A DNA stretch of 64,000 nt from Rhodospirillaceae bacterium. Its GTDB lineage: Bacteria > Pseudomonadota > Alphaproteobacteria > GCA-2731375. Below the pieces are notes generated by a model. The model was not told where the DNA came from. It did no database searches and saw nothing but the letters and a program-made list of their open reading frames with translations. The stretch is from the NCBI GenBank assembly GCA_018660265.1, contig JABJKS010000031.1:124001-188000 (forward strand), written 5' to 3'. Shown here piece by piece: positions 1-64,000 of this stretch (positions within the stretch are counted from its first letter, which is position 1; each line of letters opens with the position of its first letter). The position numbers and the translations under genes were made by a program.

Positions 1-174
1 CAGTCGGTGCAGATCCTGTGCGTTTATCTGTTGGGCCCGGGCTATAGCCTGGATGAGGCGTTTGGCAAACGCCTCGCCGCCGTCGTCGCCCTGGTTATTC
101 TGACCGGCGTTTTCAGCATCATATTCTGGCTGTTGAAAGTGATGCGCCCCGTGGGGCAGCGTCACAGTGCCTGA
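1..174 (+). CDS. C-terminal fragment of an integral membrane protein
   Basis: The first frame is open from the window edge for 57 codons and ends at a TGA at 172-174. The visible part is hydrophobic, with one clear transmembrane segment (about residues 27-46 of the fragment) followed by a basic tail ending in GQRHSA, as expected for the cytoplasmic end of a transporter or permease. The start and most of the protein lie outside the window, so the family cannot be named; an ABC permease or secondary transporter are both possible. Confidence 0.6.
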   Translation, partial: QSVQILCVYLLGPGYSLDEAFGKRLAAVVALVILTGVFSIIFWLLKVMRPVGQRHSA

Positions 175-229
175 ACTTGTGCATAAACTTGCGCCTAACA
201 CTGTGCCTGATTGATTTCTAAATTTGTGA

Positions 230-1156
230 GTGCCCAGCATGGATGACTTCGAGCATATCATTTACGAGGCCGTGGATGGCCGCGCCCGCATCACGTTGAA
301 CCGGCCCGGCAAGCGTAATGCGCTTTCCATTCCCCTGTTGGAAGAATTGCACGAGGCGTTGTGGGAGGCGGACAACGACAAGGATGTCCACAGCATTATC
401 ATTCGTGGCGCGGGGCCGTCATTCAGCGCCGGTTATGATCTGACGCCGGGGCTAAACAACCCGCCGTCGGGCGGGCGTCCGGGGCGTCGCTATCGCGAGG
501 GGGGTATCTACGCCGACCCGACCATTGATGATGACATCTGGCGTCTGGAATATAGCCAGCGCCTGCGTATGGTCCTGTTCGATATGCACAAACCGGTCAT
601 TGCCCAGGTCCACGGCCATTGTCTGGCCGGCGGCACGGACATTGCCCTGTTGTGCGATATGGTGATCGCGGCGGACGATGCCACCATCGGCTTTCCCCCG
701 GCGCGTGATCTGGGCTCGTTACCGAACCAGATGTGGATCTATCATTGTGGTCCGCAATGGGCCAAGCGGTTGGTGCTGACCGGGGATACCATCACCGGCG
801 CGGAAGCGGTGGAGATCGGCCTGGTCATGAAGTCAGTACCGGGCGATATGCTGGAGGCAGAGGTTGAGGGCCTGGCCGATCGTATGGCGCAGATCGATCC
901 GGATTTGTTGACCGCCAACAAACGCATCGTCAATGTGGGCCTGGAATTGATGGGTGCGCGCACCCTGCAGCGCATGGCGGCGGAAAACGACGCCAGGGCC
1001 CATCTGGCACCGGGCACCAGGTTCTTCCGTCAGGTCGCCAAGGATCAGGGCCTGAAGGCGGCCCTGGAAGGCCGGGATCAAAATTTCGGCGACGGTCGTG
1101 CCCGTGTCCGCGGACCAGAGGTGCGCGATGACAAGGGCAATTTGATCGACCCCTAG
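230..1156 (+). CDS. Enoyl-CoA hydratase/isomerase (crotonase) family protein
   Basis: Crotonase-fold protein of about 305 residues, expected to act on an acyl-CoA thioester in the cytoplasm. The N-terminus shows the family pattern ITLNRPGKRNALS, and the oxyanion-hole region reads HGHCLAGGTDIALLCD. The two glutamates that activate water in classical enoyl-CoA hydratase are not conserved: the first site reads GGTD, and the usual PE of the second reads GFPPARDLG. A plain hydratase role is therefore uncertain, and isomerase, hydrolase or decarboxylase activity is equally possible. Translation can start at GTG 230 or ATG 239; neither has a strong ribosome-binding site. The amidotransferase gene follows after 3 bases, so the two are probably co-transcribed. 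Confidence 0.9.
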   Translation: MPSMDDFEHIIYEAVDGRARITLNRPGKRNALSIPLLEELHEALWEADNDKDVHSIIIRGAGPSFSAGYDLTPGLNNPPSGGRPGRRYREGGIYADPTIDDDIWRLEYSQRLRMVLFDMHKPVIAQVHGHCLAGGTDIALLCDMVIAADDATIGFPPARDLGSLPNQMWIYHCGPQWAKRLVLTGDTITGAEAVEIGLVMKSVPGDMLEAEVEGLADRMAQIDPDLLTANKRIVNVGLELMGARTLQRMAAENDARAHLAPGTRFFRQVAKDQGLKAALEGRDQNFGDGRARVRGPEVRDDKGNLIDP

Positions 1157-1159
1157 TTC

Positions 1160-1861
1160 ATGTCTCTGACCATTGGCATTCTGGAGGCAGGCGCCGTGGC
1201 GGCGGAATTTGCCGCCCATCACACCTCCTTCACGGACTCTTTCCGCAACTTTCTGGCACCCAGCGGCAACGGGCCAAGCCTACGTCCCTATCATTGCTAC
1301 GAGGGCGAATTCCCGCAGGCCGGGGATGCCTGCGACGGCTGGCTAATCACCGGCAGCGCGGCAAGCGTCTATGACGGAGACGAATGGATCGCCGAATTGG
1401 AAGCCTTCACCCGGACAGCGGCGGAGAGCAAACCGGTGGTTGGCATCTGTTTCGGCCATCAATTGGTGGCCCAGGCATTTGGCGGTACGGTGGCCAAGGC
1501 GTCTGGCTGGGGCATCGGCGTACATCGTCATGAATTGACGGCCTCGCCCGATTGGATGCAACCATCGCTGTCCGGTATATCCCTATTGGCCTCGCACCAG
1601 GATCAGGTGGTTACGCCGCCGCCGGGGGCTGAGGTTCTGGGCGGCAGCGATTTCTGTCCCATCGGTGTGATGACCGTTGGGCCCAATGTCCTGAGCATTC
1701 AGAACCACCCGGAAATGACCAAACCCTTTGCTGCCGACCTCTATCACTCCCGCCGCGACCGCATGGGCAGCGGTACGGTGGACACGGCCCTGGATAGTCT
1801 GGCCACGCCTACCGACGAAGCCGCCGTCGCCGCCTGGATCCTGAATTTTTTGAAGCATTGA
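1160..1861 (+). CDS. Class I glutamine amidotransferase-like protein (GMP-synthase GATase type)
   Basis: A 233-residue stand-alone class I glutamine amidotransferase domain. The nucleophile elbow GICFGHQL places Cys97 as catalytic cysteine, and QNHPEM gives His183 and Glu185, completing the triad. Proteins of this type liberate ammonia from glutamine or hydrolyse gamma-glutamyl bonds; the closest named group is the GMP-synthase-like GATase group that includes gamma-glutamyl-polyamine hydrolases. No synthetase partner lies next to it, so the acceptor is unknown. It starts 3 bases after the crotonase stop, which suggests translational coupling. Confidence 0.88.
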   Translation: MSLTIGILEAGAVAAEFAAHHTSFTDSFRNFLAPSGNGPSLRPYHCYEGEFPQAGDACDGWLITGSAASVYDGDEWIAELEAFTRTAAESKPVVGICFGHQLVAQAFGGTVAKASGWGIGVHRHELTASPDWMQPSLSGISLLASHQDQVVTPPPGAEVLGGSDFCPIGVMTVGPNVLSIQNHPEMTKPFAADLYHSRRDRMGSGTVDTALDSLATPTDEAAVAAWILNFLKH

Positions 1862-1929
1862 ACTTCAGCCTGCCACGGCGTTTTCATAATTAAACGTTAA
1901 TCGACACAACCGATATTAAATTGCTGAAA

Positions 1930-1959
1930 TTGCCTCAAGTTGGAAACTTATTGTACAAT
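1930..1959 (+). promoter_or_regulatory. Candidate sigma-70 promoter for the triple-SBP histidine kinase
   Basis: TTGCCT (1930-1935) and TACAAT (1954-1959) are separated by 18 bases in the AT-rich 143-base gap before the sensor kinase gene. This resembles a -35/-10 pair and sits about 45 bases upstream of the start codon. It is a pattern match only. Confidence 0.35.
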
Positions 1960-2004
1960 CCCAACAAACCATTGGCGGGAGTTATTGGCGGAAAATGAGT
2001 CTAG

Positions 2005-5000
2005 ATGAGCGTCTGTAGAGTATCGAAGGACCGGTTGGCAAAGTTTGGCGAGCGGTTTTTAAGGCGTGCCGGGATTGTGCTGGCAGCGCTTTGGCTCGTG
2101 GTCCCGCAGATGACCCACGCTGGCGAGCATGCTGCGGTCTCCTCCCTCGACCTGACTGAAGCCGAGAAAGCGTTTATTGTCCGGCATCCAAAAATCAACA
2201 TAGGCATCGATGCAGGATACGCGCCGTACAGCTTCCTGGATGCGGATGGCCAGTTCGTTGGCATGGCACTGGATTTTTTGGCCAGGATTGAAGCATCGAC
2301 AGGGCTTGAGTTCGAGCCGGCACCCGGCTTGAGCTGGCCGCAGATCGTTCAGGGCGCGAAAGAGCGGAGCCTGGATGTTATTGCCACGGCGGTACGGACG
2401 CCGGAACGTGAGCGGTTTCTCAATTTTACGGAAAAATACATTCCTACGCCGCTGGTGATCACGGCGCGCAAGGGCGATCTGCGGATACTGGGCACCGCCG
2501 ACCTGCCCGGCAAGACCGTCGCCTTGGTTAAAAAGTATTCTTCCTCACAAAGAGTGTTGCAGGAGCATCCCGGTATCATCCCGCGCTTTGTGAAGACACC
2601 TTTGGATGGTCTGCAGGCCGTGGCCACCGGGGCGGCCGACGCTTATGTCGGCGTATTGGGGGTGAACGCCTATTTGAGCCGAAAACACGGGCTTATAAAT
2701 CTTTCGGTCGCCGCGCATTATGATTTGCGCAACAACGGCCAACGCTTTGGCGTGCGCAAGGACTGGCCGGAATTGGCCAGTATCCTGGATAAAGCCCTGC
2801 GCGCCATGGGCGAAGCGGAAAAGGCCCGCGTTATGCGGCGCTGGGTCTCGGCGGGGCAGGGAACCGCGCCGCATGGTACCGCCAAGGCTTTCCAGCTGAA
2901 CGCCAAGGAACGGGCCTGGTTGGCCGAACGGAAGAATATTCGTATAGGCGCCAATTTGTCATGGCCACCGATTAGCTATCGCGATAAATCGGGGCACCAC
3001 ACGGGCATAGACGCGGGCTATATCAAGGCGCTCAACCGCCGTCTCAACGGACTATTGACGGTTGAATTGGGGTCTTGGGACCGCATTTACAATCGCCTCA
3101 AGGACAAGGAACTTGACGCCCTGATGGGCATAACGCCCCGCGCCAACCGGCAACCTTTTTTCGAGTTCACCGAACCCTATATAGAAGTGCCGCACGCCAT
3201 TTTCGCGCCCGAAGCTGGTGTACGGTTCAACGGTATCGCGCAGCTCGCCGGCAAGTCCGTTGCCGTGGAAGCCGGTTTTTTCATTGCCGATGTCCTGCGT
3301 CAGCAGTTCCCTGACGTGACCGTTCAAACATTTAAATCAACCCGCGAGGCCCTTTACGCGGTGTCCCAAGGCGATGCCGACGCCTATATCGGCAATCGGG
3401 CGGTGGCGACCTATATCATCCAAGATGAACTGATTTCGAATTTGCTCGAACATGGCCGGATCGATGCGTCCTCATCAGTAAACGCGATTGGTGTGCGCAA
3501 GGATTGGCCGATTTTGCGCGATATCCTGCAAAAAGCACTCGACAGCATGCCGCCGAAGGAACGGCAACTAATTTCAAAGGATTGGGTGACGCTGGATAAA
3601 TACCGTCGTGGCGCTTTTGAGTTGAGCCGTCGCGAACGTCAATGGCTGGCCGCTCATCCGGTTATCCGGGTCGCGGGCGACCGTGCTTTCTCGCCAATCG
3701 AATTCATTGGCCGTGACGGCGCCTTCAACGGTGTTGCAGTTGAATACCTGAAACGTGTGCAGGAATTGCTCGGCGTACGCTTTGAATTCGATCTGGAATC
3801 CAGTTGGCCGGTGGCGGTGGAAAAACTCAAACGCCGCGAGCTTGATATGTTCTCCGCCGTGGCGGCAACCGATACTCGGCAAAAATATGCCACCTTTACG
3901 GCGCCCTACCTGTCCCTGCCGGTGATGATTTTTACCCGCTCCGAATTCCCCTATGCTGGCAATCTTGCCGCCCTTGCCGGGCGCAAGGTGGCTTTGGTCA
4001 AGGGCTATGCCGCAACCGAACTTATCCGCGCCGGTGACTGGGATCTGCAACTGGTACCCGTGGCCGATGTGGCGGAGGGCTTGCAAAAACTACAGACAGG
4101 GGACGTCGATGCCTATGTCGGCAGTATCCTGGTTACCAATCATTATTTGCGGCAGGCGGGTCACACTAATCTGGTGGTCGGCGGGCAGACCCCCTATGTC
4201 CTCAATCTTGCGATGGCGGCGCGCAGCGATTGGCCGATCTTGGCGGGGGTTTTGGGGAAGGCGTTCAACCATATTTCTGAACGTGAACGGGCCGAAATTA
4301 TCGGAAAGTGGATCGGATTGACGATAAAAACGCCGATCGACTATCGATTATTGTGGCAAGTGACGTCCGCCATCGGCGCGATTTTATTGCTGCTGGTGTT
4401 GTGGATCTGGCGCCAGCACAGACAAAGTCTTGGCCAGCGCCGGCAGATCCAGCATAATAATCAATTGCTGCGCGACGAAGTCGCCGACAGGACACAGGCG
4501 GTATTGGCTGCGGAAAAGGCCAGCCAAACGAAAAGCGAGTTGCTGGCGAATATTTCCCACGAACTGCGCACGCCGTTGAATGCCATTCTAGGTTTTAGTG
4601 ACATCCTGAAAAGCAAAATGTTTGGGCCGCTGGGGTCGGAGCGTTATGACAGCTATGCAAACGATATTCACCTTAGCGGGCAATTTCTTTTGGCAATAAT
4701 CGACAATTTATTGCGCCTGTCGACGATCCAGGCCGGCGAAAGGGAGTTTCGGAGCGAACCTGTGGCGTTGAATGACATCTTGCCCGAGTGTATCGGCAAA
4801 ATCGAGATGGGGTCGCGGAACGGAAATATCGCCGTGCGCTGGGAGTTATCTGAACAGCTCCCCGAATTCCTTTCGGATAGGCAGGCCTTGTCCCAAATCA
4901 TCAACAATATATTCGCCAACGCGGTGAAGTTCAGCCGCGCGGGCGGGACAATATCGATCCGGTCATGGAAAGACGGGGACCGGCTGGGTTTCACCATTGA

Positions 5001-5247
5001 AGATACCGGCATCGGCATTCCCCAAGATGAAATTCGATTGATCACCGATCCCTTTTACCGCGTCGGAGCCAATCCGCATATCGCCCAGGCGGAAGGTGCC
5101 GGACTGGGCCTTTCTGTCGTCAAGGCATTGGTGGACTCACTTGCGGGGAAACTGTCGATCGACAGCGAACCGGGCTCCGGTACGTCCGTTACCGTGTCGT
5201 TCCCGGCGACCGGGATCGATGTGCCGCGACGCACAAACCCAGATTAG
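2005..5247 (+). CDS. Sensor histidine kinase with three tandem periplasmic solute-binding (SBP_bac_3) domains
   Basis: A 1080-residue BvgS/EvgS-like sensor kinase. A signal or anchor segment (about residues 20-40) precedes three consecutive bacterial extracellular solute-binding family 3 domains, at about 48-285, 293-535 and 541-775. Each opens with a related E-x-x-W/F-L/I-x-x-x-P/K leader followed by I-R/N-I/V. One transmembrane helix (about 780-801) leads into a HisKA domain with phospho-acceptor His852 in NISHELRTPLN and a HATPase domain with DTGIGIP and GAGLGLSVV. No receiver or Hpt domain follows, and no response regulator is adjacent, so the phosphorelay partner is elsewhere. Such domains usually sense amino acids or other small solutes, but the ligand is not evident. 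The in-frame ATG at 2005 is used because the ATG at 1995 is in another frame and quickly stops. Confidence 0.93.
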   Translation: MSVCRVSKDRLAKFGERFLRRAGIVLAALWLVVPQMTHAGEHAAVSSLDLTEAEKAFIVRHPKINIGIDAGYAPYSFLDADGQFVGMALDFLARIEASTGLEFEPAPGLSWPQIVQGAKERSLDVIATAVRTPERERFLNFTEKYIPTPLVITARKGDLRILGTADLPGKTVALVKKYSSSQRVLQEHPGIIPRFVKTPLDGLQAVATGAADAYVGVLGVNAYLSRKHGLINLSVAAHYDLRNNGQRFGVRKDWPELASILDKALRAMGEAEKARVMRRWVSAGQGTAPHGTAKAFQLNAKERAWLAERKNIRIGANLSWPPISYRDKSGHHTGIDAGYIKALNRRLNGLLTVELGSWDRIYNRLKDKELDALMGITPRANRQPFFEFTEPYIEVPHAIFAPEAGVRFNGIAQLAGKSVAVEAGFFIADVLRQQFPDVTVQTFKSTREALYAVSQGDADAYIGNRAVATYIIQDELISNLLEHGRIDASSSVNAIGVRKDWPILRDILQKALDSMPPKERQLISKDWVTLDKYRRGAFELSRRERQWLAAHPVIRVAGDRAFSPIEFIGRDGAFNGVAVEYLKRVQELLGVRFEFDLESSWPVAVEKLKRRELDMFSAVAATDTRQKYATFTAPYLSLPVMIFTRSEFPYAGNLAALAGRKVALVKGYAATELIRAGDWDLQLVPVADVAEGLQKLQTGDVDAYVGSILVTNHYLRQAGHTNLVVGGQTPYVLNLAMAARSDWPILAGVLGKAFNHISERERAEIIGKWIGLTIKTPIDYRLLWQVTSAIGAILLLLVLWIWRQHRQSLGQRRQIQHNNQLLRDEVADRTQAVLAAEKASQTKSELLANISHELRTPLNAILGFSDILKSKMFGPLGSERYDSYANDIHLSGQFLLAIIDNLLRLSTIQAGEREFRSEPVALNDILPECIGKIEMGSRNGNIAVRWELSEQLPEFLSDRQALSQIINNIFANAVKFSRAGGTISIRSWKDGDRLGFTIEDTGIGIPQDEIRLITDPFYRVGANPHIAQAEGAGLGLSVVKALVDSLAGKLSIDSEPGSGTSVTVSFPATGIDVPRRTNPD

Positions 5248-5259
5248 CCGCGACATGCT

Positions 5260-6054
5260 TTAGCCGCCGGTAGGTGCTCCCGACGCGACGAAGGCCGCGG
5301 ATGTCCCGCCATCGACTGGTATCCATGTGCCGGTCACATAGTTGGAAGCGGGTTGCAGCAGAAAACGAATGACAGCCACCACATCCGCTGGTTCCGCCAC
5401 TCTGCCAAGGGGCGAGCGGCCGGAAGGTTTGTACGTCTTGCCGGGTTTCGCCAGCGCCGAGGCGATCATCGGGGTATCGACGGTGCCGGGTGCGACGGCG
5501 TTGACCAGGATATTGTCCTGGGCAAGCTCCACCGCCATCACCCTTACGAGGCGGGACAGCGCGGCCTTGCTGGCGGCATAGGCACCGCCGCCGATTTTTG
5601 GCCGTATGGCTGCGATGGAACCCAACATTACGACACGGCTGGGCATTTGGCTCGATGCCGCCTGCCGTAACAAAGGCAACGCAGCCTTAGTGCAAAGCCA
5701 GGCACCACGGGTATTGACGGCGAAGAGTTGATCAAAATCCTCAATCGCCATATCCATCAAAGGCCCCGTGCGGAGTATTCCCGCCGAACAGATCAAGGCA
5801 TCGACGAAAGGTGCCTGTTGTGCGATTTCGCTGAACACGGAGGCGACGTTATCGGCGTCCCTGACATCGCAGGGCAGCAGGCGAAGCCTGTCTCCGCTTT
5901 GCAGTTCGGCATCGATTTCCCCCAGCGCGGATGCCGAAACATCCAGGGCGAAAACCTGCCAACCGTCGTCCAGCAATTGGCGGCAACACTGCCGCCCGAT
6001 ACCGGACGCTGCGCCAGTCACAACAGCAACGGATGTGCGGGTCACCTCAACCAT
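5260..6054 (-). CDS. Short-chain dehydrogenase/reductase
   Basis: Classical SDR of 264 residues with the NAD(P)-binding motif TGAASGIG (13-20), catalytic Ser146, and Tyr159-x-x-x-Lys163 in AYAASK. The C-terminal NYVTGTWIPVDGG is typical of the family. An aspartate at position 38 after the second strand suggests NAD(H) preference. The start ATG is preceded by GAGGAGAG. It follows the hydantoinase gene on the same strand with a 65-base gap and could oxidise an alcohol arising in the same pathway. Substrate is not predictable. Confidence 0.9.
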   Translation of the reverse strand: MVEVTRTSVAVVTGAASGIGRQCCRQLLDDGWQVFALDVSASALGEIDAELQSGDRLRLLPCDVRDADNVASVFSEIAQQAPFVDALICSAGILRTGPLMDMAIEDFDQLFAVNTRGAWLCTKAALPLLRQAASSQMPSRVVMLGSIAAIRPKIGGGAYAASKAALSRLVRVMAVELAQDNILVNAVAPGTVDTPMIASALAKPGKTYKPSGRSPLGRVAEPADVVAVIRFLLQPASNYVTGTWIPVDGGTSAAFVASGAPTGG

Positions 6055-6119
6055 GATCTCTCCTCGTCAAAAAAATGCGCTATCGGCAAACGCCAACCGC
6101 AAATTTGGCAACGCCATAT

Positions 6120-7589
6120 TTACCGATGCGCCCCCGGTGCGCCGAGGCGGCCTGATGTGCTTAGGGCTGTGCGGGCGGCTGCGCCCCGGCTGTTGGCATG
6201 CAGGCCACCGTAGGGTCCGCGTTTGACGAATTCACCGTCGCCGGGGCGGCCCAGGTAATTGCCTTTGTCGATGATCACCCGACCGCGTGACAGCACTGTT
6301 TCGGTAAAGCCGCGCACCTTGGTGCCTTCATAGGCGTTGTAGTCGATGTTCATGTGATGGGTATGGGGGTTGTGGAGGGAGATAACCTCCTCCCGATCCG
6401 GATCGAAAATAACGATGTCGGCGTCACTGCCCACGGCGATGGTGCCTTTTTTCGGGAACAGGCCAAAGATTTTCGCGGGCGAGGTTGAGGTCAATTCCAC
6501 AAATCGGTTCAGCGAGATGTTCCCGCCGTTGACGCCCTTGTGATAAATCAGGCTCATGCGGTTTTCCACACCGGGGCCGCCGTTGGGGATCTGGCTGAAG
6601 TTGTCTTTGCCGAGTTCTTTTTGATCGCGCATACAGAACGGGCAATGATCCGTCGAGATCACGTCGAGGGCTGAATTACGCAGCCCGCCCCACAGCTCAT
6701 CCTGGTTCCATTTTTCCCTCAGGGGCGGCGTCAGCACATATTTCGCGCCGTCAAAGCCCGGCTCGTCATAACAATCCACATCCAACAGTAAATATTGCGG
6801 GCAGGTCTCCGCATGCGCCATGACACCACGGGCCTGGGCCATGCGCAATTGCTCCAACGCATCGAAGCAGGACAGATGCACCAGATAGACCGGGGACTGG
6901 GCCACTTCTGCAATGGCCAGGGCCCGATGCACGCCTTCTGCCTCCAGGCGGGTGGGGCGGGTCAGGGCGTGGTATTTGGGTTCGATGTGGCCCTCCGACA
7001 ATGCGGTCTTGACCAGTTCATCAATGACGATGCCGTTTTCTGCGTGCATGCAGACCAGGGTGCCGTCCTCGCCGGCCTTGCGCATGGCGCGAAATATGGT
7101 GCCGTCGTCGGACAACAGAACGCCTGGATAGGCCATGAATAATTTATACGACGTCACGCCCTCGTCCGAGAGGCGGCGCATTTCGTGAATGCGCTCATCG
7201 GGCATATCCGTGATGACCATGTGAAAGCCATAGTCGATGGCGGTGCGCCCGGCGGCCTTTTCATGCCAGGCATCCAGGGCATCCAGGGTTGAGGTGCCTT
7301 TCATCTGTATGGCGAAATCAACAATGGTTGTCGTGCCGCCAAATGCCGCGGCCCGGGTACCGGTCTCGAACGTATCTGACGTGGTTGTGCCGCCGAAGGG
7401 CATTTCCAGGTGGGTGTGCGGGTCGACGCCGCCGGGTATCACCAGCTTGCCTGCGGCATCGATGACGTGGTCCGCATCGATCTCCAAATTTCTGCCAATC
7501 AGGGATACCGTATCGCCGCCGATGAAAATATCAGCGTAGTAATCATCCGCCGCCGTTACGATGCGACCGTTTTTTATGAGGACCGTCAC
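6120..7589 (-). CDS. Dihydropyrimidinase / D-hydantoinase family amidohydrolase
   Basis: A 489-residue cyclic-amide hydrolase that opens hydantoin or dihydropyrimidine rings to N-carbamoyl amino acids. The binuclear metal site is complete: DPHTH (His58, His60), the carboxylated Lys149 in SYKLFMAY, His182 in CMHAENG, His238 in HLSC and Asp314 in STDHCPF. The C-terminus is about 25 residues longer than usual and rich in Ala, Gly and Arg. The start is a GTG with GGGAG seven bases upstream. It diverges from an ABC transporter binding-protein gene and lies in the same region as HyuA/HyuB genes, which supports a role in import and hydrolysis of cyclic amides. Confidence 0.93.
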   Translation of the reverse strand: MTVLIKNGRIVTAADDYYADIFIGGDTVSLIGRNLEIDADHVIDAAGKLVIPGGVDPHTHLEMPFGGTTTSDTFETGTRAAAFGGTTTIVDFAIQMKGTSTLDALDAWHEKAAGRTAIDYGFHMVITDMPDERIHEMRRLSDEGVTSYKLFMAYPGVLLSDDGTIFRAMRKAGEDGTLVCMHAENGIVIDELVKTALSEGHIEPKYHALTRPTRLEAEGVHRALAIAEVAQSPVYLVHLSCFDALEQLRMAQARGVMAHAETCPQYLLLDVDCYDEPGFDGAKYVLTPPLREKWNQDELWGGLRNSALDVISTDHCPFCMRDQKELGKDNFSQIPNGGPGVENRMSLIYHKGVNGGNISLNRFVELTSTSPAKIFGLFPKKGTIAVGSDADIVIFDPDREEVISLHNPHTHHMNIDYNAYEGTKVRGFTETVLSRGRVIIDKGNYLGRPGDGEFVKRGPYGGLHANSRGAAARTALSTSGRLGAPGAHR

Positions 7590-7807
7590 CCTGAACTCCC
7601 TATCTTTATTGCAACACTTTAAGTTTGGTGGATTGCCAACCTAATGTATCATTAATCCTGCGTTGTGCCAGACTGTTCGAACGGGAACCTGGAACCGGAT
7701 CTGGGCCCGAAACTAAATCTGGAATGACGAATAGATGAGGCGTGGATTTACCGCCAATAATCGTGCGATGATTGCCGCGCAATTGAAATGCATATGGGAG
7801 GCAAATA

Positions 7808-9094
7808 ATGACCGTAAAAAAAAGCAATACTGATGCAGGTGGCGCATCGCTGAAGATGAGCCGTCGGAAATTCATGGGGACGGCGGCCAGCGTGGCTGCA
7901 GCAGGTAGCATCACCGGCTTCCCAAACATTGTGCAGGCGGCTGATCCCCTTCGGACCATCGGCCTGGGCGTTTCCATTATCAATGAAATTCAAGGCAAGG
8001 CGGCCAAGGATCTGGGCTTTAAGGTTCGCGGCCAGGCCTTGGGCTATGGTGCCCTGTTCGGCAAGACCCTGAACCAGAACGACCAGTATGACGTATCGGA
8101 ATGTTATTTCGATATGTTCGATGTGATGATCCCATCGGGCGTGTTTCAGGCCATCGATACCCACCGGATCAAGGATTGGGATAAGGTTTCCGACCTGACC
8201 AAGACGGGCATGCTGACACCGGGAAGCACCGTTGGACAAGGCGATGCGCCGGTGCGCCAGATTTGGGTGGACAAGGATGGCAAACGAACAAATGGCCCCT
8301 CACGCTATATCTCTGGACTGCCGGGCTGGCATAACGCAGATAGCCTCGGCTACAACCCCGATGATACCGGCCGGTCCATCGACAGCTGGGCGGAATTGTT
8401 CAGCTCCGACTTCAAGGGCCGGGTTGCTTTGTTGAATGTTCCCCAAATTGGCGCCATGGATGCAGCCATGGGCATGGAAGCCCTGGGTTTGATTAAATTC
8501 GGCGACAAAGGCAATATGACCAAGATGGAAATCGATAAGTTGATCGAGTTCCTGATTGTCAAAAAGAAGGAAGGCCATTTCCGCGCCTTCTGGGAAACCT
8601 TTGGCCAGTCCGTCAACCTGATGGTCAGTGGCGAAGTTGCCCTGCAAAGCATGTGGTCACCGGCAGTGACGGCTGTGAATGCCGAGGGCGTACCCTGCGT
8701 TTATGCGTCACCAAAAGAAGGCATGCGCGGTTGGCACGGTGCCATCGCCATTTCGAAAAAGGCCACCGGTAAGCGCCTGGACCAGGCCTATGAATATTTG
8801 AATTGGTGGATTTCCGGCTGGGCCGGTGCCTTTGTGGCCCGTCAGGGTTATTACATGTCCACGGTGGAGAATACCAAAAAGCATCTGCCGGCGGAAGAAT
8901 GGGACTTCTGGTATGAAGGTAAGCCTGCGGCCAAGGAACTGCCCGATCCGTTCGGCAGCCCGCTGATCAATAAAGGTCAGGTGCGTGATGGCGGCTCGTA
9001 CGAGCAACGGTTTAAGAAGATCGCTGTTTGGAACTCCGTTATGACTGAAAATGATTATCTGGTGAAACGTTGGACGGAATTCCTGACCGCCTAG
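7808..9094 (+). CDS. Tat-exported extracellular substrate-binding protein, spermidine/putrescine (PotD) type
   Basis: A 428-residue periplasmic binding protein of the PotD/PotF-like family. The N-terminus carries a twin-arginine motif, SRRKFM (18-23), followed by a hydrophobic Ala/Gly-rich segment and a likely cleavage site after VQAA, so folded export by Tat is inferred. The mature protein should capture the ligand for the two permeases that follow. The start has GGGAGG seven bases upstream. Association with hydantoinase and amine-oxidase-like genes suggests a cationic or cyclic amide ligand rather than a polyamine itself. Confidence 0.9.
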   Translation: MTVKKSNTDAGGASLKMSRRKFMGTAASVAAAGSITGFPNIVQAADPLRTIGLGVSIINEIQGKAAKDLGFKVRGQALGYGALFGKTLNQNDQYDVSECYFDMFDVMIPSGVFQAIDTHRIKDWDKVSDLTKTGMLTPGSTVGQGDAPVRQIWVDKDGKRTNGPSRYISGLPGWHNADSLGYNPDDTGRSIDSWAELFSSDFKGRVALLNVPQIGAMDAAMGMEALGLIKFGDKGNMTKMEIDKLIEFLIVKKKEGHFRAFWETFGQSVNLMVSGEVALQSMWSPAVTAVNAEGVPCVYASPKEGMRGWHGAIAISKKATGKRLDQAYEYLNWWISGWAGAFVARQGYYMSTVENTKKHLPAEEWDFWYEGKPAAKELPDPFGSPLINKGQVRDGGSYEQRFKKIAVWNSVMTENDYLVKRWTEFLTA

Positions 9095-9181
9095 TCGGCC
9101 CCAGTCGGCCCCAGTCGGATCGTTGTTCAGATAATGGGAAATGTTCGTTCCTAAATTGGGGCGGACATGGAATAATGGAGG

Positions 9182-9214
9182 GGCCGGTGCGGCAGATGTC
9201 GTGCCGGCCTTTTT
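9182..9214 (+). terminator. Intrinsic terminator or attenuator between binding protein and permease genes
   Basis: A GC-rich stem begins with GGCCGG at 9182 and closes with CCGGCC before TTTTT. The arms pair over about 13 positions including G-U wobbles, with a 3-base loop. It lies inside the transporter operon, the usual place for a hairpin that makes the binding protein more abundant than the membrane subunits. Confidence 0.75.
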
Positions 9215-9249
9215 CATGTTTTAAGGTCACGAGCCAGCCGCGATAGCCT

Positions 9250-10230
9250 ATGTCAGACGTTACTAAAACCCACCATACCGGCTTGATCGGCAGCCAGCCA
9301 AAACCCATCGATGCTCTGGGCCAGGCTAAGATCGCCCATACGGAGGAAGGTTTTCCGACCATCTGGTTGATTACGCCGGCAACGATCTGGCTAATCCTGT
9401 TTTTGGTCATTCCCCTGGTATCGATCATTGTCTTCAGTTTCTGGGAAAACACCCGCGAAGGCCTATCGCCAGCGTTCTCCTTTGAATTCTATGGGGAGTA
9501 CTTCTACACCGAAGGCTTTTTTGACCCCGAAGCAGACCGTTTCCTACGCCCGTCGGTTTATATTCGTACTCTGGGGTCGACGGTCTATTTTACCCTGTTG
9601 ACCATGCTGCTGTGCTTAATCGTCGGCTACCCCATCGCCTATTTCCTGGCGATGCAGGTGCAGGCCTTTAAATGGCAGCTGGCCCTGTTTTTATTGTGCA
9701 TGGTGCCGTTCTGGACATCCTATCTGATCCGCGCCGTGGCCTGGTTGCCCATGTTGGGGCGACGCGGCCTGATCAATCAGGCGCTATTGGGCATGGGCAT
9801 CGTGGATAAACCGGTCAGTTTTCTGTTCTATTCGGAATTCGGTTATACCCTGGCCCTGGTGCAAATCTATGTGGTGTTGGGTATCGGCCCCATATTCTTT
9901 TCCCTGGCCAAGATCGACAAAGCCATATTGGAAGCCGCCCTGGATATGGGGGCCACGCCGTTTCAGATATTTCGCGAGATTATTGGCCCGATGTCCCTGC
10001 CGGGGGTGGCCATTGGCATGATCTTCATATTCGTCATGATCATGGGTGAATTCGCCACTGCCGTGGTGGTCTATGGCGGCAAGACCTCTACCGCCGGGAC
10101 GGTAATCCTGAACTATTACGGCATCGCAAACTATCCATTTGCCGCCGTGAATGCGTTGATGTTGATGTTGGCCATGGTGATCGGCATCATAATCATCCTG
10201 CGCGTCGTCGATATCCGAAAAGAGTTGTAG
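9250..10230 (+). CDS. ABC transporter permease, PotB type
   Basis: Inner-membrane permease of 326 residues with about six transmembrane helices after a 50-residue hydrophilic N-terminus. The ATPase-coupling EAA loop is present (EAALDMGATPFQIFREIIGP), matching the polyamine/opine/iron subfamily of binding-protein-dependent permeases. It should form a heterodimer with the next permease and use the ATPase encoded on the opposite strand at 12385-13497. The downstream permease starts 2 bases after its stop. Confidence 0.92.
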   Translation: MSDVTKTHHTGLIGSQPKPIDALGQAKIAHTEEGFPTIWLITPATIWLILFLVIPLVSIIVFSFWENTREGLSPAFSFEFYGEYFYTEGFFDPEADRFLRPSVYIRTLGSTVYFTLLTMLLCLIVGYPIAYFLAMQVQAFKWQLALFLLCMVPFWTSYLIRAVAWLPMLGRRGLINQALLGMGIVDKPVSFLFYSEFGYTLALVQIYVVLGIGPIFFSLAKIDKAILEAALDMGATPFQIFREIIGPMSLPGVAIGMIFIFVMIMGEFATAVVVYGGKTSTAGTVILNYYGIANYPFAAVNALMLMLAMVIGIIIILRVVDIRKEL

Positions 10231-10231
10231 C

Positions 10232-11059
10232 ATGGCCCGCTGGACACCGGAGCGTTGGCGAAAACTGCGGGTGAAAACCGGCTTTTCCATTTATTACGTG
10301 ATCTTTCTTGTCTTCATCTATGGCCCCATGTTCGCCATGTTTGTCCTGTCATTCCAGGGCAGGCGGGGCGGCACGTCGTTCCCCATGCGGGGATACAGCC
10401 TTTATTGGTGGAACAAATTGCTGGAGCCTTCAACGGTTGGCGATATGCAGGGTGCCATGGGCCGCTCCATCATATTGGCCTTGATGGTTATGGTCATCAC
10501 GGCCTTTTTCTCAACCATGCTGGCCATGGCCTTTCGCAAGTCGTTTTGGTTCTCCAACGTCTTATTCTACACGATCCTGACCGGCCTGATGGTGCCCGGC
10601 GTCCTGCTTAGTCTGGGTATGGCGATCCTGTTGCGGCAGTTAGGCCTGCCGCCTGCCTGGTATTCATCCGGCCTGGCGGTGCATGTGATCTGGGCCCTGC
10701 CGTTCGGCTATCTGGTCATGATGGCGGTCTTCAACCGTTTCGATTCCCGACTGGAGGAGGCGGCCCGCGATATGGGTGCGAATGAATGGACCGTGTTCAA
10801 GGAAATTACCCTGCCCTTGATTACACCCGGCGTTGTGGCCGCCGGTCTGTTCGGCTTTACGTTATCGTACGATGAATTTGCCCGTACGACCTTGTTGTCC
10901 GGGGCAGAAAATACCCTGCCCCTGGATATTAATTCCTCCATGACCCAGCGTATTCGCCCGACCCTGTTTGCGCTCGGTACGGCATCGACCATATTTTCCT
11001 TAATGATGATCTCAGTCTTTTTGGGGATCTACACGATCCTCTATCGAAGATCCCGTTAG
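10232..11059 (+). CDS. ABC transporter permease, PotC type
   Basis: A 275-residue second permease subunit with about six transmembrane helices and the EAA motif EAARDMGANEWTVFKEITLP. It pairs with the PotB-type permease immediately upstream. No ATPase follows on this strand; the next gene converges from the minus strand. Confidence 0.92.
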   Translation: MARWTPERWRKLRVKTGFSIYYVIFLVFIYGPMFAMFVLSFQGRRGGTSFPMRGYSLYWWNKLLEPSTVGDMQGAMGRSIILALMVMVITAFFSTMLAMAFRKSFWFSNVLFYTILTGLMVPGVLLSLGMAILLRQLGLPPAWYSSGLAVHVIWALPFGYLVMMAVFNRFDSRLEEAARDMGANEWTVFKEITLPLITPGVVAAGLFGFTLSYDEFARTTLLSGAENTLPLDINSSMTQRIRPTLFALGTASTIFSLMMISVFLGIYTILYRRSR

Positions 11060-11073
11060 CGAGCGCGCTAGCG

Positions 11074-12378
11074 TCACACCACGCTGTGTGGTGTCAATTT
11101 GGTGCCATCGTGAAAACGGCTGAAGCGAAAGGCGTCTAGCTCCAGGGAAGGCTTGCCATTCTGGATCAGTTCAGCAACCAGGCGGCCCACAATCGGCCCC
11201 ATGCCAAAGCCGTGGCCGGAAAATCCCGTGGCCAGGATCAGACCGGCGGGTTGGTCGACTGCACCGATGGTCGGCAGCATATCGGGCGTCATGTCGATAT
11301 AACCGGCCCAACTGCGCTCAACCGTTACATCCTTCGTTTCCGGCAGCAGACGGTGCAGGGTTTGCAGGGTTTCGTGCACAACCTTCATATTCGGGGCCGG
11401 ATCCAGAATGCGATAGGTGGTCAACTCCCGCGCCAGGGCCGCTCTCGAGAAACTGCCCCGAAACAAGTCTAACGACAGACGGTTCAGGTGCAGCTTAATA
11501 TCCCGGCGGTTGGAGGCAAAACTGCCCAAAAACGAGGGCAGGTTCAGGATGCTGTCGATGGTCAGGTCATGATCGGCGGAACGCTGGGCAATATTGAAAG
11601 AACCATCCCGGCGCTGGCGAAAGGCGACCCCGGTCCAGGTCGCCGTATGCGAAACAATGGGTCCGGGCGTTGTCCGCGCGACGGTGCCTTTGATCCACAT
11701 TTGTGGCAGCTTCAAACCCAGGCCGCGCAACATTCGACCTGACCATGCGCCCGCCGCACAGACAACCACGGGCGTGCGGATGGTGCCATGTTCCGTCACG
11801 ACGCCGGATACCGCACCGGCGGTTCTCTCCACCTCAAAGACGGCACAGTTGGTTAAAAATTCGGCACCTCGCCCCTCGGCAGCGCGGGCCAGGGCGGCGG
11901 TGACCTTGGTGGGCTCCGCCTGGCCATCGCTTTCCGTTAGAATGGCACCCTGGCAATCCAGGGCGTGGCCGGGGATCATGGCATCCAGTTCGCCGCGGCT
12001 GAGAATTTTTGCAGACAGGCCATAACCAGCCGCCAATTGCCGCCAGTCTTCCCAACCTGCGGCTTCTTCATCGTTGGCGAAGGTGACCATATTGCCTGCC
12101 GATAGCCACTCCAGATCGGCGTTTAATTCCCGCTCCAACCCAGCCCAGATCTTGTTGGCTTCCATCATCAGGGGGATTTCCGCCGGGTCGCGGCCCTGTT
12201 GGCGGACGAAGCCCCAATTGCGGCTGGATTGTTCCCCGGCGATCACGCCCTTTTCGCAGACCACCACCTTTGCGCCGCCTTTGGCCAGGTAATAGGCCGT
12301 CGCCGTACCTGCGATGCCGGCCCCAATGATGACAACGTCCGCGGTTCTGTCTGAAGATGCGCGCTTCGTTGGGGTCAT
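11074..12378 (-). CDS. FAD-dependent oxidoreductase, DAO (D-amino acid oxidase/GlyOx) superfamily
   Basis: A 434-residue flavoenzyme. The N-terminal Rossmann motif VVIIGAGIAGTATAYYLAKG binds the ADP part of FAD, with the acidic residue of CEKG after the second strand. The pattern EQSSRNWGFVRQQ resembles the flavin-contact region of amine/glycine-type oxidases, and the C-terminal ATGFSGHGFGMGP is the conserved second FAD motif. It probably deaminates or demethylates an amine or amino acid derived from the imported compound. It starts 6 bases after the ABC ATPase stop and is the last gene of the five-gene minus-strand set. Confidence 0.9.
   Translation of the reverse strand: MTPTKRASSDRTADVVIIGAGIAGTATAYYLAKGGAKVVVCEKGVIAGEQSSRNWGFVRQQGRDPAEIPLMMEANKIWAGLERELNADLEWLSAGNMVTFANDEEAAGWEDWRQLAAGYGLSAKILSRGELDAMIPGHALDCQGAILTESDGQAEPTKVTAALARAAEGRGAEFLTNCAVFEVERTAGAVSGVVTEHGTIRTPVVVCAAGAWSGRMLRGLGLKLPQMWIKGTVARTTPGPIVSHTATWTGVAFRQRRDGSFNIAQRSADHDLTIDSILNLPSFLGSFASNRRDIKLHLNRLSLDLFRGSFSRAALARELTTYRILDPAPNMKVVHETLQTLHRLLPETKDVTVERSWAGYIDMTPDMLPTIGAVDQPAGLILATGFSGHGFGMGPIVGRLVAELIQNGKPSLELDAFRFSRFHDGTKLTPHSVV
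11076..11094. terminator. Hairpin between convergent genes, possible bidirectional terminator
   Basis: ACACCAC (11076-11082) and GTGGTGT (11088-11094) form a 7-bp stem with loop GCTGT. It overlaps the last codons of the minus-strand oxidoreductase, just past the permease stop. No long T-run follows on either strand, so termination strength is doubtful. Confidence 0.35.
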
Positions 12379-12384
12379 GACAGA

Positions 12385-13497
12385 TTACAGATCCAGATCT
12401 TCGGGTTTGCGCGCCTCTTCCAACAACATGCCGGAATCGGCTGTAAACGAAAGGGTTTCCATTTCCCCAATCTGATATGAGGTGTCGGACAATTTTCGAT
12501 GCTGCTCCACATGCACGAAATGCCCAGGCTCTATTTCAAATACGTCCGTTTCCAGGGTGCCCAGGAATTCCGTCGCGACATAGCTGCCCCGCACCTTGTT
12601 GGCCATATCAGGATGATCGCCCGTATGCATCAAATCCGCACGAACGGAAAAATGGGCTTCCTGTCCAATGGGGACCTGGCGGATATACTCCGGCACACGG
12701 ATGTAATAAAGCTGATCGTTGGCCTGAACAAAAACCATGGAACCGCTGCGGGACTGAATGACACCCTTGAACATATTGTTGTTGCCGATGAAGTCAGCGA
12801 CAAAGCGATTGCGGGGGGTTTCGTGGATTTCCCGGCTGGTGCCGATTTGCTGCACCATGGCGTCACTCATGACGATGACCTTGTCCGCCATGGACATGGC
12901 TTCCTGTTGGGAATGGGTGACCATGATGAAGGTAATGCCGGTTTCCTGCTGGATCTTTTTCAGCTCCACCATCATGGTTTGCCGTAGATTGTAATCCAGG
13001 GCACCCAAGGGTTCGTCCAACAATAACACGGTGGGCTCTGAAATCAGGGCGCGGGCCAATGCCACACGTTGTTGCTGGCCGCCCGAAAGATCAGATGGCC
13101 GGCGCGTGGCCAGTTGATCCATGGCCACTGTCTCCAACATGTTCCAAACCTTCGCTGCGCGCTGGTCTTTGTCCATGCCGCGCATTTTCAGGCTGAATTC
13201 CACATTCTGAAAAACCGTGCGATGGGGAAACAAGGCAAAGCTTTGAAACATCATGGATGTATCGCGATGAGACGGCGGTAGGTCCGTGACATCCTTGCCG
13301 GAGATAAATATCCGGCCCGTCGTTGCCTCCTCCAACCCGCCGATCATGCGCAACAGAGTGGTCTTGCCGCAACCGGACGGGCCCAGCATGGAGACGAATT
13401 CGCCTTGTTCGATCTCCGCATTGAAGTCGATGACAGCCCGGGTATTGCCCGGAAATGTCTTGTCCACGTGCTCTATGACGACATCATATTCGGCCAT
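12385..13497 (-). CDS. ABC transporter ATP-binding protein, PotA type
   Basis: A 370-residue ATPase with Walker A GPSGCGKTT (39-47), signature LSGGQQQR (137-144), Walker B LLLDEP (158-163) and the switch histidine in VTHSQ. The C-terminal 110 residues form the TOBE-like regulatory domain of the MalK/PotA group. It is the only ATPase near the two orphan permeases at 9250-11059 and very likely energises them, although it is transcribed from the opposite strand within the hyuA-hyuB-flotillin set. Confidence 0.93.
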   Translation of the reverse strand: MAEYDVVIEHVDKTFPGNTRAVIDFNAEIEQGEFVSMLGPSGCGKTTLLRMIGGLEEATTGRIFISGKDVTDLPPSHRDTSMMFQSFALFPHRTVFQNVEFSLKMRGMDKDQRAAKVWNMLETVAMDQLATRRPSDLSGGQQQRVALARALISEPTVLLLDEPLGALDYNLRQTMMVELKKIQQETGITFIMVTHSQQEAMSMADKVIVMSDAMVQQIGTSREIHETPRNRFVADFIGNNNMFKGVIQSRSGSMVFVQANDQLYYIRVPEYIRQVPIGQEAHFSVRADLMHTGDHPDMANKVRGSYVATEFLGTLETDVFEIEPGHFVHVEQHRKLSDTSYQIGEMETLSFTADSGMLLEEARKPEDLDL

Positions 13498-13533
13498 GAT
13501 CGTGTCCGTCTGTCAGCAGTTGGCCCGATAGGC

Positions 13534-16350
13534 TCAATCAGCCGTCTTTGCCATCGCCTGAATGATATTCCAGACACTTTCGAATGGAACTTCTTCAAAG
13601 CCGCCCCGACTGTTCAATTCCTTCATCAGGGTCAGGGTCTGGGTCAAGGTTTCATCGTCGCCTGCGGCCTCAACCAGTTTCTCCAAGGCATCCGGGAAAT
13701 TCGCTTCCCGTGCCTTTTTGCTGGTCAACGTGCGTTCGACCAAAGCGGCCAGATGCTCCGCTGCCTCGCGCAGGCCGCCTTGACCATAGGGGCGTCCGAA
13801 CAGGCCGCGCAGGCCGTTGGCGTTGAACTTCTGGCGCAAGCCTTCGGGCATGGACTGGGCGAACCCTTCCAGAACCTCACCAACACCGAAGCCCTGGCTG
13901 AACAGGCCGCGAATGGTATCGACCGTACCGTCGCCGCCGCCATACATGCGGATCTGTGCGCCTTCCAGGGCATTGCCCATGGCGCGGGCCTGATCGATAT
14001 GGACATCGCGGTCTGCCTCGATTGACAGTTTCGCCAGCTCCAGGAAGGTTGCCGCCTCGTTGTATTTCTTCAATGCTTCGGCCTTGGCTTCCATGCCCGT
14101 GGCCTCTGCCTCCAACATACGTTGGGTATTGGCAACGCGCAGGCCTTCGACCTCCATCTCGGCCCGGCCAACGGCTGCGGCCTCCCGCTCAGTCCCCTCA
14201 GCGGAGATTTTCTGTGCCTCGGACGAGGCCCGGGCCCGGATCATGGTGGCATCCGATTCCTGCTCCGCAGACAGTTTTCGCGCTTCCGATTGGGTAATCA
14301 TATGCATGCGGGTGATGGCGGCCTTGCTCTCCTCATCAATGCGGCGGATTTCGGCCAGCATTTCCGCATCGATCTGCTCAATCTCTTTGGCCCGTTCCGC
14401 ATCCGCCACCAACCGTACGGACTCGACGCGGTGTTGCGCACCTTCACGTTCCGCCGTCGTCGCCAGACGCTGAACCTCTGCCGCTTCCAGCTCCTTGGTC
14501 TTCCCAACCATGGCAATTTCCCGATTGCGTTCTTCTGTTTCCCGGGCCTGAAAACGTTGGATGTCGGCGGCTTCCCGTTCCTTGTCCTTCTCGATCAGGG
14601 CAATATCCCGGCGGCGATGTTCCAGCTCAATAACCAGGTTCTTCTCAACCTCTACGGTTTCCAGTTCCTTGGCCTTTTCGACCAGAGCAATTTCGCGATC
14701 ACGCTCTTCCTGCTCCCGGGCCAGGGTGCGGCGAATTTCTGCCCGTTCCAATTCCTCGGTCTTACCGATCAATTCAATCTCGCTGTCACGTTCGGCCTTT
14801 TGACGGGCCAGACTGCGCGCGATTTGCGCGGCATGTGTGGCCCCGCCCTGGCGGATTACGGCAGCCTCTTTCTCGATCTCAGCCTTCTCGAATGCTTCGG
14901 CCTTCCGGATTTCCTCCTGCTCCACCTCCCAGCGGCGATCCAGGATAAATCGTTGTTGCTCGCTCAACACCTTGGCCTTTTCATTGGCCACTTCCTGTTC
15001 CTGTTTGGCGGTGGCAAAACTTTCCTGACGGTCCAGCTCCAACATCTCCAGGCGTGTTTCAAGGGCCCGTTTGCGAACCGCCAGGCTGGCATCGTCGGCA
15101 GCTTGATGGCGTGCATTGCGGGCTGTTTCCTCATCCGACATAACGGCGGTGATACGGGCGATTTCAGATTGTTGGCGTTCCCGTTCTTTTTGGGACAACT
15201 CTATTTCACGTTGTTTTTCGGCTTGTTCCCGGACCAGAGTGCGATCGATTTCGGCTAATTCTGATTCCTTGGCCTTGCCAACCAATTCGATCTGCCGATC
15301 ACGCTCTGCCTTTTCCAGGGTCAGGTTACGGCTGATATTGGCCAGTTCTTCTTCCCGCGCCTTAGCGATTAATTCGATTTCCCGGTCCCGGCGTTCCTTT
15401 TCCAGGGCCAGCTCTTTTTGAATTTCGGCTGCTTCCCGCCGCTTTGCTTCTTCGGTGACGGTCAGGTCCCGGTCCGTGCGCATGCGTTCGAGGGTTTTTT
15501 CGTTGTCGATTTCCTTTTCTTCAACTCCCATGCGTTGATCCAGCACATAGATCTGTTTTTCGCCCAGTTGCTTGGCCTGTTCGTTGGCAATTTCCTTGTC
15601 TTGATTGGCACGCGCCACGGCTTCGTGACGTTCAATTTCCAACAGCTCCAACTGGGTATCCAGATCCTTCTGGCGGATGGAAACCGTGGTGCGTTTTTCC
15701 GTATCGTGAACCTTGCGCTTGGCCTCCGACGTAATCTCGGTGATGACCTTTAGGCCCTCTGCATCGAAGACGTTGTCCGTGCGGAAGAATTCCTTGCCCG
15801 ATTGTTCCAGTGTGACAATGGAAACTTCTTCGAGGACCAGACCGTTGGAGGTAAAACTTTCCGTTACGCCATTGCGAATTTCAGAGGCGAAGGCATCTCG
15901 ATTTTGATGCAATTCTTTCAGGGTCTTGGTCGCGGCATAGCTGCGCAGGGCACCGACAACCTTGGCTTCCAGCAAGTTGCGGACCTTGTCGCTGTCAAAG
16001 GTCTTCTCGCCCAAGCTACGGGAGGCGACCAACACTGCATCGTCGGTGTGACCGACATGGGTATAGAGCTCCACCACCGCATCGATGCGAATATTATCTG
16101 AGGTCAGGATCGCCTGATCGCGGGAGCGGGAGATGATTAGCTTCAAGGTTTCCAGGGATACCCAAGACACTTCATGAAACACAGGCAGGACCAGGGCACC
16201 CTTGCCCAGGCAGACCTTGGTGCCGCGAAACCCTGTGCGAATGAAGCACATATTCGACGGCGCCCGCTTATAGATCCATATGGAAATGATATAAAGGATC
16301 GCGATGACCACAATGGCCGTGATAAACAGCGCAATTCCAGCTTCAAACAT
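13534..16350 (-). CDS. Flotillin-like (SPFH/band 7) membrane protein with an expanded repeat coiled coil
   Basis: A 938-residue protein of the flotillin/YqiK type. An N-terminal membrane helix (about 7-27) precedes an SPFH/band 7 domain (about 35-205), and the rest is mainly charged helix rich in Glu, Arg, Ala and Lys. Residues 226-425 and 426-625 are two copies of a 200-residue module in exact register. Each consists of an 84-residue block plus four 29-residue units (units begin at 310, 339, 368, 397 and at 510, 539, 568, 597; the one at 397 is degenerate). Common bacterial flotillins are roughly 500-600 residues, so this one is much enlarged. The C-terminal part (about 800-938) contains GGGDGTVDTIRG and a globular tail. 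Flotillins scaffold membrane microdomains. Here the gene lies between hyuB and the transporter ATPase, so a role in organising this uptake/hydrolysis system is possible but inferred. Confidence 0.88.
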   Translation of the reverse strand: MFEAGIALFITAIVVIAILYIISIWIYKRAPSNMCFIRTGFRGTKVCLGKGALVLPVFHEVSWVSLETLKLIISRSRDQAILTSDNIRIDAVVELYTHVGHTDDAVLVASRSLGEKTFDSDKVRNLLEAKVVGALRSYAATKTLKELHQNRDAFASEIRNGVTESFTSNGLVLEEVSIVTLEQSGKEFFRTDNVFDAEGLKVITEITSEAKRKVHDTEKRTTVSIRQKDLDTQLELLEIERHEAVARANQDKEIANEQAKQLGEKQIYVLDQRMGVEEKEIDNEKTLERMRTDRDLTVTEEAKRREAAEIQKELALEKERRDREIELIAKAREEELANISRNLTLEKAERDRQIELVGKAKESELAEIDRTLVREQAEKQREIELSQKERERQQSEIARITAVMSDEETARNARHQAADDASLAVRKRALETRLEMLELDRQESFATAKQEQEVANEKAKVLSEQQRFILDRRWEVEQEEIRKAEAFEKAEIEKEAAVIRQGGATHAAQIARSLARQKAERDSEIELIGKTEELERAEIRRTLAREQEERDREIALVEKAKELETVEVEKNLVIELEHRRRDIALIEKDKEREAADIQRFQARETEERNREIAMVGKTKELEAAEVQRLATTAEREGAQHRVESVRLVADAERAKEIEQIDAEMLAEIRRIDEESKAAITRMHMITQSEARKLSAEQESDATMIRARASSEAQKISAEGTEREAAAVGRAEMEVEGLRVANTQRMLEAEATGMEAKAEALKKYNEAATFLELAKLSIEADRDVHIDQARAMGNALEGAQIRMYGGGDGTVDTIRGLFSQGFGVGEVLEGFAQSMPEGLRQKFNANGLRGLFGRPYGQGGLREAAEHLAALVERTLTSKKAREANFPDALEKLVEAAGDDETLTQTLTLMKELNSRGGFEEVPFESVWNIIQAMAKTAD
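14476..15675 (-). repeat. Two tandem 600-bp protein-coding repeats inside the flotillin-like gene
   Basis: On the minus strand, 15675-15076 encodes residues 226-425 and 15075-14476 encodes residues 426-625. Residues 230-281 align with 430-481 without a gap at an offset of exactly 200, sharing for example LE-x-LE and ANE-x-AK-x-L. The 29-residue units share the pattern R-x-I/E-I-x-L-x-x-K-x-K/E-E and repeat with exact 29-residue spacing. Confidence 0.85.
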
Positions 16351-16436
16351 CGTACAAGCACCCCAGTTTCGTTTAGAGTTTCGTTTCGGTTTTCGTCTTT
16401 TACTCAGTCACTAACTCGTCCAATTAACGCACCCAA

Positions 16437-18728
16437 TTAACCCGTTCGGGTGCCACGGCGTTCACCAAAATCAAACAATGGCAACGCTTTGCGGTTTCGC
16501 CGCATGCCTTCGCGTAGATCCTCCGAGGCGCGGCGATCAACGCTCAGATCGGCGCCATTGATGCTGCCCTGCAGTACAACACCATATTCATTTCGCGCAG
16601 CTTCCGGGCTGACCAGACGGCGGGCCACATCGTTGCGGACCGCGCCAAAATCCCGCTCCAATGGATCGCCCCAGCCACCGCCACCGGCGGTGCAAAAGAC
16701 GATGCGGTCGCCGGGACGGACCCGTACGTTGTCGATTTTGGATGCAAGGGGTGATTTCTCACCATCCTTGGTGATCAACCATTTATGCGAGACGGCACCG
16801 GGCTTGCCGCCCAGAATGCCCCATGGCTGGCTGATATGGCGGTCATCATGAATAGAGACATCGCCCTCGGCCAATAGATGGTAGACCTTTTCAATACCGT
16901 TGCCGCCCCGGTGCAGGCCGGGCCCGCCCGTGTCCATGACCGAATTATAGCCTTCGATCAGCATGGGATAATAGGTTTCCAGATATTCCGCCGGTATGTT
17001 TTCAAACAGTGGCCACCAGGAATGGCCGTCCATGCCATCGCCGATGGGCCGGCCGGGAATGCCACCATAGAGAATTTCCATCAACTGAAAATCCCGACCA
17101 TCCTTATCCCGGCCCGAGAAGAGGAAATGCGGGCTGGAGCCATAGCCCGCCGCCGTTGCCAACTCCGGTGCGTGATGACTTAAAGCGCCGCCCAGGACAT
17201 CAAATTGCCGGGACAGGGTATGGGTCCGGCAGCCTAACGCGGCCGGGAAATCCGGCTGTACCAAGGATCCCTTCGGCAGGGTGACGTGGATCAGATCGTA
17301 AAAGCCGTCGTTGAACAGGATCTGCGGGTCGAACACCATGATCATGTAGACCCCGATGAACATTTTGAACATGCCCTCGTGGAGGTAAAAGTTGATGGGC
17401 CCCGGGGCCTGGGCTGCGGTGCCGGTCCAATCAAAATAGGCGTGATCGCCTTCCCGCCAGACCGTCAGCTTCATTTTGAAGGGGCCGTTGCCACAACCGT
17501 CATCGTCGACATAATCTTCAAATGATTTTGGTTCCGTCGGCAGGTTTTGCACGATCAGGCTGCGCATGGCGCGCTCTGTCCGTTCCAGCAGGGCGTCGCA
17601 GGCATCGGCATAGGTATCGGCACCAAAGCGTTCGCACAGTTCGATGATCCGTTTCTCGCCGGCCCGGCAGCCAGCCAATATAGCCATCAAATCGGAATAG
17701 TTCATTTCCGGCGTGCGGGTGTTGGTCATGATTAGGTCGAGGGCCGCCTGGTTCAGAACCCCGCCCTCGTACAGCTTGATCGGCGGTATGCGCAGGCCCT
17801 CGCCAAAGATAGAGGTTGCCGCCGTGGGCATGGAGCCCGGTACCGGCCCGCCGACATCCATCATATGCCCGAACATGGAAGTAAAGCCCACCAGCCCGCC
17901 TTGGAAAAACACCGGGACCAGGATGATCCAGTCGTTGATATGACTGATGGCACCGCCGCACATGAAGGGATCGCTTTGCAGGATGACATCGCCTGGTTCC
18001 AGGTCGAAATTCTTCATCTTCAGCATTTCCGGCACGTAGGAACCGAATTGCCCGACAATCATCCGCCCCTTGGGGTCCGTGATCATGGGATATTCATCAT
18101 GCTGTTCCCGGATCACCGGCGACATGGCGGAGCGGAACAAAACCGCATCCATTTCGTGGCGCGCGTTGCGCAGGGCATTCTCGATCAAATCCAGGGTGAC
18201 GATGTCCAGCTTGCCGCCTGACACAGCCGCCTGTGTTGCGACGGTTTGGGGCTGGCCCGGTGCTGGGCTTTGTCGGCTGGGTGAAGGTGCTGCATCGGTC
18301 GGCGCCGGCAGGTCCGCATCCGCGAACATATCGGCGCATTTGGCCAGGGCGTTATCGGCGGCCCGCTGTAGGGCCTTGCCCGTATCCCCATTGGCCCGGG
18401 CACTGCCGAACTGCATTTTCGAGACACCATCGACCACCAACTTGCACAGGACGGAAACGCTGCCCCGTTCGTTGGAATGCTCCATAATTTCCGATGACCA
18501 GCGGCTGCCAAAGCGGGCATTCAAGTGCGCCGTTACATCATCCGCTGTCGTCTCGCTGCTGGCCATGCCGGCGGATTGCAGATCGGCCGCCGTGGCGGGG
18601 CGGTGATCTACCGACAGCAGGCCGCTGGCCTGCATCTGGTTGGAGAAGACTTTGTCGAATTGCGCCTTGTTGGCCTTCAACAAATCATCCAGGGACATAC
18701 GTCCACGATCCGGGTTCTGGTCATTCAT
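16437..18728 (-). CDS. hyuB: Hydantoinase B / oxoprolinase family protein with an N-terminal extension
   Basis: A 763-residue HyuB-type subunit. The HyuB core begins near residue 173 (LDIVTLDLIENALRNARHEM) and runs to the C-terminus with the family motifs YPMITDPKG, DVILQSDPF and TAGGGGWGDP. With HyuA it is expected to drive ATP-dependent opening of a hydantoin or oxoproline-like ring, or a related carboxylase reaction. The preceding 172 residues are not part of the usual family. Residues about 60-135 show a compact alpha/beta pattern with FGSRWSSEIMEH and FGSARANGDTGKALQRAA, followed by a Pro/Ala-rich linker (about 139-165). hyuA lies 15 bases upstream. The substrate cannot be read from sequence. 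Confidence 0.92.
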   Translation of the reverse strand: MNDQNPDRGRMSLDDLLKANKAQFDKVFSNQMQASGLLSVDHRPATAADLQSAGMASSETTADDVTAHLNARFGSRWSSEIMEHSNERGSVSVLCKLVVDGVSKMQFGSARANGDTGKALQRAADNALAKCADMFADADLPAPTDAAPSPSRQSPAPGQPQTVATQAAVSGGKLDIVTLDLIENALRNARHEMDAVLFRSAMSPVIREQHDEYPMITDPKGRMIVGQFGSYVPEMLKMKNFDLEPGDVILQSDPFMCGGAISHINDWIILVPVFFQGGLVGFTSMFGHMMDVGGPVPGSMPTAATSIFGEGLRIPPIKLYEGGVLNQAALDLIMTNTRTPEMNYSDLMAILAGCRAGEKRIIELCERFGADTYADACDALLERTERAMRSLIVQNLPTEPKSFEDYVDDDGCGNGPFKMKLTVWREGDHAYFDWTGTAAQAPGPINFYLHEGMFKMFIGVYMIMVFDPQILFNDGFYDLIHVTLPKGSLVQPDFPAALGCRTHTLSRQFDVLGGALSHHAPELATAAGYGSSPHFLFSGRDKDGRDFQLMEILYGGIPGRPIGDGMDGHSWWPLFENIPAEYLETYYPMLIEGYNSVMDTGGPGLHRGGNGIEKVYHLLAEGDVSIHDDRHISQPWGILGGKPGAVSHKWLITKDGEKSPLASKIDNVRVRPGDRIVFCTAGGGGWGDPLERDFGAVRNDVARRLVSPEAARNEYGVVLQGSINGADLSVDRRASEDLREGMRRNRKALPLFDFGERRGTRTG

Positions 18729-18743
18729 AATTTTTCCTCACCC

Positions 18744-20828
18744 CTATGCATGGGTGCCCCCGGACAGGCCTTCGGAAATGCCTTCGGGAGAAATCAAAAT
18801 ATTCAGATAACGATCCACAACGCCCACATGGCCCGGATGAATAACCGTGGTCGTGTCCGCCTGGGTCACCACCGCAGGGCCCACCAGACGTTGGCCGGCG
18901 CGCAGCAATTTGCGGTCATAAATGTTGGCGTTCAAAAAGCCGCCGTCGAAATAGACCCGGTGTTGTTCGACCACCGCGGCTGATGCGTCCGGCCCCTCCA
19001 ACTCAAAATCAGGCAGGCTGATTTTTTCCACCTGGCCGGAACCCACCGCGCGCAGATTGACCAATTCCACCGGTTGTTCCAGGCGGAAGCCGTATAGCCG
19101 TTCATGCGCCTCGCCAAAGCGCGCTTCCAGATCCGCCAGGCCGCCGCCATTACCCAAACTTTCGGGATTGACCTGCAGAGCGAATTCATAGCCCTGGCGG
19201 AAATAGCGTACATCGGCCTGGAATTTGATCTCCTGGACCTGTTCGTCAATGCCTTCTTCCCGCAACCAGCCGCGGGCATCCCGGCCCAGGCGTTCATAAA
19301 TGGCACTTAACTGATTGCCGTCCACGTCGCCGATATTGCGCACGAAGGTTTGTGCGAATTCGTTTTTCACATCGGAATATAAAAAGCCCAGGGCCGATAG
19401 AACGCCCGGCGTCGGTGGCACGATGACCGGATAACAATTGCCCAGAATGGCCATGGCGTTGCCGTGCAGGGGCCCCGCACCGCCAAAGGCAACCAGGGCG
19501 AAGTCACGGGGATCCAGGCCTTTTTGCACACTGACCAGGCGCAGGGCCCCGAACATGTTTTCGTTGACGATATCCAGAATGCCTTGGGCCGCCTGATACA
19601 GATCCAAGCCAAGAGACCGCGCGACTTTGCCCACCGCATCTTCCGCTGCTTTGAGGTCCAGGTTCATCTGGCCATCCAGCAATCGCGGTGGCAGACGCCC
19701 CAGCAACAGGTTGGCATCCGTGACGGTCGGCTGCTCTCCGCCGCGCCCATAACAGGCCGGCCCAGGTGCGGCACCGGCACTTTCCGGGCCCACCCGCAAG
19801 GCACCGGTCATGGGCACATGGGCGATGGAACCGCCGCCCGCGCCGACCGAATGAACCTCAACCGAGGGCACCTTGATAGGGTAATAACCCAGGGAGGTCT
19901 GGCGCGAGATCAAAGGTTCGCCATTCTGGATCAACGAGACATCCGTGGATGTCCCACCCATATCAAACCCCAGGGCGTCATTATAACCGGCCAGCGACGC
20001 CAGGAACGCCGCGCCCGAAACACCACCCGCGGGCCCCGACAGCATGGTATGGACCGGCGATTGCGAGGCGCGCTCCACAGACATCAAGCCGCCATCGGAC
20101 CGGACGATATTTACATGCGGTGAAAACTGAATTGTCTTCAGCTTATCTTCAAAATTCGCCAGATAGCGGCGCATGGCCGGGCCCACATAGGCATTCATGA
20201 CCGTGACCAGGGTGCGTTCGTACTCACGAAATTCCGGTAGAATGTCTGACGACAATGAAATGGGGACGTCGGTTCCGGCTTCCTCAATAATCGTGCGCAG
20301 GCGACGTTCGTGATCTGGGTTGGCGTAGGAATGCAGCAGAGAAACGGTAATGGATTCAACGCCTGCGTCGATTAATTCCCGCACCGCTTGTCGGGCCGCA
20401 ACTTCATCCAGCGGCGTCAGTACCTCGCCATGGGAATTTACCCGTTCGGTGATGCCGCGGGTCAACTCCAGATCCGCCAACGGATCCGGTTTTTCCATGA
20501 TCATCCAACCGGCCAGAGGACCTGGTGTTTGACTGCGGGCGAGGTGGAGGACCTGTTCAAAATCCTTGGTCACCAGCAGGCCGACCTTGGCGCCCTTTTC
20601 CTCCAACACAATATTGGTAGAGACCGTGGTGCCATGCAAAAGAGAATTGATCTCCGACGGGCTGATCCCCGTCTCGGCCACCAATTGGGAAATACCGTTC
20701 ATGATGCCGATGGATTGGTCCTGGGGCGTCGAGGGGGTTTTCAGCAGGCGCAATTCGCTGTTCTGTTCATTGAACAGCAACAAATCGGTGAAAGTTCCAC
20801 CGACATCCACGCCCAACCGACTGCCCAT
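18744..20828 (-). CDS. hyuA: Hydantoinase A / oxoprolinase family protein
   Basis: A 694-residue HyuA-type ATP-binding subunit with the actin/ASKHA nucleotide motif GVDVGGTFTDLLLF at the N-terminus, LLHGTTVSTN, and GFDMGGTSTDVSL in the middle. HyuA and HyuB together catalyse ATP-dependent hydrolysis of cyclic amides such as N-methylhydantoin or 5-oxoproline. It is the first gene of the minus-strand set hyuA-hyuB-flotillin-ATPase-oxidoreductase, with intergenic gaps of 15, 86, 36 and 6 bases. It diverges from a luciferase-like oxidoreductase across a 308-base regulatory gap. Confidence 0.93.
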   Translation of the reverse strand: MGSRLGVDVGGTFTDLLLFNEQNSELRLLKTPSTPQDQSIGIMNGISQLVAETGISPSEINSLLHGTTVSTNIVLEEKGAKVGLLVTKDFEQVLHLARSQTPGPLAGWMIMEKPDPLADLELTRGITERVNSHGEVLTPLDEVAARQAVRELIDAGVESITVSLLHSYANPDHERRLRTIIEEAGTDVPISLSSDILPEFREYERTLVTVMNAYVGPAMRRYLANFEDKLKTIQFSPHVNIVRSDGGLMSVERASQSPVHTMLSGPAGGVSGAAFLASLAGYNDALGFDMGGTSTDVSLIQNGEPLISRQTSLGYYPIKVPSVEVHSVGAGGGSIAHVPMTGALRVGPESAGAAPGPACYGRGGEQPTVTDANLLLGRLPPRLLDGQMNLDLKAAEDAVGKVARSLGLDLYQAAQGILDIVNENMFGALRLVSVQKGLDPRDFALVAFGGAGPLHGNAMAILGNCYPVIVPPTPGVLSALGFLYSDVKNEFAQTFVRNIGDVDGNQLSAIYERLGRDARGWLREEGIDEQVQEIKFQADVRYFRQGYEFALQVNPESLGNGGGLADLEARFGEAHERLYGFRLEQPVELVNLRAVGSGQVEKISLPDFELEGPDASAAVVEQHRVYFDGGFLNANIYDRKLLRAGQRLVGPAVVTQADTTTVIHPGHVGVVDRYLNILISPEGISEGLSGGTHA

Positions 20829-21136
20829 TCCGCCTCCCCATTTCCTACTCCAGACTTTGCAATCGCCTGGGATAAAAGGCCATTTAGCCTAACTCTTACG
20901 ACCCCGCATGTTACCTGCCCATAGGTTCTGGTCAACACGTTCTGACAGGAATCTTTGTTGACCGGCCAATTGGCGCTATCTAAATTGTAAATACCGAAAA
21001 TTACATGGGGCCAATAATTGACCGGCGCATGTCACGCCTCTCAACATATGTAAAATTTCTCTCATATGTGAGACTATGAATTCGTGTTGGTAAGTTGAAT
21101 TTGGCGAAAATCCGGGGAAATTCGGGGAAAATAGTT
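20829..21136. promoter_or_regulatory. Divergent intergenic region with promoter-like and operator-like motifs
   Basis: The gap separates hyuA (minus) from the luciferase-like gene (plus). TTGACC (20958-20963) and TAAATT (20981-20986), spaced 17 bases, resemble a plus-strand promoter. TTGACCGGC recurs 60 bases later at 21018-21026. An inverted repeat, CTCAACATATG (21040-21050) with CATATGTGAG (21063-21072), is a plausible repressor or activator site. No regulator gene is adjacent. Confidence 0.4.
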
Positions 21137-22060
21137 ATGGAAAAAACAGTGTCCATCGGCATTCACGTGCCCAGTGTTTCAACTTCCGGTCTTGAGGACG
21201 GTCAGACCTACGCGGCGTTTTTTCGCGATGTGGAAGCGCACGGCTTCGATGCTATATGGGTTGAGGACCGAATTTTTCATCCCGCACCCATGGCGGATGC
21301 CCTGATGCTGCTTTCGTGGGCGGCGGCGAACACGCAGCGCGTAACGTTGGGCACGGCGGTGATGGTCTTAAATTTGCGCCAGGCACCCGTCGTCGCCCGA
21401 CAGGTTTCCACATTGCAGCATTTATCAGGCGGGCGTGTAGCCTTGGGCGTATCTATTGGCGGTCGGGCGGAAGAATATGCCGCGCTGGATGTTCCCATGA
21501 ACCGGCGTGTTGGCGTATTTCTCGATAGTCTGGCCGCGCTGCGGGGTTTGCTGTCAGGCGAGGCGGTTAGCAGGCAAGGCAGCTTCTTCGCCATGGACAA
21601 TGCTATTGTCCGGCCCGGTGCATCGGTTCCCATTCTGATCGGCGGCTTGGCTGAAGCCGCGATCCGCCGGGCCGGTGAGTTGGGCGATGGCTGGATCATG
21701 GGGCCGTTCGGCACGGTAGAGGATTTTGAACGGGACTGGCAGGTCGCCCGCGCAGGTGCCAAATCAGTGGGCAAGGATCCCGACGACCTGATCGCCGGGC
21801 GTTTGCTGTATGTCGCCGTGGACGATGATCGGGCCAAGGCCCATGCCGATCTAAGCAAATTTCTGCATGGCTATTATGGCCCAGACTTTGATGTGGACAA
21901 GCATGCCATCTTTGGCTCGGCAGAGCATGTGACCGCCCGCCTGCAGGAACAGATCAAGGCCGGAATTACGCATTTGATGCTGGCCGTGCCAACCCTGGAC
22001 CGGGATCATCTTTCCCGGCTGGCAGAAACCGTCATGCCAAGTCTGCGAAACATGGGTTAA
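21137..22060 (+). CDS. Luciferase-like (LLM class) flavin/F420-dependent oxidoreductase
   Basis: A TIM-barrel protein of 307 residues of the bacterial luciferase/F420-dependent oxidoreductase superfamily. Typical features are the N-terminal strand SIGIHVPS, HGFDAIWVEDR, TLGTAVMVLNLRQAPVVARQVSTL and GRVALGVSIGGRAEEY. The ATG at 21137 is preferred over an upstream TTG because GGGGAAA lies six bases before it. These enzymes use FMNH2 or F420 to oxidise or reduce small substrates. It diverges from hyuA, so a role in the hydantoin locus is possible. Confidence 0.9.
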   Translation: MEKTVSIGIHVPSVSTSGLEDGQTYAAFFRDVEAHGFDAIWVEDRIFHPAPMADALMLLSWAAANTQRVTLGTAVMVLNLRQAPVVARQVSTLQHLSGGRVALGVSIGGRAEEYAALDVPMNRRVGVFLDSLAALRGLLSGEAVSRQGSFFAMDNAIVRPGASVPILIGGLAEAAIRRAGELGDGWIMGPFGTVEDFERDWQVARAGAKSVGKDPDDLIAGRLLYVAVDDDRAKAHADLSKFLHGYYGPDFDVDKHAIFGSAEHVTARLQEQIKAGITHLMLAVPTLDRDHLSRLAETVMPSLRNMG

Positions 22061-22158
22061 TGAGACCCGAAGAACGGTTCTTTTGACAAAGCCTTCGTTT
22101 GGGGTACCATCCCGTTTAGTTACGCAGTGTTGAAATTTGAAGGGCGCGGTTGGGGCAT

Positions 22159-22677
22159 ATGGCTGAAGAAACGACGGGGCAGCGGCACAAATTCTGGATT
22201 GGCTTGATCGCTTTGATCATCTTGCTGATTTTCCTGTATTTTTATAAGCCGTTTGAAATCTATCTGCTGGCCCATATCCCTCAGATCCATTTTTCCAATG
22301 TGATTTTCTGGTTCGCCTCCCTGGTCGGCATTGTCGGCTACGTGATCGCGCACTGGCAGAGTTTCCGCAGTCAATTCGGTCGCGATAGCAGCGGTCTGAA
22401 TGTAGAGGTTCTGGTCTTTGACAGCTTGCAGGTCTCTATTTTGGTCGCGGTTATTTTCTGCGCCGGGGGGACTTTGCAATCGGTCGCCATGTTGGGGGAG
22501 CATCTGGTCAATCGCGGTGCCATCGTCGGTTCGGGCTTTGGCGAAAAGCTGTTGGCGATCATCCTGATGGTGATAATGGCTATTCTTTTCTATCTATTGC
22601 ACCACATGGTCCGGGCCTTTCGTGACGGTTGGACCACCCGCCGCCCGCCGGGCGGGCGCTCTTCTTTAGTAGACTAG
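22159..22677 (+). CDS. Hypothetical four-helix membrane protein
   Basis: A 172-residue protein with about four transmembrane helices (near 12-31, 46-65, 86-110 and 125-150) and a basic, Pro-rich C-terminus. No family is recognised. The ATG at 22159 is chosen over an in-frame TTG three codons earlier, because GGGG precedes it closely and the hydrophilic leader MAEETTGQRHK suits a membrane protein. It is followed within 6 bases by the CmcJ-like gene and may be co-transcribed with it. Confidence 0.7.
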   Translation: MAEETTGQRHKFWIGLIALIILLIFLYFYKPFEIYLLAHIPQIHFSNVIFWFASLVGIVGYVIAHWQSFRSQFGRDSSGLNVEVLVFDSLQVSILVAVIFCAGGTLQSVAMLGEHLVNRGAIVGSGFGEKLLAIILMVIMAILFYLLHHMVRAFRDGWTTRRPPGGRSSLVD

Positions 22678-22683
22678 GCCGCC

Positions 22684-23700
22684 ATGGGAACCACATCTGA
22701 CATTGGCGGCGGCGGCAGGTCCGGCGGCGGGGACGGCACCCGCACCGGATCATTTAAATACATGGCCGCATCGGTGCAGACTTCGCTTTACCGCAATGGC
22801 AAGGTGGCGACGCGCCGGAATAAGGATGGCACCGACGCGGGCTGGGACGGTACCGATCTGGAAGTCCGGGACATGCCCGTGCGCGATGCCCGGCGTATGG
22901 TAGCAGCGGCGCAGCCAACGCTTTTTCGCAACGGGTTCGAGGTGCGCCCGAACACCTTGGCAACGCCGGATTTGGATTTTTTGAACCATGATCAGGTGGT
23001 GCGCAACTATTATCCGCAGTGCACGGAGATCGTGAAACAGGCCAGCGGCGCGCGCTTTGTTGCCGCATTCGATCACAACGTACGCTCCGCAGCCGGCAAA
23101 AAAAGCAAGCGGCGGATTGAGGGCGGGCAGGAAGTACAAGGCCCGGCCCACGTTGTTCACGGCGACTACACATTGACCAGCGCGCCGCAGCGGCTGCGCG
23201 ATCTGACCAATCCGCCTGGCGCGAACGATACCCTGGCCACGGTGTTGGCCGAGGGGCAATCGCTGTTGGACGCCGGAGAAATAGAGCGGGTTTTGGATGG
23301 TGGCCGTTATGCGATCATCAATGTATGGCGCAATATTGCGGATGAACCGGTCGTCACCCATCCCTTGGCCCTTTGCGATGCGGTCAGTGTGCGCCCGGAA
23401 GATCTGGTGGTCTTTGAAATCCACTATCATGACCGTATTGGTGAAAACTATTTCGCCAAGCACCGGGACGGGCATCAATGGTATTTCTACCCGGACCTGA
23501 CCCGGGACGAGGCCTTGTTGATAAAGCAGTGGGATTCATCCGGCGAACTGGCGCGCTCCAACGGGGCCCACCCGGACACTGTTACCTCTGAAGTACCTTG
23601 CACCTTTAGCTTCCACAGCGCCTTTGAAGATCCGACCACACCCGAAGATGCGCCGGAGCGTTGGAGCATTGAAGTGCGTTGCATTGCACTTTACGACTAA
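22684..23700 (+). CDS. CmcJ/NvfI family oxidoreductase (hydroxylase/desaturase-like)
   Basis: A 338-residue protein with the hallmarks of the CmcJ/NvfI (asaB-like) family: FDHNVR, an HVVHGDYT segment, AIINVWRNIADEPV, and HYHDRIGENYF followed by WYFYPDLTRDE and FHSAFEDP. Members are linked to oxygenation or desaturation steps in cephamycin, gibberellin and fungal terpenoid pathways and carry conserved histidines that could bind iron. The first ~27 residues are Gly-rich and of low complexity, so the true start may be the later ATG at 22762. It is followed by an SDR after 31 bases. Confidence 0.82.
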   Translation: MGTTSDIGGGGRSGGGDGTRTGSFKYMAASVQTSLYRNGKVATRRNKDGTDAGWDGTDLEVRDMPVRDARRMVAAAQPTLFRNGFEVRPNTLATPDLDFLNHDQVVRNYYPQCTEIVKQASGARFVAAFDHNVRSAAGKKSKRRIEGGQEVQGPAHVVHGDYTLTSAPQRLRDLTNPPGANDTLATVLAEGQSLLDAGEIERVLDGGRYAIINVWRNIADEPVVTHPLALCDAVSVRPEDLVVFEIHYHDRIGENYFAKHRDGHQWYFYPDLTRDEALLIKQWDSSGELARSNGAHPDTVTSEVPCTFSFHSAFEDPTTPEDAPERWSIEVRCIALYD

Positions 23701-23731
23701 TCTCACCTACATTGATGAAAGGCCTAGACCC

Positions 23732-24445
23732 ATGATTGCTCCAGCCGGTCGCGTCATTATGATCTCCGGCGCGAACCGGGGCATTGGGCGCGCTGTCGCC
23801 GAAACCCTCTATGACGCCGGATATAGCCTGAGCCTCGGTGCCCGGGACCCAGGTTCGTTCGCGGACATGATCAAAGGTTGGACACCGGAGCGCGTGCTGA
23901 CCGGACAATATGATGCCGAGGATAAGGAAACCCACCGCAAATGGGTTGCCGATACGGTCGCGCGGTTTGGGCGTATTGATGGTCTGGTGAACAACGCCGG
24001 TGTGGCCGAAAGCCTGTCTGTCGAGGATGACAATGACGAACTGTTGGACCGTATGTGGGCCATCAACGTAAAGGCACCTTTATCCATGACCCGCCTGGCG
24101 CTGCCGTATTTACGCCAATGTGGCGCGGGACGCATTATCAATGTGGCCTCGTTGGCGGGGAAGGCGGTGTTTGACAGCGGCATCGGTTACTCTATGACGA
24201 AATTCGCCGCCGTGGCATTGTCACACGCCAGCCGCCATGCGGGCTGGGAAGACGGTGTCCGCTGTACAGCCCTATGTCCCGGCTATGTTGCCACTGATAT
24301 GACGGCGAACGTGGAAAGCATGACCCACGATCAGATGATCGAACCCGATGACATCGCGGAAGTCGTCTCGACCCTGCTGGCCCTGTCCAATAAAGCATCG
24401 ATCGCCGAACTGGTTATCAACTGCCGCGACGATGTCATGATGTAG
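23732..24445 (+). CDS. Short-chain dehydrogenase/reductase
   Basis: SDR of 237 residues with SGANRGIGRAV (12-22), NNAG (87-90), and the triad Ser140, Tyr153 and Lys157 in GYSMTK. The ATG at 23732 is used because GAAAGG lies about nine bases upstream; a longer reading from 23624 would overlap the previous gene. The neighbouring oxygenase suggests that it reduces or oxidises the hydroxylated product. Confidence 0.9.
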   Translation: MIAPAGRVIMISGANRGIGRAVAETLYDAGYSLSLGARDPGSFADMIKGWTPERVLTGQYDAEDKETHRKWVADTVARFGRIDGLVNNAGVAESLSVEDDNDELLDRMWAINVKAPLSMTRLALPYLRQCGAGRIINVASLAGKAVFDSGIGYSMTKFAAVALSHASRHAGWEDGVRCTALCPGYVATDMTANVESMTHDQMIEPDDIAEVVSTLLALSNKASIAELVINCRDDVMM

Positions 24446-24477
24446 CCGAAACGACAGGGCTAGGTCTGGTGTCACAT

Positions 24478-25476
24478 CTAGGTCGCCGGTTTCAGATGCA
24501 AATCAAAGAAGCGGTGGATTTCATCGTGATACTCCCGGGTCTCGGGTGCCGTTGGGTCGGACATATACTGGGCATGGGATTGCCCCTCCCACATCTGCAA
24601 CACGGCCTCAACGCCTGCGGCGCGCAACTTGCGATGCATGCGCACCGTGTTGGAAAGATACAGATCCCTGGTGCCGGAGGTCAGGATGGCAGGGGGAAAG
24701 CCATGCACATCGCCATAGATGGGTGAGAGAAAAGGATCTTTCAAATCCCGCCCGTCCGCATATAGCAGCGCCGTCGCCCGTATGAAGCCATCCTGGGTGC
24801 CGATGGCATTATCGACAAAGGCGTTGGTAAACAGGCTGTCGCCGATCTTGCTTAGATCCACAGTCGGCGTGCCGGTGGCGATTGCGCCGGGCATGGGCAG
24901 CTGTTCCGCCTTGGCCCGCAATAGGGTGGTATAGGTCAAGCTGCCGCCTGCCGAGGTGCCAAATACACCAATGTTTTCGGGCGCGGCGCGCTTTAGGATT
25001 TCGCGGTAGGCCGTCACCGCATCATCCAGGGCGGCTGGAAAGGGAAAATCTGGTGGCATGCGATAATCCACCGAAATCACCTTGAAGCCCGCAAAGCCGG
25101 CCATCAGGACAGCTTCCCGCGTACCCGATAGACCTGGGTATCTGACCCTGGTGCCACCGTGTAGATGCATCAACAGACGGTCCCTATTGGCGGAAGGGAT
25201 CACGTCGGGTGTGACGGTGAATGCCTCAACGCCATTTATCGATGTCGGCTCTACAGTTACGCCAAGTCGTTTGCATAAGAGGGGCAGCGCGGCGGCGGTT
25301 TTATCCGCCTCTACCTTGACCCGCGCTTTCCATTGCTCCGTTGTTTCGGGCACTCGGATATGGGCCGGATCAAAAGGCCGGCCGATGATGGCCTGCATCT
25401 GCGGACTGACTGTTTCGGGCACGGGAATTATGCGCGCGGGTACGTCGTGGCTGCCATCTGCTCGATTTGTGCTCAT
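24478..25476 (-). CDS. Alpha/beta hydrolase (hormone-sensitive-lipase family esterase)
   Basis: A 332-residue esterase. The oxyanion motif LHGG (105-108), nucleophile Ser175 in FGTSAGGSL, Asp271 in TSGTRDLYLSNT and His301 in EGQSHAQYM form the catalytic set of family IV carboxylesterases. No signal peptide is visible. It is the last gene of a minus-strand group with the CobW GTPase, a small CxxC protein and a polysaccharide deacetylase. Confidence 0.9.
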   Translation of the reverse strand: MSTNRADGSHDVPARIIPVPETVSPQMQAIIGRPFDPAHIRVPETTEQWKARVKVEADKTAAALPLLCKRLGVTVEPTSINGVEAFTVTPDVIPSANRDRLLMHLHGGTRVRYPGLSGTREAVLMAGFAGFKVISVDYRMPPDFPFPAALDDAVTAYREILKRAAPENIGVFGTSAGGSLTYTTLLRAKAEQLPMPGAIATGTPTVDLSKIGDSLFTNAFVDNAIGTQDGFIRATALLYADGRDLKDPFLSPIYGDVHGFPPAILTSGTRDLYLSNTVRMHRKLRAAGVEAVLQMWEGQSHAQYMSDPTAPETREYHDEIHRFFDLHLKPAT

Positions 25477-25508
25477 AACAGGCGTTCTCCTGTGTATGTG
25501 ATTTCAGC

Positions 25509-26561
25509 TCAATTAACCCGTCCTAAAACAACTTCGCCAGGCTGAGCGTTGGGATTGGCAAGTTTGTTAAAGGTGGCCAGAGAGGCTTCTATAACCGCCT
25601 GGTCCATGTCCCGGACAATGAAGATGATGCGGGAATGGCGTTCCGCGCTGGGCCAGGCGGGCAGGTGTGCCGGAGGGTGGACAATATGTTGCACGCCATT
25701 GATCAATACCGGGGTTGGCACGCCGGTGACATTCAACAATCCCTTGATACGCAGGACATTGTCGCCGTGACGATGCAGCAACATGGTCATCCAGATGCCG
25801 AACGCGGTCCAATCCAAAGGTTCGGGATAGGTTAGGGCGAAGGAATGGATTTGGTCCGCATGATCGTGAACCAGGGCATCCTCTCCCGTCTCGGCCGCCA
25901 ACCATTGCTCGATCTCCCGGCTCCGCCCACCATCGTCATACATATCATCGGTCAATAGGGCGGGGGGTTGGATATCGCCCTCAGCCACTTCCAGAATGGC
26001 GGCGGATTTGTTCAGCCGTCGCAGGGAGGTATGCAGTGCGGCAATCTGTTGCGGTTCTGCCAGATCAGTCTTGGTGACGATCAGGCGGTCGGCCATGGCG
26101 ACCTGTTTCACGGATTCGGGGAAGCGCTGCAGCTGCACCCAGCCGTTGACTGCATCTACCGTTGTGATGATGCCGCCCAGGCGGAAATGGTGCTGCAATA
26201 TGGGTTCGGCTAACAAGGTGTAGGCAATGGGGGCCGGATCTGCCAGGCCGGAGGTCTCGATCACCACCCGGCGAAAATAGGGCACCTGGCCGCTTTGCCG
26301 TTGCGAGAGCAGATTTCGCAACGCATCCTGTAGATCGCCCCGAATGGCGCAACAGACACAGCCGTTGTCCAACAACAACGTGCCTTCGGTGACATTCTCA
26401 ACCAATTCATGGTCCAGGCCCACCGCCCCGAATTCATTAATCAGGACAGCCGTGCCCGACAGATCAGGTGCCGCCAGCAGGCCCCGCAGCAAGGTCGTCT
26501 TGCCGCTGCCCAGAAAGCCGGTGATGATGTTGATCGGTGTCTGTTCGGAGAATTCTCCCAT
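25509..26561 (-). CDS. CobW/P47K family GTP-binding metallochaperone
   Basis: A 350-residue G3E-family GTPase. Walker A is GFLGSGKTTLL (15-25), the metal-binding C-x-C-C motif is at 68-71 (GCVCCAIRGDL), and VTKTDLAE provides base recognition. The C-terminal CobW domain ends near residue 340. Family members insert or deliver zinc, cobalt or nickel to client enzymes. It starts 3 bases downstream of the small CxxC protein, a likely functional partner, and the same group encodes a metal-dependent deacetylase that could be a client. Confidence 0.92.
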   Translation of the reverse strand: MGEFSEQTPINIITGFLGSGKTTLLRGLLAAPDLSGTAVLINEFGAVGLDHELVENVTEGTLLLDNGCVCCAIRGDLQDALRNLLSQRQSGQVPYFRRVVIETSGLADPAPIAYTLLAEPILQHHFRLGGIITTVDAVNGWVQLQRFPESVKQVAMADRLIVTKTDLAEPQQIAALHTSLRRLNKSAAILEVAEGDIQPPALLTDDMYDDGGRSREIEQWLAAETGEDALVHDHADQIHSFALTYPEPLDWTAFGIWMTMLLHRHGDNVLRIKGLLNVTGVPTPVLINGVQHIVHPPAHLPAWPSAERHSRIIFIVRDMDQAVIEASLATFNKLANPNAQPGEVVLGRVN

Positions 26562-26564
26562 CGA

Positions 26565-26894
26565 TCAATCGCCCGCCAAACGTTGCAACAGATCCGGGTC
26601 CAGGGGGTCGCATCCGCTTTCCTGGCGGCACAAATCATCCGCCGCGGCCCACATCTCTGACAGGTTGTTGACCAGGGCGGTGCGCCCTGTAGGACCGCGC
26701 AAAACATGGGTGCCCCCTGACCAATCGCCCAGGCGCAGGCCATAATGGTCCAGCACCTTGTTCACCAGGCGGGTGCGCATCTGCCGCTCCCGCGCCCTGG
26801 TATGGGGCTGTTCCCGGGAGGCGAAGGTTTCAGGCGTGGCCGCACTTTCGGTCCAATGACCGCGCCCGCCCAGAACGCCACACAAAGAACACAT
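26565..26894 (-). CDS. Small CxxC-containing protein paired with CobW
   Basis: A 109-residue cytosolic protein beginning MCSLCGVLGGRGHW, so a CxxC pair lies at residues 2 and 5, with a further cysteine near the middle. The ATG at 26894 is chosen because the CxxC pair then sits at the N-terminus; a GTG eight codons upstream is an alternative and neither has a clear ribosome-binding site. It is rich in Arg/Asp/Leu helices and resembles no enzyme I can name. Being 3 bases ahead of a CobW GTPase suggests a metal-linked partner role. Confidence 0.7.
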   Translation of the reverse strand: MCSLCGVLGGRGHWTESAATPETFASREQPHTRARERQMRTRLVNKVLDHYGLRLGDWSGGTHVLRGPTGRTALVNNLSEMWAAADDLCRQESGCDPLDPDLLQRLAGD

Positions 26895-26926
26895 TACTGC
26901 GCACACATTATTTGGCACACATATGT

Positions 26927-27943
26927 TTAGGCCGGTGTCACCTGGCTCGCGCCTTCACGTGGGCAGCGTTGGCGAAAATCATCGGCAATTTCATCAAAGG
27001 TGCAGAACCGGACCCCTGTATGGGACGTGATGTATTCGATGATCCGCTCCAGCATCAACAACACCTGTGGCCGGCCTGATACGTCAGGGTGAATGGTCAT
27101 GGTGAAAACCGCGTAGTCATTTTCCCGATAGACCCAATCGAACTGATCCCGCCACAACTCCTCTATATCCCTGGGGTTCACGAAACCAAAGCTGTTCGGC
27201 GCTGATTTGATGAACATCATGGGTGGCAGGTCATCCAGATACCAGCTGCCGGGAATATCGATCAGGTCCGTTTCCTGGCCGCGTACCAACGGCGTCATCC
27301 ATTCATCCGGGTGCTTGGAATAATCAATGGGCGTCCAGCTGTCACCCACGCGGACATAGAAGGGGTGGAAGTCATTGTTCATCAAAGAATGATCATATTT
27401 GATACCACGCGCCAACAGCAGTTCATTGGTCACCGGGCTGAATTCCCACCACGGTGCCACATAGCCCGTGGGGCGGCGGTCGGCCAAATCCTCGATCAGG
27501 TGGATGCATTTATCCATCACGGCCATTTCCTGTTCCGGGGTCATGGCGATAGGGTTTTCGTGGGAATAGCCGTGCATGCCAATCTCGTGGCCGGCATCGA
27601 CCACCAGTTTGCATTCCTCTGGAAAGGTCTCGATGGAATGGCCGGGGATGAACCAGGTCGTGGGAATGGCATAACGGTCAAACAGATTGACCAGGCGGGG
27701 CACGCCGACCTCACCTGAAAACAGCCCACGGGAAATGTCGCAGGGGCTGTCTTCGCCGCCGTAGGATCCCAACCAACCCGCAACCGCGTCCACATCAACG
27801 CCAAAGGCACAAAGGATTTCCTTTTTGCCCCCGGTGCTGACCTTAGGCCCGGTTCGGCCAATAGCCGCACCCCCGCCCGATGGCGGATTTGGCCGATAGC
27901 GATCACCGGGTCGAATTGGTCTTCCAGAATTAGTCGGGCTCAT
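26927..27943 (-). CDS. Polysaccharide deacetylase family protein (PuuE-like)
   Basis: A 338-residue NodB-fold hydrolase. The metal-binding set is visible as [10 protein letters not shown] and the HxxxH in GMHGYSHEN, followed by [14 protein letters not shown] and late [12 protein letters not shown]. The loop layout resembles the cytoplasmic PuuE allantoinase/peptidoglycan-deacetylase-like group rather than secreted chitin deacetylases, and no signal peptide is seen. The start is an ATG after a low-scoring ribosome site. It leads a four-gene minus-strand group with CobW. A cyclic-amide substrate such as allantoin would fit the hydantoinase genes elsewhere in the window, but this is inference. 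Confidence 0.88.
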
Positions 27944-28076
27944 GCGTCCCCTCCCACACAGTCAAAATTACGGCTGCCAGTTTTCACTGCCCGCGCCCAT
28001 ACGACAAGAGCAAAGATCAACTTTGCCCTGGATTCTGTCGCAAACCGCTGGTTTTGTCTGTTACAATTCCATTCTC

Positions 28077-28083
28077 AGGAGGG
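28077..28083 (+). promoter_or_regulatory. Strong Shine-Dalgarno for a 32-codon ORF
   Basis: AGGAGGG lies 5 bases before the ATG at 28089. It is one of the best anti-16S matches in the window and is the main reason for calling the very short ORF that follows. Confidence 0.7.
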
Positions 28084-28088
28084 ATTGT

Positions 28089-28187
28089 ATGGCCGACGAC
28101 ATAGAACAATGGTTATCCAGGTTGGGCATGGACAGCTATGCGCAGACCTTGCTTGACGAATTGACCTCCGCTACCGCGCCGTCATAG
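28089..28187 (+). CDS. 32-residue SAM-domain-like small protein
   Basis: A very short ORF beginning MADDIEQWLSRLGMDSYAQT and ending at TAG. The pattern WLxxLGMxxYxxT is the first half of a SAM domain, as found at the N-terminus of many bacterial adenylate cyclases with AAA/TPR modules. The ORF has a strong ribosome-binding site and lies 44 bases upstream of an acyl-CoA synthetase gene in the same direction. It could be a translated microprotein, a leader peptide or the decayed start of a lost cyclase gene. Confidence 0.55.
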   Translation: MADDIEQWLSRLGMDSYAQTLLDELTSATAPS

Positions 28188-28231
28188 GTTAGCGGCAATA
28201 AATAATTTGCAGACAAAATAGGTATTGCGCC

Positions 28232-29863
28232 ATGGCAACCGAGACCGGAACTTTCGACTACGATGCAGCGCGGGCAAATTTCAAATTGGACATCCCCGAA
28301 GATTTCAATTTCGCCTTTGATGTGCTTGCAAAACAGGCCACCGAACACGACAAGACGGCCCTGATCGCCGTCGCCAACGATGGTGAGAGTGCGGAAGAAC
28401 ACAGTTATGGTGATTTGGAGCGGGCCTCGAACCAATTCGCCAATGTGCTGACGGATCTGGGCGCTTCGAAGGGCGATTTTGCCTTTGTCATGATCACCCG
28501 TATCCCGGCCTTTTATCATGTTCTGTTCGGCTGCATGAAGACCGGCGTCGTGGCCATGCCCGGCACCAATCTGTTGACGGCGCACGATATCGAATATCGG
28601 GTCAACCGGTCCGGCGCAAAGATCGTCATCGTCACGGCGGAACACGCCGGCAAGGTCGAGGAGGTGCGGGATAAATGCCCCACATTGGAACACTTGATCA
28701 TCATCGGCGAGGAACGTGAGGGCTGGACCTGCAAGGAAATCGCCTCAGCCGCGGCCTCGGACAAGTTTGACCGATCCATGGCCCCGCCGACCAAGGCAAA
28801 AGACCAGATGTTGATCTATTTCACCTCCGGCACCACGTCCATGCCGAAAATGGTTGCCCGTGACCATAGTTATGGTCTGGCCCACACCATAACCTGCAAC
28901 TATTGGCAGGGTCTGCGCCGGGACGATATTCATTGGACCCTGACGGACACGGGCTGGGCCAAGGCTGCCTGGGGGATTATTTTCCCGCCCATCATCGCCG
29001 GTGCGGCGATCATGCTCTATGACGCTGCCGGGTTCGATGCGGAAATGCATTTGAAGTTGATCGAAAAATACCAGGTCACCACGTTCTGCGCCCCGCCCAC
29101 GGTCTATCGTCTGTTCGCGCAGATGGATGTATCCGGGCATGATCTCAGCTCCATCCGCCACTGCATTGGCGCGGGGGAGCCGTTGAACCCGGAGGCCATG
29201 CGGTCGTGGAAAGCGGCCACGGGCTGCGATATTCATGATGGTTATGGCCAGACGGAGACGGTGAATATTGTTGCCAATTATCCGGGCATGGAAATCCGTC
29301 CCGGTTCCATGGGGAAACCTGTGCCCGGCATCGATATCGGCATTATCGATGATGACGGTAATGTGGTGGAAAACGACACGGTGGGCCATATCGCTGTGAA
29401 GATCACGGACCCCTACCCGCCGGGCCTGTTCGACGGCTATTTCCGCGACCCTGATGCGACCGCAAAATCATTCCGTAATGGTTGGTACTACACCGGCGAT
29501 ACGGCGACCCGCGACAGCGATGATTATATCTGGTTCGTGGGCCGGTCCGACGACATCATCTCATCATCGGGCTATCGCATCAGCCCCTTTGAGGTGGAAA
29601 GCGCGTTGGTGGAACATCCGGGCGTCATGGAATCCGCCGTGGTCGGTAAACCTGATGCCATGCGCGGCGAAATCGTCAAGGCCTTCATTATTTTGGCCGC
29701 AGGCTATGAAGCCTCGGACGAACTGACGGTAGAGATCCAGGATTTCGTCAAGAACCTGACCGCGCCTTATAAATACCCGCGCGAGATTGAATATCGTGAG
29801 GCTCTGCCGAAAACCATCTCGGGCAAAATCCGCCGTGTGGAATTGAGAGCCGAAGACGAATAA
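28232..29863 (+). CDS. AMP-dependent acyl-CoA synthetase (benzoate/aryl-CoA ligase-like)
   Basis: ANL-superfamily ligase of 543 residues that activates a carboxylic acid through an acyl-adenylate to a CoA thioester. The AMP-binding P-loop is YFTSGTTSMPKM, the adenine motif DGYGQTE is present, YYTGD precedes the hinge, and the C-terminal catalytic lysine lies in TISGKIRR. The overall pattern (GYRISPFEVESAL, AMRGEIVKAF) resembles medium-chain or aromatic acyl-CoA ligases. The preceding 32-codon ORF is the only close neighbour on this strand. Confidence 0.92.
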   Translation: MATETGTFDYDAARANFKLDIPEDFNFAFDVLAKQATEHDKTALIAVANDGESAEEHSYGDLERASNQFANVLTDLGASKGDFAFVMITRIPAFYHVLFGCMKTGVVAMPGTNLLTAHDIEYRVNRSGAKIVIVTAEHAGKVEEVRDKCPTLEHLIIIGEEREGWTCKEIASAAASDKFDRSMAPPTKAKDQMLIYFTSGTTSMPKMVARDHSYGLAHTITCNYWQGLRRDDIHWTLTDTGWAKAAWGIIFPPIIAGAAIMLYDAAGFDAEMHLKLIEKYQVTTFCAPPTVYRLFAQMDVSGHDLSSIRHCIGAGEPLNPEAMRSWKAATGCDIHDGYGQTETVNIVANYPGMEIRPGSMGKPVPGIDIGIIDDDGNVVENDTVGHIAVKITDPYPPGLFDGYFRDPDATAKSFRNGWYYTGDTATRDSDDYIWFVGRSDDIISSSGYRISPFEVESALVEHPGVMESAVVGKPDAMRGEIVKAFIILAAGYEASDELTVEIQDFVKNLTAPYKYPREIEYREALPKTISGKIRRVELRAEDE

Positions 29864-29908
29864 ATTCGGTAGCAGCCGCTGTTTTGCCCTCATTAGGTGA
29901 TTAGGTGA

Positions 29909-31081
29909 TCAGGCAGACACCGCTGCGACGGGTTTGCGTTTCTGCACCGCCCGGAACAGGAAATTGGCCGGGATCACTGCCGCGAACATCAGGACACCGA
30001 ACAGGATTGGGGCGAAGGGTTCTCCGGTGCTGTCGTAGATCCAGCCGGCCAGGGGTGGCCCGGCGGCCATCACGGCATAATAGATGGTAAAGAAAACACC
30101 CATGCCAAAGGCCCGGCGGTCCGGTCGCATGGCTTCTCCCGAAAGGGCCATGATCACGCCTGCGGGCGCTATACCGATCAGACCGATCAGCAGGCTTGCC
30201 GCCAGTCCCCTGCCTTCGACGGCCAGCAGCAGCATCGCCGCTATCGCGGCAAACATGCACACGGTTAGCACGATGTTCGGTTTACCGGTGCGGTCGACGA
30301 TCTGACCACAGGCAGCGCCTGAAAAAATCATGATCCAACTGCCAACGCTGATGATCGCGGCAGCCGTGATGGCGGTTTGGCCCTGTGCCTCCAGCACCAG
30401 GGGGGCGAAGGTCAAATAGATGACATAACCCACATTGAAGATGCCCCAGGCCAGGCCCGCGAAAAGGATCAGATACCATTCCTGGCGGTTGAGGCCCATC
30501 GTCGGCGGGGCGTTACCGGAGGAAGAGGCGGTCCCAGGTGGGCGATAGAGTGCCAGGACTGCCAGGGAGCCTACGGCACAATAGGCGGAGGCGACAAAAA
30601 ATGGCCAGCGCCAGTGAATGGTCTCCGCCAGCCATTCGTGCCCGACCTGTCCCATGGCGATGCCGAAAGGCCAGCTCATCACCAGTATGCTCATGGCCGT
30701 GGCGATTTCCTTGCCGGCGAACCATTCGGCTGTCATCTTGGTGAAATACAGGGTCGAGAACAAAAAGCCCGCACCAGATAGAATGCGGCCCACACCGATC
30801 ATCCAGCTGTCAGTCGCATAGCCTGAAACCAGTCCGCCCAGGGCCAACGCGCCGAGGCCCAGGCCAGCTAGTAATCTATCGGAAAAAAACCGCCCCGAAT
30901 AACCGGCGGGCAAGGCAAGAAACAGGCCCGGCAGCATGAACAGGCCAATTAAGGTTCCAATTTCCGCATAGCCCAGACCGAAATCCTGGACAAGATTGTC
31001 GCCAACCGATCCAAGTGTCTGAAACTGAAATCCCTGGCCGATCCGGGCCAGAAACAGAAGCAGTAGGATCCACCAGCGCAT
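29909..31081 (-). CDS. Major facilitator superfamily transporter
   Basis: A 390-residue protein with twelve predicted transmembrane helices and short loops. The segment GLMVPGLF-like after helix 1 and RILSGAGFLFSTLYFTKM in the N-terminal half are MFS-like, and the cytoplasmic loop between halves begins near RPPGTASSSGN. The family is nitrate/cyanate/oxalate-like by feel, with no reliable substrate. Its ATG abuts the stop of the upstream NTF2-like gene, so the two form a unit. Confidence 0.85.
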   Translation of the reverse strand: MRWWILLLLFLARIGQGFQFQTLGSVGDNLVQDFGLGYAEIGTLIGLFMLPGLFLALPAGYSGRFFSDRLLAGLGLGALALGGLVSGYATDSWMIGVGRILSGAGFLFSTLYFTKMTAEWFAGKEIATAMSILVMSWPFGIAMGQVGHEWLAETIHWRWPFFVASAYCAVGSLAVLALYRPPGTASSSGNAPPTMGLNRQEWYLILFAGLAWGIFNVGYVIYLTFAPLVLEAQGQTAITAAAIISVGSWIMIFSGAACGQIVDRTGKPNIVLTVCMFAAIAAMLLLAVEGRGLAASLLIGLIGIAPAGVIMALSGEAMRPDRRAFGMGVFFTIYYAVMAAGPPLAGWIYDSTGEPFAPILFGVLMFAAVIPANFLFRAVQKRKPVAAVSA

Positions 31082-31494
31082 TAAGCCCAGCCAAGCGCCC
31101 GCAATGAATGGCCGTCGTTCCAGATCTTGGTCATGTGCCGGATTTTTGAACCATCGAATTCCATGACATAAGCATAGTCTACCGCAACCGACTGCCCGGT
31201 GGCCGGCACCGGCCCGCCTTCGCCGCTGTGCGTGCCGTGGAAGACCGCCGCTGCGACGACCGTGCCGCGCGCTTCATCGGTGGCGAAGGCATTTAGTTCA
31301 TAGTGGCCGTCGGCGATGGGCCCCAGCAATCCCTGCATCCAGTCAGCATAACCAGCCAACGTATCAACATCCGCCAAGGCATCGGCCTGGCAGGAAAAGC
31401 CGGCATCTTCGTGGCACCATACCTTGCAACCCTCCCAACCCTTGCCGGTCTCGCAGGCCTCAAAGAAATCGCGTGCACTATCGGAAATCGACAT
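31081..31494 (-). CDS. SnoaL/NTF2-like family protein
   Basis: A 137-residue single-domain protein of the nuclear-transport-factor-2-like (SnoaL) fold: an N-terminal helix DSARDFFEACETGKGW, then AGYADWMQG and the beta-rich part ending HMTKIWNDGHSLRALGW. Such proteins are small isomerases, dehydratases or hydrolases or simple binding proteins. It overlaps the start codon of the MFS gene by one base, so the two are probably translated together. Confidence 0.82.
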   Translation of the reverse strand: MSISDSARDFFEACETGKGWEGCKVWCHEDAGFSCQADALADVDTLAGYADWMQGLLGPIADGHYELNAFATDEARGTVVAAAVFHGTHSGEGGPVPATGQSVAVDYAYVMEFDGSKIRHMTKIWNDGHSLRALGWA

Positions 31495-31568
31495 TATTTA
31501 TCCCCCATGAATGTTGTCACGATGCCCAACAGTTTAAATTAATGTACGCAGAGGGGAAGGGGGCAAAC

Positions 31569-31820
31569 ATGGTTCATTTGTCCCAAGCGCAGCTGCGTCA
31601 GTTCTGCGGGTGTTGGGGCAGGGAAAGTACCGGGCGAACCAAGTACACTTGTCGGTGCAAATCGGTTCTAAGAAGATGGTCGCTAAGTGACGGCAAAAAT
31701 TCATTATCCCTATACAACGCTGACATGGTGGCTAATTGGCTCGTTTCGTTGACCGAGACGACAGTGTCTGTCAGCTATGTGGCAAAACTTCGTTCGCAAC
31801 AACGCAATCTCCGCCATTAG
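31569..31820 (+). CDS. Possible small hypothetical protein upstream of the adenylate cyclase
   Basis: The 335-base gap between the NTF2-like gene and the first cyclase contains an 83-codon frame from ATG 31569, preceded five bases earlier by a purine-rich GAAGGGGG. It ends 9 bases before the cyclase start. The peptide is Cys/Arg/Ser-rich with no recognisable domain and its codon use looks unlike the neighbours, so it may be non-coding. Apart from this frame I see no other gene in the gap. Confidence 0.28.
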   Translation: MVHLSQAQLRQFCGCWGRESTGRTKYTCRCKSVLRRWSLSDGKNSLSLYNADMVANWLVSLTETTVSVSYVAKLRSQQRNLRH

Positions 31821-31829
31821 GGAGCCGGC

Positions 31830-33230
31830 ATGACCGAAAACTCGGTGACGAACCTTTTAAGAAGATATGTCCCTAAGCCGCCCGTCGGCCTGCGCGAGGA
31901 TGATCTGGCCCGCGCCAACCAGCATCTGCTTGAGGCCCTAAGCGCCAATAAGCGGGAGGGATTGTTGCTTGCGATACGGGCCCGTTGGGTCGCATTGGCC
32001 ATCATTGCCGTGCTCCTCCTCTACCTCAATTTCTCGTGGGAGGTGCTGTACTATGAAGCCATATTGGCCGGTTTCGCCTTGATCGGATGGGCGCAGCTGA
32101 GGGCCGGGCGCGTGGCGCAATCCAGGTTGGAATTGTTTCTTATCTTTTGCGATTTGGCCCTGATGACCTTTGTCATGGTTGTGCCCAATCACTTCGCCCA
32201 TGAAACTTGGCCCACGGCGTTTCAGTATGAGTTTGGCGAATTCAGCTATTTTTACGTCCTGCTGGCAGGCGCCACCATGGCCTATTCCTGGCGGACAATC
32301 ATCGCCTTCGGTACCTGGACGACGGGGCTTTGGCTGTTTGCCCTTATCCTGGTAATTCTGTTTGGCACCGAAATCCCGGAACTTACGGAAAAATTGACTA
32401 TCGCTTTCCAGGGTTATGAGAGGATGCTTGAATTCGTCGACCCCAATGATCCACTGGTCCCCGCCCGCATACAGGAAATAGTGATATTTCTGATCGTGGT
32501 GGGCATCCTTGCGCTGAATGGCAAGCGCACCAATCGACTGTTGATCAACCAAGCGGGCGTGGCGCAGGAACGGGCCAATCTTGCGCGTCATTTTCCGCCC
32601 AATATTGTTGACCAGATGGCCACGCGAAATCAGCCTTTGGGGGCTGTGCGCTCGCAGGTGGTTGCGGTGATGTTCGTGGACATCGTCGGCTTCACCGCCG
32701 TGGCCGAACGAAAATCCCCCGAAGACGTGGTCGCGCTGTTGCGGGATTTCCATCAACGCATGGAACGGGCCGTATTCGATCATCAGGGTACCCTGGACAA
32801 ATTTTTGGGCGACGGTTTGATGGCAACATTCGGCAACCCCGATCCGAGCGCACATGATGCGGGCAACGCGCTGCGCTGTGGCCGCGCCATGCTTGCGGCA
32901 ATGGATTTATGGAACCGGGAACGCGGCGAGGAAGGCATTGAACCAATCCAGGTTTCGATTGGTATACACCATGGCACAGTGGTCCTGGGCGACATCGGGT
33001 CGGAACGCCGATTGGAATACGCTGTGCTTGGCGATAGCGTCAACGTGGCGAGCCGCCTGGAAGAGTTGACCCGGTCCCTGGGCGTGCGCATGGCCATGAG
33101 CGATGATCTTGTCGCAGCCATCCGTGACGAACCGGACACAGAAATCGAAGCCTTGCTTTCAGGTTTTGAAAATGCAGGCCCCCAATCCGTGCGCGGACGT
33201 GATGAAAATATAATCGTGTGGACGTCATAA
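31830..33230 (+). CDS. Membrane-bound class III adenylate/guanylate cyclase
   Basis: A 466-residue protein. The N-terminal half has about six hydrophobic helices (roughly 50-230). The C-terminal half is a class III cyclase domain with metal-binding Asp284 in MFVDIVGFT and Asp328 in KFLGDGLMATFG, and the transition-state pair in GDSVNVASRLEELTR. A helical linker with ANLARHFPPNIVDQM joins the two. It should make cAMP (or cGMP) from the membrane in response to an unknown signal. It is followed by a paralogue of the same architecture after 102 bases. Confidence 0.92.
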   Translation: MTENSVTNLLRRYVPKPPVGLREDDLARANQHLLEALSANKREGLLLAIRARWVALAIIAVLLLYLNFSWEVLYYEAILAGFALIGWAQLRAGRVAQSRLELFLIFCDLALMTFVMVVPNHFAHETWPTAFQYEFGEFSYFYVLLAGATMAYSWRTIIAFGTWTTGLWLFALILVILFGTEIPELTEKLTIAFQGYERMLEFVDPNDPLVPARIQEIVIFLIVVGILALNGKRTNRLLINQAGVAQERANLARHFPPNIVDQMATRNQPLGAVRSQVVAVMFVDIVGFTAVAERKSPEDVVALLRDFHQRMERAVFDHQGTLDKFLGDGLMATFGNPDPSAHDAGNALRCGRAMLAAMDLWNRERGEEGIEPIQVSIGIHHGTVVLGDIGSERRLEYAVLGDSVNVASRLEELTRSLGVRMAMSDDLVAAIRDEPDTEIEALLSGFENAGPQSVRGRDENIIVWTS

Positions 33231-33332
33231 TGTAGAAAGCCCCGGAAATCGTAGTTCGTGGTGGTTGCCATCGAAAAGCACCAGGAGCGGAGATGCATGG
33301 ATTCATCAAGCACCTGGTGCTAGAATTGCGCC

Positions 33333-34745
33333 ATGTCGGAGGCCAGTCGAAACGTCCGCGCGCGTTTGCAGCATCGATCCGAGAGCGCCTTTGCGGAAGA
33401 AGAGCGTCAGGGACTGATGCTGGCCGCCAAGACCAGGACCATCGCCCTTTTGATCCTCCTGGCCTGGCAGATCATCGACAATCCAAACAGCGGATTGGCC
33501 TACGCGTTCGACCTTTCGATACTGATATCTTTTATCTTGCTGGGTCTTCTGCAGTTTCTCTGCGCGAAATGGCGCTTCCATATGGATCTGCTCAAGTACC
33601 TTTTTGTTGCGATGGATTGCGCGCTGCTCGCAGTCGCGTTGACTTTTGAAAATCCGTTCTCCGAGGTCGGGCGGCCGACGGCGTATGCGATGCAGGGAAG
33701 TCTTTTTTCACTGTTCTTTCTCTTTCTGATGCAGAGCGCATTTAGTTTTCGCCAGCGCCTGGTTATGTGGTGTGGTGCATGCATCGTCGCGGCGCGGACG
33801 GGTATGTTGTTGTGGGTGGTCAATCAGCCGGGCGTATTCACCAACATAGATTTACCTGAACGCTCTCCCGAGGCCTTTATTGAGGCGCTGGGCAATCCGA
33901 ATTTCGTTCATCTTGGCCATTGGTTTATCGAGATTATGGCCAGCCTGATCGTCGCCAGCGGCCTTGCGGTCGTTGTTGGGCGCTCGCGGCGCTTAGTGAC
34001 GGACCGTTCGTTGTCGGAACGGGCGAGGGCCAATCTCGCGCGATATTTTTCGCCCAATGTGGTTGACCGCCTGAGTGGTTCGAACGAACTGCTCGGTACC
34101 GTGCGTCAGCAGGATGTCGCGGTCCTTTTCGTAGACATAATTGGTTTTACGAAACTCTGCGAGAGGGAGCCCGCTGCCAATGTGATCGCACTGCTTCGCG
34201 ACTACCATAATCGGCTGGGGCAGGCGGTTTTCGATAATGAAGGCACCCTGGACAAATACATCGGCGATGGGCTCATGGCCACTTTTGGTACACCGGAACC
34301 AGGTCCCAATGACGCCGGCCATGCCCTACAATGCGCATTGGATATGATAACGGCGCTTGCGGCATGGAATGGCGAGCGGACGGCATCAGGTGACAAAGCG
34401 GTGCGTATCGGAATTGGCCTCCATTACGGGCCGGTCATCGCCGGCGATATAGGTAACGAGCGTCGCCTGGAATATGGCGTGATCGGCGATACCGTAAATA
34501 TCGCCAGCCGCCTTGAACAACTTACACGCCAATTGAAGACGCCAATTGTCCTCAGCGATAGCTTGGTCATGGCGATAGACCAAGCCAGTGATGCGAGGCT
34601 GGCAATTTCAAATAACTTCGTAGAGGCCGGTGTACAGCACGTACGCGGGCGAGAGGGCGGCATACCGGTCTGGGTTTTGAAAGCCGAGCCGGATGGCCCA
34701 GGCAATAGACGCTGTATTTCTAACTCGCCGTCACCATGCCGGTGA
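33333..34745 (+). CDS. Membrane-bound class III adenylate/guanylate cyclase (paralogue)
   Basis: A 470-residue tandem paralogue of the preceding cyclase, with about six N-terminal transmembrane helices, linker ARYFSPNVVDRL, and cyclase domain residues Asp268 (LFVDIIGFT) and Asp312 (KYIGDGLMATFG), spaced 44 residues apart exactly as in its neighbour. GDTVNIASRLEQLTR follows. Its last 26 bases overlap the end of the convergent small gene on the minus strand. The two cyclases have diverged strongly in the membrane part, which suggests different signals. Confidence 0.92.
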   Translation: MSEASRNVRARLQHRSESAFAEEERQGLMLAAKTRTIALLILLAWQIIDNPNSGLAYAFDLSILISFILLGLLQFLCAKWRFHMDLLKYLFVAMDCALLAVALTFENPFSEVGRPTAYAMQGSLFSLFFLFLMQSAFSFRQRLVMWCGACIVAARTGMLLWVVNQPGVFTNIDLPERSPEAFIEALGNPNFVHLGHWFIEIMASLIVASGLAVVVGRSRRLVTDRSLSERARANLARYFSPNVVDRLSGSNELLGTVRQQDVAVLFVDIIGFTKLCEREPAANVIALLRDYHNRLGQAVFDNEGTLDKYIGDGLMATFGTPEPGPNDAGHALQCALDMITALAAWNGERTASGDKAVRIGIGLHYGPVIAGDIGNERRLEYGVIGDTVNIASRLEQLTRQLKTPIVLSDSLVMAIDQASDARLAISNNFVEAGVQHVRGREGGIPVWVLKAEPDGPGNRRCISNSPSPCR

Positions 34746-35049
34746 TAGCACCAAAGACTTGAGTCGATATCGAAGCGGGGTCGAGCGCGTCCGTCATATT
34801 TAGATCTGGCCTTGCCGCCTTCAGCGCCTCCAAAGCTGCCGCCGGGTCGCCGTCAATCTCATAGATTGCGAGATAGCGGTGGGCGCCGTCTGGCCCCATC
34901 TGGGCATCGCCCAGTTTGAAGCGCTGGGCCGACTTGAAGCCCGAAAGCTGGCAAATTTCCTGTAGATGAATGTTTGAGTACCATTCGTTAAATTCGTCCT
35001 CTTTCCCTGGAACCGGGTTGGTGAGCACGACTAGGATATTCTCGGTCAT
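34720..35049 (-). CDS. Small EthD/DUF4286-like protein
   Basis: A 109-residue alpha/beta-barrel-like protein beginning MTENILVVLTNPVPGKEDEF with EWYSNIHLQEI, the conserved segment of DUF4286/EthD-like dimeric proteins that also occur in polyketide and aromatic catabolism loci. The ATG at 35049 has GGAGG eight bases upstream, whereas a longer in-frame start lacks one. It lies downstream of the acyl-CoA ligase (35300-36844) on the same strand, separated by the palindromic element. Confidence 0.8.
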   Translation of the reverse strand: MTENILVVLTNPVPGKEDEFNEWYSNIHLQEICQLSGFKSAQRFKLGDAQMGPDGAHRYLAIYEIDGDPAAALEALKAARPDLNMTDALDPASISTQVFGAITGMVTAS

Positions 35050-35176
35050 GGTGGTTTCCTCCCTGTAGGGACGTAAATTTAGCAGGCGGCTTGGCAAAAG
35101 ACACGTTTGTTTTCATCAACTTCGTGTTGTTCGTTTTGCACGCAATAGCGGCTATTACACAACAAGTCTTGAATAC

Positions 35177-35299
35177 CTAGTGGTCCGATTCTAACGGATG
35201 GTCCCCATCCGCTAGGATCGAAAGACCATTAGACTCTTTAGAATCGTGGTGCGCGAGACACGAAACAGAAGGTCTCTTCTGTTTCGCTCGCACCACTAG
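35177..35299. repeat. 123-bp nested palindromic element with terminal inverted repeats
   Basis: The element is bounded by CTAGTGGT (35177-35184) and its exact complement ACCACTAG (35292-35299). Inside are a 7-bp hairpin with CGGATGG (35195-35201) and CCATCCG (35205-35211), a second inverted pair GATTCTA (35187-35193) and TAGAATC (35239-35245), and a perfect 11-bp hairpin with CGAAACAGAAG (35261-35271) and CTTCTGTTTCG (35276-35286). It directly abuts the stop codon of the minus-strand ligase. It could be a MITE-like insertion or a structured 3' end; no poly-T follows as in a standard terminator. Confidence 0.7.
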
Positions 35300-36844
35300 C
35301 TATTCCCTGGCTGGTCCCGGAAACTGTTCGCGCAATATCCGTTTTAATGGTTTACCTGTTGGGTTGCGGGGAATTTCATCGATAAACACGGCGCCTTTGG
35401 GCTGCTTAAATCGGGCTAATTTGCCGTCACAATGTTTCAAGATGTCCGCTTCGGCTAAATTATCATCGTTGCGCACGACGACGGCAAACGGGCTTTCGCC
35501 CCAACGTTCACTGGCCTGGCCTATCACGGCAACATCGGCGACGCCGGGGCAACTCATTATGACATTCTCCAGTTCCGCCGGATAAACGTTCTCACCGCCG
35601 GAAATCACCATATCTTTTACCCGATCATGAATAGTGATAAAACCGTCGGCATCACAAAGTGCGATATCACCTGTGTGGAGCCAACCATCCCGGATGGTTT
35701 CCGCTGTCGCTTTGGGATTGTTCCAGTATCCCTTCATGATATGTGCGCTCTTTACCAGCAACTCGCCCGGCTCGCCCGGTGCGACATCATCACCGGCCTT
35801 GTTCACGACCCGAACCGAGGTATGAAAAAAGCCTTTGCCGGCGGAGCCGATCCGTTCCATCGCGTCTTCTGCGCTAATCATTGTTCCGGGGCCGCATGCT
35901 TCGGTCAAGCCGTAAAGCTGGTGGATTTCCACGCCAATATCGCGGTATTTCTCAATTAGGCTGACCGGGACCGGAGACGCCCCTGACGTGATAAGACGAA
36001 GGGAGGAAAGATCATACTTGTCGAAATCGGGCACCATCAGCATGAAGTTCAGCATCGCGGGGACGGCCAGGGTCGAATTGATCCGCTCGCTTTCTATAAG
36101 CTCCCACATTAGTTTTGGATTGAACTCGCGCATCAAAACCGCAGTCGCACCAGTATATGCGGTCAGGGCGACCGGCAATAATGCTCCTATGTGATACATT
36201 GGCAAGGCGATTGAGTAGCGGTCTTTGGGACGCATATCCCAGGTCGCATTGGCGGTTATCAAGGCCCAGGTCAACGTATTGTGACTATGTTGGGCCCCCT
36301 TTGGCAATCCAGTTGTACCAGATGTGTACATGATAAAAACATCGTCATCCCCCCCTGCGGTAATCTCAGGTGATTGTGTTGATCCGCCGGCGAGCACATC
36401 GTCATAGGCATCGGCGAACAACTGCTGCGTCGCGCCCTGGGAATTTTCGATCCAACACGTAATGTCGGTGTCGTCGCCCCGTCCATGGATTTCAGCGACA
36501 ACTGCGCCAAAATCCCCGCCATAAATTAACGCAACCGCGCCTGCGTCTTTGAGGATGTAAGTTAGCTCGTCAGCCACAAGCCGCCAGTTCAGCGGCACCG
36601 ATATGGCACCAATTTTCGCCAGGCCCATGAAACATTCAAAAAACTCAACGCCATTCATCATCAAAATGGCGACGCGGTCACCCTTCTTAATCCCTTTTGC
36701 CAACATCGCATTGGCAATCGCATTCGCGCGCTCGTCAACTTCCCTGAAGCTGAACCGCCGGTCCGTGGCAACATCAACAATCGCTTCTACATTGGGGTTC
36801 AGATGAGCCCGTTTTCCAAGATAAAGACCGACATTATTCAGCAT
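35300..36844 (-). CDS. Acyl-CoA ligase (AMP-dependent synthetase)
   Basis: ANL-superfamily ligase of 514 residues with P-loop MYTSGTTGLPKGAQHSH, LYGLTEACGPGT for adenine binding, WLHTGDIALCD at the hinge and catalytic Lys in NPTGKPLKR near the C-terminus. It should convert a fatty or aromatic acid to its CoA ester. It ends at the palindromic element and diverges from phoR across 276 bases. Confidence 0.92.
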   Translation of the reverse strand: MLNNVGLYLGKRAHLNPNVEAIVDVATDRRFSFREVDERANAIANAMLAKGIKKGDRVAILMMNGVEFFECFMGLAKIGAISVPLNWRLVADELTYILKDAGAVALIYGGDFGAVVAEIHGRGDDTDITCWIENSQGATQQLFADAYDDVLAGGSTQSPEITAGGDDDVFIMYTSGTTGLPKGAQHSHNTLTWALITANATWDMRPKDRYSIALPMYHIGALLPVALTAYTGATAVLMREFNPKLMWELIESERINSTLAVPAMLNFMLMVPDFDKYDLSSLRLITSGASPVPVSLIEKYRDIGVEIHQLYGLTEACGPGTMISAEDAMERIGSAGKGFFHTSVRVVNKAGDDVAPGEPGELLVKSAHIMKGYWNNPKATAETIRDGWLHTGDIALCDADGFITIHDRVKDMVISGGENVYPAELENVIMSCPGVADVAVIGQASERWGESPFAVVVRNDDNLAEADILKHCDGKLARFKQPKGAVFIDEIPRNPTGKPLKRILREQFPGPARE

Positions 36845-37120
36845 GCCTGCACTCCTAGTCCAAATCGGCTATTTTAAGAAATTGATCAAACGCACATTTG
36901 GCCCGATATTTCCAAGAAAAAAATCGCTTCAAGCCGAACTGCATTTTTAATGCAACTTTCGGTGTGGGCATTATGAGCCAAAAAAATTGATTGGTCACGA
37001 ACCTACCTGGAGCGTATTTGTTGATCCTTCGCGCCTTGTCCCGCATCGTGGTGACTGCATCGACGGGTCCACATGGATTGGTTGCGTAGGGGTGAATTGC
37101 GACTTGAACGGAACCGTTGA

Positions 37121-38161
37121 ATGGTGGAAGAAAATACAAGTGCCCTTTTGGATGCCTTGATCGATCCGGCCATACTTGTTGATAGCGAACGCCAAGTGGT
37201 GGCCGCGAACAAACCGGCGCGGGCGTTGCTCGGCGAATTTCAGCCCGGCAGTGACCTGTCGATGATGTTGCGTCATCCCGCCGCCCTCCATGCCGTAGAT
37301 GCCGTCCTGGCCGGCGCACCTTGTTCCGATGCAACTTTCACCCAAGCCGCGCCCGTCCATCTGGTCTTTGAATTACATGTCGCCAATCTGCCGTCGCGCA
37401 ACAGCGATGGCGCGCGTGCGTTCTGCCTTTTGCGCGACGTAACTGCGGCCCGGGAAGCAGAGCGTATTCGCGCCGATTTCGTTGCTAATGTTAGTCATGA
37501 ACTTCGCTCTCCGCTGTCGTCCCTGATCGGGTTTATTGAGACCCTGCAAGGACCGGCCCGTGAGGATGCCGAGGCACAGGCGCGGTTTCTAGGTATCATG
37601 GATGGGGAGGCAAAACGTATGGCGCGCCTGGTCAATGACCTTTTGTCTCTCTCTCGCGTCGAGGCCGGTGAACATATACCGCCCACAGGCGCTGTCGACC
37701 TTTCCAAGCTGTTGGCCGAGATCTTAAAATCTGTTTCCGCGCGGGCGGATGACAAGGGTATGACGATTGACCTTGAACTTCCCCCCGATCCACCGCAGGT
37801 CGCCGGTGACGCGGATGAGCTTACGGAAGTTTTCCACAATCTTATCGATAATGCCGTCAAGTATGGACGGACCGGCACCCAGGTCAAAATAAAGGTCACG
37901 CGCCACACGCGCATACCGGATGTGGGAGATCCTGGTATCGCCATTGCAATTACCAACCAGGGCGAGGTGATTGAGCCGGAGCAACTGCCAAGATTGACCG
38001 AGCGCTTTTATCGTATCGACAAGGGGCGGTCCCGCGATATGGGCGGCACGGGCCTTGGCCTTGCCATCGTCAAGCATATCGTCAATCACCATCGGGGCCG
38101 CTTGATCATCGACAGCGATGTCGAACAAGGCAACACCTTCACCGTTTTTTTGCCATTCTGA
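37121..38161 (+). CDS. phoR: PhoR-type phosphate-regulon sensor histidine kinase lacking membrane helices
   Basis: A 346-residue kinase with a PAS-like N-terminus (about 1-110), HisKA with phospho-acceptor His126 in NVSHELRSPLS, NLIDNAVKYG as N box and GGTGLGLAIVKHI as G box. It precedes pstSCAB-phoU-phoB, so it is the PhoR partner of PhoB. Unlike E. coli PhoR it has no transmembrane segment: an in-frame TGA lies directly before the ATG, so no membrane part can be added upstream. It may be cytosolic and coupled to the Pst transporter through PhoU and the PAS domain. Confidence 0.88.
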   Translation: MVEENTSALLDALIDPAILVDSERQVVAANKPARALLGEFQPGSDLSMMLRHPAALHAVDAVLAGAPCSDATFTQAAPVHLVFELHVANLPSRNSDGARAFCLLRDVTAAREAERIRADFVANVSHELRSPLSSLIGFIETLQGPAREDAEAQARFLGIMDGEAKRMARLVNDLLSLSRVEAGEHIPPTGAVDLSKLLAEILKSVSARADDKGMTIDLELPPDPPQVAGDADELTEVFHNLIDNAVKYGRTGTQVKIKVTRHTRIPDVGDPGIAIAITNQGEVIEPEQLPRLTERFYRIDKGRSRDMGGTGLGLAIVKHIVNHHRGRLIIDSDVEQGNTFTVFLPF

Positions 38162-38185
38162 AAATCGGCGGGCGCATCGCCGTCA

Positions 38186-38218
38186 CTGTCATAAAACTGC
38201 AATACAAGTGTCATAAAA
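38186..38218 (+). promoter_or_regulatory. Triple Pho box upstream of pstS
   Basis: Three 11-base repeats in tandem, CTGTCATAAAA, CTGCAATACAA and GTGTCATAAAA, match the PhoB-binding consensus of 7-bp units with 4-bp AT-rich spacers. They end about 80 bases before the pstS start, a position that suits PhoB activation under phosphate limitation. Confidence 0.85.
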
Positions 38219-38298
38219 GGGCAGCGTTCGTAGGTTAGCTTCACGGCCATGGTGGATGATCCACCACAGTCAATTCGAAGCATAGAGGAATGTATTTC

Positions 38299-39336
38299 AT
38301 GCTCAAGACAACGTTGACAATGGCAGCCCTGATAACGGTTGCCATGACAAGTACAGCAAATATGGCGATGGCTCGGGACCAAATCCGCATTGTCGGTTCA
38401 AGCACGGTCTTTCCATTCGCCACGGCAGTGGCCGAACGGTTTGGCAAGACATCAAGCTTCAAGACACCGGTCGTGGAAAGCACCGGTTCGGGTGGCGGCC
38501 TGAAGCTTTTCTGTTCCGGCATCGGTGCCAGCCATCCCGATATCACGAACGCCTCCCGGCGCATCAAGGCTTCGGAAGTCAGCCGTTGCGCCAAGAATGG
38601 CATTGCGAATATCGTCGAGGTCAAAATCGGCTTTGACGGTATCGTACTGGCTAATTCCCGTAAAACCGCACAGATGTCCCTGACTCTGAAACAGCTATTC
38701 CTGGCATTGGCCAAGGACGTGCCGATTGACGGCAAGCTGGTGGTCAACCCATACAAGACCTGGAACGAAATCGATCCCGCCCTGCCTGCCACTAAGATCG
38801 AGGTGCTTGGGCCGCCGCCGACATCAGGCACCCGCGACGCCTTTGTTGAGCTGGCCATGGAAGGCGGCGCGAAGAAAATTCCGCTGCTCAAGGCGATGCG
38901 GAAAGCGGACAAGAAACACTTCAAGGCCGTCGCCCATGCCCTGCGTGAGGATGGTGCCTTTATTGAAGCCGGTGAGAACGATAATTTGATCGTGCAGAAG
39001 TTGGAGGCCAACCCGCTCGCGCTTGGGATTTTCGGTTTTAGCTTCCTGGATCAGAACCGGGACAAATTGCAGGGCAGTTCCATTGGCGGTGTCTTGCCCG
39101 AATTCGAGCTGATCGCTGAAGGTACCTATCCGATCTCGCGGACCTTGTACTTCTATGTCAAGAAGGCCCATGTGGGGACGGTTCCCGGCTTGCAAGAATA
39201 TGTTGCCGCATTTGCCAATGATCAGGCCTGGGGCCCGGACGGCTATCTTGCGGACAAGGGGCTGATCCCGCTACCAGATGCGGAGCGGGCAACAACCGCC
39301 AAGCAGGCTACCGCCCTGATTAATCTTTCCATGTGA
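38299..39336 (+). CDS. pstS: Phosphate ABC transporter, periplasmic substrate-binding protein
   Basis: A 345-residue PstS-type protein. A signal peptide (to about residue 27, ANMAMA) precedes the mature start RDQIRIVGSSTVFPFATA, where GSSTVFP is the phosphate-binding loop; STGSGGGLK and SGTRDAFVELA complete the site. The ATG at 38299 is favoured over 38290 because GAGGA ends nine bases before it. It is the first transporter gene after the triple Pho box. Confidence 0.92.
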   Translation: MLKTTLTMAALITVAMTSTANMAMARDQIRIVGSSTVFPFATAVAERFGKTSSFKTPVVESTGSGGGLKLFCSGIGASHPDITNASRRIKASEVSRCAKNGIANIVEVKIGFDGIVLANSRKTAQMSLTLKQLFLALAKDVPIDGKLVVNPYKTWNEIDPALPATKIEVLGPPPTSGTRDAFVELAMEGGAKKIPLLKAMRKADKKHFKAVAHALREDGAFIEAGENDNLIVQKLEANPLALGIFGFSFLDQNRDKLQGSSIGGVLPEFELIAEGTYPISRTLYFYVKKAHVGTVPGLQEYVAAFANDQAWGPDGYLADKGLIPLPDAERATTAKQATALINLSM

Positions 39337-39362
39337 TCCGAAGCATCGTTTGAGCCCGGCCA

Positions 39363-40757
39363 ATGTCCCATTCTGTCATCGTCATCACGATCCTGGCTAT
39401 CGCCATGGTTGGATTTCGCATGGGACGCGGCCGGGCTTTGACGTTGGCGGGCGGACAAGCCCGCAGTCTGAATTCGCTGCCGGCATATCATGGCGGTTAT
39501 GTTTTACTCTGGTGCGCTCTGCCCGCGTTGATGCTGGTGCTTGCGTGGTTGGCCCTCGAGCCGGCGGCAGTCCGTTGGTTGGTACTTTCCGGCCTGCCGG
39601 ACGGGGCGCGGTCGCTATCCGCCGAACGCCTGGATCTTTTCTATGACAAAATCCTTGCCTTCGCGTCGCTTCGAAATGGCATCGGTAACGGCACAGGCGG
39701 GGCCGACGCCTCTCTTGTCGGCGGGGCCGAACACTACCAACGCCTGAAGCAATTAAGCCTTTTTGCCTTGGCCGTGGGGAGCATCGCCATCGCGGGCACG
39801 GGCCTAATTTTCGCCTGGAACCGGATTACACCCGCATTTCCCGCCCGTAGGGTGGTTGAGGGATGTATACGTGCCATGCTGGTCGTCAGTTCGGCCCTGG
39901 CCATATTCACCACCATTGGCATCGTGCTGTCGTTGCTGTTCGAGACCATTCGTTTCTTTGAAAAGGTGCCTATAGCCGATTTCCTGTTCGGCCTGAAATG
40001 GAGCCCGCAAATGGCCCTCCGGGCGGACCAGGTAGGTTCCTCCGGCGCTTTTGGCGCAGTTCCAATTTTCGCCGGCACCCTTTTGATCAGCCTTATCGCC
40101 ATGGCGGTGGCGGTGCCCATTGGTTTGATGTCTGCGATCTATCTCTCCGAATACGCGGGCAGGAACGCCCGCGCCGTCCTCAAACCCATGCTGGAGATAT
40201 TGGCGGGCATACCAACCGTGGTTTATGGGTTTTTCGCCGCCCTGACCGTAGCGCCCCTGGTCCGTGATTTGGGTACCTTTTTGGGCCTCGACGTCGCATC
40301 CGAGAGCGCACTGGCCGCGGGCCTGGTCATGGGTATCATGATCATACCTTTCGTCTCATCACTTTCAGACGATGTCATCAACGCCGTGCCCGTTGCGTTG
40401 CGCGAGGGTGCCTATGGCCTGGGTGCCACGAAGTCGGAGACGATCCTGCGCGTGGTCCTACCGGCGGCATTGCCGGGTATTGTCGGAAGCATTCTTCTGG
40501 CCATGAGCCGCGCCATCGGCGAAACCATGATCGTGGTCATGGCGGCAGGACTGGCGGCAAATCTAACCGCCAATCCATTCGCGGCGGTGACCACGGTGAC
40601 GGTGCAAATTGTGACCTTGCTGGTTGGCGATCAGGAATTCGACAGCGCCAAGACCCTGGCCGCATTTGCCCTGGGCCTGGTTCTTTTTGCCATCACTCTG
40701 GGGCTCAACATCATCGCTCTGATGACCGTGCGAAAGTACCGTGAGAAATATGACTGA
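39363..40757 (+). CDS. pstC: Phosphate ABC transporter permease PstC
   Basis: A 464-residue permease, longer than the E. coli protein owing to an extended N-terminal membrane and periplasmic part (about 1-210). The C-terminal half carries six helices and the coupling loop with REGAYGLGATKSETILRVVLP. Its last 8 bases overlap the pstA start region. Confidence 0.9.
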   Translation: MSHSVIVITILAIAMVGFRMGRGRALTLAGGQARSLNSLPAYHGGYVLLWCALPALMLVLAWLALEPAAVRWLVLSGLPDGARSLSAERLDLFYDKILAFASLRNGIGNGTGGADASLVGGAEHYQRLKQLSLFALAVGSIAIAGTGLIFAWNRITPAFPARRVVEGCIRAMLVVSSALAIFTTIGIVLSLLFETIRFFEKVPIADFLFGLKWSPQMALRADQVGSSGAFGAVPIFAGTLLISLIAMAVAVPIGLMSAIYLSEYAGRNARAVLKPMLEILAGIPTVVYGFFAALTVAPLVRDLGTFLGLDVASESALAAGLVMGIMIIPFVSSLSDDVINAVPVALREGAYGLGATKSETILRVVLPAALPGIVGSILLAMSRAIGETMIVVMAAGLAANLTANPFAAVTTVTVQIVTLLVGDQEFDSAKTLAAFALGLVLFAITLGLNIIALMTVRKYREKYD

Positions 40758-42060
40758 CCTCTCTAATCATCACGTCGGCATCGGCCATGGCGAGGATGCC
40801 ACAGGGCGGCTACGGCGGTTGCGGCGGCGGCATCGCGCCGAACGCCGTTTCAAACTATATGGCATCACGGCGGTGGCGATCTCCCTATTCTGTCTCTTTG
40901 CGCTGTTTTCCTCAGTTTTTTCCAAGGCGTACACGATTTTTGGTCAAACGGAGATCGCCCTGGATATTTATTTTGATGAAAACATGATCGATCCCACCGG
41001 CACGCGGCAGCGGAAAACCCTCATCGCAGCCAACTACGGCGCGCTGGTCAAGGCCTCTCTGAAAGAGGCATTTCCAAAGGTCGGCGGGCGACAGGACAAA
41101 CGGGCCCTGCGCAAGCTGATCAGCACCGGTGCCGTCTATGAAATCCAGGAAATGGTTATGCAGGATCTAAGCCTGATCGGCCAACGCAAACGAATTTGGG
41201 TGGCCGCAGGGGACGATGTCGATATGTTCTTCAAGGGCCTGGCTAGCGCGGGCGGCGAAGGCAATCGCCGGATCAACAGCAAGCAGGTTGCCTGGTTGGA
41301 CGCTCTGGTACAGCGCGGCCAACTGGAAAGGCGTTTCAATTGGCGTTTCTTCTCATCCGGCGACAGCCGGGAGCCGGAGCAGGCAGGCATTCTCGGCGCT
41401 GCCGTTGGATCTCTTTTGACGCTATTAATCTGCCTGGTTCTGGCTTTTCCACTTGGCGTGATGTCTGCGGTCTATTTGGAGGAATTCGCGCCCAAAAACC
41501 GTTGGACGGACCTGATTGAGGTCAACATTAATAACCTGGCGGCGGTACCTTCGATTGTTTTTGGGCTGTTGGGCCTGGCAGTGTTGCTGGGTACATTTGC
41601 GATGCCGCGCTCCGCCCCGTTGGTGGGCGGTGTCGTACTGGCCCTGATGACCTTGCCCACGGTGATCATCTCGGCCCGGGCGGCCCTACAGGCCGTGCCG
41701 CCATCTATCCGGGAAGCCGCCCTGGGCGTCGGCGCCTCGACCCAGCAGGTGGTCTGGCATCATGTTCTGCCTCTGGCCATGCCGGGTATTCTGACAGGCA
41801 CCATCATTGGCATGGCCAGGGCCTTGGGCGAGACCGCACCTTTGTTGATGATTGGCATGGTTGCCTTCATAGTTGATATCCCGACCGGACCGACCGATCC
41901 GGCAACGGCGCTACCGGTACAGATCTTTCTTTGGGCCGATGCGCCGGAGCGCGCCTTTGGCGAACGCGCAGCGGCGGCGATCATCGTGTTGCTGGCATTC
42001 TTAATCACCATGAACCTGGGCGCCGTTCTGTTAAGACGCCGGTTCGAACAACGTTGGTAG
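40750..42060 (+). CDS. pstA: Phosphate ABC transporter permease PstA
   Basis: A 436-residue permease with the N-terminal extension (about 1-200) seen in alphaproteobacterial PstA proteins and a C-terminal transport domain with REAALGVGASTQQVVWHHVLP. The ATG at 40750 overlaps the end of pstC by 8 bases, indicating translational coupling. It pairs with PstC in the inner membrane. Confidence 0.9.
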   Translation: MTDLSNHHVGIGHGEDATGRLRRLRRRHRAERRFKLYGITAVAISLFCLFALFSSVFSKAYTIFGQTEIALDIYFDENMIDPTGTRQRKTLIAANYGALVKASLKEAFPKVGGRQDKRALRKLISTGAVYEIQEMVMQDLSLIGQRKRIWVAAGDDVDMFFKGLASAGGEGNRRINSKQVAWLDALVQRGQLERRFNWRFFSSGDSREPEQAGILGAAVGSLLTLLICLVLAFPLGVMSAVYLEEFAPKNRWTDLIEVNINNLAAVPSIVFGLLGLAVLLGTFAMPRSAPLVGGVVLALMTLPTVIISARAALQAVPPSIREAALGVGASTQQVVWHHVLPLAMPGILTGTIIGMARALGETAPLLMIGMVAFIVDIPTGPTDPATALPVQIFLWADAPERAFGERAAAAIIVLLAFLITMNLGAVLLRRRFEQRW

Positions 42061-42072
42061 ATAGGTACAATA

Positions 42073-42876
42073 ATGAGCCTAAGTTCTCTCACCACGGATG
42101 AAGACCGGGACGTGCTTCTGGATACGAAAATCCAGGCCGTCGGCGTCGATGTCCATTACCATGACAAGCAGGCCCTGTTTCAGGTCGACCTGGACATTGC
42201 GGCCAATACGGTTACGGCCCTGATCGGGCCATCGGGCTGTGGCAAGAGTACGTTTCTCCGTTGTCTGAACCGCATGAACGACATTATCGACGGTTGCCGC
42301 GTCAGTGGTGCCCTCAGCCTCGACGGCAACGACCTATATGCCCGCGAAGTTGATGTCGTGGCGCTGCGGGCCAAGGTCGGCATGGTTTTTCAAAAGCCCA
42401 ATCCGTTTCCCAAGTCGATTTACGAGAATGTCGCATTCGGGCCACGAATCCATGGCCTGGCCGATAGCCGGGCGGAGCTGGACCAGATAGTCGAAACCAG
42501 TTTGCGGCGGGCCGGTTTGTATACCGAAGTCAGCGATCGCCTTGATGATACGGCGACGAGCCTGTCAGGCGGCCAACAACAGCGCCTTTGTATCGCCCGC
42601 GCCATCGCCGTGGAGCCGGAGGTGATTTTGATGGACGAACCCTGTTCAGCCCTTGATCCCATTGCCACCGCCAAGGTGGAAGAATTGATCGACGAGCTGC
42701 GACAACGCTATACCATCGTTATCGTGACCCATTCCATGCAACAGGCGGCGCGGGTCTCGCAAAGGACGGCATTTTTCCATTTGGGAGAGGTTGTCGAAGA
42801 CGGGGAAACGGCAAAAATCTTCACGGATCCCCATGATGAGCGGACCCAGGCATATATAACCGGGCGGATCGGTTGA
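42073..42876 (+). CDS. pstB: Phosphate ABC transporter ATP-binding protein
   Basis: A 267-residue ATPase with Walker [10 protein letters not shown], signature [14 protein letters not shown], Walker [14 protein letters not shown] and switch [12 protein letters not shown]. These, along with the PstB-like [15 protein letters not shown], identify it firmly. It follows pstA after 12 bases. Confidence 0.95.
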
Positions 42877-42894
42877 TAGGATAGGTATAGAGAG

Positions 42895-43680
42895 ATGGAA
42901 ACCGAACATATTGTAAAATCTTTCGATGAAGAGTTGCTGAAGCTCGATAATCTTGTGGTGGAAATGGGGGGATTGGCGGAATCCCAATTGGCCGATGCCA
43001 TTGCCGCTCTGGTGCGCCGGGACATCGAACTGGCCGGGCGCGTGGTTGAGCAAGACAAGCGTATCGACGCTATCGAGAACGAGATCCACGGCTTTGTCCT
43101 GCGCCTGTTGGCGACCCGCCAGCCCGTGGCCGTGGACCTGCGTATTATTCTGGCGTCCCTGAAGATATCATCCAGCCTGGAACGAATTGGCGACTATGCC
43201 AAAAACATTGCAAAACGAACCACGACCATTGCAAAGGTTCCGGCAATGGGCGGAACGGCACAATCCATTGCGCGGATGACCGGCGTCGTACAGGGCATGA
43301 TTAAGAATGTTCTGGATGCCTATATTGGGCGCGATGTTGATATGGCGGCTGACGTCCGGGCCCGCGACGAAGAGGTGGACCAGATGCATACCAGCCTGTT
43401 CCGCGAGCTGCTAACCTACATGATGGAAGACCCGCGCAATATCACACCGGCGACCCATCTGTTATTCACCGCCAAGAATGTGGAGCGGATTGGCGACCAT
43501 GTGACCGGGATCGCCGAACAAATCCACTTCATGGTGGCGGGAGAGCTGCCAGGGGACTTACGCCCTAAGGGGGACAACACCAGTTACACCGTTGTTGAAG
43601 TTGCCAGTCCGCTGAATGCCGGATCGCGGAATGACGGATCGCCGAATGATCGCCCGACGAATGATGGATCAAAACCGTGA
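42895..43680 (+). CDS. phoU: Phosphate signalling protein PhoU
   Basis: A 261-residue two-bundle helical PhoU. The conserved metal-cluster motif is visible as SLERIGDYAKNIAK in the first half and KNVERIGDHVTGIAE in the second. The C-terminal tail carries an unusual Asn/Asp/Gly/Ser-rich repeat (GSRNDGSPNDRPTNDGS). PhoU restrains PhoR and Pst activity when phosphate is plentiful. Its stop overlaps the GTG start of phoB. Confidence 0.93.
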   Translation: METEHIVKSFDEELLKLDNLVVEMGGLAESQLADAIAALVRRDIELAGRVVEQDKRIDAIENEIHGFVLRLLATRQPVAVDLRIILASLKISSSLERIGDYAKNIAKRTTTIAKVPAMGGTAQSIARMTGVVQGMIKNVLDAYIGRDVDMAADVRARDEEVDQMHTSLFRELLTYMMEDPRNITPATHLLFTAKNVERIGDHVTGIAEQIHFMVAGELPGDLRPKGDNTSYTVVEVASPLNAGSRNDGSPNDRPTNDGSKP

Positions 43681-44369
43681 CCCAGGCGTTAATCTACATT
43701 GTTGAAGACGAGCCGGCCCAGGTTGAAATGCTTTCCTACAATTTGGCAAAGGAAGGTTTTCGAACTGAGATCGCCGAAAATGGAGAACGCGCCCTGCTGT
43801 TGGTTGAGGAAACGGTGCCGGATTTGATCATTCTGGACTGGATGATGCCAGATGTTTCCGGCATCGAGGTTTGCCGGCGTCTAAGAGCCAAGGCTGAAAC
43901 CAAACGTATTCCCATCATAATGTTAACTGCCCGTGGTGAAGAAACCGACCGGATCAGGGGGTTGGAAACAGGCGCGGATGACTATGTCGTCAAACCCTAT
44001 TCGCCGGCGGAAATGGTGGCCCGGATCCGTGCTCTATTGCGCCGGGCGCAGCCGAGCCTGGCAGCGGAGACCATTGAATATGCCGGTATTACGGTGGATC
44101 CAGAACAACACAAGGTCACGCGCCAGGGACAAACCATCCATCTGGGGCCGACCGAATACCGCCTGCTTCTCACTCTGATGGAGCGACCGGGGCGGGTTTT
44201 GTCCAGAGGCCAGCTTTTAGACCTGGTTTGGGGTCAGGAAGTGTATGTAGAGGATCGAACCGTGGACGTTCATATCCGCCGTTTGAGAAAGGCCCTGGAT
44301 CTGACGGGAACAAAGGACCCAATCCGCACCGTCCGTGGCGCCGGCTATGCGCTCAACACCGAAGACTGA
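43677..44369 (+). CDS. phoB: Phosphate regulon response regulator PhoB
   Basis: A 230-residue OmpR/PhoB-family regulator with a receiver domain (phosphorylation site Asp54 in LDWMMPD, acidic pair Glu10/Asp11) and a winged-helix C-terminus (RVLSRGQLLDLVWG, RTVDVHIRRLRKAL). The GTG start at 43677 overlaps the phoU stop, giving coupled expression. It should bind the triple Pho box upstream of pstS. Confidence 0.95.
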   Translation: MTQALIYIVEDEPAQVEMLSYNLAKEGFRTEIAENGERALLLVEETVPDLIILDWMMPDVSGIEVCRRLRAKAETKRIPIIMLTARGEETDRIRGLETGADDYVVKPYSPAEMVARIRALLRRAQPSLAAETIEYAGITVDPEQHKVTRQGQTIHLGPTEYRLLLTLMERPGRVLSRGQLLDLVWGQEVYVEDRTVDVHIRRLRKALDLTGTKDPIRTVRGAGYALNTED

Positions 44370-44415
44370 GCGCCCTAAATTGAAGTAGTTCCGATCTGAT
44401 CTGACACAGTCCAGC

Positions 44416-46125
44416 TCAACGACCGCTTCGCAGCAATCGTCCGGGCAGCGCGCCTGTCGCTTCGCCATGGCGCCATGTGGAAACGCCGGCCACAATCGTT
44501 GCGTCAAACCCGGCGGAGCGTTGCAGAAGCCTCTTCCCCTCGGCCGGAAGATCGTAACACACCTCCGGCACCTGTAGCTGCAATGCTTCATAATCCACAA
44601 TATTGATATCGGCCCGCATGCCTGCCGCGATCCGTCCGCGATCATAGAGGCCAATCGCCTCGGCGTTGGCGGAGGTCAATCGTCGTACCATCTCCTCGAT
44701 GCCGTGCAGTGGTCCCCGTGTACGGTCGCGCGTCCAATGGGTGAGGGTATGGACCATGTCGGTGGCGTCGCACATGATCCCCACATGGGCCCCGCCATCG
44801 CCAAGACCGACCAATGTGTTGGGATGCCCGAGCATCTCGTGAACTGACGACATGTCGCCACCGGCGTAATTCGTCATCGGATGATAGAGGATTGCGCGAC
44901 CGTCTTTTTCCAGCATCAAATCGTAAGCAAGTTCGCCCGGATCTATGCCGCGCCGCCGTGCTTCGGCACCAACGCTGGTGCTTGGGTCAGGCTCGTACTG
45001 CGGCGGGTCACCGAAAGGGAATATCCTATCCCAATCCCTTAACCGATTAATTTGAGCTGAGTTTCCATCAGGCGCGGCGAGCAAGCGCGCCCGAAATTCT
45101 GGATCACGCAGAATTTCAACCCGTGCGTCCATGTCCAACAACGCCAATTCCCGCCAGCCGGCACGGTCGGAAAATGGGTTTAAAGACAGCTCGAAGCCAA
45201 GTAGCACGCTGGTTGGCCGGCCACGGATTTGACCAGTAATATGAAGCCCCTCGGCATTGGCCGCCGCGATCCGGCTAAGCAGATCGCGCCATTGATCGGG
45301 ATCGGAATCTTTTTGTAATAGCGTCAACGTCAAAGGCCGCCCCGACTTTTTTGCCAGACGGGTGAGCAGGCCGAATTCCTGGTCGATCGCGTCGCCATAA
45401 TCTCCAACAACCTGGAGCCAGCCGTGCCCCACCTGACCTACAGCCTCGGCGATTTCGGCCAACTCCGCCTCCGCCGCGCCGTAGGAGGGGACCGGTTCCC
45501 CCGCCGCCGTTCGGTGCTGCAATAGCCGTGAGGTGGAAAACCCAAACGCCCCCGCTGAAATGCCGTCCGCCGCCAGCCGCGCCATCTCCGCACGATCCTG
45601 CGCCGTCGCCTCTTCACGGTTGGCACCGCGCTGCCCCATCACGAAGACCCTAAGAGCCGCATGCGGGACTTGTGTCGCCACATCCACGTCGTAGCGCCGT
45701 GCGGCGAGCGTATCGAGATACTCTGGGAAACTGCTCCACGTCCAAGGCAGCCCTGCCGACATCACGACTTCGGGGATGTCTTCCACCCCCTCCATCAGAG
45801 AGATCAGCATGTCGCGGTGATCTCTCTGCACCGGCGCAAACCCGACCCCGCAATTGCCCATCAGAACGGTGGTTACACCATTACAAGACGACGGCGTGAT
45901 CTGGTTGGCCCATGTAACCTGTGCGTCATAGTGTGTATGCACGTCGACGAAACCGGGCATCACCAGTCGGCCGCGTGCGTCGATCTCCTCCGCACCGGTT
46001 TCTTTAACTTCACCAACGGCGACGATCCGACCGTTCGAAACCGCGACGTCCGCCGCCACCATGGGACCGCCCGAGCCGTCTACGACGGTGCCGTTGCGGA
46101 TGATCAAATCCGGTCTATCGCTCAT
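44416..46125 (-). CDS. N-acyl-D-amino-acid deacylase-like amidohydrolase
   Basis: A 569-residue amidohydrolase of the D-aminoacylase group. The metal-binding HTHYD gives His63 and His65, the conserved cysteine Cys92 lies in MGNCGVGFAP, and GLGDGGAHVG carries the catalytic aspartate near residue 455. The enzyme probably removes an acyl group from N-acyl-D-amino acids or related amides in the cytoplasm. It converges with phoB and has no same-strand partner nearby. Confidence 0.9.
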   Translation of the reverse strand: MSDRPDLIIRNGTVVDGSGGPMVAADVAVSNGRIVAVGEVKETGAEEIDARGRLVMPGFVDVHTHYDAQVTWANQITPSSCNGVTTVLMGNCGVGFAPVQRDHRDMLISLMEGVEDIPEVVMSAGLPWTWSSFPEYLDTLAARRYDVDVATQVPHAALRVFVMGQRGANREEATAQDRAEMARLAADGISAGAFGFSTSRLLQHRTAAGEPVPSYGAAEAELAEIAEAVGQVGHGWLQVVGDYGDAIDQEFGLLTRLAKKSGRPLTLTLLQKDSDPDQWRDLLSRIAAANAEGLHITGQIRGRPTSVLLGFELSLNPFSDRAGWRELALLDMDARVEILRDPEFRARLLAAPDGNSAQINRLRDWDRIFPFGDPPQYEPDPSTSVGAEARRRGIDPGELAYDLMLEKDGRAILYHPMTNYAGGDMSSVHEMLGHPNTLVGLGDGGAHVGIMCDATDMVHTLTHWTRDRTRGPLHGIEEMVRRLTSANAEAIGLYDRGRIAAGMRADINIVDYEALQLQVPEVCYDLPAEGKRLLQRSAGFDATIVAGVSTWRHGEATGALPGRLLRSGR

Positions 46126-46469
46126 ATAACGCTCCCGTTGTAATTTTCTTTTGGAAGCATAGGCCGATAAAGCAGATTTCGTAACACCTTACGCTATCAG
46201 AGGATAAGCGGCAGTTGCGGCTTGAGGCCCTGATCCTCGAGAAGTGCCAGGACCGGACATTCGCCAGAGGAGAATGGAATAACAACCAACCGAGCCAATC
46301 CAGCGGCTTCTTCAACAAAATCTGCCGAACGGCGATATTGGAAAGCTGTTCGCGCAGCGTAGATTCCCCTCGCTATGACAGATACACTTCAAGCCATGAG
46401 ACGTCGCTAACCGACGGCAATAGGGTTATTTCGGAAAATCCGCGCCGACTTAATGGGAGGATCCAGATC
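46126..46469. other. 344-base intergenic region, possible degenerate mobile-element debris
   Basis: The gap separates the divergent amidohydrolase and dienelactone-hydrolase genes. Around 46197-46330 sits a GC-rich stretch whose end, CGGCTTCTTCAACAAAATCT (46299-46318), resembles the outer end of some IS elements, but no transposase or paired terminus is recognisable. Otherwise only a ribosome-binding site (GGGAGG, 46455-46460) is clear. Confidence 0.3.
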
Positions 46470-47567
46470 ATGAACAATTGGACCACGGTTATCTTCGCGT
46501 CTCTGCTGCTTATCGGATTTGGATTACCGACGGCTACACTTTACGCGCAGACGAACAAGCCAAGCATTTCACCGAAATATCGGCTCTCCACAGCGGAAGT
46601 GGCTGCAAGGCCCGACCATAGATACAAGGGCATGTTCAAGGGTGGCATGTGGATGATCGACAGGCGTACAGACGGCACCGGCGTGCACTATTGGAAAGGA
46701 AAAAGGGTCGCGACTTCAACATCCATACTCAAAGACGACACGAGGTATACCAAGCGGAGTGATGGACGTGAGGAGACTTGCGCTGAATATCACAATCCCG
46801 GCGGCTCGAAAGAGGCCTTGGACGAGTTTATTGCCGTCTGCGAGCACGGTACTTTCCCATACGCTGTCTTTCCAATGCCTGCTTCATCCCAAGACAGTGC
46901 CCCCAAGAATATGAAAAATTCGGCGTTAAGTTCGTACATGGAAATGACCAGACCCGAAGGTGCGGGCCCTTTTCCAGCCGTCATGATGATCTCGGGCTGT
47001 AGCGGCTTCAGCTTTGGGGCAGATTTTTACGATGATGTACAAAAGCGGATCACCAAGCTCGGTTTCCTCGTGATCCGCGTTGACTCACTTCGCCTTCATG
47101 CTGAGGCAAGATGTGACGGCGGCGGTGTGTCGGTGGATGAACAGGTCGCGGATATCCAGGCCGCTGCAACCTTTCTGCGAGATCAGGACAACGTCAAGAA
47201 GGCGGCCATCAACGTTCTGGGATGGTCGTGGGGCGGTGGTGGATCGTTGGCGGCGGCGATGGCAGGCAACGGCATTCATGCCGCTGTTGCCTACTACCCG
47301 GCGTGCAGAAACCTACCCGCTACTGCTGTGACCGTTCCAACCCTGATCCTGCACGGCGAGGCGGACAATGTGGTAAGTTTAAAGGCCTGTGAAGATATCA
47401 TCTCCAAATCGGAAACCCTCGTACTACGCACCTATCCCGACGCACATCATGCCTTCGACAGCCCGGCTCTCGACCCGCCGAGAGAGTACCGGTTTGGCAC
47501 ACTCGGGTATAACAGGCAGGCAGCGGCAGCGGCCTGGGGCGAATTGACGAAATTCTTGAAGCGTTAG
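46470..47567 (+). CDS. Secreted dienelactone-hydrolase family protein
   Basis: A 365-residue alpha/beta hydrolase with an N-terminal signal peptide (cleavage likely after LYAQ) and a roughly 150-residue N-terminal part not found in minimal dienelactone hydrolases. The catalytic triad is Ser253 in GWSWGGG, Asp299 in HGEADN and His327 in DAHHAFD. The nucleophile is serine rather than the cysteine of classical dienelactone hydrolase, so esterase activity is likelier. The ATG at 46470 has GGGAGG nine bases upstream. Confidence 0.88.
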   Translation: MNNWTTVIFASLLLIGFGLPTATLYAQTNKPSISPKYRLSTAEVAARPDHRYKGMFKGGMWMIDRRTDGTGVHYWKGKRVATSTSILKDDTRYTKRSDGREETCAEYHNPGGSKEALDEFIAVCEHGTFPYAVFPMPASSQDSAPKNMKNSALSSYMEMTRPEGAGPFPAVMMISGCSGFSFGADFYDDVQKRITKLGFLVIRVDSLRLHAEARCDGGGVSVDEQVADIQAAATFLRDQDNVKKAAINVLGWSWGGGGSLAAAMAGNGIHAAVAYYPACRNLPATAVTVPTLILHGEADNVVSLKACEDIISKSETLVLRTYPDAHHAFDSPALDPPREYRFGTLGYNRQAAAAAWGELTKFLKR

Positions 47568-47652
47568 AAACGATTGTGGTGGCGATAAACGAGCCTGGCA
47601 ATGTTCGGGTCAATACGTTTCACTCGTCCATTGTGAATAGGACCGTGTCCAA

Positions 47653-48885
47653 TTGACCATGCGTGAATTGCTGCAATCGAAAATACCCGTCGCCCTGCCA
47701 ACGATGGTGGCCATTCAGTCCTTTGGTACCATGTGCGGTTATGCCGGTGCCGTGGTGGCGGTGCAGGCCGCAGCCGATCTTGGTGTGAAGGCGACCAGCA
47801 TCGGCATCTTTATGGCCGTGCTTTATACCATCGCGATGCTTTCGGGGTTGGGGGCCGGCAGCATGCTTGCCAGATATGGCGTTATCCGGACCAGCCAGGC
47901 TGCCTTGCTGGCGGCTGCGCTAGGTCTTGGCCTGGCGGGCGCAGCGCCGATTTGGCCTGTGGCGCTCGCCGGCGCGGTTCTGATCGGCATCGGTAGTGGG
48001 CCGTTGAACCCGGCTGGCTCCCGCATTCTGGCCCGGCATGCGCCACTGCGATGGCAGCCCCTGGTGTTTTCCATCAAACAAACCGGCACGCCCATAGGCG
48101 GCATGCTGGCCGGGTTGCTGTTGCCGCCATTGATGGCGCTATATGATTGGCGGATCGCCGTTGCTGCGATTGCCCTGATCCCGTTCCTGACGCTGTTGGG
48201 GCTGCAATTTATCCGTAACGATTTGGATGACGACCGGGACCCCGAACACCGTATCAGCGTTGCCGGTATTGTCGATGCCCTGCGCGTCATCGTCACCAGC
48301 CGGCCGTTGGCGACACTGGTCGTGGCGGGATATTTTTATACCTTCGCACAGATGGCCATTCTGTCTTTTATGGTGATCTATCTGGAAGAGGAAAATGGCC
48401 TCACAAAAGCCTTCGCCGGCGGTATCTTTGCCGTCATACATGCTTCCGCCATTCCCGCGCGCATCCTTTGGGGACTGGCGGCGGGGCGATTATTCAGCAG
48501 TTGGGCTCTACTTGGCCTGATCGGCATTCTGATGGCCGGCAGCATTGTCGCGGTGAGTTTTTTTACGACCGCCTGGCCGACCTGGCTAACCGTGCTGGTC
48601 GCCGTCATGCTGGGGGCTAGTACCAATGGTGTGCTGGGTCTATTGCTGGCCGAATTTGCGCGTCTCGCACCGCCGGGCAAAGTGGGTGAGGTCACGGGCG
48701 GCGGCCAGTTCTTTCTGTTTTTCGGCATTGTCAGCGGCCCGCCGATCTTTGGTGCCATTGTCGAATATGGCGGCGGTTACACCGTGGCCTTCTACCTCAT
48801 TGCCGGCCTGACCCTGGCGGCGGGCCTATACCTGTTGTGCACTGTTCGCCACGCCAGGTCAGCCACAGTTCATCGGGACCCCTGA
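47653..48885 (+). CDS. Major facilitator superfamily transporter
   Basis: A 410-residue transporter with twelve predicted helices. GSGPLNPAGSRILARHAP and SIKQTGTPIGGMLAGLLLPP match the cyanate/nitrite-like MFS group. The start may be TTG 47653 (AGGA ten bases upstream) or the ATG two codons later. The last 89 bases overlap the end of the convergent P450 gene. Substrate unknown. Confidence 0.87.
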   Translation: MTMRELLQSKIPVALPTMVAIQSFGTMCGYAGAVVAVQAAADLGVKATSIGIFMAVLYTIAMLSGLGAGSMLARYGVIRTSQAALLAAALGLGLAGAAPIWPVALAGAVLIGIGSGPLNPAGSRILARHAPLRWQPLVFSIKQTGTPIGGMLAGLLLPPLMALYDWRIAVAAIALIPFLTLLGLQFIRNDLDDDRDPEHRISVAGIVDALRVIVTSRPLATLVVAGYFYTFAQMAILSFMVIYLEEENGLTKAFAGGIFAVIHASAIPARILWGLAAGRLFSSWALLGLIGILMAGSIVAVSFFTTAWPTWLTVLVAVMLGASTNGVLGLLLAEFARLAPPGKVGEVTGGGQFFLFFGIVSGPPIFGAIVEYGGGYTVAFYLIAGLTLAAGLYLLCTVRHARSATVHRDP

Positions 48886-50131
48886 AGGTGAAATTGGGCA
48901 CGTAGCTGAAGCTTTGATCCGCTACGAGGGCGAGGGATGGCAGCTCCCGGGTCAGGGTCTCCAGCGCAATGGTCGCCTCCAGCATGGCGAGGCGGTTACC
49001 GAGGCAGAAATGGATGCCCCGGCCAAACGAGATATGAGCCCGTGCATTGGTCCTGTGAATATCGAAAGTGCCGGGGTCATCGAACAGGCTCTCGTCATGA
49101 TTGGCCGAGCCGAGGGAGAGAAACATTTGCGTGCCGGCGGGGATCTTGTATCCAGCAAGTTCGGTATCCTCCAAGGCAACCCGTCGCCAGCTTGTCTGTG
49201 GGGAATTGCAGCGCAATACTTCCTCCACTGCGTTGGGGATCAGGGCCGGATTGCGGCAAATCTCGGGCCACAGGCCAGGTGCAGACAGCAGATTGATCAA
49301 GCCGTTGCTCAACAGATTACTGACGATCTCATGGCCGGCAAATGACAACCCGTACACCACTGAAACCACTTCCCTATAGCCAAGATCATCAGGGTCGGCG
49401 GCATGGGCGCCCAGCAATTCGGAGGTAAAATCATCGCCTGGATTCCGTTGACGCTCCGCCACGAAGGCAACGCAGTATCGCCAATAGGCCAGCATTTTTT
49501 TGGCAATGGCGATCTGTTCCTTCTCGCTCGCCATACCCCAGGTGAATGCCAGGCGGTTGGTTGTCCAGTCCTTGAGGTCTTGGTCATCCGCTTCTGGAAA
49601 ACCGATAAAACGAAATATCGTCTCGCCAGGCAGGGGGTGGCCCAAGGCGGCAACAAAATCCGCCGGCGCGCCGTTCCTGCGCATAGTCTCGACCAGCGCC
49701 TCGCAACGACGCCTGATAAAGGGCTCCATCACCTTCATCCGGCGGCTGGAAAAGCCCGCGTGGGTGTGTTTGCGGATGCGGGTATGATCAGGCGGGGCGC
49801 GGTTAGACAATACCGCGATGGGGTCGTAATCGATTACCGACAGGATCTCAGCCGCGCCATCGCAGATTGGCAAGACCGGGTCCTGTACGTTGGCGGCACC
49901 GAAAACGTCGGATCTGCGAAAGACCTCCGCCACATCCTCCATCCGCGTTAGAACCAGACAACCCAGTTTTTCGGCATAAAATAGCGGACTGTTGGCGCGA
50001 AGGTCCCGTAATACGGTGTAGGGGTCGGCAACATAATTCTCAGAGAAAGGCGAAAATCCATGATCCACAGGACAGCCATTTGGTGCCGCCGGACGCTCGG
50101 TGCGTAATCGGTAATATGCCTCCTCCGCCAT
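48797..50131 (-). CDS. Cytochrome P450
   Basis: A bacterial soluble P450 of 444 residues. The heme-ligand loop FGRGIHFCLGNRLA gives Cys376, and the K-helix ExxR is Glu304-x-x-Arg307. In the I helix the usual AGHET reads AGHEI: the conserved oxygen-activating threonine is isoleucine 269, confirmed by the codon ATC. This is rare and suggests substrate-assisted oxygen activation or altered chemistry. The ATG at 50131 is used because AAGGAGC lies about seven bases before it; a longer start at 50179 lacks a good site. The final 15-20 residues extend beyond the usual end and overlap the MFS gene. Confidence 0.9.
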   Translation of the reverse strand: MAEEAYYRLRTERPAAPNGCPVDHGFSPFSENYVADPYTVLRDLRANSPLFYAEKLGCLVLTRMEDVAEVFRRSDVFGAANVQDPVLPICDGAAEILSVIDYDPIAVLSNRAPPDHTRIRKHTHAGFSSRRMKVMEPFIRRRCEALVETMRRNGAPADFVAALGHPLPGETIFRFIGFPEADDQDLKDWTTNRLAFTWGMASEKEQIAIAKKMLAYWRYCVAFVAERQRNPGDDFTSELLGAHAADPDDLGYREVVSVVYGLSFAGHEIVSNLLSNGLINLLSAPGLWPEICRNPALIPNAVEEVLRCNSPQTSWRRVALEDTELAGYKIPAGTQMFLSLGSANHDESLFDDPGTFDIHRTNARAHISFGRGIHFCLGNRLAMLEATIALETLTRELPSLALVADQSFSYVPNFTFRGPDELWLTWRGEQCTTGIGPPPGSGRQ

Positions 50132-50473
50132 CACACGCGCTCCTTCGCTAGGATTTTCGTTTATCGACCAGTAGACCAATTTTCAATTAGTTGGCGCTAC
50201 GCCTTATTATCAAAGCAAAGAAGCAAGCTAAGAACAAGCGGAACCGTATCCAGCAAATTTGTCTTCGTTTAGTCTCCCCGCAGGGGGGGGGTGATGGAGT
50301 GCCGTCTTGCCGCCCTTTTGTTCTTTCGCGCGAACTTGTTTAATTTGACAGTATCGGCCGTTAAGTGTCGTGTGATAAAATTGCTATCCTCGGTGGCACG
50401 GCGACCGGGTTGCCTGACTTGGACCCTTGGGCCCTTGGGACCGGCGGGGCACATCAAAGAAGGAACGAAAGAC
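50132..50473. other. 342-base intergenic region
   Basis: The gap lies between the divergent P450 and epimerase genes. It contains a run of nine G residues (50283-50291), the near-palindromic CCTTGGGCCCTTGGG stretch around 50425-50440 and, close to the epimerase start, an AAGGAAC ribosome-binding site. No convincing promoter pair or gene is seen. Confidence 0.4.
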
Positions 50474-51415
50474 ATGTCCATACTGGTAATAGGCGGCGCG
50501 GGCTTTATTGGCCGCCGGTTGGTGCCAATCCTGGCAGCGGATGGCCATGCAGTAACCTGCATGGATATCGACGTTGCGGGTGCGGCAGCGGCGTTCGCGT
50601 CACTTGCCGACAAGGTCACCATCGTGCGGGGCGATGTGACCCAGTTTGACGACGTCATCGGCGCGGTGCAGGAATCCGGTGCCGAACGGCTGATCAATCT
50701 GTCCTATTTCATCGGCGACCTGCCACCCCACGTAGCCTTCAAGCTCGACATCCAGGGCATGGACAATTGTTTCGAGGCCGCCAGGCGTTGCGGTGTCAAA
50801 CACACGGTTTTCGCCAGCTCTCTCGCGGTATCGGGCCCGCAGGATTATTTCGGGGAACGCCTGGTCGATGAGAGCGACGAACGCCGGGGCGAGAGCCAAT
50901 ATGCGGTCAACAAAATCACCAATGAATGGCAGGCGCATGACTATCGGCGGGCCTATGGCATGGTAATCACCTGTATCCGCCCAGCCAACGTGACGGGCCC
51001 GGACAAGAAATTCGGCTCCATCGATCACGTGAATTGTATGTGCCAGCCGGCACGCGGCCAGTCGGTCACCTTTCCCCATGCGGACACCAGGCGCTGTGTC
51101 ATTCATGTAGATGATATGGCGGAAGTGTTTGCCCGCGTCCTGCTGTCCGACAAACCGAAACACGAGACCTACAATTCCGGCGGTGCCACGGTCAGCCTGG
51201 GCGAACTGGCGGATCAGGTGCGCGAATTTCTGCCCGACGCCGACATCCGCTTTGATGCCGAGACAGGCGGGCGCGAGGCATCCGGGAACTATCTGATCGA
51301 CAACAGCCGTCTGATCGAGGAATTTGGCCTGCAATACGCACCGCTGCGACAACGGGTGAAAGAGGTCATCAACGATATCCGCGCCGACGAGGGGCAGCCG
51401 CCACTGATGTCATGA
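50474..51415 (+). CDS. NAD-dependent epimerase/dehydratase family protein
   Basis: An extended SDR of 313 residues with the NAD motif GGAGFIG (7-13) and catalytic Tyr143-x-x-x-Lys147 in YAVNK. Segments IRPANVTGP and RCVIHVDDMAEVFARVLL follow the sugar-nucleotide epimerase pattern. The ATG at 50474 has AAGGAACG about nine bases upstream, whereas a longer reading would translate upstream non-coding sequence. It is followed by a luciferase-like gene after 35 bases. Confidence 0.9.
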   Translation: MSILVIGGAGFIGRRLVPILAADGHAVTCMDIDVAGAAAAFASLADKVTIVRGDVTQFDDVIGAVQESGAERLINLSYFIGDLPPHVAFKLDIQGMDNCFEAARRCGVKHTVFASSLAVSGPQDYFGERLVDESDERRGESQYAVNKITNEWQAHDYRRAYGMVITCIRPANVTGPDKKFGSIDHVNCMCQPARGQSVTFPHADTRRCVIHVDDMAEVFARVLLSDKPKHETYNSGGATVSLGELADQVREFLPDADIRFDAETGGREASGNYLIDNSRLIEEFGLQYAPLRQRVKEVINDIRADEGQPPLMS

Positions 51416-51450
51416 GCCGTAAAGAGCCGTGAAGAAAGGAAGACAACAGC

Positions 51451-52314
51451 ATGCAACTAGGCGCATTTTTCCCCACCCGGGATATGCCCGCCGACCGTGG
51501 TGCCATCCGCGACTGGGCCCAGGCGGCGGAGGACCTGGGCTTTGACTATATCGAGGTCTCCGATCATGTTCTGGGTGTTGACCGCGCGGCATCACCGGGT
51601 TTCGAAGGGCCCTACGATATCGACGATCCTTTTCACGAGGTCTTCGTGACCCTGGGTTTTTTGGCGGCGGTGACCGAGCGGGTCGGTCTCGCCACAGGTG
51701 TGCTGATCCTGCCGCAGCGCCAGACCGCACTGGTCGCCAAACAAGCCGCGCAGATCGATATCCTGTGTGGCGGCAGACTGCGTCTTGGCGTCGGCGTCGG
51801 CTGGAACCCGGTGGAATATGAGGCGTTGGACCAGAACTGGAAGACGCGCGGCCGGCGCCAGGCAGAACAAATCGAACTAATGAACCGCTTTTGGACAGAG
51901 CGAACAGTGGATTTCAAGGGTGAATTTGACCAGGTGCATCATGCCGGCGTCAACCCGCCATCGATCCAGCGGCCGATCCCGGTTTGGTTCGGCGGCGGTG
52001 CGGATGCCGTGCTCAGACGCGCCGCACGGTACGGCCAGGGTTGGATACCACTTGGCAATCCCGGCAGCAAAACCCAGGCGCAGCTGACTGCCTTACAGGG
52101 CTATTTACGGGACGAAGGCCGCGACCCGTCCGCCTTTGGCGTTGAAGCCTGGCTCCGTTCCAACCTTGGCGGCGCGGACGACTGGCGGGCGGCGGCCGAC
52201 ACTTGGACCGGACTAGGCGCCAGCCACCTGACGTTTTATACCTCGGGCCTGGGTGTTGGGCCTGTTGATAAGCAGATTGAAGCGATGCGCGCCTTTAAGG
52301 CCGTAATGGCATGA
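51451..52314 (+). CDS. Luciferase-like (LLM class) F420-dependent oxidoreductase
   Basis: A TIM-barrel oxidoreductase of 287 residues: MQLGAFFPTRDMPADRGAIR, DYIEVSDHVLGV, GVGVGWNPVEYEALDQNW and RPIPVWFGGGADAVLRRAAR are family landmarks, the last being the conserved cofactor-contact region. The ATG has a GAAGGAAG-type site ten bases upstream. It is the second of three such enzymes in the window and probably shares a transcript with the epimerase. Confidence 0.92.
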   Translation: MQLGAFFPTRDMPADRGAIRDWAQAAEDLGFDYIEVSDHVLGVDRAASPGFEGPYDIDDPFHEVFVTLGFLAAVTERVGLATGVLILPQRQTALVAKQAAQIDILCGGRLRLGVGVGWNPVEYEALDQNWKTRGRRQAEQIELMNRFWTERTVDFKGEFDQVHHAGVNPPSIQRPIPVWFGGGADAVLRRAARYGQGWIPLGNPGSKTQAQLTALQGYLRDEGRDPSAFGVEAWLRSNLGGADDWRAAADTWTGLGASHLTFYTSGLGVGPVDKQIEAMRAFKAVMA

Positions 52315-52442
52315 ACGCCGAAGAGACTTGGCAACAAAATACGGTATGATACAACCTGAAACGGCCTCAAAAGAAGACTGAAGTCGTGACCCAGGGCTTG
52401 GGAGTCGCATTCGTCTTGACGGGACTGATCCAAATATAAAAT

Positions 52443-53381
52443 TTAAAACTCGATAACAAGACGACCGCGTGTTCCGCCGGCCTCAAGGCGTCGATGTGTC
52501 TCGGCCGCCCGGTCCGCCGGATAAATCTCCGCCACGCGCAGGGTAATGACACCATCCTCCGCCTGCTGGCGCAGTCGGTCCAGTTTCTCAAATTCACAAT
52601 CATAGGTCCGCACCCATGTGGCCGTGAACTTGATACCGCGTTCTGCCTCGCCCTCGAACCCCCGCACGGCAGTAAAAACACCACCGTCCCGCAGCGCCGG
52701 TATCACTAGGTCGTTCTGCACGGCACCATCAGCCAGACCGTCAACACCGTTGGGGAAATGTTCCCGTATGCGGTCGGCGACATCATCGCCCCGGCGGACC
52801 ACGATATCGGCACCCAAAGATGCGACGAGAGCCTCGTCGGCTTCCGAGGCATCGGCGATAACGGTCAAACCTTCAGCCTTGGCCAGTTGTATGACATAGC
52901 CGCCGTAGGCGCCGGCGGCACCTGTGACGGCAAGGGTCTGTCCGGATTCCAGGCCAAGCAGATCAAGGGACAGGCGCGCCGTCAGCCCATTCATGGGCAA
53001 GGTGCAGGCTTCGGCATGGGTCGTCCCAGCCGGGGCGGGAACCACGGCCCGGGCTTCAAGCACGATCTGTTCCCTGTAAGCACCATGACTGCCATTCGGC
53101 ACGACCATGGCCATCACGGCATCCCCAACCTGGACACCTGTACTGACACCTTCGCCAACCTGATCGACGATGCCCGCCGCATCCATACCCGGCACGTAGG
53201 GTGGCGGGTCGACCTTTTGCTGCTCGGCCCGGGAACCGTTTCGGGCCATGGTATCGGTGGGATTGACCGCTGCGGCATGCACATGGATGCGCACTTGCCC
53301 TGGTCCGGCTTGAACCTCCGGCACCTGGACGACCTGCAAAACCTCCGGTCCACCATGAACTAAAAGACCTACTGCGCGCAT
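52443..53381 (-). CDS. Zinc-independent alcohol dehydrogenase / quinone oxidoreductase
   Basis: A 312-residue MDR-superfamily enzyme of the NADPH:quinone reductase group. [16 protein letters not shown] and [18 protein letters not shown] are characteristic, and the cofactor-binding [18 protein letters not shown] lies near residue 133. Zinc-ligand cysteines of classical alcohol dehydrogenases are absent. The start has GGAAAGG upstream. A palindrome at 53491-53505, 110 bases ahead of the start, is a candidate operator. Confidence 0.9.
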
Positions 53382-53852
53382 TTCAATTGCCTTTCCTCAT
53401 TTTCATCTACATCGCCCGGAAATCCCAAATGCAGGACCCATCCGATGCCGCCCCGTTACGCAATCGAAGCATAAGCCCTTAGCGCCCCCTTGGACAGTCT
53501 GTCCAGGCCGGCGAAAGCGGTTGGTCAGAACAAGCAGGCATGGATATTTTTGATCTGTTATCTTTGCTTTGCAGGAAAGAAAAACCTAAATGAAACCAAT
53601 CGCTTGAGCCGAAAATACGACTTCAGTGAGTTCAAAATCACTCTGGATACAGGCACCTATCGGCCCGTTGAAAGACCAGAGAACACCGAAACCTTCGACA
53701 TCAGCTCTGCCAACGTCTCGCGAGAACCAGACGACGTGCCGCGCATCACCGCCGCCACATTATGTCTCGGGGTCTCGTTAAACGTAGCCTTCACACTTTT
53801 CTAATAAATATTCTCTATACAGAGATATGTCTAAATCGATAAATGGCGCGTC
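53382..53852. other. 471-base intergenic region with operator-like palindrome and gene remnant
   Basis: The region contains the palindrome TGGACAGTCTGTCCA and, at 53490-53804, an open frame without a clear ribosome site. Its translated pattern ITLDTGTYRPVERP followed by a hydrophobic stretch recalls the region after the winged-helix domain in TPR/adenylate-cyclase-like proteins (commonly IELPKGxYxPxF). This may be the decayed end of such a gene. The segment just before the YHS gene is AT-rich and may hold its promoter. Confidence 0.3.
53491..53505. promoter_or_regulatory. Perfect 7+1+7 palindrome, candidate repressor site
   Basis: TGGACAG (53491-53497) and CTGTCCA (53499-53505) flank a single T, forming a perfect two-fold symmetric site of the size used by TetR- or GntR-type regulators. 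It lies 110 bases upstream of the quinone reductase start on the minus strand. No regulator gene is nearby. Confidence 0.4.
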
Positions 53853-54356
53853 ATGATGAAAATCGGATTGCTAATAAATGCGGCAAGTATTCGGCAAAAT
53901 GCCCTGCAGAGAATTTTCTATTTCTCTGCGATAATATTCTTGCTTGTTGTGATCTCTGTTGCGAGAGCCGCAGAAGCACCCCAACACATTAATGTAGACG
54001 CGGACGGGTATTCGATTGATCGTTATGACCCAGTAGCATATTTCACAGAGGGTCAACCGGTTCGCGGCAAGCCCGAGTTCAGTGCAGAATATCAAGGCGC
54101 GAAATACGCCTTCTCGTCAAAGAAAAACCGTGAGCGGTTTCTCGACAATCCTGACAAATTTGTGCCGCAATACGGCGGCTTTTGCGCCTATGGCGTCGTT
54201 CATGGCGGTAAATCCAACGTCGACCCTGAGGTCTGGGAAATTGTCGATGGCAGGCTCTATCTCATGATCAGCGGGGGCACGATGTCCGTCTGGCAAAAGA
54301 AAAAGAAGACCTACATCCAGATGGCCGACAAAGCCTGGCGTACCATCACAGATTGA
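53853..54356 (+). CDS. Exported YHS-domain protein
   Basis: A 167-residue protein with a signal or anchor helix (about 20-40) and a YHS domain (about 50-115) opening with GYSIDRYDPVAYF and ending with the conserved VPQYGGFCAYGV. The C-terminal part with VDGRLYLMISGG and WQKKKKTYIQMAD completes a compact unit found in many secreted proteins. YHS domains often bind metals through Tyr, His and Ser/Cys residues. The next gene, a sensor kinase, is in the same frame with one TGA between. Confidence 0.85.
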   Translation: MMKIGLLINAASIRQNALQRIFYFSAIIFLLVVISVARAAEAPQHINVDADGYSIDRYDPVAYFTEGQPVRGKPEFSAEYQGAKYAFSSKKNRERFLDNPDKFVPQYGGFCAYGVVHGGKSNVDPEVWEIVDGRLYLMISGGTMSVWQKKKKTYIQMADKAWRTITD

Positions 54357-54383
54357 TGGGGTCCGGCAGAAAGTTGGCGCGCA

Positions 54384-55868
54384 TTGCCATCAATCTTTGA
54401 CAAAATTCAGCGCAGGATATTTGCAAAAGTCCTTTTGCTTGTATGCGCATCGGTATTCACAATACTTTTTTCCTCGTTTTATGTTTTCGAGAAACTCGAA
54501 TACCAGGAAAAGAAAGATGCACTGCTAAAGCAGCAGAAGCTTATCACGCAAAGCCAGGCGATCATTGTTCCGCAATATATTATCGACAACAACGAGGAAG
54601 CCATAACGCTCGCCCTGTCCGGCGTATTGTCCAACCCAATCATTGTCGGCATTGCGATCTACGACCCAGATGGAAACATTCTTCATCGCTTCGGGGATTT
54701 TCAATCTAAAAGTTACCAGCTGTTTGAAGCGCGCCATGACGTTACGATGTTTGACGGGGCCAGCGTTCGTCGCCTCGGCACATTGCTGACCGTCTCCACC
54801 GAACGGCATATTGTGGCGAACCTCCAACAGCAGCGGCGATTTTACGCCCTTGTATTTGCCGCACTCTTCTTCGCCATTGTCGTTGCGGTATATGCCTCCA
54901 TCCATTCAATCGTCGCGATCCCCTTGAACCGATTGGTCTTGGCGATTAAGGAAACCAAGAATGGAAAACCGATCTCTGTCAACTGGTCGGGTAAAGATGA
55001 GATCGGTTTGCTCATCACAGAATTTGAAAATCTTCAGGGCCGTCAATTCCGCGCACAATTACAACTTCGCGACGAGCTTGATCATCGGGGGGAAATGCTG
55101 GCCGAACTCCTGGTCATGAAGGAAGCCGCAGAGCAGGCGAGCCACGCCAAATCGGAATTCATGGCTGCCATGTCTCACGAGTTGCGTACGCCTTTAAATG
55201 CCATTATCGGTTTTTCGGAAATGATCAAGGATGAATTGCTGGGACCCATCGAAAACGAAGATTATAGGAATTATTCTGCCGACATCAATTCCAGCGGCCG
55301 TAATTTGCTGGCGATCATTAATGACATTCTTGATATTGCAAGAATTGAAGCCGGTAGCACGAGCCTGGACGAAGCATTGATGGACCCCGTGCATACCGCA
55401 CAGTTAACCATCAAACTTATATCCGGACGGCCTGAAGCAGAGGGCCTGGACATTTCGATCCAGCATGACAATCCTGTCCCGAGCCTCTATGCGGACGCCA
55501 GGGCGGTCGAGCAAATACTGATTAATTTGTTGTCCAATGCAGTGAAGTTCACGGACAAAGGGTCGGTCACAGTTAAGATCGCTGCCGCCTCGGATGGATA
55601 TATGGCCATTATGGTGTCGGACACCGGCATCGGCATACCAGCGGATAAAATCGGGAACCTGACGCAGCCATTTTACCAGGCCGATAGTTCCCTTTCCCGA
55701 AAGTTCGACGGCACCGGCCTTGGTCTTGCCCTATCAAAATCATTGATGGAGCTGCATGATGGTGAATTGCTGATCGAAAGCGTGGAGGGTGAAGGCACAA
55801 AGGTAATTTGCCGCTTTCCCCCAGAGCGAATAGAGCCAGACGCAAACAGAAGTAATATTGTAGCCTAG
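54384..55868 (+). CDS. Membrane sensor histidine kinase
   Basis: A 494-residue kinase. TM1 (about 13-34) and TM2 (about 148-172) flank a periplasmic domain, then a HAMP-like linker and coiled coil lead to HisKA with phospho-acceptor His265 in AMSHELRTPLN and HATPase motifs NLLSNAVKF, DTGIGIP and GTGLGLALSK. No response regulator is adjacent. The only usable start appears to be TTG 54384 with a weak ribosome site; the reading frame is the one used by the upstream YHS gene and is open from directly after its stop. Confidence 0.85.
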   Translation: MPSIFDKIQRRIFAKVLLLVCASVFTILFSSFYVFEKLEYQEKKDALLKQQKLITQSQAIIVPQYIIDNNEEAITLALSGVLSNPIIVGIAIYDPDGNILHRFGDFQSKSYQLFEARHDVTMFDGASVRRLGTLLTVSTERHIVANLQQQRRFYALVFAALFFAIVVAVYASIHSIVAIPLNRLVLAIKETKNGKPISVNWSGKDEIGLLITEFENLQGRQFRAQLQLRDELDHRGEMLAELLVMKEAAEQASHAKSEFMAAMSHELRTPLNAIIGFSEMIKDELLGPIENEDYRNYSADINSSGRNLLAIINDILDIARIEAGSTSLDEALMDPVHTAQLTIKLISGRPEAEGLDISIQHDNPVPSLYADARAVEQILINLLSNAVKFTDKGSVTVKIAAASDGYMAIMVSDTGIGIPADKIGNLTQPFYQADSSLSRKFDGTGLGLALSKSLMELHDGELLIESVEGEGTKVICRFPPERIEPDANRSNIVA

Positions 55869-55921
55869 ATGTGACCTCTCACGAGGTTGTTCCTTCGAAC
55901 GCAGACAAGCTTTACGACGTC

Positions 55922-56866
55922 CTAAAGCCCGGCGGGTGTCATGATCTCGGCGGCGCATTTTTCCATACGGTCGAGGCTTTCCGTGAGGGTGGGGGAGCGG
56001 AAATCGAAGATCAACTCTTCTATGCCCAGGTTGGCGTAGGTGTGAATATCCTCGATCAGCTGATCGTTGGTGCCTGAGAACGGCCGTCGGTTGCCATCCT
56101 CCATTGTTGTGGCCGTATCATACAGCGGGGCCTTGAACGACAGGGTCATGGCGTCAAAGTCCCGGCCTTCGGCGACAGTCAATTGTTTCAGTTCCGAGAT
56201 CAGGACAGCCATTTCATCTGGCGGCAGGGGGGCTGCGGCATTGGCACCGACCGGGTGCCAGCCGTGGCCGTATTTCGCGGCACGACGCAATGCGGGGCGG
56301 CTGTGGCCGCCAATCCAGATTGGGGGGCCGGGTCGTTGTACGGGAGTGGGTTGGCAACTTACTTCGTTAAATTGATAGGACGCGCCGTTATGGCTGACCG
56401 GCTCGCCGGTCCACAGCTTGGCGAAGATTTCCAGATATTCATCACTGACCGCGCCGCGCTTGGCGAAATCCGGTGCATTCAGGGCGTCGAATTCTTCCGC
56501 CATCCAACCAACACCGACACCGACCGTGACCCGGCCTTTGGACAGCACATCGACCGTGGCCAGCATTTTGGCGGTGGCCACGGGGTTGCGGTGGGGCAGG
56601 ATCATGACGGAGGAAACCAGGCGTAGTTTTTCCGTCTTGGCGGCAATAAATGCCATCAGGGTCAGCTGCTCCAACGCATCGCCATCGCCGGGGAACGCAC
56701 CTGATACGGTGTAGGGATATTTGGAGTCGATCTGGGTGGGAAAAATAATGTGATCGGCAATCATCACCGAATGAAAGCCGAGCGCTTCCCCCCTTTGTAC
56801 CAATGTTTCCAGGTCATCCGGCTTCGACGTTGGCCCGCGGGTCGGTAGATAAAATCCGTAATGCAT
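55922..56866 (-). CDS. Luciferase-like (LLM class) F420-dependent oxidoreductase
   Basis: A 314-residue TIM-barrel enzyme, third of its type here: MHYGFYLPTRGP, GFHSVMIADHIIFP, GVGVGWMAEEFDALNAPDF and GPPIWIGGHSRPALRRAAK. The ATG at 56866 is supported by GAGGAGC seven bases upstream; a longer reading would run into the acyl-CoA dehydrogenase gene. It lies 13 bases downstream of that gene on the same strand, so the two are likely co-transcribed and may act on the same CoA thioester or carbonyl pathway. Confidence 0.92.
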   Translation of the reverse strand: MHYGFYLPTRGPTSKPDDLETLVQRGEALGFHSVMIADHIIFPTQIDSKYPYTVSGAFPGDGDALEQLTLMAFIAAKTEKLRLVSSVMILPHRNPVATAKMLATVDVLSKGRVTVGVGVGWMAEEFDALNAPDFAKRGAVSDEYLEIFAKLWTGEPVSHNGASYQFNEVSCQPTPVQRPGPPIWIGGHSRPALRRAAKYGHGWHPVGANAAAPLPPDEMAVLISELKQLTVAEGRDFDAMTLSFKAPLYDTATTMEDGNRRPFSGTNDQLIEDIHTYANLGIEELIFDFRSPTLTESLDRMEKCAAEIMTPAGL

Positions 56867-56879
56867 GACGATTTGCTCC

Positions 56880-58079
56880 TCAAAGTTCCAGCACGGCCTT
56901 GGCAATGATGCCGCGCTGGATTTCATTACTGCCGCCATAGATAGTTGCGGCCCGGCGCAGCAGACGTTCCTGCATCAGGCCCACAGCATGATCGGGCCCG
57001 ATGGAAGGAACATTGGTTTCCGGGTTTGGCGCATCGTTCGGATAGGGTCCGGCATAATAGCCGATGGCTTCAATCATCAGCTCATTCAGGCTCTGTTCCA
57101 ACTCGGTACCGCCGATCTTCAGGGTCGAAGATTCCGGCCCGGGAGGTTGCCCCGCCTTTTCCTGCGCCAGAATGCGCATCTGGGTAAATTCCAAGGCCTG
57201 CAAGGCAACCTCGGCCCGGGCCAGGCGGGAGGAGAAGGCATTTTGCGACAGCATGCTTTCACCATTGTCCAATTCGACGCCGGCGATCTGTTTCAAACGT
57301 TCTACCTTGCGGTAGGATTTACCCACGCCCGCGATGCCCGTGCGCTCATGGCCCAACAGGAATTTGGCGTAGGTCCAGCCCATGTTTTCCTTACCAACTC
57401 GGTTTGAGACCGGGGCGCGGACATCGTCAAAAAAGACTTCGTTCAGGTAATGATCGCCATCGATGGAAATGATCGGTTTCACGGTAATGCCCGGTGTCTT
57501 CATATCCATCAGCAGGAAGGAAATACCTTCCTGTTTCTTGACCTCTGAATTCGTTCGCACCAGGCAAAAAATCCAGTCGGCATGGTGGGCATGCGACGTC
57601 CAGATTTTAGAGCCGTTGACCACGTATTCATCACCGTCACGGACAGCGCGGGTTTGCAAGGAAGCAAGGTCGGAGCCTGAGCCCGGTTCGGAATAACCCT
57701 GACACCACATTTTCTGGCCGGAAATGATCGGTCCCAGATGCTGCGCCTTTTGCTCTGGCGTGCCGAATTCACAAATCACCGGCCCCACCATGGAAATGCC
57801 AAATGGGCTTTGCCGCGGGCAATCAGCGGCCTGATATTCCGCATCATAGATATATTTTTGCACCGCGTTCCAGCCCGTGCCGCCATATTCCACGGGCCAG
57901 TTCGGCGCGCCCCAGCCCTGTTCATGCAGCAGTTTTTGCCAGGCAATGGTGTCCGTATTGGGGACGTAGGATGGATTCAAACGCACACGGTTCTGAATGT
58001 CCTTGGGCAATTTGGTATTCAGGAATTCCCGTGCCTCGTCACGAAAAGCCAGTTCCTCGGCGTTGAAGACCATATCCAT
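56880..58079 (-). CDS. Acyl-CoA dehydrogenase
   Basis: A 399-residue FAD enzyme of the acyl-CoA dehydrogenase family that introduces an alpha-beta double bond into an acyl-CoA. The FAD-contact WCQGYSEPGSGSDLA, SKIWTSHAH and the C-terminal IYGGSNEIQRGIIAK are diagnostic. The N-terminal FNAEELAFRDEAREFLN matches the helical domain. It leads the acyl-CoA dehydrogenase/luciferase-like pair. Confidence 0.94.
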   Translation of the reverse strand: MDMVFNAEELAFRDEAREFLNTKLPKDIQNRVRLNPSYVPNTDTIAWQKLLHEQGWGAPNWPVEYGGTGWNAVQKYIYDAEYQAADCPRQSPFGISMVGPVICEFGTPEQKAQHLGPIISGQKMWCQGYSEPGSGSDLASLQTRAVRDGDEYVVNGSKIWTSHAHHADWIFCLVRTNSEVKKQEGISFLLMDMKTPGITVKPIISIDGDHYLNEVFFDDVRAPVSNRVGKENMGWTYAKFLLGHERTGIAGVGKSYRKVERLKQIAGVELDNGESMLSQNAFSSRLARAEVALQALEFTQMRILAQEKAGQPPGPESSTLKIGGTELEQSLNELMIEAIGYYAGPYPNDAPNPETNVPSIGPDHAVGLMQERLLRRAATIYGGSNEIQRGIIAKAVLEL

Positions 58080-58207
58080 GGCGGCGTCCTCTCTCGTTAC
58101 TGCTACTTATCTATTTGCCTCATAACATAGCCGAAAAATACCGCTATATGTATAGGTGCTTATGGGGCCTGTGCCTTACGTCTGTTGGAAGCGTTCAAAC
58201 AAAACGT

Positions 58208-59290
58208 TCAATTAAATCGTTCAGGGCGATAGGGGGCCAGGGTTTCCACCTCTTGTCCGGTGATGATTTCCTCTGCCGCCAAACGGCCGACCAGGGCGGC
58301 GAGGGTAATGCCGGAATGCATGACCGTAATGTATAGCCCGGATACCGCAGCCGCAGGTCCAATGATCGGTAAACCATCGGCGGGAATGGGGCGCAGGCCC
58401 AGGGTATGATGTTCCACCACCAGATGTTCACTATCCGCCACCAACGCCCGGGCGGCGGCAAACAACGTCTCTGCCATGGCCTCGGTGTCATCGGGCACGC
58501 TGCCGCTGGCGAAATCCTCACCAATGATGATCCGGCCATCGGCGTTCTGGCGCATATGAGCATCCGGTGAGAGGACCAGACCGCGCAAAGTCGGGGGCAG
58601 GGGCGCACTATGGGCCAGGAAGCCCAGGCGGTTCGCCATGGGCAGGTTCACGCCCACATCGGCGGCCAACTGTTCATTGGCAACGCCGGCGGCCAGGACC
58701 ACATGATCGGCGTTGATGCGGCCGCTTTTGGTTTCGGTGCCTACAATTTGGCCGTCCGTCACGATCAGACCGCGAACGGTGTCGTCGTTGATCTGTGCGC
58801 CCAGATCGGCGGCAGCCGCCAACAATGTTTGCGCGGTAGCCACCGGCGAGAGACTACCTTCCATGGACGAAAGGACGGCTCTGTCAGGATAGTTCGACAG
58901 GCCCGGCTCCTGCTTAGCCGCTTCCGCCCCATCGGCCATGCGGATGGCATAGCCCCACGCGGCATGGTCCGGGACAGGTTGGGCGGTAGCCTTGGCATCG
59001 CTTTCCCAGCCTAACGAGCCGTTCCAGTTGATCGCCAGTTTGGTGCCAATTTCGTGCTGCAGGCGATGCCATTCCAATATCCCCTGCAGGCGCAATTCGT
59101 AATAGGGCCGGGCGTTGCCGGGGGCCGCGTTGATCCACGCGAAGGATGCTGCCGTTGCCACACCACCGGGATGTCCTCCCGTCAGTATAGTGACTTCTGT
59201 GCCGCGCGCTGCCAGATGGTAGGCAACTGATGCCCCGATAATACCGCCGCCAATGACAAGTGTTTTCATCCTTCGACTATAACCCTTCAT
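58208..59290 (-). CDS. FAD-dependent oxidoreductase, DAO/DadA type
   Basis: A 360-residue flavoprotein with N-terminal FAD motif LVIGGGIIGASVAYHLAARG and the C-terminal DGLPIIGPA with VMHSGITLAA. It resembles D-amino acid dehydrogenases, sarcosine oxidases and glycine oxidases. The ATG at 59290 has GAAGGG six bases upstream; the in-frame ATG seven codons later is an alternative. No partner gene adjoins it. Confidence 0.88.
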   Translation of the reverse strand: MKGYSRRMKTLVIGGGIIGASVAYHLAARGTEVTILTGGHPGGVATAASFAWINAAPGNARPYYELRLQGILEWHRLQHEIGTKLAINWNGSLGWESDAKATAQPVPDHAAWGYAIRMADGAEAAKQEPGLSNYPDRAVLSSMEGSLSPVATAQTLLAAAADLGAQINDDTVRGLIVTDGQIVGTETKSGRINADHVVLAAGVANEQLAADVGVNLPMANRLGFLAHSAPLPPTLRGLVLSPDAHMRQNADGRIIIGEDFASGSVPDDTEAMAETLFAAARALVADSEHLVVEHHTLGLRPIPADGLPIIGPAAAVSGLYITVMHSGITLAALVGRLAAEEIITGQEVETLAPYRPERFN

Positions 59291-59316
59291 TCGCGACCCT
59301 TCACCCCTATGCGCAC

Positions 59317-59340
59317 AAAAAAGCCGCCCCGAAGGGCGGC
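59317..59340 (-). terminator. Intrinsic terminator of the VPLPA-CTERM protein gene
   Basis: Read on the minus strand, a 7-bp GC stem (GCCGCCC and GGGCGGC, 59323-59329 and 59334-59340) with a 4-base loop is followed by six T residues. It lies about 55 bases past the stop of the gene at 59396-60079, a standard rho-independent terminator. Confidence 0.88.
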
Positions 59341-59395
59341 GATTTCGGCATTGATCGGTGGGATTGGTGGGATCTTTGGTATTTCCGATTTTCTT

Positions 59396-60079
59396 TTAAG
59401 TGGCAGCGCTGTTCCGCCGCCGCTGCCGCGCCATGACGCCAAGGCCGCCCAATCCGGCAAGCAGAAAGCCGAAAGCGCCAGGCAGCGGTACCGGGTAACC
59501 TTCTATGCCCGCCACGGAAAATTCGTCGCCGGCAAGTCCTGTGGAACTGAAGACGATTTTATCGACAAGCTTGTGCTTGTGAATGCCAATGTCGCCAAAC
59601 AGTTCGCCATTCAAGGTGCCATTTAGCAAATCTACACCCTCAAACTCCAACACCCCGGCATAGGCGGTATTGTCGTGAAACAGCGTGACACGGGCCTTTT
59701 CGTTTACGCCGTTGCCCGGACCGTCGTTCTCGCCGTTGAAAAGATCGGTGAACCAGAAGCCGTCCAAGGCGATGGCATTCTCGAATTCAACGGTTAGGTA
59801 TTCCTCCCGATCAATTTCGTCGTTCTCGCCACCCTGTACGCCAAAGCCATCGGTACTATCCCAATACAGTTGAGAGCCTGTTGGGTTGGCGGTAACTGTG
59901 ACAGTGCCAAAGTCTCCCTGATTTGCATTGCTACGGGACGTGCCACCGCTAGGTCCCCATTCGGACTTCCTGAAATCCAGTTCAATATCGTTGGGGACGG
60001 TTACGGCACCGGCTGCATTGCATGCCATGCCTAATGCGACCGTCAAGCCAACGACCAGCGAAAATTTTTGCAACACCAT
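59396..60079 (-). CDS. VPLPA/PEP-CTERM-like sorting-signal surface protein
   Basis: A 227-residue exported protein. A signal peptide (cleavage near AAGA) precedes a beta-rich domain rich in Asn, Gly and acidic residues (about 25-195). The C-terminus has VPLPGAFGFLLAGLGGLG followed by the basic cluster RQRRR, which is the tripartite tail of VPLPA-CTERM proteins processed by an exosortase-type enzyme. The ATG at 60079 is used because GGAGAGG lies just upstream. No exosortase is present in the window. Confidence 0.85.
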   Translation of the reverse strand: MVLQKFSLVVGLTVALGMACNAAGAVTVPNDIELDFRKSEWGPSGGTSRSNANQGDFGTVTVTANPTGSQLYWDSTDGFGVQGGENDEIDREEYLTVEFENAIALDGFWFTDLFNGENDGPGNGVNEKARVTLFHDNTAYAGVLEFEGVDLLNGTLNGELFGDIGIHKHKLVDKIVFSSTGLAGDEFSVAGIEGYPVPLPGAFGFLLAGLGGLGVMARQRRRNSAAT

Positions 60080-60321
60080 CGGCCTCTCCATACGCGTAAC
60101 TGTTCGCATAATTGTAACGTCATATTAATCCTAACGGATTTTATCGGTAAGTAAAGAAAAAAACCTTTTTGGGCGTTGAAATTGAGCGATTTTTGGGAAC
60201 AAGATTGTTTTGTTGCCACCCGCTATTAATCCACCATTGAGCGGCGTCTCTGTTGGGGGTAGCCGCTGCGGGAATTACTGATACAATCAGCCTGAATAAC
60301 TATGACACGGGGAGAGGCACG

Positions 60322-61032
60322 ATGGCCGAATGGGAACGGGAAACGCGGGCGGATTACGAAAGCAAAGGCTTTGGCGTATCGTCGGGCTTCGGCACAAAAC
60401 CTGCCCTTTTGGTGGTCGACTTCATTGTTGGCTTTACCGACCCCACATCGCCCCTGGGGGGTGATTTTTCGGCTGAACTGGCCGTGACGGCGCAGTTGCA
60501 GACAGCGTTCCGAAAGTCCGGCCTGCCCATTGTTTATACCACGGTGGAATACAAGGAAGACCTGTCCGATGGCGGCGTTTTCGTGAAAAAGGTCCCTTCG
60601 TTGGGTATCCTGCGCAAAGGCTCCCCGAATTGTGTGGTTGATGCCACCATCAAGCCGTTGCCGGGGGAAAAGATCATTTCAAAGAATTATGCCTCTTCGT
60701 TCTTTGGCACGGACCTGGATAGCTATCTTCGTTCCCAAGGTGTGGATACCTTGGTCATTACGGGGGCGACCACATCGGGTTGTGTCCGTGCCTCCGCCGT
60801 GGACAGCCTGCAATATGCCTATCACACCATTGTTGTCAGTGACGCGGTCGGCGACCGGGCCCAGGGCCCGCACGAGGCCAACCTGTTTGATATCGATGCC
60901 AAATATGGCGATGTCATCAACGGCGCGGCGGTTCTGGATTATCTGCGCAGCCTCGCCAATTCCGGCTTTTCCGATGCCGCCCGCAATGACTTTGAAACCT
61001 GGTGGAACCAGGGCCGGAAAGCCCAAGGATAG
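60322..61032 (+). CDS. Isochorismatase-family amidohydrolase (N-carbamoylsarcosine amidase-like)
   Basis: A 236-residue cysteine hydrolase. The triad is Asp33 in VVDFIVGF, Lys121 in ISKNYASSFFGT and Cys154 in TTSGCVRASAVDS. The segment order matches N-carbamoylsarcosine amidase and related enzymes that split N-carbamoyl groups. The ATG at 60322 has GGGGAGAGG four bases ahead. N-carbamoyl compounds are the products of hydantoinases, so it could complete the pathway of the 6-21 kb locus. The small gene at 61055 follows after 22 bases. Confidence 0.9.
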   Translation: MAEWERETRADYESKGFGVSSGFGTKPALLVVDFIVGFTDPTSPLGGDFSAELAVTAQLQTAFRKSGLPIVYTTVEYKEDLSDGGVFVKKVPSLGILRKGSPNCVVDATIKPLPGEKIISKNYASSFFGTDLDSYLRSQGVDTLVITGATTSGCVRASAVDSLQYAYHTIVVSDAVGDRAQGPHEANLFDIDAKYGDVINGAAVLDYLRSLANSGFSDAARNDFETWWNQGRKAQG

Positions 61033-61054
61033 AACTGAGGTTAGGGGTTTAATC

Positions 61055-61285
61055 ATGGCAAACAATAAAGGCTCAGATCTATCCACGGCATTCGATGCGT
61101 TGTTGGATAAGAACTGGCGCAGCCTGGATGAATTGTCCGGGCGCGCGCCACAGCCCAGGGCGTCGACGCGGCCTGTCGCTCCCGCCCGAGCGGCCCCGGC
61201 CGCTGGCTCTGCCCGGACAGAGGGCGGCAAATCCGGTCGCAAATCTGGCCGCAGCAATGGCATCGATTTTACGTTCGACATCTAG
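61055..61285 (+). CDS. Small basic, low-complexity hypothetical protein
   Basis: A 76-residue protein: a short helical N-terminus (DLSTAFDALLDKNWRSLDEL), then a Pro/Ala/Arg linker (about 31-55) and a Gly/Ser/Lys-Arg tail ending in DFTFDI. A ribosome-binding-like AGGGG lies about nine bases before the ATG. It sits 22 bases after the amidase and 32 bases before the peroxiredoxin, so all three genes may form an operon. No function is recognised. Confidence 0.65.
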   Translation: MANNKGSDLSTAFDALLDKNWRSLDELSGRAPQPRASTRPVAPARAAPAAGSARTEGGKSGRKSGRSNGIDFTFDI

Positions 61286-61317
61286 AAACGCCAAAAACTG
61301 AAGAAGGAGAATACTTC

Positions 61318-61761
61318 ATGGCATTACCGAATGTGGGGGATTTGGCACCTGCCTTTTCCATGCGCAACCAACAAGGGGCTGCCACGACCCTGGAACAACA
61401 CAAGGGCCATTATGTGGTTCTGTGGTGGTATCCGAAAGCTGACACACCTGGCTGAACCATCGAAGGAAAAGGGTTCCGTGATAGAATCCAAGACTTTACA
61501 GCCAAGAATGCCGTTATCCTGGGTGCCTCTTTCGATACATCGGAAGAAAACCGCGCCTTTCAGGAGAAGTTCAACTTCCCCTATGATCTGCTATCTGATC
61601 CCGATCAGGTCGCCGGTGCCGCCTATGGCGTGATCCAGGAAGACAAACCGTATCCAGCCCGCTTTAGTTTTCTGATCGGCCCCGACGGCCACATTGTCAA
61701 AGTCTATGACAAAGTGGTCCCGGCAGATCATCCGGACGAAGTTCTGGCGGATCTGGGATAG
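61318..61761 (+). CDS. Selenocysteine-containing peroxiredoxin (BCP/PrxQ type), in-frame TGA at codon 46
   Basis: A 147-codon frame from ATG 61318, with AAGGAG eight bases upstream, to TAG 61761. It is interrupted only by TGA at 61453-61455. The translation matches BCP/PrxQ peroxiredoxins: VVLWWYPKADTPG-U-TIEGKGFRD, with P39-x-x-x-T43-x-x-U46 in place of the PxxxTxxC active site, and conserved Arg115 in YPARFSFLIGPDG. The TGA is exactly at the peroxidatic cysteine. The residue five positions later, Cys50 in E. coli Bcp, is Lys51, and no cysteine occurs in the whole protein. A hairpin at 61471-61489 fits a bacterial SECIS element. It should reduce hydroperoxides in the cytoplasm as a one-selenol enzyme. 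A nonsense mutation or sequencing error is the alternative, but position and context argue against it. Confidence 0.85.
61471..61489 (+). promoter_or_regulatory. Candidate bacterial SECIS hairpin for UGA decoding
   Basis: GGGTTC (61471-61476) pairs with GAATCC (61484-61489), including one G-U pair, around the 7-base loop CGTGATA. The loop has G within its first two bases and a GU, and begins about 21 bases after the UGA, within the range known for SelB-binding bacterial SECIS elements. It lies inside the coding region, as bacterial SECIS elements do. Confidence 0.6.
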
Positions 61762-61764
61762 AAG

Positions 61765-61932
61765 TTAGGTGAATTTGTAAAGATAGGCAGGCATTCGAGG
61801 CTGATAGGTCCGAACCGCTTGTACCTGTATGCAAAATTCCTGGTGGCCCAGGGCCTCCGAACAGGTTTCGGTGCCTTGGGCCACGGCCAGGACCAGATCG
61901 TAAAGCGCCTGACCCAGGTCGTCCAGGGTCAT
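61765..61932 (-). pseudogene. Fragment resembling the C-terminus of an UxaA-family (altronate dehydratase-like) protein
   Basis: A 55-codon minus-strand frame reads MTLDDLGQALYDLVLAVAQG followed by TETCSEALGHQEF, which resembles the C-terminal end of UxaA/altronate-dehydratase-family proteins (ELILRVASGEKTKSEALG-like). Upstream in the same frame there is a stop only 13 codons before, with no remaining dehydratase sequence. It is probably a decayed remnant rather than a functional small gene. Its stop is 4 bases beyond the peroxiredoxin stop on the opposite strand. Confidence 0.5.
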
Positions 61933-62025
61933 CCAGGGTTGTCGCCGTTGTCGTTGCCATCTGGTCCTTTATCCATCTATCTTATCCGCACCTGAAAATT
62001 TTATCTGACGGGCATAACCCAAACG

Positions 62026-63063
62026 ATGACGGCGGATATTGCAGAGAACAGAGCCGAAGTTCAGAGCCGGACCCTAACCGCCGTTCTGAACGCGCGCGTG
62101 GGGCAGGTTTATGGCCCCGGCACCGGGATTGATGGTCTGGTCCGCCTCTCAGGCGGGGCCAGTCGGGAAACCTGGTCCTTTGATGCCCTGTTGCCCGATG
62201 GTCGCCGGCTACCTCTGATCCTGAAACGTGATCCTCTCGACGAAATCGACCCAGGCGACGCCGACGTCAACCTGGGCATTGATCGATGGACCGAGGGACG
62301 CTTGATGCAATTGGCTCGTGAGGCGGGCGTGCCGGCACCTGAGGTGCCATTTTTTCTCGATGCCGATGATCGTACTTCCGCCGGCTTTGTTAGCCAGCGT
62401 CTGGAGGGTGAGGCCTTGGGTCGGCGGATCGTGCGCGAGGATGAATTTACCCAGGCCCGCGCTAAATTGGCCTTTCAATGTGGCGAGGCCGCAGCGCGCT
62501 TTCACGCCATTCCCCTGGACAAGCTGCCGCCCCTTCGAAATCTGCCCGTTGCAGCGGCCCTGGATTATAATCAGGGCGTCATTGATGCATTCGGGCAACC
62601 GCATGCCGGCTTTGAATACGCCTTCCGGTGGCTGCGGGAACGGTTGGAGCTGGCCGGGGACCGCCTGACCCTGTGTCATGGCGACTATCGCAACGGCAAC
62701 TTGTTGGTGGACCATGCGGGTCTGGCGGGCGTCCTGGATTGGGAATTGGGACATCTGGGCAACCCTATATCGGATTTGGGCTGGATCTGTATTCGCGCCT
62801 GGCGCTATGGCTATTACGACAACCCGGTGGGTGGCTTCGGTGCCGTGGAAGACCTTCTTGACGGCTATGAAGCGGGCGGCGGCGGTCGGGTCTCGTTGGA
62901 GACCTTGCGCTTTTGGGAAGTTTTTGGCTGCATGCGCTGGGGCGTTATCTGTATGACCTTGGCATTCGCCCATTTGGAAGGCCGGGAACGTTCGGTGGAA
63001 AAAGTCTCCATCGGGCGGCGTGCGGTGGAAGGCGAGTATGATTTGTTGCAGTTGGTGGATTGA
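62026..63063 (+). CDS. APH-family phosphotransferase (aminoglycoside phosphotransferase-like)
   Basis: A 345-residue protein kinase-like-fold phosphotransferase. The nucleotide loop GASRETWSFD, catalytic HGDYRNGN and metal-binding VLDWELGHLGNP with DLGW match the APH/choline kinase group. Many such genes in actinobacteria and proteobacteria lie beside acyl-CoA dehydrogenases and act on unknown hydroxylated substrates, so an antibiotic-resistance role is not implied. A tandem paralogue follows 3 bases after the stop. Confidence 0.9.
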   Translation: MTADIAENRAEVQSRTLTAVLNARVGQVYGPGTGIDGLVRLSGGASRETWSFDALLPDGRRLPLILKRDPLDEIDPGDADVNLGIDRWTEGRLMQLAREAGVPAPEVPFFLDADDRTSAGFVSQRLEGEALGRRIVREDEFTQARAKLAFQCGEAAARFHAIPLDKLPPLRNLPVAAALDYNQGVIDAFGQPHAGFEYAFRWLRERLELAGDRLTLCHGDYRNGNLLVDHAGLAGVLDWELGHLGNPISDLGWICIRAWRYGYYDNPVGGFGAVEDLLDGYEAGGGGRVSLETLRFWEVFGCMRWGVICMTLAFAHLEGRERSVEKVSIGRRAVEGEYDLLQLVD

Positions 63064-63066
63064 GAC

Positions 63067-64000
63067 ATGGAAGCGGTACAGGACCCTGGCTTAAGCCCTG
63101 CGGCGCAATTGGCCGCCGTACTAAGGGACCGATTGGCAGACGAGTATGGCCCCGGTACAGAGATTGAGGGCCTGGTCCGTCTGTCCGCCGGTGCCAGCCG
63201 GGAGACTTGGTCGTTTGACGCGGTGAAGCCTGATGGTTCCCGGCAGCTGCTGATCCTAAAGCGTGATCCGATGGCACGCCAGGTGGACAAGAAATTCGAA
63301 GGCGTGCCTGAGGGCCGCCTGGCCGTGGGCCGTCTGGTCGAAGGACGGTTGTTGCAATTGGCCCGCGAAGCCGGTACCCCGGCCCCTGTTATTCCGTTTA
63401 TGTTGAACAAGGATGGGCGCACAACGGAAGGTTTCTTCTCGCATCGTCTGGAAGGCGAAACATTGGGGCGGCGTATCTTGCGGGAAGACGCCTATGCGGC
63501 GGCCCGGCCCAAGTTGGCGTTCGCCGTAGGTCATGCGGCAGCCCGTTTTCACGGCATCCCGCTTGACCAACTTCCCCCAATGCGCGGCCTACCGGCGGCG
63601 GAAGAGTTGCTGCATTACCGCACCATCATGGATTCATTCCATCAACCCCACGCCGGTTTCGAATATGGTTTCCGTTGGTTGGAGGAACGGTTGGAACTGG
63701 CCGGTGAGCGCTATGCCCTATGTCATGGAGACTATCGCAACGGCAATATCATTGTTGATGCAGAGGGCCTGGCAGGAGTGTTGGATTGGGAGTCCGCCCA
63801 TTTAGGCAATCCCAGCAGCGACCTGGGCTGGATGTGCGTGCGATCCTGGCGCTATGGCTATCACGATAAAGTGGTGGGTGGTTTCGGTACCGTGCAGGAA
63901 TTGTTGGCCGGCTATGAGGCTGGCGGCGGTGGCAGGATCGATGAAGAGGAAATTCATTTCTGGCAGGTCTTTGGCACCCTGCGCTGGGGCGTGTTGTGTA
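63067..64000 (+). CDS. APH-family phosphotransferase, tandem paralogue (truncated by window end)
   Basis: The first 311 codons of a second APH-family protein. GASRETWSFDAVKPDG, LCHGDYRNGN and VLDWESAHLGNP match its neighbour at the same spacing. In the N-terminal region it diverges and adds about eight residues near DKKFEGVPEG. The ATG at 63067 follows the first gene by three bases, so both are translated from one message. The gene continues past the window. Confidence 0.9.
   Translation, partial: MEAVQDPGLSPAAQLAAVLRDRLADEYGPGTEIEGLVRLSAGASRETWSFDAVKPDGSRQLLILKRDPMARQVDKKFEGVPEGRLAVGRLVEGRLLQLAREAGTPAPVIPFMLNKDGRTTEGFFSHRLEGETLGRRILREDAYAAARPKLAFAVGHAAARFHGIPLDQLPPMRGLPAAEELLHYRTIMDSFHQPHAGFEYGFRWLEERLELAGERYALCHGDYRNGNIIVDAEGLAGVLDWESAHLGNPSSDLGWMCVRSWRYGYHDKVVGGFGTVQELLAGYEAGGGGRIDEEEIHFWQVFGTLRWGVLC

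Follow-up and report, generated by a model that had tools for sequence, protein, structure and literature searches.

The window, by which we mean the whole stretch of 64,000 nucleotides from a Rhodospirillaceae bacterium (contig JABJKS010000031.1, positions 124,001 to 188,000), carries a flotillin gene within a cluster of importer and hydantoinase genes (Table 1). The gene encodes a real flotillin-type SPFH protein. Its SPFH (Band 7) domain was assigned to Pfam PF01145 with 51.1 bits at a cut-off of 23.6, and the only solved structures matched by a profile of the family were flotillin-1 and flotillin-2 chains, with no stomatin, prohibitin or HflK/C among them. The original prediction, made from the letters alone, was right in position and in calling the product a flotillin; the coding strand is the minus strand and the product has 938 residues. 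In common with the human flotillin-1/2 cage (PDB 9bq2, 9l3g; PMC11260169), the protein has an SPFH domain, a predicted long charged helix and a putative cap region (profile E = 3e-6). The positively charged stretch behind the membrane segment suggests that the body of the protein is cytoplasmic. The FloT equivalog NF058507 was ruled out as its identity, the match being weak (26.5 bits, E = 3e-6, residues 43-305) and below the curated cut-off of 700.

Table 1. Features of the flotillin locus (positions within the window; residues refer to the encoded flotillin)
Feature	Position	Strand	Basis
Giant flotillin (SPFH2-type), 938 aa	13534..16350	-	ORF start at 16350; Pfam Band_7 2.2e-13; profile matches solved flotillin-1
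Single N-terminal membrane segment, residues 6-24, then KR; putative cytoplasmic orientation	16279..16335	-	Hydropathy scan
SPFH / Band 7 domain, residues 43-180	15811..16224	-	Pfam
Predicted continuous helical wall, residues ~193-748, proline-free	14107..15774	-	Composition; ends placed by eye from conserved flotillin motifs
Block A, residues 226-425	15076..15675	-	Self-alignment, offset 200
Block B, residues 426-625	14476..15075	-	Self-alignment, offset 200
Three 29-residue units of block A (residues 310, 339, 368 to 396)	15163..15423	-	Unit matrix, held-out 35-43 bits
Four 29-residue units of block B (residues 510, 539, 568, 597 to 625)	14476..14823	-	Unit matrix, held-out 30-55 bits
Conserved cap region and strand, residues 749-805; probable equivalent of the flotillin cap	13936..14106	-	Conservation in orthologue alignment
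C-terminal domain, residues 806-938; most non-29-multiple indels here	13537..13935	-	Orthologue alignment
hyuB, hydantoinase B / oxoprolinase, immediately upstream of flotillin	16437..18728	-	Pfam; synteny
hyuA, hydantoinase A / oxoprolinase	18744..20828	-	Pfam; synteny
ABC transporter ATPase (PotA-like), 36 bp downstream of flotillin	12385..13497	-	Pfam; synteny
FAD-dependent oxidoreductase (DAO); here only in the window's own clade	11074..12378	-	Pfam; synteny
ABC solute-binding protein	7808..9094	+	Pfam; synteny
Two ABC permease genes (9250-10230, 10232-11059)	9250..11059	+	ORFs; synteny
175-aa protein without Pfam family; hydropathy scan predicts four membrane segments; conserved in cluster by synteny, divergent from hyuA	22150..22677	+	

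The prediction that the protein greatly exceeds the usual flotillin length holds: ordinary flotillins in this analysis have 520-621 residues. Prokaryotic giant SPFH2b proteins of 800-1000 residues with a strongly expanded coiled-coil region are described in the main text of Hinderhofer et al. 2009 (PMC2636767). The window flotillin lies in this length range and has such an expanded region, a likeness by description and not sequence by sequence. The same main text makes no mention of a repeat unit, of a length rule or of a linkage to hydantoinase or polyamine genes, and a text search of the open-licence literature found no later work on giant flotillins, although prior reports may exist elsewhere.

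The expanded region is built from repeats at two levels, as had been claimed. The best ungapped self-matches scored 415 at an offset of 29 residues (264-607) and 385 at an offset of 200 residues (210-407), compared with a maximum of 102 in 100 shuffles, and the 29-residue periodicity is far above chance. Blocks A and B align without a gap. The 200-residue duplication, originally called exact, is exact in its spacing but not in its sequence, with 79 of 200 residues identical and 56% identity at the DNA level. Since the blocks have diverged this far in DNA and Tandem Repeats Finder detected no tandem array in the gene, the expansion must be old. For the smaller repeat we used a position-specific matrix of the 29-residue unit (consensus IRRALAREQEERDREIALIAKERELERAE) with the composition of the wall itself as background. 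Seven clear units were recognised, with held-out scores of 30-55 bits compared with a mean of -62 elsewhere in the wall. The fourth slot of block A (397-425) was not recognisable as a unit with this matrix, and neither of the 84-residue heads gave a unit score, except for a degenerate pre-unit at residues 281 and 481. The proposed composition of each block from an 84-residue segment and four units (84 + 4x29 = 200) therefore holds as an arithmetic of lengths, but only three units are present in A and four in B, and the heads are not made of 29-mers. Each block is better described as a head followed by a pre-unit that has degenerated, then three or four clear units, and finally a diverged remainder.

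The comparison with orthologues revealed a length rule based on this unit. A scan of named genomes yielded 39 loci from Alphaproteobacteria, Gammaproteobacteria and SAR324, mostly in metagenome assemblies, and searches in genomes of the same class added more. Full-length orthologues have 852-854, 935-944 or 965 residues. Measured without alignment, from the motif EKRTTVSIRQ to GRAE in 38 proteins, the distance takes only the values 423, 481, 510 and 539, all of which are equal modulo 29. In an alignment with the window protein, all indels between the anchors comprise 29, 58 or 87 residues. Not one indel of another size was found there in the 38 orthologues, at identities to the window protein down to ~60%; truncated loci aside, the other indels are N-terminal differences of 1-4 residues or lie in the C-terminal domain. 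Ordinary-length homologues without the repeat were absent among the orthologues, all of which carry it; the repeat-less flotillins of ordinary length belong to other subfamilies.

The unit-level expansion that had been deduced from a single protein can thus be seen directly, as orthologues differ in the number of units. Counted in blocks A and B, these numbers are three and four in the 938-residue form, three and five in the 965-residue form, three and three in locus L049, two and two in the alphaproteobacterial 852 class, and three and one in the gammaproteobacterial 854 class. The 113 residues from the last A unit to the pre-unit of B are constant in every class examined. A tree built without the repeats requires at least four length changes, and because the two groups with an anchor distance of 423 residues lack different units (two and two versus three and one), at least five unit-sized events must have occurred. 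In the 539-residue form (L045 and L051), the extra unit matches the adjacent unit at 96-98% DNA identity and is a recent 87-bp tandem duplication, whereas older units share only ~60-67% DNA identity with one another. Unit turnover is both ancient and active. The gene as a whole is under strong purifying selection, with a dN/dS of ~0.03-0.08 that is to be read as rough, since synonymous sites are near saturation. The 29-residue length rule appears to be new, the giant flotillins themselves having been known since 2009.

Flotillins of 520-621 residues from the same classes have no 29-residue array; in most of them the period is 11 residues. Of 45 flotillins (non-giant and 44-unit forms among L016-L155), 36 have a wall length, measured from one conserved anchor to another, of 5 modulo 11, and the exceptions are offset by combinations of 11s and 7s, apart from one shift of 4. 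None of 5000 randomised sets fitted 3.66 residues per turn as well as the distinct wall lengths did; the anchor motifs for this rule were picked after viewing the sequences, which are not an independent sample. The rule offers an evolutionary estimate of wall geometry that does not depend on a bacterial structure. We also detected a second class of giants with 967, 1121 and 1155 residues and smaller members of 681-690 residues, whose 44-residue units correspond to four hendecads. As an observation of its own, three flotillins of 662-678 residues (L112, L125 and L134) contain one 106-residue internal duplication each.

These classes bear on the original idea that a 29-residue period fits a mixed heptad/hendecad coiled coil with little supercoil. 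The unit can indeed be read as 7+11+11, and the lengths of ordinary walls stay in phase with 3.66 residues per turn. The data did not, however, reveal a classical amphipathic coiled coil. Hydrophobic residues in the 938-residue class peak at a period of 3.64, below the 99% level of permutations, with a power of 0.41 at 3.5, and no Fourier peak of hydrophobic, acidic, basic or A/G residues rose above permuted controls. Amphipathicity was consequently dropped as evidence, and a significant hydrophobic periodicity of 3.5 residues, as in a classical heptad coiled coil, was not found. Flotillin walls are reported to have no classical heptads and to be stabilised by charge contacts (PMC11260169), in line with this result. 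Little supercoil as the reason for the length did not survive: longer walls, with 822-833 residues between the anchors, use pure hendecad units of 44 residues, and we rejected the notion that 29-residue units are required for very long straight walls. It rather seems that flotillin walls grow by phase-keeping helical modules, 29 residues being one solution.

The wall of the window flotillin is predicted to be helical, from homology to solved flotillins and from the lack of proline. Residues 205-750 contain 20% glutamate and 14% alanine, and proline is absent from residue 57 to residue 834. Together with the low dN/dS, the lack of proline is consistent with a constrained continuous helix. The wall of ~555 residues (193-748, with motifs matched by eye) is about three times as long as that of human flotillin, which has 186 residues, belongs to a cage of 22 nm height and forms a single-layered barrel of 44 helices; walls of 44 to 189 residues have been reported for SPFH proteins (PMC11260169). 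By calculation, 555 residues measure ~83 nm as one straight helix, and a single unit adds at most ~4.3 nm in height. If the helices were tilted as in the human wall, the cage would be ~55-85 nm high. The natural series of walls in steps of 29 residues represents a ready-made set of forms in which the dependence of cage height on wall length, and the ability of each length to assemble, can be examined.

Flotillin cages form large, sealed barrels of debated function. For the giant form we favour, with somewhat better than even confidence, the reading that its wall was lengthened by tandem duplication and that the helices serve as phase-keeping staves of a cage which organises or encloses the importer and HyuA/HyuB. 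Duplication of 29-residue units and of the ~200-residue block would have come first, followed by gain and loss of single units. The protein would be anchored by its one N-terminal membrane helix and the SPFH domain, and, by homology with solved flotillins, many copies may line up as staves of a closed cage that stands on the inner membrane on its cytoplasmic side. Because each wall helix would have to match its neighbours on either side, only insertions that preserve the phase would be tolerated (29 residues being eight turns of 3.625), and the height of the cage would change in fixed steps of ~4 nm. Its probable role would be to organise or enclose the products of the neighbouring genes, the ABC importer and the HyuA/HyuB enzyme.

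The steps of 29 residues might instead be a mutational by-product of unequal recombination, with a number of units that has no functional meaning. Exchange between repeats always produces whole units and also removes them, and for this reason the 29-residue rule alone is no proof of selection on phase; the recent duplication in L045 and L051 is just such an event, and unit numbers vary between lineages with no obvious pattern. However, at the low DNA identity of the older units such exchange should be rare. The lack of any other indel between the anchors, even in the most distant orthologues, and the 11-residue rule in flotillins without arrays argue for constraint. We therefore regard a purely mutational origin as unlikely.

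The second part of the favoured reading, the association of the cage with the importer and the enzyme, depends on the gene neighbourhood. In the window, the genes from hyuA through hyuB, the flotillin gene and potA to the oxidoreductase gene share one strand and are separated by 6-86 bp. The order of the small membrane protein gene, hyuA, hyuB, flotillin and potA is kept across Alphaproteobacteria, Gammaproteobacteria and SAR324, with the two permease genes (permC, permB) and the binding protein gene of this spermidine-type ABC importer divergent. By hand count, potA follows the flotillin gene in all 35 loci with enough downstream sequence, and hyuB precedes it. In several loci (L052, L053 and L063-L068), HyuA and HyuB are only ~37-45% identical to those of the window and PotA is near 70%, which looks like an in-place exchange of the enzyme pair. 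A text search of open-licence papers found no literature joining flotillin and hydantoinase. HyuB carries an N-terminal extension of ~170 residues (18207-18728) ahead of the hydantoinase B domain; a guess that this part was a known nucleic-acid domain was dropped as Pfam gave no match.

Gene order is no demonstration of physical contact, and the flotillin may merely adjoin these genes while acting as a general membrane organiser. Flotillins are usually described as scaffolds of membrane microdomains, as in PMC2636767 and PMC11222466, and the divergent hyuAB pairs indicate that partners can change. On the other hand, the gene order is retained also in the loci with these divergent pairs, and its persistence across three such groups speaks against this reading. 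Moreover, most giants of the separate 44-unit class adjoin importers as well: in seven loci (L156-L159, L172, L173 and L177) flotillins of this class stand directly behind genes for a Liv-type importer. Liv genes were found at 7 of 8 long-wall loci versus 2 of 18 short-wall loci (26 loci, Fisher p = 4e-4, with related genomes not independent of each other), which suggests that long-walled flotillins work with ABC importers and their enzymes. A role as general organiser that is indifferent to its neighbours thus appears rather doubtful to us, and the repeated association of expanded walls with importer genes allows a concrete hypothesis to be framed for the role of bacterial flotillins, which has been vague so far.

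It is quite improbable that the long coil acts instead as a tether or bridge, for instance by linking the inner membrane with some second structure or by keeping HyuAB at a distance. The SPFH domain and the flotillin-like cap region are both conserved, and those flotillin and HflK/C assemblies that have been solved form closed cages, even though a helix of this length would make a very large cage and human flotillin can contact a second membrane at its narrow end (PMC11260169).

Enclosure of the importer by the proposed cage is plausible because SPFH cages of HflK/C and stomatin enclose a membrane protease (FtsH) or transporters (AQP1, UT-B), respectively (PMC11260169, PMC12407830). These systems differ from the giant flotillin in their short walls and in their cargo, and for the window protein enclosure is suggested by gene order. 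A periodic rule of length is also known for the coiled-coil arms of SMC proteins, both natural and engineered (Buermann et al. 2017, PMC5344682). There, steps of ~91-100 residues arise from the superhelix of a two-stranded coil, whereas the flotillins compared here change in exact steps of 29 or 11 residues in what is predicted to be a single-layered barrel. As a wider and tentative proposal, which we consider possible but less than probable, bacterial flotillins may form cages of adjustable height from phase-preserving modules, 29 residues here and 44 in the separate class, the tallest of them being chambers around ABC importers and the enzymes of first processing. At the seven Liv-associated loci (L156, L157 and L158, and also the other four), the flotillin gene also lies directly behind genes of the UPF0261/TIM-barrel type, which were named by eye.

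Follow-up and report, generated by a model that had tools for sequence, protein, structure and literature searches.

The short repeats that most resemble the element reported here are the CIR of Caulobacter, which Chen and Shapiro reportedly described in 2003. Part of the resemblance lies in GANTC, the CcrM-type site, which is methylated during the cell cycle in the marine bacteria concerned. In the accounts available to us, the Caulobacter CcrM-associated intergenic repeats (PMC2229807, PMC10969869) are about 110 bp long and consist of two arms and a linker, with GANTC motifs, one of them at a terminal loop, TA at the ends, a mobility mechanism given as unknown and no terminal inverted repeat listed (PMC2229807). 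The element described here, a member of a family that we call A, agrees with these accounts in its two inverted-repeat (stem-loop) arms joined by a linker, its GANTC sites, one of them at a terminal loop, its TA termini and its CcrM-bearing alphaproteobacterial host, a likeness of described architecture. As far as the same accounts go, it differs from CIR in having clear terminal inverted repeats, empty sites and a link to the insertion sequences (IS) of the IS630 family.

Other known systems share some of these traits. RUP of Streptococcus pneumoniae, 107 bp long, is likewise short and non-coding, with IS630-family-like ends and a TA target, and its mobilisation by IS630-Spn1 has been proposed; it comes from another lineage and has another sequence, and the available descriptions mention neither a two-arm layout nor methylation sites for it (PMC2229807, PMC3049150). 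ERIC and Correia/NEMIS are also small TA-ended hairpin MITEs in intergenic DNA, but, in the same review, each is a single long stem-loop formed from both ends (PMC2229807), and their hosts are unrelated. Finally, the IS630 family elements themselves, which insert at TA with duplication of TA (PMC2170065, in its available part), have the CTAG/TA target and a similar terminal repeat in common with family A, which lacks a transposase gene. Among the titles and abstract openings of the open literature, we found no paper joining CIR or GANTC repeats to IS630.

We are fairly confident that the element is a MITE mobilised by an IS630-type transposase and inserting at TA within CTAG, with a CIR-like architecture. 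Mobility of this kind is in itself ordinary, and the specialist interest lies in the linking of a CIR-like architecture with IS630 ends and CcrM sites; what is new is a likely mobility mechanism for CIR-like repeats. In family A, CIR-like repeats can be studied together with their terminal repeats, with filled as well as empty sites and nested insertions, and with an IS630 transposase as candidate mobiliser; a CcrM site, moreover, stands in the end motif of both IS and MITE. Two matters thereby become open to testing, the spread of CIR-like repeats in Alphaproteobacteria and the control of their movement by cell-cycle methylation.

Layout and fold of the element

The element lies in a 64-kb stretch of DNA that was analysed as a whole and is called the window below (Table 1). 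Its ends carry the exact terminal repeats CTAGTGGT (35177-35184) and ACCACTAG (35292-35299), and a perfect 11-bp stem pairs element positions 85-95 with 100-110, both as the original prediction had it. Its picture of three nested inverted pairs has to be modified, however: the element is strongly structured, but the main layout consists of two side-by-side hairpins, at element positions 1-56 and 70-120 with a 13-nt linker between them, and the pairing of the outer ends appears as an alternative fold of the minus strand. As single-stranded DNA, the element folds at -35.4 kcal/mol (z -8.1), a stability reached by 0 of 200 dinucleotide shuffles, and the minus strand folded as RNA also gives a z of -8.1.

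Table 1. Features of the element and its surroundings, in window coordinates
Feature	Position	Strand	Remark or basis
Small gene downstream of element	34720..35049	-	weak DUF4286 match, below cut-off
Whole element, family A copy	35177..35299	.	123 bp, target CTAG counted at both ends
Left hairpin	35177..35232	+	56 bp; fold; solo at two host-genome places (L016, L017)
TA, probable target-site duplication, left copy, inside CTAG	35178..35179	.	outer/inner base variation, empty sites
GANTC (GATTC) beside left terminal repeat	35187..35191	.	same distance from end as in IS630 right end
GANTC (GACTC), hairpin/linker boundary	35232..35236	.	site scan
Linker	35233..35245	+	13 nt; related TCTTAAG linker joins both hairpins of sibling family B
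GANTC (GAATC) in linker	35241..35245	.	site scan
Right hairpin	35246..35296	+	11-bp perfect stem 35261-35271 / 35276-35286; fold
Right-hairpin loop	35272..35276	.	GANTC in 22/33 copies; lost in window copy (GTCTC)
TA, probable target-site duplication, right copy, inside CTAG	35297..35298	.	outer/inner base variation, empty sites
Acyl-CoA ligase-type gene, AMP-binding and C-terminal domain, intact	35300..36844	-	stop codon abuts element

Across family A copies, the stem structure is kept, with compensatory changes. In the 33 distinct copies used for this count (out of 35 full-length ones, L012 and L033 being left out for their indels), the two-hairpin structure of the window copy is paired in 94.1% of cells, and pairing falls to 32-42% when the partners are slid along the alignment. 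Changes on both sides of a stem amount to 22 cells, as compared with 9.2 in shuffles, none of the 500 shuffles having as many, although one double change (C-G to G-C, columns 86/109) makes up 14 of these 22 cells and may be a single event. An RNAalifold consensus fold on a MAFFT alignment gave only 24 pairs and 4 compensatory cells.

The stop codon of the ligase gene, on the minus strand at 35300-35302, does adjoin the element, as had been pointed out, and so stable a structure directly behind it could be read as a conserved terminator, or a structured RNA, peculiar to this locus and belonging to that gene. We give this reading next to no credence: the element is a dispersed multi-copy repeat, which refutes anything specific to the locus, no T-run stands on either side of it (35150-35330), again as first noticed, and where the ligase gene is compared with its homologues in relatives, the DNA similarity sets in near the stop codon and does not reach into the element. 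A Rho-independent terminator was rejected for the same hairpin without a T-run, and no Rfam family reaches threshold, the single sub-threshold match lying outside the element. Elsewhere in the window, two adjacent paralogous ORFs stand on the plus strand (31830-33230 and 33333-34745), whose C-terminal halves, by eye, look like class III nucleotidyl cyclase domains (VDIVGFT/VDIIGFT).

Copies and distribution of family A

A search of the host genome, that is, the one from which the window comes, gave 22 matches, which fall on 19 distinct places; at 12 of these the copy is near full length (118-123 bp), at the other 7 it is partial, and three of the matches are reverse-strand readings of the palindromic left hairpin. 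The copies are dispersed and their flanks unrelated, which bears out the MITE-like insertion proposed in the original prediction: the element is short, encodes no transposase and is present in several dispersed copies. Nor is it a single copy held at one locus in distant relatives, since, beyond the unrelated flanks, three orthologous sites in a relative are free of it. The MITE-like interpretation is thus supported, and to it we add a likely IS630-type mobiliser, the TA/CTAG target, the GANTC content and the CIR-like architecture.

Family A occurs in six of the 11 genomes of the genus (the host and five others), in 6 of the 15 genomes reached in an order-level draw, and, in another draw, in none of 50 genomes taken from outside the genus. 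A 21-base pattern matched 20 stretches in the genome collection, all from five alphaproteobacterial MAGs (SI072_bin164, BS150m-G9, PW10.maxbin2.068, PW8.maxbin2.065_sub and OFTM58), while the plasmids and viral contigs searched, a set apart from the phage and E. coli collections, held no family A match. Shorter relatives exist as well, namely the two solo left hairpins of Table 1, a solo right hairpin (L097) and, in several genomes, an 85-89-bp class with a clipped right hairpin.

Insertion sites and target

Empty sites were sought with a composite of joined flanks from 11 copies in a relative that has no family A match (G006). Six host-genome loci were examined there, and at three of them the empty target is readable, as CTAC (L004), CTAA (L012) and TTAG (L010), the filled sites reading CTAG...CTAG or a mutated form of it. 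At L006 the relative is element-free but the junction has diverged, leaving no readable target, and at L008 and L002 there is no alignment across the site; the same holds for L023 against L104 and L001 against L100, and the junction of L010 is gapped in a second relative (G009). What is more, one genome contains a nested insertion, in which the internal CTAG of a family A copy has received an element of the sibling family B (L178). CTAG is scarce in the window, with 28 occurrences as opposed to 58 expected from trinucleotides.

Which bases are duplicated upon insertion? All empty sites contain TA and are, in themselves, compatible with a duplication of either 2-bp TA or 4-bp CTAG. One could therefore think of a MITE of a transposase that duplicates four bases (CTAG/YTAR), such as an IS5-type DDE enzyme instead of an IS630-type one, with which the three empty targets agree and for which it also speaks that most copies read CTAG at both ends. 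However, a count over the full set of 35 family A copies and over 30 of family B, the latter being those within loci already retrieved as distinct from all B matches, finds the base outside TA off consensus at 17 of 130 ends, as opposed to 1 of 130 for the base inside (Fisher p 9e-5). It is this difference that favours TA over CTAG; copies such as L146 (TTAG...CTAC) fit a TA duplication too, and the only IS seen with these ends, in a search whose scope lay outside IS5-type transposases, belongs to the IS630 family. We consider four-base duplication improbable and infer that the duplication is probably one of 2-bp TA, the element then starting with G.

A start with G has a consequence for genes. 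Where the target TA is part of a TAG stop codon, a G as the first base inside the element restores that codon, so that insertions at the 3' ends of genes can be nearly harmless; this also explains in a simple way why elements lie behind stop codons. L004 is an example: the TA used there comes from the stop codon (TAG) of the right-hand gene, whose C-terminus, GGRLNLA, stays as it was because the element end rebuilds TAG, and the C-terminus of the left-hand gene goes from LRQV to RVVRF with the insertion.

IS630-type insertion sequences as probable mobiliser

Three genomes of the genus (G001, G002 and G007) contain an IS of about 1.26 kb that is bounded by CTAG, a target for which Tenzen and Ohtsubo reportedly noted a preference of IS630 in 1991, going by their title. 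Its two ORFs, as listed for the G002 copy, overlap around an A-run and match the IS630 family model, the second one above cut-off (NF033545 at 1.4e-42). After TA, its right end CTAGTGGTCTGAATC and the MITE left end CTAGTGGTCCGATTC are alike at 10 of 12 positions (IS GTGGTCTGAATC, MITE GTGGTCCGATTC), whereas none of the 3,641 TA-flanked 12-mers of the window reaches even 9 of 12. The MITE right end agrees with either genus IS end at only 7 of 12 positions. A related IS in another family (G317), with 80-84% amino acid identity, has CTAGTGGTCTG[A/C]ATC at both ends, and one further locus (L247 in G108) matches the IS end motif, with no transposase found beside it.

In the host genome, an intact IS630 with these ends was not found, only a remnant whose right end has diverged (L144), maybe because IS copies are missing from draft assemblies; two other remnants there with DDE_3 have no recognisable terminal inverted repeat, and none of 53 pattern matches in this genome, at up to one mismatch, is an autonomous element with both family A ends. 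Presence of IS and MITE is also uneven across the genus: in G007 the IS is not accompanied by any copy of family A, and G003 and G010, rich in family A, gave no DDE_3 match.

The two hairpins in inverted arrangement also recall a REPIN, in which paired REP hairpins are moved by a RAYT, a Y1 tyrosine transposase, and the host genome does have three RAYT-like Y1_Tnp genes of 222-230 aa (L075, L076, L077). Yet family A flanks none of the three, the best match beside them being a chance one of 10 bp, and to our knowledge neither a duplicated TA/CTAG target nor IS630-like ends would be expected for Y1. This origin is disfavoured and, in our judgement, highly improbable.

Under mobilisation by IS630, a borrowed IS630-type transposase would act in trans on family A, recognising the GTGGTCYGANTC-type end and excising the element, which would then insert at TA, preferably within CTAG, presumably with duplication of TA. 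The body of the element comprises two palindromic hairpin units and a linker, with up to four GANTC (CcrM) sites, one of them beside the terminal repeat.

GANTC sites and CcrM

The family A consensus has four GANTC sites, at columns 11, 56, 65 and 96 (the last in the right-hairpin loop), and the window copy keeps three of them. Family A copies average 2.88 sites, or 23.4 per kb, as against 36 sites in the whole 64-kb window where 241 would be expected (0.56 per kb, 0.15 of the mononucleotide expectation); three of these 36 lie in the element, and the host-genome flanks of the copies have 0.60 per kb. The host encodes a CcrM homologue, an ORF that matches CcrMI (6pbd) at 3.1e-155, and the RAMA domain (CcrM) is present in 10 of the 11 genus genomes. 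Scarcity of GANTC with intergenic enrichment is, in the available part of PMC3973325, general in CcrM-bearing Alphaproteobacteria.

Could the element then be a regulatory repeat maintained by the host, as speculated for CIR, be it for CcrM or GcrA control through GANTC or as a hairpin that processes or terminates transcripts at 3' ends, its mobility being incidental? The density of GANTC in the copies, the conserved stems and the neighbouring ORFs, whose 3' ends face the copies on 18 of 24 sides (12 host-genome copies, rough longest-ORF call), would suit such a role. That said, retention across the copies stands at 58, 79, 79 and 67% for the four sites and at a median of 79% for all similar element windows, in other words the sites decay like the rest of the element, and there is thus no sign of post-insertion selection on them. 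Family A does show the conserved GANTC motifs of CIR, with one at a terminal loop, though they are no better conserved than their surroundings. With the three sites empty in the relative and no T-run present, we regard host maintenance as very improbable.

An IS630-mobilised MITE that carries CcrM sites suggests, as a hypothesis, that GANTC methylation might regulate transposition, by analogy with the hemimethylation control known for IS10 and Dam (PMC5371812, in its available part). A wider and, on balance, doubtful extension of the same analogy is that the CIR-like repeats of Alphaproteobacteria form a broad class of two-hairpin, IS630-mobilised MITEs with CcrM sites in their transposase-binding ends, whose transposition might be licensed by GANTC that is still hemimethylated once the replication fork has passed, in much the way that IS10 is gated by Dam in enterobacteria. 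If true, these elements would be a main mobile source of new cell-cycle methylation sites beside genes in genomes that avoid GANTC.

Sibling families and the wider class

The end motif CTAGTGGTCYGANTC has 28 matches in 10 of 385 genomes of the class, 16 of them in eight genomes outside the genus. A reversed control pattern matched about 20 genomes, mostly once each, which is more genomes than the real motif, and single matches (e.g. in G043, G135 and G289) may therefore be due to chance; likewise, GANTC at offset 10 in these matches is no independent evidence, as the pattern has it built in. On context, we used only four genomes for the wider class: G317, with the related IS, G325, with seven matches in two-hairpin elements of about 170 bp, G094, with a 59-bp solo hairpin, and G229, with three copies of a 123-bp element that has two hairpins and CTAG at offsets 0, 49 and 119. 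The G229 element is identical to family A at 64-67 of 123 positions without gaps, and the loop of its right hairpin carries GANTC at an offset identical to that in family A, the only site of the wider class that is independent of the search pattern. Judged by these sequences, elements of the same layout occur in other alphaproteobacterial families.

Within the genus, the sibling family B is about 105 bp long (CTAGAGCA...TGCTCTAG) and has a TCTTAAG-type linker as in family A; examples are L190:712-816, L178:268-372 and many further loci. It is present in all 11 genomes, several of which have at least about 40 copies, and a first look at G007 gave up to 313 candidates; although found without reference to GANTC, family B carries a mean of 1.77 such sites per 105 bp (30 copies). 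A third two-hairpin repeat, 107 bp long, lies at L190:2087-2193 (CTAGAGCAACCCGC...ATGCGCTAG) and overlaps the end of the IS630 element by one CTAG that belongs to both. Another IS630-type locus (L185:57-80) adjoins CTAGAGCATTTCCG, which is like the hairpin end of some family B copies, and may be the mobiliser of that family.

Follow-up and report, generated by a model that had tools for sequence, protein, structure and literature searches.

An in-frame TGA almost certainly read as selenocysteine in a PrxQ/BCP-type peroxiredoxin gene of a Rhodospirillaceae bacterium

Within the 64,000-nucleotide stretch of Rhodospirillaceae DNA analysed here (the window), we find a peroxiredoxin gene that, judged from its sequence and that of its relatives, is almost certainly intact, with its internal TGA read as selenocysteine (Sec). 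We regard it as very highly probable that the product is a PrxQ/BCP-type peroxidase with Sec as the peroxidatic residue, decoded via an mRNA hairpin shortly downstream of the codon (Table 1). The gene is thus one under selection that standard annotation would cut in two or discard.

Table 1 Features of the Sec-peroxiredoxin locus (positions in the window).
Feature	Position	Strand	Basis
Isochorismatase-like hydrolase, upstream	60253..61032	+	named from sequence; syntenic in close relatives
Small 76-aa ORF, just upstream of the Sec-peroxiredoxin gene	61055..61285	+	same place in near relatives
Ribosome-binding site AAGGAG	61304..61309	+	8 nt before ATG; read directly
Sec-containing PrxQ/BCP peroxiredoxin gene (probable)	61318..61761	+	147 codons + TAG; AhpC-TSA match, relatives' TGA
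TGA read as selenocysteine (probable), peroxidatic residue 46	61453..61455	+	TGA in 79/80 relatives, TGC in one
SECIS hairpin GGGUUC-CGUGAUA-GAAUCC (probable); loop 61477-61483	61471..61489	+	synonymous freeze, pairing, covariance model

The reading frame and its conservation among relatives

The frame starts with the ATG at 61318, is interrupted by a single in-frame TGA at codon 46 and ends with a TAG at 61759-61761. Translated with TGA as U, it matches AhpC-TSA (PF00578; 3.2e-31, residues 6-128) and carries the PxxxTxx(C/U) motif and the catalytic arginine of PrxQ/BCP (COG1225), with P39, T43, U46 and R115 all present. Codon 46 lies in the peroxidatic context PKADTPG-U-T and coincides with the peroxidatic cysteine of solved BCP/PrxQ enzymes. 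The position of the E. coli resolving cysteine (U+5) is occupied by lysine, the resolving cysteine of atypical 2-Cys PrxQ (helix 2 or helix 3) is absent, and the full frame contains no cysteine at all. The original prediction of a TGA at the catalytic position of an otherwise clean BCP/PrxQ frame, of a cysteine-free protein and of a lysine at the E. coli resolving position is borne out by the translation and by the codon shared among relatives. A mechanical scan of the 64-kb window for other TGA read-through frames returned 159 candidates and offered no discrimination.

TGA occupies codon 46 in 79 of 80 relatives from species-level genomes (54-97% protein identity), a set that was sought with peptide patterns of the window protein, favours near relatives and is no census of PrxQ. 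Most of the 79 come from alphaproteobacterial genomes, and the earlier expectation that Sec peroxiredoxins are uncommon in this group did not hold. The lone TGC form, L100 (3001-3438), belongs to a Caenispirillum genome, has a degraded hairpin and looks like a Sec-to-Cys conversion. A close TGA homologue is present in 13 of the 15 genomes of the organism's own family, the exceptions being G010 (84% complete) and G014; selB is found in all 15, so its co-occurrence with the TGA gene receives no independent test there.

A search of the relatives for frame disruptions, which would have spoken for decay, found none besides the TGA, and the nearest relative (97% identical) comes from another assembly. 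Differences between near relatives fall mostly at third codon positions on both sides of the TGA; the dominance of such changes downstream, a sign of purifying selection, means that the downstream part is translated. P39, T43, U46 and the catalytic Arg115 are invariant among the relatives aligned, no cysteine is conserved, and 41 relatives lack cysteine altogether. In one relative, L061 (3001-3435 and downstream), a second similar peroxiredoxin frame appears directly after the first as a tandem copy in the read-through translation.

A hairpin downstream of the UGA

The putative SECIS element starts about 15 nt after the UGA, covers nucleotides 16-34 beyond it and consists of a 6-bp stem and a 7-nt loop, with the consensus GG(G/A)UUC-CGUGAYM-GAAYCC across relatives. 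Its apical loop, CGUGAUM, has G as the second loop base and fits the bacterial SECIS criterion. Each of the six stem pairs is standard in 76-80 of 80 sequences (the window plus 79 relatives). Codons +6 to +11 are frozen at the nucleotide level (TTC 80/80, CGT 80/80, ATC 72/72, GGG/GGA 80/80), a constraint well in excess of protein requirements. Over these codons relative synonymous entropy falls to 0.19, compared with a mean of 0.83 elsewhere, and they form the lowest-entropy six-codon window between 44 codons before and 58 codons after the TGA. When the hairpin was slid along the alignment as a control, pairing reached at most 68.6%, compared with 97.4% at the hairpin itself.

By energy alone the window hairpin is weak (z -1.71), and 9 of 200 shuffled sequences fold equally well. 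Two-sided compensatory change was found in no stem pair and did not exceed the shuffle control (67/500). Since neither energy nor two-sided covariation proves the structure, the case for the RNA element rests on the synonymous constraint and the slid control. A covariance model of the hairpin, trained on 26 sequences, recovered each of the nine TGA homologues tested, at 48-80 bits. Two of them, L119 and L131, share about 40% identity with the window protein and lie outside the training set. For the Cys forms the model gives 16 bits with the apparently converted L100 and below 10 bits, near noise, with the remaining Cys paralogues. Searching the organism's own genome with the model gave no second convincing site, as expected because other SECIS elements sit in different coding sequences, and an Rfam scan of the peroxiredoxin gene gave no match.

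Selenocysteine decoding genes in the same genome

The same genome contains a tRNA-Sec with anticodon TCA (UCA), adjoining selA and selB genes (C1:238797-242126), both of which exceed curated cut-offs, and a selD gene (C31:57158) with its own in-frame TGA at GGGUGC. In a control search the selB and selD models also matched related proteins weakly in any genome; the scores of the own-genome genes far exceed the curated cut-offs. Two further tRNA-Sec-like matches (L002 and L003) were rejected as tRNA-Ser. A second selD gene (C97:58106) encodes an NDH-SelD-like fusion with Cys (RCGGCGAKVG). In addition, a SelW-like gene (C37:48175-48372) encodes CMMU, and its TGA is followed by the hairpin CCCUC-CGUGC-GAGGG. 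By sequence, selenocysteine would therefore be used in at least three genes of this genome. The proposal that the TGA specifies selenocysteine rather than marking a random nonsense mutation, for which selA, selB, selC (tRNA-Sec) and selD had been named as the genes to look for, is thus supported on three sides: all four genes are present, the TGA is conserved, and the hairpin has frozen synonymous sites.

Other readings of the codon fare poorly against these data. The frame stays open past the TGA, which would also be seen if the codon were read as another residue, such as Trp or Cys, through a genome-wide code change or unspecific read-through. We consider this highly improbable: the genome encodes a complete Sec machinery, the same gene is terminated by TGA in several relatives (e.g. 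L029 and L036), the alternative residue actually seen is Cys (in L100) while Trp is unfit for the chemistry, and a specific hairpin follows the codon in TGA homologues only. It is more improbable still that a nonsense mutation has left a decaying pseudogene cut off at codon 45. The Cys-type PrxQ paralogue elsewhere in the genome could make the TGA copy dispensable, but the sharing of the TGA by nearly all relatives across their whole identity range, purifying selection beyond it with no further disruption, and the frozen hairpin codons speak against decay, which is already refuted because the codon and the downstream protein are both conserved. A sequencing or assembly error replacing TGC or TGT, conceivable in a draft assembly of 121 contigs, is vanishingly improbable and already refuted by TGA at the same codon in independent assemblies of different species.

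The SelD element, UGC-CGUGCU-GCA, resembles those of the PrxQ and SelW-like genes. In all three, C|CGUG tops a stem at a near-equal distance from the UGA, identical for PrxQ and SelW-like and one base nearer for SelD. The SelD and SelW-like genes were located through their protein families and not through the hairpin covariance model; the CCGUG likeness was spotted after the fact in three genes of one genome, and is a lead rather than a result. Tentatively, and with slightly more doubt than confidence, we suggest that SelB of this alphaproteobacterial lineage may read a near-fixed C|CGUG atop a short stem, approximately 23-28 nt from the UGA, in these unrelated genes. If so, the SECIS code of the lineage would be tighter than the general bacterial rule of a G in the apical loop, and the GFRDRI peptide of the Sec peroxiredoxin would owe its fixation to the RNA and not to catalysis.

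Family, proposed mechanism and genomic neighbourhood

Set against PrxQ families, the TGA=U frame matches BCP/PrxQ models, and homologues have Cys at the Sec position. The closest solved structures by sequence are BCP/PrxQ enzymes, and the predicted fold (pLDDT 91.9) is most similar to those of BCP, Burkholderia 5enu, Sulfolobus Bcp1 and Xanthomonas PrxQ; model confidence is lowest around residues 41-50 (64) and says little about local geometry at U46. The window protein scores 104 bits against NF006960 (thioredoxin-dependent thiol peroxidase; cut-off 140) and 40.8 bits against NF040737 (PrxU; cut-off 270). It belongs to the wider PrxQ/BCP family, outside the NF006960 equivalog. Its score misses the cut-off of each NCBIfam equivalog that it matches, in keeping with the expectation that automated annotation would split or miss the gene. 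Matches in phage collections are ordinary distant peroxiredoxins, with at most about 39% identity among the matches listed.

The fold and the PxxxTPG[CU]T motif are common to Cys-type PrxQ/BCP enzymes (E. coli BCP, Xanthomonas campestris PrxQ 5iph/5ima, Burkholderia 5enu), from which the window protein differs in having Sec for Cys and no resolving cysteine. AhpE of Mycobacterium tuberculosis, a 1-Cys peroxiredoxin of similar fold, likewise has a single redox residue and no internal resolving Cys, but uses Cys instead of Sec and shows lower identity (27-29%). PrxU (NF040737), the Sec peroxiredoxin of Eubacterium acidaminophilum, shares Sec at the peroxidatic position, whereas the window protein is shorter, PrxQ-like and outside the PrxU family.

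Sec peroxiredoxin is a known and common marine selenoprotein family of ocean metagenomes (Sargasso Sea 2005, PMC1088965; GOS 2008, PMC2398784) and is listed as an established family in reviews (PMC9312934, PMC13188914). The metagenome proteins share the COG-level family (COG1225/Bcp), the TxxU motif and an origin in marine bacteria, and in them, too, a bacterial SECIS whose small apical loop contains G follows the UGA. Motif, COG and habitat suggest that the window protein belongs to their subfamily. The present gene shows no categorical difference and adds one member to this known family; it ties the family to one genome with full decoding machinery, defined neighbours and a cysteine paralogue. 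Our literature search found no report on the biochemistry of the exact Sec-PrxQ subfamily. The gene offers a compact test system, a PrxQ with one selenocysteine and zero cysteine, alongside a cysteine paralogue (L103, 39% identity, Cys at the peroxidatic position) retained in the same genome.

In the mechanism we propose, SelB carrying Sec-tRNA(Sec) would bind the mRNA hairpin at UGA-46 and Sec would be inserted, all components being present in the genome. The selenolate would then attack H2O2 or an organic peroxide, yielding a selenenic acid. Because there is no resolving cysteine, at the E. coli position or elsewhere, an outside thiol, e.g. thioredoxin, glutaredoxin or glutathione, would have to reduce the selenenic acid directly, so that the cycle would be the 1-Sec counterpart of the 1-Cys mechanism. 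The Cys-type paralogue may cover selenium-poor conditions.

The 76-aa ORF (MANNKGSDLSTAFDALLDKNWRSLDELSG...GIDFTFDI), conserved at both ends and variable in the middle, directly precedes the Sec-peroxiredoxin gene in nine near relatives and is possibly its operon partner. The isochorismatase-like hydrolase is a further upstream neighbour. On the other side, at 62026-63063 (+) and downstream, lie two genes named from sequence as phosphotransferase-like kinases, which are in tandem in relatives; in L022, for example, 90% and 62% matches to the pair stand side by side.
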